Below are positions 1 to 43,565 of a DNA stretch of 43,565 bases, piece after piece. The number at the start of each line of letters is the position of its first letter. Position 1 is the stretch's first letter. Location: assembly GCA_016191685.1 (NCBI GenBank), contig JACPVT010000054.1, forward strand, positions 1 through 43,565. Reading direction: 5' to 3'. Source of the DNA: Rhodospirillales bacterium (GTDB lineage: Bacteria; Pseudomonadota; Alphaproteobacteria; Reyranellales; Reyranellaceae). The translations under genes and the position numbers were made by a program. The notes below the pieces were generated by a model. It saw nothing but the letters and a program-made list of their open reading frames with translations. It did not search any database and had not been told where the DNA came from.

Positions 1-23
1 ACAAAAAAAGGCTTCAATCAACG

Positions 24-2945
24 TCGATCAGCTCGGCCGGCGCCTCGGTCATCACGCTGCAGTTCGACCTTGCGCTCCGCCTCGACATTGCCGAACAGCA
101 GGTCCAGGCGGCCATCAATGCCGCCGGCAATCTGCTGCCGGGCGATCTGCCGGCGCCGCCGATCTACGCCAAGGTCAATCCGGCGGACGCACCGGTGCTC
201 ACGCTCGCCGTCACCTCGAAGACCGAGGCGCTCACCAAGGTCCATGACTTGGTCGACACGCGGCTTGCGCAGAAGATCTCCCAGGTCGCCGGCGTCGGGC
301 TGGTCAGTCTCGAAGGCGGCCAGAAACCCGGCGTACGGATTCGCGCAAACCCCACGGCCCTGGCCGCCTACGGGCTCAACATCGACGACCTGCGCACGAC
401 GATCACCAACGCCAACGTCAACACGCCGAAGGGCAATTTCGATGGCCCGGCGCGGGCCTACACGATCAACGCCAACGACCAGATCACCGATCCCGGCATC
501 TTCCGCGATGTCATTGTCGCTTACCGCAACGGTGCCCCGGTCCGGTTGGGAGACGTCGCCACCGTCGAGGAGGGACAGGAGAACAACCGCATCGCCGCCT
601 GGGTGAACAACACGCCCGCGGTAATCGTGAACGTCCAGCGTCAGCCCGGCGCCAACGTCATCGAAGTCGTCGATCGCATCAAGGCACTGCTGCCGCAGCT
701 GCGCGACTCCCTGCCGGTCGCGCTCGATGTCGCCATCGTCACCGATCGCACGCTGACCATCCGCGCGTCGGTGCGTGACGTGCAGATCGAACTTGCCTTC
801 GCGGTGGTCCTGGTCGTTGCCGTGATCTTCGCCTTCCTCGGCGATGCGCGAGCGACGGTCATTCCGAGCCTGTCGGTGCCCCTCTCGCTGGTTGGCACGC
901 TGGCCGTGATGTATCTCGCGGGCTTCAGCCTCAACAATCTCTCGATCATGGCCCTCACGATCGCGACCGGCTTCGTCGTCGACGATGCCATTGTCATGAT
1001 CGAGAACATCGCCCGATACATCGAACGTGGAGACGATCCCAGGACGGCGGCCCTCAAGGGGTCGCGCCAGATCGCCTTTACCGTGGTGTCGCTCACGGTG
1101 TCGCTGATCGCCGTCCTCATTCCGCTGCTCTTCATGGCCGACGTCGTTGGCCGCCTGTTCAGCGAGTTTGCCGTCACCCTGGCGGTCACCATCCTGATCT
1201 CGGCCGTGGTGTCGCTCACCCTGGTGCCGATGATGTGCGCCCATCTCCTGAGCCAACGGCCGGCCGCAGCGGCCGTGCCGCCGGTCGACGAGCTCCACGC
1301 CGAGGCGCAGGCCCTTGGCGCGCGCTGGTTTGCCTGGCTGATCGATGTCTACGACCGCTGGCTGATCGTGGTGTTTCGTCACCAGTCGCTTACGCTCCTG
1401 GTCGCGGTCGGCACGGTCGCGCTGACCGTGCTGCTCTACGTCGTCGTGCCCAAGGGCTTCTTTCCGGTGCAGGACAACGGCCTGATCCAGGCCGTTACCG
1501 AAGCGCCGCAGAGCGTGTCCTTCGCGGCGATGAGCCAGCGTCAGCGCGCGCTTGCCGATGCCATTCTGGCCGATCCCGACGTCGAGAGCCTGACTTCGTT
1601 CGTCGGCGTCGACGGCACGAATCCGACCCTCAATTCGGGCCGGATGCTGATCAACCTGAAGCCGCGCAGCACGCGCGACGCGACTGCGAGCGAGATCATC
1701 AGGCGGCTGCAGCGCGAGACTGCCTCGGTGCCGGGGATCTCGCTCTACATGCAGCCGGCGCAGGATCTGACGATCGATTCGACGGTGAGCCGTACCCAGT
1801 ATCAGTTCGTGCTGGAAAGCGCCCGACCTGAAAACTTCGACATCTGGGTGCCGCGCCTGATGGAGCGGCTGCAGAAACTGCCCGAGATCGTCGACGTCAC
1901 CAGCGATCTGCAGAGCAAGGGCCTGTCGATGTTCATCAAGGTCGATCGCGATGCGGCGGCGCGCTTCGGCGTCACCACCGCCACGGTCGACAATGTCCTC
2001 TATGACGCATTTGGCCAGCGCATCGTGTCGACCGTCTATACCCAGTCGAACCAGTACCGGGTCATCTACGAAGTCGATCCCGCGATGGCCGGCTCGCTTG
2101 ACTCCCTCTCCAGCCTCTACCTGCCGGGTGCGTCAGGCGGCAAGCAGGTGCCGCTGTCGGCGATCGCCACCTTCGAGGAACGCGCCGCACCGCTCAGGCT
2201 CGATCGGTTGGGGCAGTTTCCCGCCACGACGATCTCGTTCAACCTGGCGCCGGGCGCCGCACTCGGACACGCAGTCGATGCCATCATCGCCGCGCAGCGC
2301 GAGATCGGCATGCCGAGGTCGATCACGACGCATTTCCAGGGCGCCGCGCTCGCCTTCCAGAAGTCGCTCAACAGTCAGCTCCTGCTGATCCTGGCCGCCA
2401 TCGTCACGGTCTACATCGTGCTGGGCGTGCTCTACGAAAGCTACATCCATCCGATCACGATCCTGTCGACCCTGCCGTCGGCCGGCATCGGTGCGCTGCT
2501 GGCGCTGATGCTGGCAGGCTCGGATCTCAGCGTCGTCGCCATTATCGGCATCGTGCTGCTGATCGGCATCGTGAAGAAGAACGCCATCATGATGATCGAC
2601 TTCGCCCTCGACGCCGAACGCTACCAGGGCAAGACGCCGCACGAGGCGATTCATCAGGCCTGCCTCCTGCGCTTCCGCCCGATCCTGATGACGACGGTGG
2701 CGGCGATGGTCGGCGCCCTGCCGCTCATGCTGGGCACCGGCACGGGATCCGAACTTCGCCATCCGCTCGGCCTTACCATCGTCGGCGGCCTGATCGTGAG
2801 CCAGATGCTCACGCTGTTCACGACGCCGGTGATCTACCTGGCCTTCGATCGCCTCGGCCGCCGCCTGCGCGGCCAGCCGCTCGATACGCCGCGCCATCCT
2901 CTGGTCGTTTCCGGCGTCGATGTCGCGGACGGACGCCGGCCGTGA
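24..2945 (+). CDS. mdtB: RND multidrug efflux transporter permease, MdtB-like (5' end outside window)
   Basis: Frame 3 is open from the window edge; [17 protein letters not shown]...[15 protein letters not shown]...[14 protein letters not shown]...[15 protein letters not shown] is typical of MdtB-like HAE-RND permeases. Homology begins about nt 24. Confidence 0.93.
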
Positions 2946-5900
2946 ACCTGTCGACCCTCTTTGTCGCCCGGCCCGTTGCGACGACTCTGCTCACGATCGG
3001 ACTGGCACTGGCCGGCATGGTGGCCTTCACGGGGCTGCCGGTGTCGCCGTTGCCCAAGGTCGATTTTCCCACCATCCAGGTTACCGCCAATCTGCCGGGC
3101 GCCTCGCCCGAGACGGTGGCCACCAGCGTGACGACGCCGCTCGAGCGGCGGCTGGGCGCGATCGCGGGCGTGAGCGAGATCACCTCCTCGAGCACGGTCG
3201 GCAACTCGCGCATTACCCTGCAGTTCGACCTCTCGCGCAGCATCGACGGTGCGGCGCGGGACGTGCAGGCCGCCATCAACGCCGCCCGCGCCGATATGCC
3301 GAGCGACCTGCGCAGCAATCCGCAGTATCGCAAGCTCAATCCCGCCGATGCGCCGGTGCTGGTCATCGCGCTCACGTCCAACACGATCGGCCAGGGCCGG
3401 CTCTTCGACGCCGCATCCAACATCCTGCAGCAGAAGCTGTCGCAGGTTTCGGGCGTCGGGCAGGTGACGCTGGGCGGCAGTTCGCTGCCGGCGGTGCGTG
3501 TCGAAATCAATCCCAGCGCGCTCACCAAGTACCGCATCGGGCTCGAGAGCGTGCGCGCAGCCCTTGCCGCCGCCAATGCAAACGCCCCCAAGGGCGCCCT
3601 GGAGGTCGGCGGGCGGCGCTATCAGATCTACGCCAACGACCAGGCCAGGATCGCCGACGAGTACCGTTCGTTGATCATCGGCTGGCGCAACGGTTCGCCG
3701 GTGCGGCTGTCGGACGTCGCCGAGGTCATCGATTCGACGGAAAACATCCGCAACGAAGGGCAGGCCAACGGCAAGCGCTCCGTGCTGGTCATCATCTACA
3801 AGCAGCCCAACGCCAACATCATCGAGACCGTCGACGAGATAAAGGAACTGCTGCCCGAACTCCAGGCGTCGATGCCCAACGACGTCGACCTCACGGTCGT
3901 GAGCGACCGCACGACCACGATCCGGGCCTCGCTCCGGGAGGTCGAGCACGCACTGATCGCCAGTGTGATCCTGGTCGTGCTGGTGACCTTCGCCTTCCTG
4001 CGCTCGGCCCGCGCCGGCTTCGTGGCGGCCGTCGTGGTGCCGGTGTCGCTGATCGGCACCTTCGGCGCCATGTACCTGTTTGGCTACAGCCTGAACAACC
4101 TGTCGCTGATGGCCATGGCCATCGCCGCGGGTTTCGTCGTCGACGATGCCATCATCGTGCTCGAGAACATCTCGCGCCACGTCGAGGCGGGCATGTCGCG
4201 GGTCGACGCGGCACTGCAGGGCGCACGCGAGGTCGGCTTCACCGTCGTGTCGATGAGCCTGTCGCTGATCGCGGTGTTCATCCCCATCCTTCTGATGAGC
4301 GGCATCGTGGGGCGCCTGTTCCGCGAGTTTGCGGTCACGCTCTCGATAGCGATCCTCATTTCGATGGTGGTGTCGCTGACGACGACGCCCATGATGTGCG
4401 CCTATGTGTTGCGCCCGCACGACGGCCGCAAGGAGGGGCTGTTTTTCCGGGCGAGCGAACGCGCCTTCGGCGCCCTGCAGTCGCTCTATGGGCGCAGCCT
4501 CGGGGTCGTCCTGCGCCATCCGCTGCTGACGATGCTGGTTTTCCTCGCCACCGTGCTGCTCAACGTTCACCTCTACGTCACCATCCCCAAGGGCTTCTTT
4601 CCGCAGCAGGACACCGGCCGCATCGTCGGTGGCATCCGCGCCGACCAGAGCATCTCGTTCCAGGCGATGCGCCGGAAGTTCCGCCAGTTCATGGAGATCA
4701 TCCGCGCCGATCCGGCGGTCCAGAGCGTCGCGGGTTTCACCGGCGGCTTCCAGACCAACTCCGGTTTCGTCTTCGCCACGCTGAAGCCTCTCGATGAACG
4801 CAAGGAATCGGCCGACCAGGTGATCGCCCGCCTGCGCCCGCGTCTCGCCCAGGTGCCCGGCGCCGTGCTCTTCCTGCAGTCCGTACAGGACATCCGGGTC
4901 GGCGGTCGCCAGGCCAACGCGCAGTACCAGTTTACCCTGCAGGCGGATTCCCTGCCCGACCTTTACACATGGGGCCCCAAACTGACCGAGGCGCTGAAGG
5001 CGGATCAGTCGGTCATCACAGACGTCGATTCCGACCAGCAGCAGCGCGGCCTGCAGGTCAATCTCACCATCGACCGTGATGCCGCGAGCCGGCTTGGCGT
5101 GTCGACCCGCAGCATCTCGGCCACGCTTTACGACGCCTTTGGCCAACGCCAGGTCTCGACCATCTACAACCCGCTCAACCAGTATCATGTCGTGATGGAG
5201 GTCTCGCCCGAGTACTGGGCAAGTCCGGAAGGGCTGAAGGACATCTATGTCAGCACCTCGGGCGGCGCGATCAGCGGCGCCCAGGCCACTGGCGCGATCG
5301 TTTCGGCGGCGCCACTCCAGCCCGGTGCGGTCGACCTCGCGCAAGCGGTCCGCAACCAGCGCACCAATCAGATCGCCGTCAGCGGCCGTGGCTCGGCGTC
5401 GACCGGAGCGGCCGTCAGCACCACGCCTGAAACGATGGTGCCGCTTTCCTCGGTCACCCGCTACGAGTTCGGCACCACGCCGATCGCCGTCAATCACCAG
5501 GGCCTGTTCGTCGCCAGCACGATCTCGTTCAACCTGGCGCCGGACAAGACACTGAGCGACGCCATCGCCTATGTGAACGGCGTGATGCGCGAGATCGGCG
5601 TGCCAGCGACCATCCACGGCTCGTTCCAGGGCACGGCACGAGCCTTCCAGCAGTCGGCGTCCAACCAGCTTCTGCTCGTGCTCGCGGCGCTCGCCGCCGT
5701 CTATATCGTGCTCGGCATCCTCTATGAGAGCTACATCCACCCCCTCACCATCCTGTCGACCCTGCCGTCGGCCGGCATCGGCGCGTTGTTGGCGCTCAGG
5801 TTCGCCGGGGTGGAATTCAGCATCATCGCCATGATCGGCGTGCTGCTGCTGATCGGCATCGTCAAGAAGAACGCCATCATGATGATCGACGTGGCACTGG

Positions 5901-6214
5901 AGCGCGAGCGCAACGAAGGGCTCGACCCGCGCGTGGCCATCTACGAGGCCTGCCTGCTGCGTTTCCGGCCGATCCTGATGACGACCATGGCCGCCATCCT
6001 GGGGGCATTGCCGCTGGCATTGGGCTTTGGCGAGGGTGCCGAATTGCGCCGGCCGCTCGGCATCTCGATCATCGGCGGCCTGATCGTCAGCCAGATCCTG
6101 ACTCTCTATACGACCCCGGTGATCTACCTCTACCTCGACCGCTTCCGCCGCCGCGACCGCGACCGCCCCAGCCGCATTGCCCGCGTCATGGGCGCCGCCG
6201 GAGCGCCGGCATGA
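2942..6214 (+). CDS. mdtC: RND multidrug efflux transporter permease, MdtC-like
   Basis: GTG start overlaps the mdtB stop (GTGA). [25 protein letters not shown]...[36 protein letters not shown]...[15 protein letters not shown]. Confidence 0.93.
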
Positions 6215-7692
6215 GGCGGATCGCGGCTTTGCTTTGTCTCCTGTCCGTGGCGGGTTGTCTGGTCGGGCCTGATTACCAACGGCCGCCGCCTGCCACGGCG
6301 CCGACGGCCGAATTCAAGGAAGGCGGGATCGATTTCCGTCCGGCCGTGCCTCGGGACGCGGTCGATCGCGGTCCGTGGTGGCAGATCTACGGCGATCCGT
6401 CGCTCGACCGGCTGGCGGCCCAGGTCGACATCTCCAACCAGACGCTGAAGGCCTCCGAAGCGGCCTATCGCCAGGCGCGCGCGCTCGTCCGCCAGGACCA
6501 GTCGGGCCTCTATCCGACGATCACCGCCGATGCCAGCGCCCAGCAGACCGGCTCGGGCAACCAACGCGGCAGCGGCACGACCACCACCATCATCACGACC
6601 AACCAGAGCGGCAATGTCACCAGCTCCACGAGCCAATACTCCGGCGGCGGCGTGCTCACCTGGGAGATCAATGTCTGGGGCAGCATCCGTCGCACCATCG
6701 AAAGCGATTCGGCGGCGGCCCAGGCCAGCGCCGGCGATCTCGCCGCGGCGCGTCTGTCGGCGCAGGCCGATGTCGCGATCAACTATTTCTCGGTGCGCGT
6801 CTCCGACCAGCGCACCCGGCTCTACCAGGAGACGGTCGCGGCATATGGGCGGTCCCTGCAGATCGTGCAGAACCAGGTCGATGCCGGGATCGCCTCGCGC
6901 GTCGATCTGACCCAGGCGCAGACCCTCTACCAGCAGGCGCGATCGCTTCTGGTGGCCGAGGGCATTACGCGGGCGCAATTCGAGCACGCGATCGCGGTGC
7001 TGATCGGCAAGACACCCGCCGAGTTCAGCCTCGAGCCCGGGCAGCCGCCACGGGAGGTGCCGACGGTCGATGCCGGTGTCCCGTCGGCGCTGCTGGAGAG
7101 ACGGCCCGATATCGCCTCCGCCGAGCGGTTGATGGCCTCGGCCAATGCCAGGATCGGTGTGGCACAGGCGGCCTACTATCCGAGCATCTCGCTGGGCGGC
7201 GCCATCACGTTCCTGAGCGGCGGATTGGGCACGTTGTTTCAGCTCGGGTCGTCGGTGTGGTCGCTCGGGCCGCAGCTTGCCGCCACGTTGATCGACGGCG
7301 GCGCGCGCGCCGCCCAGGTCGAGGGCGCGCGGGCCAACTACGACGCCACCGTGGCGACCTACCGCCAGACCATTCTGACCGCCTTCCAGCAGGTCGAGGA
7401 CGCCCTCGTCCAGCAACGGCTTCTTGTGCAGCAGGAGCAGATCCAGCGCGCCGCGGTCGCCGCCGCGCGCGAGGCCGAGCGGCTGTCGCTCAACCAGTAC
7501 CGGATCGGCACCATCCCCTATACGACCGTGGTGCAGACCCAGACATCGGCGCTCTCGGCCGAGCAGACCCTGCTCAACATTCGGCTGAGCCGCCTGGTCG
7601 CCAGCGCCAACCTCGTGAAGGCGCTGGGCGGTGGCTGGCGCGAAGCCGATCTGCCACCACCGACACCGATCGGCGGCCTTACCAAGCGCTGA
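6211..7692 (+). CDS. Outer-membrane efflux lipoprotein, NodT family (RND partner)
   Basis: ATGA overlap with the mdtC stop; lipobox LSVAGC; GPDYQRP N-terminus; WWQIYGDPSLDRL; ERRPDIASAERLMASANARIGVAQAAYYPSISL motif of NodT-type OMFs. Confidence 0.92.
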   Translation: MRRIAALLCLLSVAGCLVGPDYQRPPPATAPTAEFKEGGIDFRPAVPRDAVDRGPWWQIYGDPSLDRLAAQVDISNQTLKASEAAYRQARALVRQDQSGLYPTITADASAQQTGSGNQRGSGTTTTIITTNQSGNVTSSTSQYSGGGVLTWEINVWGSIRRTIESDSAAAQASAGDLAAARLSAQADVAINYFSVRVSDQRTRLYQETVAAYGRSLQIVQNQVDAGIASRVDLTQAQTLYQQARSLLVAEGITRAQFEHAIAVLIGKTPAEFSLEPGQPPREVPTVDAGVPSALLERRPDIASAERLMASANARIGVAQAAYYPSISLGGAITFLSGGLGTLFQLGSSVWSLGPQLAATLIDGGARAAQVEGARANYDATVATYRQTILTAFQQVEDALVQQRLLVQQEQIQRAAVAAAREAERLSLNQYRIGTIPYTTVVQTQTSALSAEQTLLNIRLSRLVASANLVKALGGGWREADLPPPTPIGGLTKR

Positions 7693-7727
7693 GGCGATTC
7701 CCTTCCAAATCGCCGTATACTCGCGTC

Positions 7728-8810
7728 ATGGCGGAACCCGCGATCCGCAAGATCATCCATGTCGACATGGATGCCTTCTATGCGTCCGTGGAGCAGCGCG
7801 ACGATCCCGCTCTGCGTGGCCGGCCCGTGGCGGTGGGCGGGCGCGAGCGCGGCGTGGTGATGGCGGCGAGCTACGAGGCGCGTGCGTTCGGCGTGCGTTC
7901 GGCCATGCCCTCGGCGACGGCCAAGCGGGCGTGCGCCGAACTGGTGTTCGTGAAACCGCGCTTCGATGTCTACAAGGAAGTGTCGCGCCAGATCCGGGCC
8001 ATCTTCCTCGACTACACGCCGCTCGTCGAACCGCTGTCGCTCGACGAGGCCTATCTCGACGTCACGACCAACCTCAAGGGCATGCCGCTGGCCTCGGAAA
8101 TCGCCCGGGAGATCCGCGCCAGGATCCTGGAAACGACAGGCCTCACCGCCTCGGCCGGCATCTCCTACAACAAGTTCCTGGCCAAGCTGGCGTCGGACTA
8201 CCGCAAGCCCAACGGGCAGTACGTCATTCCGCCGGAGAAAGGCCCGGCCTTCGTCGAAAGCCTGGCGGTGGGGAAATTCCACGGCGTCGGTCCCGCGACC
8301 GAGGCCAAGATGAAGCGGCTCGGCATCCACACCGGTGCCGACCTCAAGGCCCAGACGCTGGAGTTCCTGCAGGAATATTTCGGCAAGTCGGGCGCCTACT
8401 ACCACGCCATCGCCCGCGGTCAGGACGGGCGACAGGTGGTGCCCAACCGGCCGCGCAAGTCGGTTGGTTCGGAGACGACCTTCATGCAGGATCTCGACCG
8501 TCCGGCGGAGATCGAGGCCGGCGTCGCCTCGGTCCTCGAGGATGTCTGGAGCTACTGCGAGAAGAACGGCATTGCCGGTCGGACGGTGACGGTGAAGGTC
8601 AAGTACGCCGATTTCCAGATCGTGACGCGCAGCCGCACCCTGCTCGAACCGCCCGCCGACAAGGCCGCCCTGGAGCGTGTCAGCGTCGAGCTGGTGCGTT
8701 CGATCTTCCCGCTCGAAAAGAAGGTGCGACTGCTCGGCGTGTCGTTGCACAACCTCTACCCGCGGGACGAGGCCACGCCGCCGCCGCAACTCACGCTGGG
8801 CCTGGCCTGA
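7728..8810 (+). CDS. dinB: DNA polymerase IV (Y-family)
   Basis: IIHVDMDAFYASVEQRDDPALRGRPVAVGG, PLSLDEAYLDVT, ASAGISYNKFLAKLASDYRKPNG. Confidence 0.96.
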   Translation: MAEPAIRKIIHVDMDAFYASVEQRDDPALRGRPVAVGGRERGVVMAASYEARAFGVRSAMPSATAKRACAELVFVKPRFDVYKEVSRQIRAIFLDYTPLVEPLSLDEAYLDVTTNLKGMPLASEIAREIRARILETTGLTASAGISYNKFLAKLASDYRKPNGQYVIPPEKGPAFVESLAVGKFHGVGPATEAKMKRLGIHTGADLKAQTLEFLQEYFGKSGAYYHAIARGQDGRQVVPNRPRKSVGSETTFMQDLDRPAEIEAGVASVLEDVWSYCEKNGIAGRTVTVKVKYADFQIVTRSRTLLEPPADKAALERVSVELVRSIFPLEKKVRLLGVSLHNLYPRDEATPPPQLTLGLA

Positions 8811-8955
8811 ACGTCGGAAGCCGAGTGCAGTCATTGCCAGCACTTGCTCACGCAGTTGCAATGAGCAGGTTCAACAGGTTTGTGCTATGGATTCTGCCAA
8901 GCTGACGCTTAATCCGCGTCGGCCTTTTCTTTGGCCATGCCCCGCCCGGCGTGAG

Positions 8956-8991
8956 GAGGTTTTCCGACACGGGGTGTCGGCAAAAAGCCTC
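8956..8991. other. Imperfect hairpin in the dinB/secB intergenic region
   Basis: GAGG-TTTT-CCGACAC-GGG-GTGTCGG-C-AAAA-AG-CCTC; perfect 7-bp core stem plus paired AT and GAGG/CCTC extensions. No canonical terminal T-tract on either strand. Confidence 0.6.
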
Positions 8992-9065
8992 GGCCGCGAT
9001 GTCAAAGGTGGGCGCCGCTCAGGACAACGGCTCTCCGGCGTGCGGAGAGCTGCAGCCATCCCGCT

Positions 9066-9578
9066 CTAGGCGTGCCCGACCGGGCCGTCGGCGACGCCCG
9101 GCATCCGGCCGCCGTTGGCTTCGAGCTGCTGGCGGTAGAGGGCCACGAAATCGACCGGGGCGATGTTGAGTGGCGGGAAGCCCGCCTCGCGCGTGGCATT
9201 GGCCACGACGGCGCGGGCGAACGGGAACAGCAGGCGCGGCGTCTCGATGAACAGCAGCGGCCCGTAGGCCTCCTGCGGCAGCTCGCCCAGCGACACGGTG
9301 CCGGCATAGACCAGCTCGAGCATGAACAGCGGTTCCTTCTCGGGCGTCTGGGCGCTGGCCTCGATCGTCAGTGCGACCTCGAAGGTCTTGGCGTCGAACT
9401 GGCGGTTGGTCACCTGGACGTTGAGCGTGAGCTGCGGCTGGGTCTGCTCGATTAGGCTCTGCGGCGCGCGCGGGTTCTCGAAGCTGAAATCCTTGATGTA
9501 CTGGCCGTGCATGGTGAGCGGTGCTGCGGCCTGGGGCTGGTCGGCGGCAGGCTTGGCGGGCGGGGGCGTGGTCGTCAT
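9066..9578 (-). CDS. secB: Protein-export chaperone SecB
   Basis: MHGQYIKDFSFENPRAPQSL...LELVYAGTVSL...LLFIETPRLLFPFARAVVANATREAGFPPLNIAPVDFVALY. Confidence 0.96.
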   Translation of the reverse strand: MTTTPPPAKPAADQPQAAAPLTMHGQYIKDFSFENPRAPQSLIEQTQPQLTLNVQVTNRQFDAKTFEVALTIEASAQTPEKEPLFMLELVYAGTVSLGELPQEAYGPLLFIETPRLLFPFARAVVANATREAGFPPLNIAPVDFVALYRQQLEANGGRMPGVADGPVGHA

Positions 9579-9738
9579 GGCGCACTTTCACTCGGTTGGG
9601 CACGGGGGTCGGCGGCGCGGGCGGTACCATGCAGGGCTGCACTGCACAAGGCGCGGGCAGGAGCGCCCGCGGGGCAATTGCCAAGGGACCCGCCGTTGGC
9701 GATGATAAACCCTTCTAATTGCGGGATTTGGCACAACT

Positions 9739-10557
9739 ATGGATCGGTCTTCTCTGCGGCCTCTCGTGGGCGTTTCCGCCTGCCTCAAGGAAAACGGGCG
9801 GGGCGGCTGGCATCACACGGTGGGCGAGAAATACGTCCAGGCGGCGGTCCGCGCCGTCGGCGCCCTGCCGATTCTGATCCCGGCGATCGGGCCCGAGTTC
9901 GATGGCGAGCCGGGCTTCATCGCCGCCCTCGATCGCCTGCTCGACGGGCTCGACGGCGTGCTGCTGACCGGCAGCCCGTCCAATGTCGAGCCGCACCACT
10001 ATGGCAAGCAGAGCCGCGAGGGCACGCTGCACGATCCGGCGCGCGACGCCACGACCCTGCCGCTGATCCGGCACACGATCGAGCGCGGCGTGCCGCTGTT
10101 CGCGATCTGCCGCGGCCTGCAGGAGGTGAACGTGGCGCTGGGCGGCTCGCTGCACCAGCACGTGCACGAGGTCGAAGGCCGGCGCGACCATCGCTCGCCC
10201 AAGTCGCCCGACATGGACGTGAACTACGCGCCGACGCACGACATCGACGTCGTCGAGGGCGGCATGCTGCACCGCCTGCTGGGCGAGCGCCGCGTCAGGG
10301 TGAACTCGCTGCACGCGCAAGGCGTCGATGTGCTGGCGCCGCGCGCCAGGCTCGAGGCCGTCTGCTGCGAGGACGGCCAGGTCGAGGCGCTGAGCATACC
10401 CGATGCGCCGGGCTTCGCGCTCGCGCTGCAATGGCACCCCGAATACAAGGCGCTCGAAAATCCGGTCTCGATGAAGGTGTTCGCAGCCTTTGCCGCCGCC
10501 TGCCGCGCCCGTGCCGCCGCCCGGATGGGTGTCCCGTTGCGCGCCGCCGCCGAGTAG
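9739..10557 (+). CDS. Gamma-glutamyl-gamma-aminobutyrate hydrolase-like class I amidotransferase (peptidase C26, PuuD-like)
   Basis: VLLTGSPSNVEPHHY, FAICRGLQEVNVALGGSLHQ (nucleophile elbow), VNSLHAQGVDVLAPRARLEA, ALQWHPEYKA. Confidence 0.88.
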   Translation: MDRSSLRPLVGVSACLKENGRGGWHHTVGEKYVQAAVRAVGALPILIPAIGPEFDGEPGFIAALDRLLDGLDGVLLTGSPSNVEPHHYGKQSREGTLHDPARDATTLPLIRHTIERGVPLFAICRGLQEVNVALGGSLHQHVHEVEGRRDHRSPKSPDMDVNYAPTHDIDVVEGGMLHRLLGERRVRVNSLHAQGVDVLAPRARLEAVCCEDGQVEALSIPDAPGFALALQWHPEYKALENPVSMKVFAAFAAACRARAAARMGVPLRAAAE

Positions 10558-10560
10558 CCG

Positions 10561-11604
10561 ATGGCTCAGCCCGCCAGCCGCAACAACGCCCGCCGCGATT
10601 TCTACGAGCGCATCGGCGGCCTCTCGATGGCGCCGCTGTGGGAATCGCTGCACCAGCTCGTGCCGCCGAGCCCTGCGCCCAAGTACCAGGCCGCGAGCTG
10701 GGACTACGACAAGGTGCGGCCGTTCCTGATGGAGTCGGGGGCGCTGATCACCGCCAAGGAAGCGGTGCGCCGCGTGCTGATCCTCGAGAATCCGGCGATG
10801 CCGGGCAGCGCCTGCATCACGCCCACTCTCTATGCCGGCCTGCAGCTCATTCTTCCCGGTGAGGTGGCGCCTGCCCATCGCCACACCCAGTCGGCGCTGC
10901 GCTTCATCGTCGAGGGCGAGGGCGCCTACACCGCCGTCGACGGCGAGCGCACGATCATGCGCGAGGGCGACTTCGTCATCACGCCGACCTGGACCTGGCA
11001 CGATCACGGCAACGACTCGTCGAAGCCCATGGTGTGGCTGGACGGCCTCGACATACCGATGGTGGCGATGTTCAACGCGGGATTCGCCGAGAACGGCGAG
11101 ACCGACGAACAGGCCGTCACGACGCCCGAAGGCACGTCGGACGCCAAGTTTGCCAGCGGCCTCCTGCCGGTCGACTGGAAGCCCGCCAAGCAGACCTCGC
11201 CGATCTTCAACTATCCCTACAGCCGCACGCGCGAGGCGCTGCGGGGTTTGGCCAAGGCCGGCCCGCCCGATGCCTGCCACGGCTACAAGCTGCGCTACGT
11301 CAATCCGGCAAGCGGCGGCGCGCCGATCGCCACCATGGGGACCTTCATGCAGCTCCTGCCCAAGGGCTTCGCGAGCGCACCCTATCGCAGCACCGACGGC
11401 ACCGTCTTCTCGGTGGTCGAGGGCAAGGGCGAGAGCAAGGTGGGCGACAAGGTGATGCGCTGGAAGAAGCGCGACCATTTCGTCGTGCCGAGCTGGGCCA
11501 AGGTCGAGCACCGCGCCGATACCGACGCGGTGCTGTTCTCCTTCTCCGACCGTCCGGTGCAGGAGAAGCTCGACCTGTGGCGCGAGGATCGCGGCGCGAA
11601 GTAG
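10561..11604 (+). CDS. Gentisate 1,2-dioxygenase-like cupin ring-cleavage dioxygenase
   Basis: FYERIGGLSMAPLWESLHQLVPPSP; GEVAPAHRHTQSALRFIVEGEGAYTAVDGE; TWTWHDHGNDSSKPMVWLDGLDIP. Starts 3 nt after the preceding stop. Confidence 0.9.
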   Translation: MAQPASRNNARRDFYERIGGLSMAPLWESLHQLVPPSPAPKYQAASWDYDKVRPFLMESGALITAKEAVRRVLILENPAMPGSACITPTLYAGLQLILPGEVAPAHRHTQSALRFIVEGEGAYTAVDGERTIMREGDFVITPTWTWHDHGNDSSKPMVWLDGLDIPMVAMFNAGFAENGETDEQAVTTPEGTSDAKFASGLLPVDWKPAKQTSPIFNYPYSRTREALRGLAKAGPPDACHGYKLRYVNPASGGAPIATMGTFMQLLPKGFASAPYRSTDGTVFSVVEGKGESKVGDKVMRWKKRDHFVVPSWAKVEHRADTDAVLFSFSDRPVQEKLDLWREDRGAK

Positions 11605-11607
11605 CTT

Positions 11608-12420
11608 TTAGCCCGCGAGCCAGCCGGCGTCCCTGATTTGATCGCGGTAGGTCTTGCTGACCGGGACGCGTAGCCCGTTACGCAGGACGAGCACGAAGCG
11701 GCTGGCCGGGCGTTCCACCGACGCGATCGCGCCTTCCGCGACCCACCACGACCGGTGTACCTGCCGCCCTCGGCCGGGGGCGAGTTCGGTCAAAGCATCG
11801 CGCAGGCGCATGAGAACGAGGTCGCTTCCCAGCGCGGTGTGGATGCGCAGGTAATGGTCTTCCATTTCGAGCGCCAGCAGGTCGCGGCCGAGTGCCGGCG
11901 GGATGCGGCGGAAGAAGTCTGGCGAAGGGGGGGTGGGCGCATCGGCTTGGGGTTGGGAGGGTTGGGCTTGGGGCAGTGCCGCCACACGCGCGCGCTCGGC
12001 ATCGGCATTGGCGCGTAGGCGCTGCTCGACGAACAGGCCGATCACCACCGATATGACGACGGTCAGGAAGGCATTCTGGGGGAAGAGCCGGGGTGCCATG
12101 GACAGCGGGATGGGCTGTCCCAGCCAGGAGTAGACAGCAATGATCTCGAACGTGCTGGGCACGGCGGCCAGCACGCCGACCAGGGCCATGCGACCGGCCA
12201 CCGGCCAGCGGTCGATCGGCTCGATGCTGCCGAACCAGGCCGCGAGCAGGATGACCTGCAGCCAGCTCAGGATCCCGACGATGCCGAAGCTGGCGAGCCG
12301 GTGGACAAAGTCCATGCGCTCGTAGGTGCCGAACGGCCCGGTCACCGCCATCACGATGGCAATCCCGATCATCGGCGGCAGGTGATAGGGCAGCGACCGG
12401 ACATAGGGCGATTCGCGCAT
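11608..12420 (-). CDS. Membrane-anchored LytTR-family transcriptional regulator
   Basis: Hydrophobic N-terminal half with several TM-like stretches; C-terminal LALEMEDHYLRIHTALGSDLVLMRLRDALTEL...GRQVHRSWWVA...LVLRNGLRVPVSKTYRDQIRDAG is LytTR-like. Confidence 0.88.
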   Translation of the reverse strand: MRESPYVRSLPYHLPPMIGIAIVMAVTGPFGTYERMDFVHRLASFGIVGILSWLQVILLAAWFGSIEPIDRWPVAGRMALVGVLAAVPSTFEIIAVYSWLGQPIPLSMAPRLFPQNAFLTVVISVVIGLFVEQRLRANADAERARVAALPQAQPSQPQADAPTPPSPDFFRRIPPALGRDLLALEMEDHYLRIHTALGSDLVLMRLRDALTELAPGRGRQVHRSWWVAEGAIASVERPASRFVLVLRNGLRVPVSKTYRDQIRDAGWLAG

Positions 12421-12455
12421 CGTGAACGGATGATTGCCGTCAGATCACGAAAAAC

Positions 12456-12514
12456 GCCAGCACTTCCACGTAGCGACGATGGATTGGGCGGTGGCAGCCA
12501 CGGAAGGTGCTGGC
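12456..12514. promoter_or_regulatory. Imperfect inverted repeat between divergent LytTR regulator and membrane hydrolase (candidate operator)
   Basis: GCCAGCACTTCC (12456-12467) and GGAAGGTGCTGGC (12502-12514) are inverted apart from one extra base. Confidence 0.4.
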
Positions 12515-12541
12515 CGCGAATGGTCGCCACCGGAGTTCGTC

Positions 12542-14029
12542 ATGCCGTCATTTTTCCAAATCGTCACCAATACCCCTCTCTGGGTGTGGCCACTGATGGC
12601 GCTTGTCGTCTGGCTGGGCTTCCTGGGGTTGAAACCGCGCATCATTCCGGTGTGGCGCCTGGCGATCCTGCCGGCAGTCGGGTTGATCACTTCCTTGACG
12701 GGCATCGCCCAGGCGTCCCAGCCCGGACTGGCCGCCACTGGGTGGGCGATAGCCTTCCTGGCCGGCCTGCCGCTGGGCCGCGCCCTGGGCCATCGTCGAG
12801 CAGTGCGACGTCTGGAGGATGGCCGCCTGGAGATGGCCGGCGGCTGGTTCATGTTGGTCTTCGGCCTGTCGATCTTCGCCGCGCGATATGCCCTGGGTAT
12901 CCTGTTTGGAGTCGCACCGGCCCTCAAGGCGGAGCCGCTTTGGATCGCGCTGCCGGGCGGCGTCGGCGGCATTGTGGCCGGCATCGGCATTGGCTGGCTG
13001 TTGGGTGTGTATCTGCGCACGCCCGGGACGCGGATCCGGCGCGCGATGATGGGGCTGTGGTTGGGATCGGCTAGTCTGCTGCTGGCGATTGCGGTCGCCT
13101 TTGGCGCCGTCATCGCCTTTAGCGCTCCCGGGGATTTGCCACGGCTGGCCGCCGGCGACTCCCTGCCCGGTATCGAGTCGTGGAACTTCTCGGAGATCCC
13201 CGAGGTCAAACGCATCGCCGCCCGTGACGGGGCACCGCTCACCTATCGCCTTTACACGGGCGCCAAAGACCGCACTGTCGTTCTGGTCCATGGTTCGTCG
13301 GGCGCCAGCCTCTCGATGCACAAGCTCGCCCAGGCCCTGCAGGCCGCCGGCGCCACGGTCTATTCGATCAGCCTGCGGGGTCATGGCGGCAGCGGCACGA
13401 TCAACGGCGACAGTTCCTACAAGGGACAACTCGACGATGATCTCGTCGACTTCGTGCAGGCCGTGGGCCTTTCCGGTCCCACGGTCCATCGAACGCTGAT
13501 GGGGTTCTCCTCCGGCGGCGGTTTCGTTTTGCGCACGGCAAGCGGTCCGAACCGCGCGATCTTCGACGACTATCTCGCCATCTCGCCATACGTCGCCCAG
13601 GATTCGCCGACGTCGCGGCCTGCTGCAGGCGGCTGGGTCAGCGTCGCGGTGCCGCGCGTCGTGGCATTGTCGATCCTCGACGGCTTCGGCCTGCCATGGT
13701 TTCAGGGGCTTCCGGTGGTGCGTTTCGCCACGACCGCGGCGCCGAGTGCCAGTCGCACGCCGGTCTATTCCTACCGGCTGTCGGCCGGCATGCAACCTGT
13801 GCGCGACTGGCGCGATGCGCTCGCCGGTATCGACCGGCCAACGACGGTCGTGGTCGGTGCGAAAGACGAGCTTTTCCGCGCCGACCAGTACAAGGCCTTG
13901 TTCGCCGACCTCAACACGAGGATTGCCGTGACGGTCGAGCCGGGATTTGGTCATCTCGACATGATCACCGATCCCAAGGCCTGCGCCGCCGTTGTGCGGC
14001 TGTGGCGAGAGTTGGCAGGGAGGACCTAG
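12542..14029 (+). CDS. Alpha/beta hydrolase with N-terminal multi-TM membrane domain
   Basis: MPSFFQIVTNTPLWVWPLMALVVWLGFLGLKPR plus further hydrophobic helices, then TVVLVHGSSGAS, GFSSGGGFVLR (nucleophile elbow), GFGHLDMITD. The longer ORF from 12434 is judged less likely to be the start. Confidence 0.8.
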   Translation: MPSFFQIVTNTPLWVWPLMALVVWLGFLGLKPRIIPVWRLAILPAVGLITSLTGIAQASQPGLAATGWAIAFLAGLPLGRALGHRRAVRRLEDGRLEMAGGWFMLVFGLSIFAARYALGILFGVAPALKAEPLWIALPGGVGGIVAGIGIGWLLGVYLRTPGTRIRRAMMGLWLGSASLLLAIAVAFGAVIAFSAPGDLPRLAAGDSLPGIESWNFSEIPEVKRIAARDGAPLTYRLYTGAKDRTVVLVHGSSGASLSMHKLAQALQAAGATVYSISLRGHGGSGTINGDSSYKGQLDDDLVDFVQAVGLSGPTVHRTLMGFSSGGGFVLRTASGPNRAIFDDYLAISPYVAQDSPTSRPAAGGWVSVAVPRVVALSILDGFGLPWFQGLPVVRFATTAAPSASRTPVYSYRLSAGMQPVRDWRDALAGIDRPTTVVVGAKDELFRADQYKALFADLNTRIAVTVEPGFGHLDMITDPKACAAVVRLWRELAGRT

Positions 14030-14062
14030 CCGGCGCCGCCTTTCGACTGCGCCGGTGAGTTC

Positions 14063-14854
14063 CTAGTTGGCGACGGCGATGTCAACCAGCTTGCCCGTCA
14101 TGCCTTTGAGGGCGCCGACCTGAGTGGCTTTGCCACTGGCGAGGTCGACCGTGAAGAGCATGCCGTCGGCGATCAGCCAGGCGGTGTTCTTGCCGTCGCC
14201 GTCGCTGGCGATGTCCATGACGACGTCGGTCGGGGTCTTGACGCCCACCATGCCGCGGGTCTTCAGCACACCGTCGTTGGGCGGGTTCTGCAGCACCAGC
14301 GCGCCGTTGCCGCCGTCGACGTGGAACAACTCGGTACCCTTGGCACCCTTCATCGAGTTGGTGTAGGCGCCGGCGGCGACGGCCGGCTTCCTGGCCGCGC
14401 TGGCGTCGGCGGCATCGTAGTTCAGGGGCTTGTCGACGATGGTGGCGCCGGTGTCGACATTGATGCGCAGGCTCGCGCCATCGGCGCCGATCACGCGCAG
14501 CCGGTCGGCCACCGGGTTGAAGTCAACGACCGGACGCGGCCCAAGCGTCACTTTTTCCGACAGCATGCTGCCGGGAGTCGCCTTGCCGCTCATGTGGTCG
14601 ATGACCACGAGTTGTCCGCCCACTGTGAGGCCATAGAGTTTGCCGTCGGCCGGGCGCACATCGATGCCCACGACCTTGTCGGCGCCGGAAATCGCCATCG
14701 GGGCCGACGCGGCCATTGTGGCAGTGTCGATTTTCACCAGCTTGTTGTCCGCGGTGAGCCCGACCAGGGTCGCGGCTTCGGCCGAGGCCATGCCGATCGA
14801 AAGCGCCAGCAGCGACGCGCCGCCAAGGCGTGCGAACTTGCTCGTGAAGGCCAT
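14063..14854 (-). CDS. Secreted DUF4394-type protein
   Basis: Signal peptide; LVGLTADNKLVKIDTATM...GIDVRPADGKLYGLT...VDFNPVADRLRVIGADGASLRINVDTG...VMDIASDGDGKNTAWLIA is characteristic of DUF4394. Confidence 0.85.
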   Translation of the reverse strand: MAFTSKFARLGGASLLALSIGMASAEAATLVGLTADNKLVKIDTATMAASAPMAISGADKVVGIDVRPADGKLYGLTVGGQLVVIDHMSGKATPGSMLSEKVTLGPRPVVDFNPVADRLRVIGADGASLRINVDTGATIVDKPLNYDAADASAARKPAVAAGAYTNSMKGAKGTELFHVDGGNGALVLQNPPNDGVLKTRGMVGVKTPTDVVMDIASDGDGKNTAWLIADGMLFTVDLASGKATQVGALKGMTGKLVDIAVAN

Positions 14855-14962
14855 CTGTCCCCTCCTGTTCTGCGGTTCGTGCGAGGCGCACGATCCTTAG
14901 ACGCAGCCAGAGGCCGCCCCGGATGTCCTTCTCACGGGGTCGTGAAACGCGGTGAAGAGAAG

Positions 14963-15352
14963 CTAGGCGATGCGCCGTTTCTGGGCCGCCACCGAGCCGG
15001 CGCACTGGTCGGCCGGCAGGGGCCTGAGGTGGGTGTCGTAGGCGTCGGCGAACTCGGCCCGCCAGGGCGCGCCGTTGCGGCGATAGAGCGAGACGAACAG
15101 CGTGCAGGCGTCGGACTGATAGCGCAGTACCCGCGCCGGCTCGTCCTTGCGGTCGAGCGCTGCGGCACCGAATGTGGTCGCGAGCTGCTGCTCGTCCATG
15201 CCCTTGATGCGGTCGAGCGGGATCGGTGTGCCGGGGTTGCGCGAGGTGAAGACACCCTTCTCGCCGCCGGCGAGGGAATACTGCGGGCCGGAGTCCGTGA
15301 CGCAACCGCCGAGGAGAAGGATGAACGTGAGAGCCCCAAATGCCTTTTTCAT
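14963..15352 (-). CDS. Small putative lipoprotein
   Basis: MKKAFGALTFILLLGGCVTDSG, signal and lipobox; preferred over other frames in this interval. Confidence 0.72.
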   Translation of the reverse strand: MKKAFGALTFILLLGGCVTDSGPQYSLAGGEKGVFTSRNPGTPIPLDRIKGMDEQQLATTFGAAALDRKDEPARVLRYQSDACTLFVSLYRRNGAPWRAEFADAYDTHLRPLPADQCAGSVAAQKRRIA

Positions 15353-15361
15353 GCCATTATT

Positions 15362-16057
15362 CTAGCGCGGCCCGGCCGGCAAATTAAGGGGCGGCTTCAG
15401 CGTCTGGGCGACATGGACCATGGCCGCCACGCCCAGGACCGGCACGATCAGGTTCAGGATCGGGATGGTACCCAGGAAGACGATGGCGATCCCGGTCAGC
15501 CACAGCACGCCGGCATTGGCCTTGCGCCAGGCTTTTACGTCGGCCGGGTCGCGGCGGCGGAGCGCCACCTGCTCATAATATTCCCGGCCGGTGAGCCAGC
15601 CGTTGGCGCCATAGAACAACGCCGCACCCAGACCGGCAACGAACAGCGCCACCAGGTAGAACGGCAGCAGCACCAGGTTGAGCGCCACCAGAGTGAGCAG
15701 GAACACGACGCCCGAGCGGATGCCGACCCACACCGGAATGCCGCGTGCCCTTCCGAGTTGCGGGTAGTGCTCGGCTTCGACGATGTCGGCGATCCTTTCG
15801 AGGAAGATCGAGATTACGATGCCGAAGCTTGCCGGAAACAGCATCAGCGCCACCACCGTGACTGCGCCGCCGCCCAGCCAGCGGATGGTCTCGTTCAGCC
15901 AGCTCCACTTGAAGGTGGCGAAGGACTGCAGCGCCCACCATGCCACGACGCCGATGGCGATCTGCAGCACCAGCGACAGCGCCAGCGACTGCCAGATGAC
16001 GCCGCGCAGCCTGGGGTCGCCAAGCTGCCGGATGGCCAGTTCGAAGGCGCGAATCAT
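15362..16057 (-). CDS. EI24/CysZ-like multi-pass membrane protein
   Basis: MIRAFELAIRQLGDPRLRGVIWQSLALSL... with several TM helices and LPFYLVALFVAGLGAALFYGANGWLTGREYYEQVALRR...WLTGIAIVFLGTIPILNLIVPVLGVAAMVH. Confidence 0.82.
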   Translation of the reverse strand: MIRAFELAIRQLGDPRLRGVIWQSLALSLVLQIAIGVVAWWALQSFATFKWSWLNETIRWLGGGAVTVVALMLFPASFGIVISIFLERIADIVEAEHYPQLGRARGIPVWVGIRSGVVFLLTLVALNLVLLPFYLVALFVAGLGAALFYGANGWLTGREYYEQVALRRRDPADVKAWRKANAGVLWLTGIAIVFLGTIPILNLIVPVLGVAAMVHVAQTLKPPLNLPAGPR

Positions 16058-16059
16058 GC

Positions 16060-17208
16060 CTACTGTGGCCCGACGATTCCAGCCGACATCAGCTCGCCGA
16101 TCTCCTTGGCCGAGAAGCCGCTCTCGCCCAACACCTCTTCGGTGTGCTGGCCACGCCTGGCGGCGGGACCCTTCACGCTTTCCTTGGTGCGCGAAAAGCG
16201 CGGGGCGGCGGCTGGCTGTGCGAAGCCCGAGACGTCGACATAGGCGCCGCGCGCCTTGGCGTGCGGATGCTGCGAGGCCTCCTCCATGGTGAGCACCGGC
16301 GCGAAGCAGATGTCGGTCCCCTCCATGATCGCGCACCATTCGTCGCGCGTCTTGGTCCTGAAGACACCCTCGAGCTTGGCCTTGAGGTCGCCCCACATCT
16401 TGCGGTCCATCTGCGCAGGCAGGTTCTGCCCCTTCAATCCGGTCTTCTCGAGCAGCAGCTCGTAGAACTGCGGCTCGATCGAGCCGATGGAGACGAACTT
16501 GCCGTCCTTGGTCTCATAGGTGCCGTAGAAGTGAGCGCCGCCGTCCAGCATGTTGGTCTCGCGCTCGTCCTTCCACAGACCCGCACCCGCCATGCCGTAG
16601 ATGCCGCCCAGCAGCAGCGCTGCGCCGTCGACCATGGCGGCATCGACGATCTGGCCCTTGCCCGACCGCTGCGCTTCCAGGAGGCCGCACACCATGCCGA
16701 AGGCCAGCAGCATGCCGCCGCCGCCGAAGTCGCCGACCAGGTTGAGCGGCGGCATCGGCTTTCCCTTGCTGCCGATCGCATGCAGCGCGCCGGTCAGCGC
16801 GATGTAGTTGATGTCGTGGCCGGCAGCCTTGGCGAGCGGCCCTTCCTGGCCCCAGCCGGTCATGCGGCCGTAGACCAGCCTGGGATTGCGCTTGAGGCAG
16901 ACGTCGGGGCCGACACCCAACCGCTCGGCGACGCCGGGACGGAACGGCTCGGTCATGCCGTCGGCCTTCTCAATCAACCGCAGCACGACGTCGATACCTT
17001 CCTTCTTCTGCAGATCGACCGAGACCGAGCGCCGACTCCTGTTGTGAACGGCGAACTTGGGATCGGCGAGGCGATCCATGACATGGCTCTTGGTGCGGTC
17101 GACGCGGATCACGTTGGCGCCCATATCGCCCAGCATCATCGAGCACATCGGCCCCGGACCGATTCCGGCCAGCTCGACGATCGTCAGTCCCGAAAGCGGC
17201 CCCGCCAT
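16060..17208 (-). CDS. CaiB/BaiF family CoA-transferase, alpha-methylacyl-CoA racemase-like
   Basis: [38 protein letters not shown]...[39 protein letters not shown]. Confidence 0.92.
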
Positions 17209-17329
17209 GTGTTTTCTCCCGCAAAATGCATGTTTTCTCGGTAGCGCCATGGTAGCTGAAGGGTCAGGCGTTACAAAATGTGCCGCGCGGTCTAAAGTCC
17301 GCGCCGCGAGAGGCGGTCGGAGGAAACGG

Positions 17330-19033
17330 ATGGGGTTGGGCCGGTTTTTCACGGCGGGAGCGCTTGTGCTCGCCGTCGTGGGCAGTGCGTTTGCGCAGCA
17401 GGCGACGCCTCCTGCGGCGGCTCCGGCGCCGGCCAAGGAGTACAGTCAGCAGTTCCTGGTACCGGGTTCGTGGTTTCATGGCGTCCACGGGCTCGCCTTC
17501 AACAAGGATGACCAGCTTTTCGCCGGTTCCGTCATCGGTCAAACCATCTATCGCGTGCAGGTCGATACCGGTGAAGTCGATCGCGCGATCGATCTGCCGG
17601 CAGGCATGGCCGACGACATCGCCTTCGCCGACGACGGCACCATGGCGTGGACCGCCTTCCTGTCGGGCAAGGTCTATATTCGACGGCCCGGCGGCGAGCC
17701 CGTCGAAGTCGCGCACGGCATGAGCGGACCCAATTCGATCGCCTTCGGCAAGGATGGCCGCCTGTTCGTCAGCGAGGTCTTCCTGGGCGATGCGCTCTAC
17801 GAGATCGATATCAAGAATGCCGGCAAGCCCAACTCAGGTTTCAAGGCGTTGCCACGCAACGAGCTGCGCAGGATCGCGGAGAAGCTGGGTGGGCTTAACG
17901 GTTTCGAGATCCACAAGGACGACGGCTTTCTCTACGGGCCGCTGTGGTTCAAGGGCGAAGTCGCCAAGATCAACCTCGAGAGCGGCGCGATCGAGATCAT
18001 TGCTTCGGGCTTCAAGATTCCGGCCGCCGCCAACATCGATCCGCAGAACCGCGACAATCTCTACGTCGTCGACACCGGGACCGGCGGCATCTGGAGCGTC
18101 AGCCTCACCAGCAAGGTCAAGCGGCTGGTCTCTTCGATGAAGCCCGGCCTCGACAATCTCGCCTTCGACTCGCGTGGCCGCCTGTTCGTCACCTCGATGA
18201 CCGACAACGGCATCTACCTGGTCGACAAGCACACCGGCGCCGCCAGGACGATCGTCGAAGGCAGGCTCGCCAGCCCGGCTGATCTCGCGGTCACCACCGA
18301 CGGCGGCAAGGAGACCGTGCACGTGGCCGACGTGTTCAGCTACCGCACCGTCGACGGCCAGAACGGTGCAGTCGCCGACGTGCTGCGCGTGCACGGCGAC
18401 ACCCATGCATATCCCATCGGCATTTCAGTGGGACCGCGGCACGTTCTGTTGACGAGCTGGTTCTCCAACACTGTCGAGAAGGTCGATCGCAAGACCGGAA
18501 AACTGGTGGCAACCCTGACCGGCTTTGCCGCCCCGGCCGACGCCATCGAGGCGGCCGACGGCACGCTCCATGTCGTGGAAATCGCCAGCGGCAATCTCGT
18601 GAAGGTGAGCCCCGACGGCAAGACGCGCAGCATTGTCGCCAAGGAACTGCGCGGGCCGGTGACGATTGCCCAGGGCCCGGGCAACCTTATTTACATTACC
18701 GAATACGCAGCCGGTGCCGTCACCCAGATCGACACCGCCTCGGGTGCGCGCAAGGTCGTGGCCGATGGCCTGGCAGGCCCCGAAGGCATCGACGTCGGAC
18801 CCGACGGCCGCCTGTTCATCGCCGAAGTCGGCCAGAAGCGCGTGGTCGCCATCCACCCCGACACCGGTGCGAAGACCGTGATCGCCTCCAATCTCGATAT
18901 CGGCGTGCCGACCTACACCGGCGGTCCACCGGCCCTGGTGCCGACTGGCGTGGCAGTGGCCAAGTCGGGGGCGGTCTATGTCAGCTCCGACATCCGCAAC
19001 GCTCTCTACAAGCTGACGCCGCCTTCACAGTAA
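17330..19033 (+). CDS. Secreted SMP-30/NHL-like beta-propeller protein
   Basis: Signal peptide ending AFAQ; repeated blade motifs [36 protein letters not shown]. Confidence 0.82.
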
Positions 19034-19043
19034 GAGTAACGCG

Positions 19044-19937
19044 ATGCCCGGCATTCCCTTCATCAAGGACTTCAAGTTCGACTACGGCACGGCGATGGAG
19101 GTGACGCCGCTGATCCGCCGCGTCGTCGCCAACAACCCGAGCCCGTTCACCTTCAAGGGCACCGGCACCTACATCATCGGTCACGGCAATGTCGCGGTGG
19201 TCGATCCCGGCCCCGATCAGCAGGACCATATCGACGCCGTACTGCGCGCCGTGCGCGGCGAGACGGTGACCCACATCCTGGTCACCCACACCCACATCGA
19301 TCACGTGCCGGCCACGCCCGCACTCGTCAAGGCGACCGGCGCCAAAGTCTATAGTTATGGCCCGCACCCCGGGCCACCCGAGGGCGTGACGACGGAGCAG
19401 GAAGGGGATTTCGCCTTTGCTCCCGATATCAAGCTCAACGACGGTGATGTCATTCGGGGCGACGGTTGGAACGTCGAGGCGGTCTATACGCCCGGCCACA
19501 TTTCCAACCATCTCTGCTTCGCCGTGAAGGAAGACAAGGCGCTGCTCTCGGGCGACCATGTCATGGGCTGGTCAACGGCCGTGATCTCGCCGCCCGATGG
19601 CAACATGGCCGACTACTTTGCGAGCCTGCGCAAGCTGTTGTCGCGCGATGAAACGCTTTACATCCCCACGCACGGCGCCGAGATCCGCAATCCCAATCCC
19701 TTCGTCCAGGCCTACATCGAGCATCGCCTCGGCCGCGAGGCGCAGATCCTGGCGCGCCTCAAGGAAGGCCCGCAGACCATCCCGCAGATGGTGGCCAAGA
19801 ACTACGCCGATACCCCGATTCATCTTCACGCCGCCGCCGGCCGCTCGATGTTGGCGCATCTGGTGCAGATGGCGAAGGACGGCCGCGTCAAGACCGAGGA
19901 CGGCCGCGCTGCGATCGATTCCGTCTATCGGCTGTAG
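19044..19937 (+). CDS. Metallo-beta-lactamase fold hydrolase (LACTB2-like)
   Basis: ILVTHTHIDHVPATPAL, YTPGHISNHLCF, LLSGDHVMGWSTAVISPPDGNMADYFASLRKL, YIPTHGAEIRNP. Confidence 0.92.
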   Translation: MPGIPFIKDFKFDYGTAMEVTPLIRRVVANNPSPFTFKGTGTYIIGHGNVAVVDPGPDQQDHIDAVLRAVRGETVTHILVTHTHIDHVPATPALVKATGAKVYSYGPHPGPPEGVTTEQEGDFAFAPDIKLNDGDVIRGDGWNVEAVYTPGHISNHLCFAVKEDKALLSGDHVMGWSTAVISPPDGNMADYFASLRKLLSRDETLYIPTHGAEIRNPNPFVQAYIEHRLGREAQILARLKEGPQTIPQMVAKNYADTPIHLHAAAGRSMLAHLVQMAKDGRVKTEDGRAAIDSVYRL

Positions 19938-19947
19938 GAGATCGTGC

Positions 19948-20779
19948 ATGGACTTGAAACTTGCCGGTCGCACCGTGCTGATCACCGGCGGCAGCCGCGG
20001 CATCGGCTTCGCCTTCGGAAACAAGAGGTTTTACACCAGTTTTTCCAGCAAGTAAATTTTCCCAATTTTGTTTAACCCCAATGCCAAGTGCCGAAGGCTG
20101 CGCCGTCCACATCGCCTCACGGTCCAAGGAGTCGCTCGAGGCGGCGCGGGAGAAAATCCGCGCCCGCCACAATGTGCCGGTCGAGATCCATCCGGCGGAC
20201 TTTTCCAAGGGTGACACGGCCCGTAGCGTCGTCGACGCCGTGGGCCATCCCGACATCCTCGTGAACAACGCCGGCGCCATCCCGCGCGGCGACATCTTCG
20301 GCATGACCGAGCCGAAATGGCGCGAGGCGTGGGAACTGAAGGTGTTCGGCTACGTCAATGCCACGCGCGCCATGCTGGAGAAGTTCTATGCCCGCAAGAA
20401 AGGCGTGGTGGTGAACATCATCGGGCTTGCCGGCGAGAGCTTCAACTACGACTACGTCGCCGGCACCATGGGCAATGCAGGCCTGATGGCCTTCACCCGC
20501 GCCGTGGGCTCGAGGAGTGTCGACCATGGCGTGCGCGTGGTGGCGATCAATCCACCGGCCACCCGCACCGATCGCATGCTGACCTTGCTGCGCGGTCAGG
20601 CCGAGCAGCAGTTCGGCGATCCTGAGCGCTGGCCCGAACTCACCAGGCACATGCCGTTCGGCCGCGCCGCCGAACCTGAGGAGGTCGCCGATCTCGCGGT
20701 GTTCCTGGCGTCGGACCGCGCCAGCTACATCAGTGGCGTGGTGATGACCCTCGACGGCGGTCAGGCTGCGCGGCACTAG
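19948..20779 (+). pseudogene. Short-chain dehydrogenase/reductase interrupted by an AT-rich island
   Basis: N-terminal MDLKLAGRTVLITGGSRGIGFAF (frame of 19948) and C-terminal AEGCAVHIASRSKESLEAAREKI...YISGVVMTLDGGQAARH (frame of 20081) are one SDR split by nt 20017-20089, which carries an in-frame TAA (20053-20055) and a frame change. Confidence 0.85.
20017..20089. other. AT-rich 73-nt island inside the SDR gene
   Basis: 27 G/C of 73 nt by hand count; abrupt contrast with flanks; bounded by perfect 8-bp inverted repeat GCCTTCGG (20011-20018) / CCGAAGGC (20091-20098). Confidence 0.8.
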
Positions 20780-20791
20780 CCGCGCACAGGA

Positions 20792-20932
20792 CTACTTGTA
20801 CTTGCTGGCAGCGGCCTTGGCGCCCGGGTTGGTATGCGACGCCGCGAAGGGCGAGGTCGAGACGACCTTCTTGGACTTGTCCTGCTTGGGCTTCTTCTTT
20901 TCGCGATTGCTACGGAGCTGACCTTTGGCCAT
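20792..20932 (-). CDS. Small basic protein (46 aa), MAKGQLRSNREKKKPK type
   Basis: ATG-to-TAG ORF below the track cut-off: MAKGQLRSNREKKKPKQDKSKKVVSTSPFAASHTNPGAKAAASKYK. Style matches short Lys-rich proteins seen in Proteobacteria. Confidence 0.68.
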   Translation of the reverse strand: MAKGQLRSNREKKKPKQDKSKKVVSTSPFAASHTNPGAKAAASKYK

Positions 20933-20979
20933 GTGTGTTCCTTCCCTGAACGCGTGCGCGGCGGGACCTTAGGCGTATT

Positions 20980-21312
20980 TCATCGGCGTGTACGATCTGT
21001 CTCGCGGGGCCATTGTTCATCCGTCGAAACGATGCCGCTCGGGCCGGAAACGCCGGGCAGGGGGCGATGGCGCGGGACCGGCCCGATGATGGGCGCCTCG
21101 ATCCTGGCTTCGATCTTCGGCTGGGCAGCCAGACGCTCGGCAGGTGCATCGGACAACCCAAGCCGGCCGCCGGCCGCGATCGCCCCGACGCCCACCAGAA
21201 GAAGGCCGACGCAGGCGCCGGGCCAATAGCCCCAAGCGGCGCTGTGCCGCCAGCAGGGCATGATGGCGATGCCGATCACCACCAACAGGAGCGTAAACCC
21301 CAAAATGAGCAT
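20980..21312 (-). CDS. Small membrane protein with Pro-rich tail
   Basis: MLILGFTLLLVVIGIAIMPCWRHSAAWGYWPGACVGLLLVGVGAIAAGGRLGLSD; resembles DUF3309-like small hydrophobic proteins at the N-terminus. Confidence 0.6.
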   Translation of the reverse strand: MLILGFTLLLVVIGIAIMPCWRHSAAWGYWPGACVGLLLVGVGAIAAGGRLGLSDAPAERLAAQPKIEARIEAPIIGPVPRHRPLPGVSGPSGIVSTDEQWPRETDRTRR

Positions 21313-21472
21313 CCGGCCTCCGCCATCTCCCTTTCGCGGGAAAACGGCGTCGTCGCCGGGAGGTTCCGCCTTGATTTCGCCTTTACCGGTCTGCCCGGCA
21401 GAGGCGTGCCGGTTCATCCACAGTGCAGCGCATGACGCCACGGGCCGGTGCGGCGATAGTATCGGCAAAACA

Positions 21473-23134
21473 ATGACCGACGCCCTCTCGACCGCCTACG
21501 CGCTGCTGCATTCCGTCTTCGGCTTCAACGAGTTCCGCCCCGGCCAGGAGGAAATCGTGCGCGCCGTGCTGGCCGGCGAGAATGTGCTCACCGTCATGCC
21601 GACCGGCAGCGGCAAGTCGCTGTGCTACCAGCTCCCCGCCCTGGTCCGGCCGGGGCTGACGCTCGTGGTGTCGCCGCTGATCGCCCTGATGCGTGACCAG
21701 GTTCGTGCCCTGGCAGCCGCCGGCGTTGCGGCCGGCAGCCTCAATTCCAGCAACGAGCCAGGCGAGACGGCCCGGGTGATGGACCTGCTGCGAAAGCGCG
21801 AGCTTCGCCTGCTCTATGTCGCGCCCGAGCGGCTGGCGCGGCCCGACACGGTCGAGATGCTGGCCGAGGCCAACGTTACCTTGATGGCGATCGACGAGGC
21901 CCATTGCGTCTCGCAATGGGGCCACGACTTCCGACCCGAGTACCTCACCTTGGGCAACGTCGCGCGCCAGATCGGCGGCCGGCTGCAGACCCTGGCGCTG
22001 ACGGCAACGGCCGATGCGCCGACGCGCGGCGACATTGTCGAGAAGCTGTTTCCCTCGGTGCCGCCGCGTGTCTTCGTCCGGAGCTTCGACCGGCCGAACC
22101 TGCGGCTCGCATTTCAGACCAAGGAGCGCTCTTCGCGTCAGGTCCTGGCGTTCGTGCGCGCCCACGAGGGCGAGAGCGGAATCGTCTATTGTGCCTCGCG
22201 CCGCAAGGTCGAGGAGTTGTCGGCCACGCTCGCCGAGGCCGGCGTGCGCGCGCTGCCCTATCATGCCGGCCTCGACAAGCGCGTGCGCGACGCCAACCAG
22301 GATTCGTTCCAGCAGGACGACGGCGTGGTGATGACCGCCACCGTCGCCTTCGGCATGGGCATCGACAAGCCAGACGTGCGCTTCGTCTGTCATGCCGACC
22401 TGCCGTCCAACGTCGAAGCCTATTATCAGGAGATCGGCCGCGCCGGCCGCGACGGGCTGCCGGCCGACACGCTGACGCTCTATGGCCTGGGCGACATGCA
22501 GCTCCGCCGCCTGCAGATCGAACAGAGCGACTCCTCCGACGAGCGCAAACGCATCGAGCGCCAGCGGCTGGGGGCGCTGCTGGCCCTGGCCGAGGCGCCG
22601 CGCTGTCGCCGCCAGACCCTGCTCGCCTACTTCGGCGAGCAATCCGAGCCCTGCGGCAATTGCGATCTCTGCGTCGAGGGCGTCGAGCGCTTCGATGGCA
22701 CCATCGATGCCCAGAAGGCGATGTCGGCCATCCTGCGCACCGGCGAACGCTTCGGTGTGGAATGCCGCGCACGCCGTCCTCGATCTTCGGGAAGTCATTC
22801 GCGGCGGCGTCCTTGGCCACCTTCTTGCCGGCCTCGCGGGCGCGGATGGCGTTGGCGAAATTCTTGTAGATGTTGGCAAAGGCTTCGAGGTACGGCAGCG
22901 ATCGTGGGCGACGCCGACACGGCCCTGCTCGATGCCCTGAAGGCGCTGCGTACCAAACTGGCGCGGACCCAGAACGTGCCCGCCTATGTCGTCTTCTCCG
23001 ATCGGACGCTTGCCGAGCTCGCCTCGCATCGGCCTGCCAACCCAGGCGCCATGCGCGAGATCCATGGTATCGGCGACGCCAAGCTCGAACGCTATGGGGC
23101 GGCGTTCCTCGAGGTCATTCGGACAAACGCCTAG
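21473..23134 (+). CDS. recQ: ATP-dependent DNA helicase RecQ with abnormal internal segment
   Basis: FGFNEFRPGQEEIVRAVLAGENVLTVMPTGSGKSLCYQLPAL, DEAHCVSQWGHDFRPEY, YYQEIGRAGRDGLP, CGNCDLC, C-terminal HRDC-like LARTQNVPAYVVFSDRTLAELA...EIHGIGDAKLERYGAAFLEVI. RQC-region sequence is missing (see 22761-22892). Confidence 0.85.
   Translation: MTDALSTAYALLHSVFGFNEFRPGQEEIVRAVLAGENVLTVMPTGSGKSLCYQLPALVRPGLTLVVSPLIALMRDQVRALAAAGVAAGSLNSSNEPGETARVMDLLRKRELRLLYVAPERLARPDTVEMLAEANVTLMAIDEAHCVSQWGHDFRPEYLTLGNVARQIGGRLQTLALTATADAPTRGDIVEKLFPSVPPRVFVRSFDRPNLRLAFQTKERSSRQVLAFVRAHEGESGIVYCASRRKVEELSATLAEAGVRALPYHAGLDKRVRDANQDSFQQDDGVVMTATVAFGMGIDKPDVRFVCHADLPSNVEAYYQEIGRAGRDGLPADTLTLYGLGDMQLRRLQIEQSDSSDERKRIERQRLGALLALAEAPRCRRQTLLAYFGEQSEPCGNCDLCVEGVERFDGTIDAQKAMSAILRTGERFGVECRARRPRSSGSHSRRRPWPPSCRPRGRGWRWRNSCRCWQRLRGTAAIVGDADTALLDALKALRTKLARTQNVPAYVVFSDRTLAELASHRPANPGAMREIHGIGDAKLERYGAAFLEVIRTNA
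22761..22892 (-). pseudogene. Antisense fragment resembling the C-terminus of a Gfo/Idh/MocA-family oxidoreductase, inside recQ
   Basis: Minus-strand reading YLEAFANIYKNFANAIRAREAGKKVAKDAAANDFPKIEDGVRGI; the plus-strand frame here is Arg/Trp-rich nonsense (CRARRPRSSGSHSRRRPWPPSCRPRGRGWRWRNSC). Confidence 0.72.
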
Positions 23135-23146
23135 GTTCCGGCGACG

Positions 23147-23840
23147 TCATTCGCCCGACGGTTCGGGGTTTTCGAACGGCGTGCCGGCCTTCAGGATTCG
23201 ATAGCGGCCATCCTGGATCTCGGCCGCGGTCACGACTCCCGTGCGGGCGCTACCGCCGTCGAGACCGAGGCGGTCGCCTTCGAACAGGTGCGGATCGTCC
23301 ATGCCGCTGATCGCCTTGTGCTTGTCGGGCGGTGTGTGACCGTGCACCACGAGTGTGCCGCCGAAACCCTGCTTCCAGTCGAGGAAGCCGTGGTTGATCC
23401 AGGCCCAGCGTGCCTCGGTGAAGATCAGCCACGGCCGCGCCAGGAACTCGTCGGGGTCGGCATGCGGGTCGAGACCGCCATGGACGAACAGCGTATTGCC
23501 GAGCCGCACATGTGAGCGCATGGCCTGCAGCCGGTGCACGACGTCTTCGCCCAGCGCCTCCTTGAGCAGCGCCTGGTCGGCGTGCGTCGCCGCATGGCCC
23601 GCCCGCGCCGCCATCTGGTCGAGCAGCTTCTGGCCGCCCATGCGCTTCGCGATTGATCAGGTCGCCGAGGTAGATCAGTCGTCGCTTGCCCTTGGCCTCG
23701 TGGGCCAGACCCTGGATCGACTGCAGAAGGACGGCCAGTTCGGCTGCGCAGCCATGGATGTCGCCGATGGCGAAGACGGTCTCGCCCTTGAGCGCAAACG
23801 GTGCGGGCTTCCAGGCGGAAATCTTGACGGGGAGGCTCAT
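23147..23840 (-). pseudogene. PPP-family serine/threonine phosphatase, frameshifted/internally deleted
   Basis: N-terminal half MSLPVKISAWKPAPFALKGETVFAIGDIHGCAAELAVLLQS...RRLIYLGDLINR in one frame; C-terminal half AKRMGGQKLLDQM...VRLGNTLFVHGGLDPHADP...GGTLVVHGHTPP in another. The frame changes near 23640-23660 and no GNHE motif is visible. Confidence 0.82.
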
Positions 23841-23855
23841 GGCCGAATGGTATCG

Positions 23856-24083
23856 CTATCCCGCGCGCCGCTCCACCGGCACGGGCGCGCAACGCCCGAA
23901 TTCCACCTTCGCCGCGCGGGCATAGCCACTGTCGGTCAGCTCCTTCAGCCGGGCGATGGCGGCACCGATATCGTCTTTGGCCGCGACCAGAGTCACGACC
24001 GCGCCCACGACCCTGAGGCCATAGGTCGTGATCATCGCCACCAGCACGCTTGCGGCACCGTTCCACTGGGCTCCGAGGTCCAT
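23856..24083 (-). CDS. Short ORF with MscS-like N-terminal start; possibly truncated or chimeric
   Basis: MDLGAQWNGAASVLVAMITTYGLRVVGAVVTLVAAKDDIGAAIARLKELTDSGYARAAKVEFGRCAPVPVERRAG (75 aa). First about 35 aa look like an MscS TM1 region; the remainder does not. Confidence 0.42.
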   Translation of the reverse strand: MDLGAQWNGAASVLVAMITTYGLRVVGAVVTLVAAKDDIGAAIARLKELTDSGYARAAKVEFGRCAPVPVERRAG

Positions 24084-24185
24084 CCGTGAAAAACGTGCGT
24101 GGTGGAGGTGGGTTCCCCCCGTCGTGCCAGGCCCCGATGCTGCGGGCATCCGTCGTAGAACGGAAGCAAGGGAAGGATAGACCAC

Positions 24186-25175
24186 ATGACCGGTATCAAT
24201 CGTCGCCGCGTTCTCGCTGCGGGAATGGGCGCTGCAATGGCGGTGCCGGGCGTTGCCACATCTGGTCCAGCGCGGGCTCAGTCTGCGTGGAAACCCGACA
24301 AGCCGATCACGGTCTACAATCCGCTGGCCGCCGGCGGCGTGTGCGACGTGCATCTGCGCTTTCTGGGCGAACGTGTCGGCCGCAAGTGGGGCCAGCAGGT
24401 GAACGTCGACGTGAAGGCGGGCGCCGCCGCCACGCTGGCCGCGGCGCAGATGGTGAGCGTCAAACCGGACGGCTACATTATCGCCTGCATGACCATCAAC
24501 AGTCTGCGCTATCCACACTATCAGCAGGCCACCTGGCATCCGCTGCGCGATTTTTCCTACATCATCGGCTTGTCGGAATTCACCTTCGGCGTCGTCGTCC
24601 GCCAGGACTCGCCCTACAAGACGATCGGCGACCTGGTCGAGGCGGGAAAGCGCCAGCCCGAGAAGCTGAACTACGGCACCAGCGGCGTCGGCGGCACCGG
24701 CCACCTGCTGATGATCGAGACCGAGCAGGCGACCGGTGCGCGCTTCACCCATATTCCTTACAAGGGCGGCGCCGAATGGATGCCGGCGTTGCTGGGAGGC
24801 CACATAGATTTCGTTCCCGATGGCGCGGCCTGGGCGCCGTTCGTCGAGAATGGCCAGGTGCGCGTGCTGGCGATGGCGACCGAAAAGCGCTTCGGCAAGT
24901 ATCCCGACAAGCCGACGCTGATCGAGAGCGGCATCAATGCCGTGGCCGTCAGCCCCTACGGGCTGGTCGGGCCGAAGGACCTGCCGCCTCAAGTCGTTCA
25001 GGCGCTGCACGACGCCTTCAAGGAGGCAATGGCCGACCCCGGCCACCAGCCGCTGCTCGACAAGTACATCCAGGAACCGTGGTATCGCGATCCCGCCGGC
25101 TATCGTGCCTTTGCCGAGAAGTACTACGTCGATGTGAAGCCGACGCTGGTCAAGGCGGGCCTCGCCAAGTCGTGA
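24186..25175 (+). CDS. Tripartite tricarboxylate transporter substrate-binding protein (TctC/Bug family)
   Basis: Tat-like signal NRRRVLAAGMGAAMAVPG; WKPDKPITVYNPLAAGGVCDVHLRFL...HIPYKGGAEWMPALLGGHIDFVPDG...GLVGPKDLPPQVVQALHDAFKEAM. Confidence 0.9.
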   Translation: MTGINRRRVLAAGMGAAMAVPGVATSGPARAQSAWKPDKPITVYNPLAAGGVCDVHLRFLGERVGRKWGQQVNVDVKAGAAATLAAAQMVSVKPDGYIIACMTINSLRYPHYQQATWHPLRDFSYIIGLSEFTFGVVVRQDSPYKTIGDLVEAGKRQPEKLNYGTSGVGGTGHLLMIETEQATGARFTHIPYKGGAEWMPALLGGHIDFVPDGAAWAPFVENGQVRVLAMATEKRFGKYPDKPTLIESGINAVAVSPYGLVGPKDLPPQVVQALHDAFKEAMADPGHQPLLDKYIQEPWYRDPAGYRAFAEKYYVDVKPTLVKAGLAKS

Positions 25176-25194
25176 GCGTTCTGGTCCGGGGCTT

Positions 25195-26415
25195 CTAAGC
25201 CGCGTCGTTCTCGCGAATGAAGGTGCGGACCCGCGGCATGATCTGCTCACGCCATTTGCGGCCGTTGAAGATGCCGTAGTGGCCGACCCGGGGCTGTTCC
25301 CAGTGGACGTGGCGGGCGCCGGGAATGTTGGGCGTCAGGGCATGGGCCGCCTTGGTCTGGCCGATGCCGGAAATATCGTCGAGTTCACCTTCGACCGTCA
25401 TCAGGGCGGTCTCGATGGCGGCGGGATCGATCCGGCGGCCGCGGCTCACCCACTCGCCACGCGGCAGCAGGTGCTCCTTGAAAACCACTTCGATGGTCTG
25501 GAGGTAGAATTCTGCGCTCAAGTCCATGACCGCGAGATATTCGTCGTAGAAGGCGCGGTGACCGTCGGCCGAATCGTCGTCGCCCTTCACCAGATGCTCG
25601 AACTGCCGCATGTGGGCGTTGACGTGACGGTCGAGATTCATGGAGATGAAGCTGGTGAGCTGCAGGAACCCCGGATAGACGCGGCGCATGGAGCCGGGGT
25701 AGCCGAGCGGCACCGTCGAGATCACGTTCTGGCGGAACCACATCATCGAGTTGCGCATCGCGAGATCATTGGGAACGGTCGGGCTCTGGCGGGTGTCGAT
25801 CGGGCCGCCCATCAGGGTGAGCGACTTGGGCTGGCGCGGGTCCTTGGCCTCAGCCATCAGGGCGGCGGCGGCCAGCACCGGCACCGAGGGTTGGCAGACG
25901 GCGATGACGTGCACGTCGGGTCCGAGATAGCGACAGAAGGCGATGATGTAGTCGATGTAATCGTCGAGGTCGAAGTTGCCGTCGGTGAGCGGCACTTCGC
26001 GGGCGTCGGTCCAGTCGGTGATGAAGACGTCATGCTCGGGCAGCAGCGCCTCGACCGTGCCGCGCAGCAGGGTGGCGTAGTGGCCGCTCATCGGCGCTAC
26101 CACCAGCACTTTGGGATCGCGTCTGGTCGTGTCGCGATGGAAATGGAGGAGATCGCAGAACGGCTTGCGCAGCAGGAGCTCCTCGTTGACCTCGACGGTT
26201 TCGTTGTCGATCCGGGTGGTCGCGAGGCCGAACGCGGGCTTGCCGTAGTTCTGGGTGAGTCGCGCCACGATCTCGGCGCCGGCCGCTACAGACTTGCCGA
26301 ACCAGGTATCGGACAAGGGGTTGTAGGGGCTGGAATAGGCCTGCTCGAGGGCGTTGGCCCACAGGCGAACCGGCTTGGCGAGCTGCCGATGAAATTCGTA
26401 CGCGTGATAAAGCAT
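25195..26415 (-). CDS. phaZ: Intracellular polyhydroxyalkanoate depolymerase
   Basis: MLYHAYEFHRQLAKPVRLWANAL...VLVVAPMSGHYATLLRGTVEALLPEHDVFITDWTDAREVPL...GHYGIFNGRKWREQIMPRVRTFI. Confidence 0.92.
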   Translation of the reverse strand: MLYHAYEFHRQLAKPVRLWANALEQAYSSPYNPLSDTWFGKSVAAGAEIVARLTQNYGKPAFGLATTRIDNETVEVNEELLLRKPFCDLLHFHRDTTRRDPKVLVVAPMSGHYATLLRGTVEALLPEHDVFITDWTDAREVPLTDGNFDLDDYIDYIIAFCRYLGPDVHVIAVCQPSVPVLAAAALMAEAKDPRQPKSLTLMGGPIDTRQSPTVPNDLAMRNSMMWFRQNVISTVPLGYPGSMRRVYPGFLQLTSFISMNLDRHVNAHMRQFEHLVKGDDDSADGHRAFYDEYLAVMDLSAEFYLQTIEVVFKEHLLPRGEWVSRGRRIDPAAIETALMTVEGELDDISGIGQTKAAHALTPNIPGARHVHWEQPRVGHYGIFNGRKWREQIMPRVRTFIRENDAA

Positions 26416-26492
26416 GTGGTGCCGGATTGTACGTGGTGCCGACCGCTTGTCACTTCAATATTGCAGCGCACAATGTGTGTAGATTCAATAGT

Positions 26493-27071
26493 TTAGAGTA
26501 GCCGCCCCACGGCTGCGGCGATCGCCTCGGCCTTGGCCTCGTGGGTGAAGTGGGTGACGAACCGGCCGTTGCGGTCGAGCAGATAGACGATCGAGGAATG
26601 GTCCATCAGGTAGGGTCCACCATCCTTGCCCGGGACCTTCTGGAAATACACGCGGTAGGCGCGGGCGACCGCGGCAATCTGTTCCGGCGTGCCGGTGAGG
26701 CCGATGAAGGTCGGTCCGAAGTTGGGCACGTAGCCTTTCAGCAGCGCCGGCGTGTCGCGCTCTGGATCGACGGTGATGAACACGAGGTTCACCTTCCCGG
26801 CGGCATCAGCCCCCAACTTCTCGATCGCCGTTTCCATCAGCAGAAGCGAAGTCGGGCAGACATCGGGACAGTAGGTGAAGCCGAAGTAGATCAGTGTCGG
26901 CTTGCCCTTGAGGCTGTCGCTGGTGACGGTACGGCCGTCCTGGTCGACCAGGCTGAACGGCCCGCCGATGCTGGGGCGGCCGCCGTGCATGGCATCCCAG
27001 CCGATCCAGCCGGCGGCGGCGGCAAGAACTACAATCCAGACGCCGAGCAGGGCTTTCATGGTACGCGACAT
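26493..27071 (-). CDS. SCO1/SenC family copper chaperone-like protein
   Basis: [30 protein letters not shown] (CxxxC), [48 protein letters not shown]. Exact start uncertain. Confidence 0.94.
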
Positions 27072-27137
27072 GGGCCGGAACATGGGCCGGCCGGGGCAGC
27101 TCGACAAGCCGGACCGCTGGTCGCACAAGAGGAGTTG

Positions 27138-27680
27138 ATGAGCGCGGATATCGTCCTCCTGGCGCGCGCCGCCGACTACGCCGCCCGCCAGCACATCGCG
27201 CAGCGGCGCAAGGGCGAACGCGCCGAGCCCTACATCAACCATCTGACCGAGGTGGCGGCGCTGCTCGCCGAGGCGACCGGCGGCGATGACGCGACGCTGC
27301 TGGCTGGCGGTCTGCTGCACGACACGCTGGAGGACACCGACGCCACCTACGAGGATCTCGAGCAACGATTTGGCCCAGAGGTCGCGGCGCTGGTGGCCGA
27401 GGTGACGGATGACAAGTCTCTGCCCAAGGAGGAGCGCAAGCGCCTGCAGATCGACAAGACCCCGGGCAAATCACGGCGCGCCAAGCTGCTGAAAATCGCC
27501 GACAAGACATCCAATCTGCGCAGCATGGTGACCAGTCCGCCGGCCGGGTGGTCGCCGGAGCGGTTGCGCGACTACGTCGTGTGGGCCGAACAGGTGGTGC
27601 GCTCGTGCCGTGGGCTCAATCCTGCGCTCGACAGCGCGTTCGACGCCGCGCACGCCGATGCGAAACGGCATCTCGGCTGA
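27138..27680 (+). CDS. HD-domain alarmone hydrolase-like protein, Mesh1/small alarmone hydrolase type
   Basis: [33 protein letters not shown]...[48 protein letters not shown]...[16 protein letters not shown]; strong resemblance to the Mesh1/HDDC3 and RelA/SpoT HD module. Confidence 0.92.
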
Positions 27681-27692
27681 GGAGGCGCGTCC

Positions 27693-28877
27693 GTGACCGA
27701 GCGCATCGTGGTGCTGGGTGGCGGCTTTGCCGGCCTGTGGAGCGCCCTCGGCGCCGCCCGTGCGCGCGACGAGTTCGGCGCCGGGTCGCTCGAGATCGTG
27801 CTGCTAAACGACTCGCCCTGGCATTCGATCCGCGTGCGCAACTACGAGGCCGATCTCGCGGGCACGAGGGTCGCGCTCGACAGCGTGCTCGGTCCAGTCG
27901 GTGTGCGTTGCCTCGAGGGCACGGTGAGCGGCATCGATGTCGCGCAACGCAGCGTCCGCTATGGTGGCGAAACCATCGGCTACGACCGTCTGATCTTCGC
28001 GCTGGGCAGTCGTCTTGCGCGGCCGCCGATCCCGGGGCTCGCCGAGCACGGCTTCGATGTCGACACCTATGCTGCCGCAGTGCGGCTCAATGGACACATT
28101 GCGGGTCTCGCCAACAAATCCTCCTCGACCGTGCTCGTGGTGGGCGGTGGGCTGACCGGGATCGAGGCCGCTACCGAGATGCCGGGCAAGCTGCGTGCGG
28201 CCGGCATCGCATCGCCGCGTGTCATCCTGGCCGACCACGCATCCCGCGTCGGTTCCGGCATGGGCGAAGGCGCACTTCCCGTCATCAACGAGGCCCTTGC
28301 CGCTCTCGGCATCGAGGCACGCGGCGGCGTCTCGATCACCGCCATCGACCCCGAGGGCGCAACTCTCGATGGCGGCGAACGCATTGCCGCCGCCACGGTC
28401 GTCTGGTGCGCCGGCATGCAGGCCCATCCTCTCACGGCGCAATTCCCGGCTGAGCGCGACCGGCTGGGCCGTCTGCCGGTCGAGCCGTCGCTGAAGATCA
28501 AGGGACTCGCGGCCGAGTTTGCCGCCGGTGATGCGGCATGGTTCCTGGTCGATGGCGTCCACGCTTCGGTGATGTCATGCCAGCATGGCCGGCCGATGGG
28601 CCGCTTCGCCGGCCACAACGTCGTCTGCGACCTGCTGGGCCGGCCACTGCTGCCGCTCCGGATCGACTGGTACACGACGATCCTCGACCTCGGACCGTGG
28701 GGCGCCGTCTACACCGAGGGCTGGGACCGGCAACTCGTATCGTGTGGTGCAGCGGCCAAACGCACCAAGGAAATCATCAATCGCGAACGCATCTATCCGC
28801 CGCAATCGGGGGATCGCCGGGCGATCCTCGATGCTGCGGCGCCTATGGTGCAGGCGCCGCCCGTCCGATTTGGCTAA
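27693..28877 (+). CDS. NAD(P)H dehydrogenase, NDH-2-like FAD flavoprotein
   Basis: IVVLGGGFAGLWSALGAA (FAD Rossmann), FALGSRLARPPIPGL, VLVVGGGLTGIEAATEM (NADH Rossmann), VVWCAGMQAHPL. Confidence 0.9.
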   Translation: MTERIVVLGGGFAGLWSALGAARARDEFGAGSLEIVLLNDSPWHSIRVRNYEADLAGTRVALDSVLGPVGVRCLEGTVSGIDVAQRSVRYGGETIGYDRLIFALGSRLARPPIPGLAEHGFDVDTYAAAVRLNGHIAGLANKSSSTVLVVGGGLTGIEAATEMPGKLRAAGIASPRVILADHASRVGSGMGEGALPVINEALAALGIEARGGVSITAIDPEGATLDGGERIAAATVVWCAGMQAHPLTAQFPAERDRLGRLPVEPSLKIKGLAAEFAAGDAAWFLVDGVHASVMSCQHGRPMGRFAGHNVVCDLLGRPLLPLRIDWYTTILDLGPWGAVYTEGWDRQLVSCGAAAKRTKEIINRERIYPPQSGDRRAILDAAAPMVQAPPVRFG

Positions 28878-28903
28878 GCTCGGCGGTGCCGAGGGAGGAA
28901 GCG

Positions 28904-29539
28904 ATGTTCTATGACGCCGCCAAACGCGACCACGGGCTGCCGCAGGATCCGCTGAAGTCGTTGATCGTGCCGCGACCGATCGGCTGGATTTCGACGATGG
29001 ACGCCCAGGGCCGGGTCAATCTCGCGCCCTACAGCTTCTATAACGGCGTCGGCGAGTTCCCGCCGATGGTCTACTTTTCCACGACCGGCACCTACGGCGA
29101 CACGCCGACCAAGCACAGCCGCATGAACGCCGAGCAGACCGGCGAGTTCGTGGTCAATATGGTGAGCGCCGCTCTCGCCGAGCAGATGAACATCACCACC
29201 ACCATGGTGGCGTTCGGCGTCGACGAGCTGAAGCTTGCCGGCCTCACTGCCGTGCCCTGCCGTTTCGTCAAGCCGCCGCGCGTCAAGGAATCGCCGGTGG
29301 CGCTGGAGTGCAAGTACTGGCGCACCATCGAGATGCCGGCCGAGAAGGGCCACGAAGGCAAGCGCGGCTCGGTGGTGTTCGGCCAGGTGGTCGGCATCCA
29401 CATCGACGACGGCATCATCAAGGACGGCCGCATCGACACGCTGGCATTCAAACCGGTTGCACGGTTAGGTTATAGCGAATACACCACCACCGAGAATGTC
29501 TGGCGCATGCGCCGGCCGGATGACCCCCGCTATCAGTAG
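28904..29539 (+). CDS. Flavin reductase-like (FMN-binding split-barrel) protein, copy A
   Basis: SLIVPRPIGWISTMDAQGRVNLAPYSFYNGVGEFPPMVYFSTTGTYGDTPTKHSRMNAEQTGEFVVNMV. Confidence 0.92.
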   Translation: MFYDAAKRDHGLPQDPLKSLIVPRPIGWISTMDAQGRVNLAPYSFYNGVGEFPPMVYFSTTGTYGDTPTKHSRMNAEQTGEFVVNMVSAALAEQMNITTTMVAFGVDELKLAGLTAVPCRFVKPPRVKESPVALECKYWRTIEMPAEKGHEGKRGSVVFGQVVGIHIDDGIIKDGRIDTLAFKPVARLGYSEYTTTENVWRMRRPDDPRYQ

Positions 29540-29554
29540 GCCGAGGTATCAATA

Positions 29555-30190
29555 ATGTTCTACGACATGACCGGCCACGACCATGGCGGGATGCTGATTC
29601 CCTTCACGGCGCTGGTCGTGCCGCGTCCCATCGGCTGGATCTCGACGGTCGACAGTCAGGGCCGCGTCAATCTCGCGCCCTACAGCTTCTACAACGCCGT
29701 CAGCGGCTCGCCGCCCATGGTCTATTTCTCGACCACCGGCACCTATGGCGACAACCCGACCAAGCACTCCCGGCGCAACGCCGAGGAGACGGGCGAGTTC
29801 GTGGTCAACATGGTGAGCGCTGAGCTCGCCGAGCAGATGAACGTCACGACGACGATGGTCGACTACGGCGTCGACGAGATGAAGCTGGCGGGTCTCGCCC
29901 CCGCGCCGTCGCGCGTCGTCAAACCGCCGCGCGTCGCCCGTTCGCCGATCGCGCTCGAGTGCAAGTACTGGAAGACGGTCGAGATGCCGGTGGAGGAAGG
30001 CCGCGAGACGCAACAGGCCGTCGTGGTGTTCGGCCGGGTCGTCGGCATCCATATCGACGACAGCATCGTCAAGGAGGGCCGCCTCGACACGCTGGCCTTC
30101 AAGCCGGTCGCGCGGCTCGGCTACAGCGAATACACCACGACCGAAAACGTCTGGAAGATGCGGCGGCCGGACGACCCTCACTATCAGTGA
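29555..30190 (+). CDS. Flavin reductase-like (FMN-binding split-barrel) protein, copy B
   Basis: ALVVPRPIGWISTVDSQGRVNLAPYSFYNAVSGSPPMVYFSTTGTYGDNPTKHSRRNAEETGEFVVNMV; near-paralogue of copy A, same length. Confidence 0.92.
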   Translation: MFYDMTGHDHGGMLIPFTALVVPRPIGWISTVDSQGRVNLAPYSFYNAVSGSPPMVYFSTTGTYGDNPTKHSRRNAEETGEFVVNMVSAELAEQMNVTTTMVDYGVDEMKLAGLAPAPSRVVKPPRVARSPIALECKYWKTVEMPVEEGRETQQAVVVFGRVVGIHIDDSIVKEGRLDTLAFKPVARLGYSEYTTTENVWKMRRPDDPHYQ

Positions 30191-31542
30191 GGGGCAACGA
30201 CCGGCGCGACTGATCGGGCCAGCGCCAGCACACGCTTGTCGGCCATGGCCTCGCCCATCAGCATGAAGCCCACCGGCAGTTCGCCGGCGGCGTGGCAAGG
30301 CAGGCTGATGCCGCAACGGTCGAGGAAGTTGCCGACCGTGGTGTTGCGCAGCAGCAGCATGTTCTTCTTGGTGAAGCCATCGGCCGTTGCGACCTCGTCG
30401 AGCGTCGGTGCCACGATGGCGCAAGTCGGCATCGCCACGGCGTCGTAGTTCGAGGTGATGGCCGAGACGCGGCGGCAGAGGTCGGCGCGCCTGCCCAGGA
30501 GGTCGATGTAGTCAGCGGCACTCATGTCCTTGCCGCGCAGGATGCGGGGCGCCACGAGTTGGTCGTAATCGTTGTGCCGGCGGGCGATCAGATCCCTGTG
30601 CCAAGCGTAAGCCTCGGATGCGGCAAACCCGCCTTTGGCATTGATCGTCGGCAACTCGTTGAGTTGCGGCAAATCGATGTGATCGATCCTGACGCCCTTG
30701 GCTGCCAGCGCCTTCAGTGCCCGCTCGAAGGCCTTGGCAACCACAGGATCGAGATCGTCCATTACGAAATGCTTCGGCACGGCGAAGCGCAGGCCAGCGA
30801 GGGGCGCAGCCTCGGGTACGGCGATAGGTTCGGCGGCAAAGATCGCGTCGACGATGGCGCAATCCTCGACGGAATTGGCAAGCGGTCCGATCGAATCGAG
30901 CGAGGTCGACAGCGGTACGACACCGTCAATCGGCACGCGCCGCGCCGTGGGCTTGAAGCCTACGATGCCGCAGACCGCGGCGGGAATGCGGACCGAGCCG
31001 CCGGTGTCGGTGCCGAGCGCCACCACCGCCATGCGGTCGGCGACCGAAATGGCAGCGCCGGCGGACGAGCCGCCGGGCACGCGCTTGCGGTCGGCGGGAT
31101 TGCCCGGAGTGCCATAGTGTGGATTGAAGCCCACGCCGGAGAAGGCGAACTCGCTCATGTTGGTGCTGCCGACGATCACCGCGCCGGCGGCCCGCAGGCG
31201 CGCCACCACGGGCGCGTCGGCCTTGGCCGGCGGCGCATCGTCGAGCGCCTTGGAGCCCGCGAGGGTCGTCTCGCCGGCGACGTCGCAGAGGTTCTTGATC
31301 GAGACAGGGAGGCCCGCGAGGGGCGAGGCGACGAGCCCGGCCTTGCGTTGCAAGTCGCTGGCGTCAGCGGCGGCCAAGGCCTGCTTGCGCCAGACCTTTA
31401 TGAAGGCACGCTTGCCCTCGCCCTTGGCGTCATCGATGCGGGCGAGGGCTTCCTCGGCAAGTTTGCGCGAGGTGGTGCGGCCAGCGGCGAGATCCGCCGC
31501 AAGACCCTGGATGGTCGGATTGGCCGCCATACGCTTACTCAC
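30184..31542 (-). CDS. Amidase signature family enzyme
   Basis: LAGLPVSIKNLCDVAGETTLAGSKAL...VGSTNMSEFAFSGVGFNPHYGTPGNPADRKRVPGGSSAGAAISVADRMAVVALGTDTGGSVRIPAAVCGIVGFKPT. Confidence 0.95.
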   Translation of the reverse strand: MSKRMAANPTIQGLAADLAAGRTTSRKLAEEALARIDDAKGEGKRAFIKVWRKQALAAADASDLQRKAGLVASPLAGLPVSIKNLCDVAGETTLAGSKALDDAPPAKADAPVVARLRAAGAVIVGSTNMSEFAFSGVGFNPHYGTPGNPADRKRVPGGSSAGAAISVADRMAVVALGTDTGGSVRIPAAVCGIVGFKPTARRVPIDGVVPLSTSLDSIGPLANSVEDCAIVDAIFAAEPIAVPEAAPLAGLRFAVPKHFVMDDLDPVVAKAFERALKALAAKGVRIDHIDLPQLNELPTINAKGGFAASEAYAWHRDLIARRHNDYDQLVAPRILRGKDMSAADYIDLLGRRADLCRRVSAITSNYDAVAMPTCAIVAPTLDEVATADGFTKKNMLLLRNTTVGNFLDRCGISLPCHAAGELPVGFMLMGEAMADKRVLALARSVAPVVAPH

Positions 31543-31544
31543 TC

Positions 31545-33482
<1,938 letters not shown>

Positions 33483-33524
33483 GGTATCCTCCCGCTTGGC
33501 TTACTGCCTTGAATTATCGCGGTT

Positions 33525-34730
33525 TTAGCCTGCCGCCGCCGCGTTCGGCAATTCGACTTTGGACTCGGCCCGCAGCCGCGCCCAGGCAACCGCACCGAAT
33601 AGCAGAATGACCAGCGGCATGATCGGCAGGTCGAGCCGGTTCAGCACCATGCCGAACGTCGGCATCAGCCAAAGAACGAGATAAAGCAGCCGCTCCAGCG
33701 GGTAAAAGCCCTGAATGATACCACGCCGGAACAGCGCCACGGCGGCGGGCATCAGAAGCAGCAGGTCGTAGTTCAGCGTGTAGGGCGAGACCAGGAAGGT
33801 CGCGGTCATCAGCACTGCGGTACGCGCCTCGCCCGACCGATAGTGGCGAAAGGCGAACCAGACGGCGGCCGCGGCGCCGGCGGCACCGGCGAGCTGGATC
33901 GCACCGCCGACACCGGGCGGCAGACCGAGCATGCGGGCGGCGGCGAGCAGGGTCGTCATGTGCATGAAGATTCGCCGGAACATCTCGTCGGCCACGCGCG
34001 CCGACCCGGCCTCGCGCGCGGCGTCGAGGAAGGCTAGCCAGAAACCGAGCCCGAAGACGCCGAGACTTGCGAGCGACAGCACCGCCACCGTGCCGGCCGT
34101 CCAGGCAAGCGCCCGCCACTGTCGCGCGGCCAGAAGGGCCAGCGGCACCAGCACCCAGATCTGCGGCTTGTAGCTCAGCAGCCCGAGGAGAATGCCGGCG
34201 ACGGCCGGCGAGCGATCGAGCAGGCGCAGGCCGCCGTAGAAGAAGGCGAGGCTGAGAAACGTGTTCTGGCCCGCCAGCACCACCCAGGCGGCGGCCGGCG
34301 AGGTGGCGACGGCGAGCCAGCCCCACCAATCGCGCCGCCCCTCCAGCGCCGTTGCGGCCGCTGCTGTCGCGATCATGAATGCCCCGTAGGCTGGACCGAC
34401 CGCGAGCATGCCGAACGGCAGCAGCATCAGCAGCCAGGTCGGCGGATAGAAGAAGGGGCGGAAGTAGACCGTCCATGGAAAGCGGTCGGGATAGATCGCG
34501 TTCTGGAACTGCGTGAAAGCGTCGATGTTGTAGACCAGCGCCAGCTTGCCCTCGAGGAAGGCGCGCACGGCGGCATGGAAGACGAGGAAGTCGGGAAAGA
34601 GGATGTTCTGAATCGGGCCGATGAGTGGTCCACCCGACAGCAGCAGGAAGAGGTAGAGAACGTCGTACAGACCGACGACGCCGCAGAAGGCCGCGGCAAC
34701 CCGAAGATCGATCCGCGACGTCGAGCTCAT
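33525..34730 (-). CDS. GT87/DUF2029-like polytopic membrane glycosyltransferase
   Basis: Polytopic hydrophobic protein; DFLVFHAAVRAFLEGKLALVYN, FFYPPTWLLMLLPFGML, GLLSYKPQIWVLVPLALLAARQWRAL, SPYTLNYDLLLLMPA. Confidence 0.83.
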   Translation of the reverse strand: MSSTSRIDLRVAAAFCGVVGLYDVLYLFLLLSGGPLIGPIQNILFPDFLVFHAAVRAFLEGKLALVYNIDAFTQFQNAIYPDRFPWTVYFRPFFYPPTWLLMLLPFGMLAVGPAYGAFMIATAAAATALEGRRDWWGWLAVATSPAAAWVVLAGQNTFLSLAFFYGGLRLLDRSPAVAGILLGLLSYKPQIWVLVPLALLAARQWRALAWTAGTVAVLSLASLGVFGLGFWLAFLDAAREAGSARVADEMFRRIFMHMTTLLAAARMLGLPPGVGGAIQLAGAAGAAAAVWFAFRHYRSGEARTAVLMTATFLVSPYTLNYDLLLLMPAAVALFRRGIIQGFYPLERLLYLVLWLMPTFGMVLNRLDLPIMPLVILLFGAVAWARLRAESKVELPNAAAAG

Positions 34731-34740
34731 GACGAAGCGT

Positions 34741-35412
34741 TCATTCGCCGTGCCAGGTCGTGAAGTCGGCGATCGGCGCACGTTCGGTGACCAGGCAGTT
34801 GGGCACTGCATCGGGATCGGCATGGCCGAGTGCCAGGCCGCAGATCACGATCTGGTCGTCGGGGATCTTGAGTTCGCGGCGAACGACGTGCTGGTAGCGG
34901 CTGAAGGCCGCCTGCGGACAGGTATGCAGACCCTTCTCGCGGGCCAGCAGCATGAGCTGGTCGAGGAAGATGCCGCAGTCGATCCACTGGCCGCCGCCCA
35001 TGCGGCGCTCGACACACAGGATCATGCCGACCGGCGCATCGAAGAAATCGTAGTTCTTGCGAAACTGCTTCAGCATGCCGGCGGCGTCACCGCGCGGCAC
35101 GTCGAGCAGCGTGTAAAGCTGCTTGCCGACCAGCTTGCGGCGGGCGTCATAGGCCGGCGTGAATTCCTTCGGGTAGATGTCGTATTCCGCGCCTGGCCCG
35201 CTGTCGCCGTCGTCCATCGCCTTCAGGATTGCCGCCGACAGGCGCTGGCGCGCCTTGCCCATCGTGATGTGGAGCTTCCACGGCTGCAGGTTGCCGTTGG
35301 AGGCGGCGCGATTGGCGGTTGTCACGATCCATTCGACGTCCGCCTTCGACACCGGGTCCGGCTTGAAGACCCGCATCGAGCGGCGCGAATTGATGGCTTC
35401 AGATACGCGCAT
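34741..35412 (-). CDS. Nitroreductase family protein
   Basis: MRVSEAINSRRSMRVFKPDPVSKADVEWIVTTANRAASNGNLQPWKLHI...DCGIFLDQLMLLAREKGLHTCPQAAFSRY. Confidence 0.94.
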   Translation of the reverse strand: MRVSEAINSRRSMRVFKPDPVSKADVEWIVTTANRAASNGNLQPWKLHITMGKARQRLSAAILKAMDDGDSGPGAEYDIYPKEFTPAYDARRKLVGKQLYTLLDVPRGDAAGMLKQFRKNYDFFDAPVGMILCVERRMGGGQWIDCGIFLDQLMLLAREKGLHTCPQAAFSRYQHVVRRELKIPDDQIVICGLALGHADPDAVPNCLVTERAPIADFTTWHGE

Positions 35413-35418
35413 GAACGG

Positions 35419-36540
35419 CTAACTCCGGATGAGATGACGACGCAGGAAGTCGAACAGCTTACGCCGGGCGACGGCGTTTTGTTGCTCGGTAAAATAATGC
35501 GTGGCATCGGTGATAACGAAAGCCTCGGCGTCCTTGCCGTGGCTGCGCAGCGCCTCGGCCATGGCAAGCGTCTGTGCCACCGGTACGTTCTCATCGCGTT
35601 CGCCGTGGATCAGCAGAACCGGCACGTCGATCTGCGCTACCCGCAGGATCGGCGAGCGCACCGGCAGACCTTCGGGTCCGCAAAGATCGTCGAGATAGTC
35701 GCGCATGAAGGGATTGGCCTCGCGCCAGCGTGCCAGGTCGGTCGGCGCGAAGAACGAGGCGACGGCCTTGATCGGTGGCTTGTGGGCAGCGGCGAGCAGT
35801 GCCACCTGACCGCCCATCGAGGCGCCGACCAGGCCGATCCGGTCGCGGTCGACTAATGGCCGCTTGGCGAGCCAATCGATCGCGGCCAGCACATCGAGCG
35901 GCTGGCGCAGGCCCTGGTCGTTCTCGCCCTCCGAGCCCAGCCAGCCGCGCAGAGACAGCGCAAGGGCCGCATAGCCATTGGCCGAAGCGGCGCGCGCCAG
36001 CCCGACCATGTTGTGGGCGTGGCCCGCGAAGCCGTGCAGCAGGATCAGCGCCGGATAGGGCGGCTGGCCGGCCTGCGGCTTGAAGAAGTAGCCCCCCAGG
36101 CTGACGCCGTGACCCGGCACGCGCACCTGCTCGGCGTCGACAATGTCGGGCAGCTCGTCCCAGCGGTGCATGACTTCGATGGGCACACCGTCGGGATCGC
36201 GGAAGCCGACCGAGTAGTAACCCGGCGCCAGGTAGTCGAGTTCCTGTGGGCGCTGGATGATCTCCGCGCCGGCGTCACGCAGTTCGGCGAACACCTGGTC
36301 GACCTGGGCGCGGCTCTCGGCCGACACGGCGAGCCAAAGCGCGCCCGGCCCGTAGGAAACGCCATCCTTGGCCTGACGCATGACGAAATGATCGTAGCCA
36401 CGCGACCACATCACCCGGTCGGGACTGGCCCAGACGCGATGGAAGCCCAGCATCGGCAGCCACAGCCGGTGAAACGCCACCGACCGTGCAAGGTCGCTCA
36501 CCTCGATCGCCGCACCGGCAAAGGACGAGCGCGGCCGCAT
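35419..36540 (-). CDS. VOC (glyoxalase/dioxygenase superfamily) domain fused to dienelactone hydrolase-like alpha/beta hydrolase
   Basis: N-terminal IEVSDLARSVAFHRLWLPMLGFHRV...GYYSVGFRDPDGVPIEVMHRW (VOC); C-terminal PALILLHGFAGHAHNM...IGLVGASMGGQVALLAAAHKPP...VLLIHGERDENVP...ATHYF in one uninterrupted frame. Confidence 0.88.
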   Translation of the reverse strand: MRPRSSFAGAAIEVSDLARSVAFHRLWLPMLGFHRVWASPDRVMWSRGYDHFVMRQAKDGVSYGPGALWLAVSAESRAQVDQVFAELRDAGAEIIQRPQELDYLAPGYYSVGFRDPDGVPIEVMHRWDELPDIVDAEQVRVPGHGVSLGGYFFKPQAGQPPYPALILLHGFAGHAHNMVGLARAASANGYAALALSLRGWLGSEGENDQGLRQPLDVLAAIDWLAKRPLVDRDRIGLVGASMGGQVALLAAAHKPPIKAVASFFAPTDLARWREANPFMRDYLDDLCGPEGLPVRSPILRVAQIDVPVLLIHGERDENVPVAQTLAMAEALRSHGKDAEAFVITDATHYFTEQQNAVARRKLFDFLRRHLIRS

Positions 36541-37109
36541 CAGGAGATCGGCAGTCCGAGCGCACGCAACTCGTCGCGCCTGAGATTCTCTTCGCCGGCG
36601 AGGAAGAACTCGTCGAGCTGCGGCGGCTTCACCGCGGTCCCTGCCAGCATGGCGTGGGCCTGGCCGCGATGGTGGATCTGGTGCTGGAAGAGGTGCTCCA
36701 GGATCGAGGCCACGGCCGAGGGCGGTGGCGTGCGGTTCGGTCGCGGCAACACCAGGCCCTCGGCGATCGACTGTTCGGTCTGGCGCTCGCAGAAGGCGAG
36801 CAGGCGCCGGTCGCTCGCGATCTGGGCGTCATGCAGCGAGGCGGCGTCGGCAAAATCCGGCGGCGGGTCGTCGTAACGCTCGAGCACCGTTGGATCGCGC
36901 AGGAGCGCGTCGATGTAATAGGTGTCGACCCAGAGAATGTGGTTCAGCGTGGCGCGCAGCGACGGGAAGAAGCTGGTGCGCGAGGCGGCGAACTCGGCCG
37001 GCGACAGCGCCTGGCAGGCCGAGAGCAATCGGTGGTTCGACCAGATGTTGTTGCGGGCCATGGCGACGAAATGGCCGGTGAGCCCCCCTCCTCGAGTGGC
37101 CGTCGCCAT
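36540..37109 (-). CDS. DinB/YfiT-like four-helix metalloenzyme-family protein
   Basis: HFVAMARNNIWSNHRLLSACQAL...LRATLNHILWVDTYYIDALLRD...ILEHLFQHQIHHRGQAHAMLAG; stop overlaps the start of the VOC-hydrolase gene by one nt. Confidence 0.87.
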   Translation of the reverse strand: MATATRGGGLTGHFVAMARNNIWSNHRLLSACQALSPAEFAASRTSFFPSLRATLNHILWVDTYYIDALLRDPTVLERYDDPPPDFADAASLHDAQIASDRRLLAFCERQTEQSIAEGLVLPRPNRTPPPSAVASILEHLFQHQIHHRGQAHAMLAGTAVKPPQLDEFFLAGEENLRRDELRALGLPIS

Positions 37110-37131
37110 GGCTGTCGGTTCCTGCCCCCGC

Positions 37132-39819
<2,688 letters not shown>

Positions 39820-39932
39820 GGTCGGATACTCCTGGAAGTCGGATTTGCGCGGTCGGGTGGCAAAATAGGGGCATGGGCCGGCGCAGGCAATCGGCGGATG
39901 CGGGCGGTTGGTGCATGTGCCAGATTGGCCCG

Positions 39933-40952
39933 ATGCAGCGGGCAATAGTGAAGGCGATTGGGGCTTTTGCAGCCCTCGTGACCGTATCGGCCGACGCCAT
40001 GGCGCAACGCAACGCCGGCGAATGGGACCCCGCGGCGCGCGAGTTCGAGCAGCGGTCGGGCGAGGGCGGCTCCGGCCTGCCCGTTGGCCCTACCGGTCCC
40101 GCCAACACCCGCAACAACACCCTGGACGCCCTCGACAAGATCCTGTCGAGTTCCAGGCTCTCCGCCTTCGACCGCTCGCTCTATCTCAGCATCCGCGCCT
40201 ATCAATTGAACCGCCTCGGCCGTGAGGCCGACAGCCGCAAGGACATCGACGAAATGGGCAAGGTCCTGCCGGCGGGCTGGCCGATGGTGCTGTCGAGCAC
40301 GGTGCCCGAGCTGGCGGGCGGCGGCGACCGTGCCGCGGCGTTGCGCACCCTCGATCATGCGCTGCTGCGCAAGCCGGGTGATCCCTGGCTGGCGATCGCC
40401 CAGGCACAGGTCTACATGCAGATTGCCGACTTTCAGCGCGCCCTCGTCCTCCTTGACGGAGTGGTCGGCGGCCCGGCGACGGAGGCCGACCGGCGCGCGG
40501 CGCTGTTCGTCCGCGGCCACGCCGATTTCGATCTCGGTCGCTATGCCGAGGCCGCCGACGATTTCAATGCGTCGCTGGAAGTGCGCACGACACTGAAGTC
40601 GCGACTATCGCCGCTGCTGTGGCGCTACGCCGCCCAGGTGCGCGCCAAGCGCGACGCGCGCGTTGCCCTCGCCCGGGATCTCGGCAAGGAGGACCTCTCC
40701 GAATGGCCGGGACCGATCGCCAAGTTCCTGATCGGCAAGCTTCCCGCCGGCGAGCTCGAGGTCGCCGCCGAATCCGACGAGATCGCCAAACGCAGCAACG
40801 GCAAATGCCCGGCAGCATTCTTCATCGGCATCGACGCACTTCGCCGTGGCGACAGGCAGCGGGCGCGCGAACAGCTCCAGCTCGCGCAGGCGCGCTGCCC
40901 GACCGTGTCCGAATTCAATTGGGCGGCGTCGAGCGAACTCAAGCGGTTTTAG
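39933..40952 (+). CDS. Secreted TPR-containing protein
   Basis: Signal-like MQRAIVKAIGAFAALVTVSADAMAQ; TPR-like AALFVRGHADFDLGRYAEAADDFNASLEV and AFFIGIDALRRGDRQRAREQLQLAQARCP. Start inferred downstream of the track start 39873. Confidence 0.77.
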   Translation: MQRAIVKAIGAFAALVTVSADAMAQRNAGEWDPAAREFEQRSGEGGSGLPVGPTGPANTRNNTLDALDKILSSSRLSAFDRSLYLSIRAYQLNRLGREADSRKDIDEMGKVLPAGWPMVLSSTVPELAGGGDRAAALRTLDHALLRKPGDPWLAIAQAQVYMQIADFQRALVLLDGVVGGPATEADRRAALFVRGHADFDLGRYAEAADDFNASLEVRTTLKSRLSPLLWRYAAQVRAKRDARVALARDLGKEDLSEWPGPIAKFLIGKLPAGELEVAAESDEIAKRSNGKCPAAFFIGIDALRRGDRQRAREQLQLAQARCPTVSEFNWAASSELKRF

Positions 40953-40969
40953 CCGGACGACGGCTCCGA

Positions 40970-41767
40970 TCAATCGACGAGAGCCAGCGGCGCCATGAAG
41001 CGGGCAATCTCCGACAGGACATAGGCCGGCTGCTGCAGGTGCGGGGCGTGGCCGCAGTCCGGCACCAGGCGCGTCTCGCAATAGCCGCCGACCTTTCCGG
41101 CGATGACGCCGAGCTGCAGTTCGCTGCCATAGTCGTCGTCCTCGCCCTGGATCGCCTGCACGGGAACAAGGACGCCGGGCAACCGACGATCGGCATCCAT
41201 CGGCTCGAAGCCCGGCGCCAGCCAGGCTTCCGACCACAGGCGAAAACAGCCCTCGACGTTGTCGCCGTGATACCTGGCCAACCGCTGGCGCAGATCGCCG
41301 GTGGCGAAGGTCTCGCGGGCGCGTCGGATGCTGTCGACACAAACCGGTTCGTTGATGGCGTGCGCTGCCAGCGTCACCACCGCGCGCAGCGCGTCGGGAT
41401 CGGATGCCGCGTAGTTGAGCGCGATCGTGCCGCCGTCGCTGTGGCCGATCAGCACACAATCCACGATGCCCTGCGCCTCGAGCAGGCGCGGCAGCACCTC
41501 GTCGGCCTCGATCTCCATGTAGCGGACGCCGGGATCCGACGGCCACGGGCTCGAGCGGCCATAGCCGGTGCGATCGTAGACGAGGCCGCCGCAGCGCGTG
41601 GCGTCGCAAAGCCGCTGCGGGAAATCCCGCCACATCTCGATGCAGCCCAGCCCTTCATGCAGAAAGACGAGTGTCGTCCGCTCCAGCCCGTCGCCTTGAC
41701 GGGGGGTCAGCCGGCGGACGCGCAGGCGACGATCGCCAAGGTCGATGAGGTCGTCGGAGGTCGACAC
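40970..41767 (-). CDS. Alpha/beta hydrolase
   Basis: TLVFLHEGLGCIEMWRDFP...YDRTGYGRSSPW...CVLIGHSDGGTIALNYAA...PDCGHAPHLQQP. Confidence 0.9.
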   Translation of the reverse strand: MSTSDDLIDLGDRRLRVRRLTPRQGDGLERTTLVFLHEGLGCIEMWRDFPQRLCDATRCGGLVYDRTGYGRSSPWPSDPGVRYMEIEADEVLPRLLEAQGIVDCVLIGHSDGGTIALNYAASDPDALRAVVTLAAHAINEPVCVDSIRRARETFATGDLRQRLARYHGDNVEGCFRLWSEAWLAPGFEPMDADRRLPGVLVPVQAIQGEDDDYGSELQLGVIAGKVGGYCETRLVPDCGHAPHLQQPAYVLSEIARFMAPLALVD

Positions 41768-41844
41768 GCCTCAGATGTAGCCGGGACGCCGCGGCCTGAG
41801 AAGGCGCTCGTACCGCTCGCCCGTGTAACACCGTCGCGGCTGGC

Positions 41845-41873
41845 TTGACCGGTTCGAAGCGGCTATGGCTATC
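41845..41873 (+). promoter_or_regulatory. Candidate sigma70-type promoter upstream of the acyl-CoA synthetase
   Basis: TTGACC - 17 nt - GCTATC in the divergent intergenic region. Confidence 0.35.
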
Positions 41874-41938
41874 TGCCTGACGAAAATCGCCGCAGAAGCG
41901 AACAAGCAAGAAGCACGCACGGGGAGCGCGAGGCAGGG

Positions 41939-43565
41939 ATGACGACCGGAAAGGCCAACACCGGCGGCGAGGCTCGGGATACGTTCCCCAAGCTGCTCGC
42001 GGAGCGCGCCCGCACTGGCGCGGACAGGCCCGCCTACCGCGAAAAAGAGTATGGCATCTGGCAGACCTATACTTGGGGTCACGTCGCGACACAGGTTCGC
42101 TTGCTGGCCGCCGGCCTGGCCGATCTCGGCTTCCGCCGCGGCGATCGGCTGATCGTGGTCGGCGACAACCGGCCCCGTCTCTACTGGTCGATGTGCGCGG
42201 CGCAGTCGCTGGGCGGCGTGCCGGTGCCGGTCTACCAGGACTCGGTGGCCGATGAGTTGGCCTATGTCGTCGACCATGGCGGCGCACGCTTTGCCCTGGC
42301 CGAGAACCAGGAGCAGGTCGACAAGCTGCTGGAAATCCAGAAGAAGGTGCCGTCGCTCGCCGTCATCATCTACGACGACCCGCGCGGCATGCGGCATTAC
42401 GACCAGCTCCAGTCCTATGTCGAGGTCCAGGAACGCGGCGCCCGGCTGCTCGCGACGGCGCCCGACACGGTGTCGGCCGAGGTCGCCAAGGGGCGGGGCT
42501 CGGACGATGCCATCATGCTCTACACCTCCGGCACCACCGGCCGGCCCAAGGGCGCGGTGCTGAGCTACGACAACCTGGTGTGGGCGGCCCGCGCCGGTGC
42601 CGCGTTCGACGAGCTCAAGGAGGGCGATGAGCTGCTCTCATACCTGCCGATGGCCTGGGTGGGCGATCACATCTTCTCCTACGCCCAGTGCTACGTCGCG
42701 GGCTTGGTGGTCAATTGCCCCGAGTCGGCGGCCACGGTGATGACCGATCTGCGCGAGATCGGCCCGACCTACTACTTCGCACCACCGCGCGTGCTCGAGA
42801 ACCTGATCACCCAGGTCACCATCCGGATGGAGGATGCAGGCCTCCTCAAGCGCCGCATGTTCCAGTTCTTCATGACGGTGGCTCGCCGGGTCGGCCCCGC
42901 GCTGCTCGATGGCCGGGCGGTGTCGCCACTCGATCGCCTACTCTATGCGCTCGGCAATCTCCTCGTCTACGGACCGCTCAAGAACACGCTCGGCATGAGT
43001 CGCGTGCGCGTGGCCTATACCGCGGGCGAGGCGGTCGGGCCGGAGATCTTCAACTTCTATCGCGCGCTCGGCGTCAACATGAAGCAGCTCTACGGACAGA
43101 CCGAGGCTTCGGTGTTCGTCACCATCCATCCCAACGGTGAAGTCTATCCCGAAACGGTCGGCAAGCCCGTCGACCAGGTCGAGCTCAAGATCGCCGAGTC
43201 GGGAGAGGTGCTCTATCGCAGCCCCGGCGTGTTCAAGGAATATTTCAAGAATCCCGAGGCGACCAACGACACCAAGACCGCCGACGGATGGGTGCATACC
43301 GGCGACGCGGGCTACCTCGACGATCGCGGGCACCTGCGTATCATCGACCGCGCCAAGGATGTCGGAAAGCTGAACGACGGCACGCTGTTCGCGCCGAAGT
43401 TCATCGAGAACAAGCTGAAGTTCTTTCCGCACATCAACGAGGCCGTGGCGTTCGGCCACGGCCGTGACTACGTCGCCGTGTTCGTGAACATCGACATGAT
43501 CGCCGTCGGCGACTGGGCCGAGCGGCGCAACGTCTCCTACGCGAGCTACCAGGAGCTGGCCGGAC
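41939..43565 (+). CDS. Long-chain acyl-CoA synthetase (AMP-binding), 3' truncated by window end; not in the supplied ORF track
   Basis: Translation from ATG 41939: MTTGKANTGGEARDTFPKLLAERARTGADRPAYREKEYGIWQTYTWGHV...IMLYTSGTTGRPKGAVLSYDNLVW...SYLPMAWVGDHIFSYAQC...QLYGQTEASVFVTIHPNG...GWVHTGDAGYLDDRGHLRIIDRAKDVGKLNDGTLFAPKFIENKLKF, no stop. Confidence 0.92.
   Translation, partial: MTTGKANTGGEARDTFPKLLAERARTGADRPAYREKEYGIWQTYTWGHVATQVRLLAAGLADLGFRRGDRLIVVGDNRPRLYWSMCAAQSLGGVPVPVYQDSVADELAYVVDHGGARFALAENQEQVDKLLEIQKKVPSLAVIIYDDPRGMRHYDQLQSYVEVQERGARLLATAPDTVSAEVAKGRGSDDAIMLYTSGTTGRPKGAVLSYDNLVWAARAGAAFDELKEGDELLSYLPMAWVGDHIFSYAQCYVAGLVVNCPESAATVMTDLREIGPTYYFAPPRVLENLITQVTIRMEDAGLLKRRMFQFFMTVARRVGPALLDGRAVSPLDRLLYALGNLLVYGPLKNTLGMSRVRVAYTAGEAVGPEIFNFYRALGVNMKQLYGQTEASVFVTIHPNGEVYPETVGKPVDQVELKIAESGEVLYRSPGVFKEYFKNPEATNDTKTADGWVHTGDAGYLDDRGHLRIIDRAKDVGKLNDGTLFAPKFIENKLKFFPHINEAVAFGHGRDYVAVFVNIDMIAVGDWAERRNVSYASYQELAG

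Follow-up and report, generated by a model that had tools for sequence, protein, structure and literature searches.

Clustered gene lesions in a draft Reyranellaceae genome are probably local assembly errors

Introduction

In a draft genome of a Rhodospirillales bacterium (GCA_016191685.1) four neighbouring genes, an SDR, recQ, a PPP-type phosphatase and an MscS-like gene, appear damaged within about 4 kb (positions 19948-24083), and the question raised by this locus is whether the damage belongs to the living organism or to the draft. The window, i.e. the whole stretch of DNA that was analysed (43,565 nucleotides), is contig C376 of this draft (here G000), which comprises 3.8 Mb in 390 contigs and is 74.9% complete; the organism probably came from freshwater and the draft from a metagenome. 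A run of 55 N bases at L075 (G000:C65) 18445 indicates that scaffold joins are present in the draft, and rpoB was not found in it. The window was compared with a set of 36 genomes of the same genus, several of which are colinear with it across 19948-24083, whilst elsewhere in the draft five long stretches were compared with relatives (four of them with at least two) and further contigs with the relative G032 alone.

Results

The features of the interval are as follows.

19948-20779, plus strand: broken SDR gene (adh_short_C2; Pfam PF13561), split into a 35-aa N-terminal frame (19948-20055) and a C-terminal ORF (20081-20779); intact 257-aa ORF in G032
20018-20089, minus strand: AT-rich foreign insert, 72 bp replacing 14 bp, whose antisense strand reads ALGIGVKQNWENLLAGKTGVKPLVSE, the N-terminus of a FabF-type beta-ketoacyl-ACP synthase
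21473-23134, plus strand: chimeric recQ (TIGR01389) with an open frame, the RQC domain mostly missing (3-28 of 114) and HRDC complete
22763-22891, minus strand: foreign insert in recQ, 129 bp replacing 297 bp, antisense C-terminus of a Gfo/Idh/MocA oxidoreductase, freshwater Verrucomicrobia-like
23147-23840, minus strand: frameshifted PPP-type metallophosphatase (ORFs 23147-23641 and 23250-23840); intact 288-aa ORF in G004
23647/23648, no strand: breakpoint of a clean 158-bp deletion in the phosphatase, junction homology 0 bp
23856-24083, minus strand: 75-aa MscS-like remnant with two in-frame internal deletions relative to the intact 267-aa gene that lies beside the phosphatase in G004

The SDR gene starts with an ATG at 19948 and its reading frame closes after 35 aa. 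The AT-rich island that had been noticed here in the sequence is indeed an insert, with 72 bp (20018-20089) standing in the place of the 14-18 bp found in all seven relatives that cover the site, none of which carries it. Searches with its minus strand returned only ketoacyl synthases or their near kin, with weak matches (best E values of approximately 0.003-0.04), and an exact 23-mer of the insert had no match in GTDB genomes or IMG/VR, so that the donor is known only as FabF-like.

At the recQ site (22763-22891) the 129 bp of the draft stand against 297-301 bp in 7/7 relatives, and the part lost is the RQC domain, of which 26 of 114 positions are left. The reverse complement of the insert, YLEAFANIYKNFANAIRAREAGKKVAKDAAANDFPKIEDGVRG, is a C-terminal piece of a Gfo/Idh/MocA protein, closest at the amino acid level (91%) to an uncultured Verrucomicrobia bacterium from Lake Erken and at the nucleotide level (91.6%) to freshwater Verrucomicrobia drafts. 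With this Verrucomicrobia donor sequence the junctions could be set, showing approximately 1 bp of homology each. The antisense, foreign nature of the segment was thus as originally proposed, but recQ is not interrupted by it: the net length change is divisible by three, and an open frame of 624 aa is retained. Upstream of recQ, at window positions 21000-21400, conservation is low (56-81% to relatives) and a small membrane protein may be encoded on the minus strand.

The two inserts, 2.7 kb apart, have different and unrelated foreign sources. No second good copy of either, ectopic or inverted copies included, was found in the draft, and Pfam gave no match with the two insert peptides, which are too short; searches of NCBIfam, PDB and plasmid sequences provided their identities. 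No further foreign insert was recognised in the aligned parts of the other contigs compared. Of all the lesions, these two inserts and the short distance between them are the least well explained.

The phosphatase proved to be frameshifted as predicted, with 158 bp missing at 23647/23648. This deletion is clean against six of the seven covering relatives (the seventh aligns slightly differently) and its net effect is a frameshift. Identity to the closest relatives is 74-79% in the N-part of the phosphatase (window 23648-23870) and 85-89% in the C-part. The MscS-like ORF, described before as truncated, is shortened, but both its start and its stop are kept and the loss consists of the two in-frame internal deletions. 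The closest relatives, G032 and G023, lack this gene at the corresponding position, and the remnant may therefore be a genuine product of gene decay.

The SDR, recQ and phosphatase sites have the intact form in 7/7 relatives, making these three lesions unique to the draft. Ratios of omega for the SDR 3' part, the recQ 3' part and the phosphatase C-part (against G032 and G019) were 0.03-0.15, the same as for intact neighbouring genes. Such strong purifying selection on the flanks means that all lesions are very young if real, and it is expected if they are errors. Around the interval the genes do read as intact, as had been stated, in the approximately 30 kb of the window that can be compared with G032 and G019, but this does not hold genome-wide, since sharp in-gene deletions occur on other contigs. 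Further along the window (41807-41819), approximately 2.1 kb present in G032 and G019 are absent, probably an ordinary difference in gene content.

On the other contigs of the draft we found approximately eight sharp in-gene deletions in approximately 190 kb, all in genes that relatives have in intact form, and among the lesions measured junction homology was 0-2 bp. With the exception of rpsA, the gene names below are our own reading of the translations.

L074 (G000:C121) 17502: rpsA (ribosomal protein S1), clean frameshifting deletion of 32 bp, junction homology 1 bp
L074 (G000:C121) 10410: molybdenum hydroxylase, deletion of 72 bp
L076 (G000:C150) 1321: DUF4864-like gene, deletion of 49 bp
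L071 (G000:C230) 2196 and 13363: autotransporter and PAS kinase, deletions of approximately 73 and 142 bp
L222 (G000:C12) 2540: ATP-grasp-like protein, deletion of 61 bp (against G032 only)
L080 (G000:C176) 13709: flavodoxin-like reductase, deletion of 237 bp (against G032 only)
L214 (G000:C3) 7842: isocitrate-lyase-like gene, deletion of 377 bp (against G032 only)

The only copy of rpsA detected in the draft is broken by a frameshift in S1 domain 4, whilst the gene is intact in all seven relatives tested; these have one full-length copy each, and only G018 (4% contamination) adds a partial match. A second copy could still lie in the missing quarter of the genome. E. coli tolerates the loss of S1 domains 5-6, grows extremely slowly when domains 4-6 are missing and does not survive the loss of domains 3-6 (PMC3858243). 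The notion that the broken rpsA would be lethal is weakened accordingly, as E. coli without S1 domains 4-6 still grows; since that growth is extremely slow, however, a natural population carrying this allele would seem very unlikely, if not strictly impossible. In the ribosomal spc/alpha operon (contig C366) no lesion was found in the ribosomal genes, and adk is intact.

Over approximately 107 kb each, in-gene deletions of this kind numbered zero in G032 against approximately eight in our draft, and there was none in 62 kb of G023. In the fragmented draft G018, three sharp deletions of 66-237 bp were found in 37 kb, at least one of them within a gene (L120 (G018:C113) 4461 and 5394; L121 (G018:C324) 14180), and G000 is thus not the only genome affected. 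Apparent events of 62-109 bp at corresponding sites in G019 were rejected as deletions, being N gaps. In this small sample, the deletion class is commoner in the fragmented drafts (G000 and G018) than in the better assemblies (G032 and G023).

Against a background of approximately eight in-gene events in approximately 220 kb, the three events seen in 4 kb compare with approximately 0.15 expected, giving by our own arithmetic a Poisson P of approximately 5e-4, or approximately 0.03 once the number of 4-kb blocks is allowed for. A strictly local hot spot is not supported, the same class of deletion occurring on other contigs; the interval 19948-24083 is nonetheless denser than average.

Discussion

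The SDR, recQ and phosphatase lesions probably arose as errors of local assembly (or of the library) in this fragmented draft. Assembly error is favoured over biology because the same type of break also hits rpsA elsewhere in the genome, and this is the strongest single argument for an artefact, albeit one limited by the rpsA lesion being implausible rather than strictly lethal. Of the two origins first proposed for the cluster, decay or rearrangement on the one hand and an assembly or amplification artefact on the other, the latter is thus the better supported, the same class of loss recurring elsewhere in the draft and in G018 and being absent from the better assemblies. The form suggested for it, a chimera of the MDA type with inverted segments, is not supported. 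MDA chimeras typically join nearby sequence, often inverted. The present lesions resemble them as chimeric joins with deleted sequence, whereas the inserts are foreign rather than inverted local sequence, have no other good copy in the draft and join at 0-2 bp.

Under assembly error, coverage or reads would fail locally and the assembler would join true flanks over the missing stretch, as with the 158 bp of the phosphatase. At two of the joins the gap would have been filled by scraps of DNA from other community members, namely the Verrucomicrobia-like oxidoreductase piece and the AT-rich FabF-like piece. A local dip in coverage would account for the clustering in 4 kb. De Bruijn joins normally need overlaps, and the junctions of 0-2 bp, which do not fit plain k-mer overlap, count against an artefact; an extra step therefore has to be assumed, and we propose that chimeric reads at contig ends, followed by forced joining, could have provided it. 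It is also unusual for simple ligation chimeras to carry an insert between two true flanks, and the occurrence of two foreign inserts 2.7 kb apart, with none recognised in the other contigs compared, likewise counts against this reading.

Local assembly errors that are not supported by reads are known to corrupt protein-coding genes in metagenome-assembled genomes, above all in those assembled with IDBA-UD (PMC7111523). The lesions described here are alike in being short stretches in otherwise correct contigs that corrupt coding genes and are scattered over a fragmented draft. They differ in that foreign scraps lie between true flanks, a less usual form. For the joins described here, we infer that reads would not support them.

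The main biological alternative, which we consider unlikely, is a real substitution of short patches by environmental DNA, either through double illegitimate recombination resembling SPDIR or through capture of filler DNA at double-strand breaks during NHEJ, with the clean deletions arising in the same single, recent burst. The anatomy of the two inserts fits this well: each has true flanks on both sides, host DNA has been lost, junction homology is 0-2 bp and the donors are bacteria of a type to be expected in the same lake. SPDIR has been described in the literature (Harms et al., 2016, as cited in PMC7192050 and PMC8116780). As summarised in papers citing the 2016 PNAS study, it resembles the present case in exchanging a piece of host DNA for a short heterologous segment, with minimal homology at the junctions. 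Here a short foreign segment likewise replaces host DNA (72 for 14 bp and 129 for 297 bp), with approximately 1 bp of homology at each recQ junction, whilst the SDR junctions cannot be placed exactly without the donor. Set against SPDIR as so summarised, however, the inserts of 72 and 129 bp are accompanied by clean deletions of 32-377 bp genome-wide, one of them in rpsA, and this makes a biological cause less likely. Similarly, filler capture by NHEJ (Ku/LigD) in alphaproteobacteria would share joins that are blunt or almost so, along with deletions and filler of foreign origin, but the rate of events and the hit in rpsA fit poorly with a viable lineage. A real substitution also leaves unexplained why the same class of event frameshifts rpsA and why fragmented drafts show many such events and better assemblies none, and there is no sign of relaxed selection. 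That the window shows us a natural alphaproteobacterium, probably from freshwater, several of whose genes were recently rewritten within 4 kb by a burst of short-patch illegitimate recombination with environmental DNA of unrelated lake bacteria, the RQC domain of RecQ being replaced in frame, is quite unlikely. Should it be real, it would directly document short-patch substitution by foreign DNA in a natural setting.

There is only a slim chance that ordinary gene decay, with a dispensable block of this lineage inactivated by one independent deletion after another, produced the cluster. The MscS-like remnant does resemble a gene already lost in sister lineages, and in-frame deletions occur as well, but the three main genes are intact in all covered relatives, their flanks with omega at 0.03-0.15 bear no mark of relaxed selection, recQ and rpsA are not typical targets of decay, and a deletion brings in no Verrucomicrobia DNA. 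A chimera of strains, with 23648 to approximately 24136 (phosphatase N-terminus and MscS remnant) derived from another congener present in the sample and more distantly related, has scarcely any chance of being correct. It draws on the drop in identity to the closest relatives from the C-part (85-89%) to the N-part (74-79%), a weak hint, and on the absence of MscS at this place in those relatives; but conservation of the N-part is lower between the relatives as well (77-85% in the closest group), and the drop therefore does not settle the matter.

With local assembly error as the preferred reading, the SDR, recQ and phosphatase genes are most likely intact in the living organism, as they are in its relatives. 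If the lesions are indeed artefacts, the single representative drafts in species-level collections can contain, without a single N, a broken gene approximately every 20 kb. Genes such as rpsA and recQ would then falsely look mutated and scraps of other phyla would appear within genes, so that surveys of pseudogenes, gene loss and horizontal transfer would be misled.
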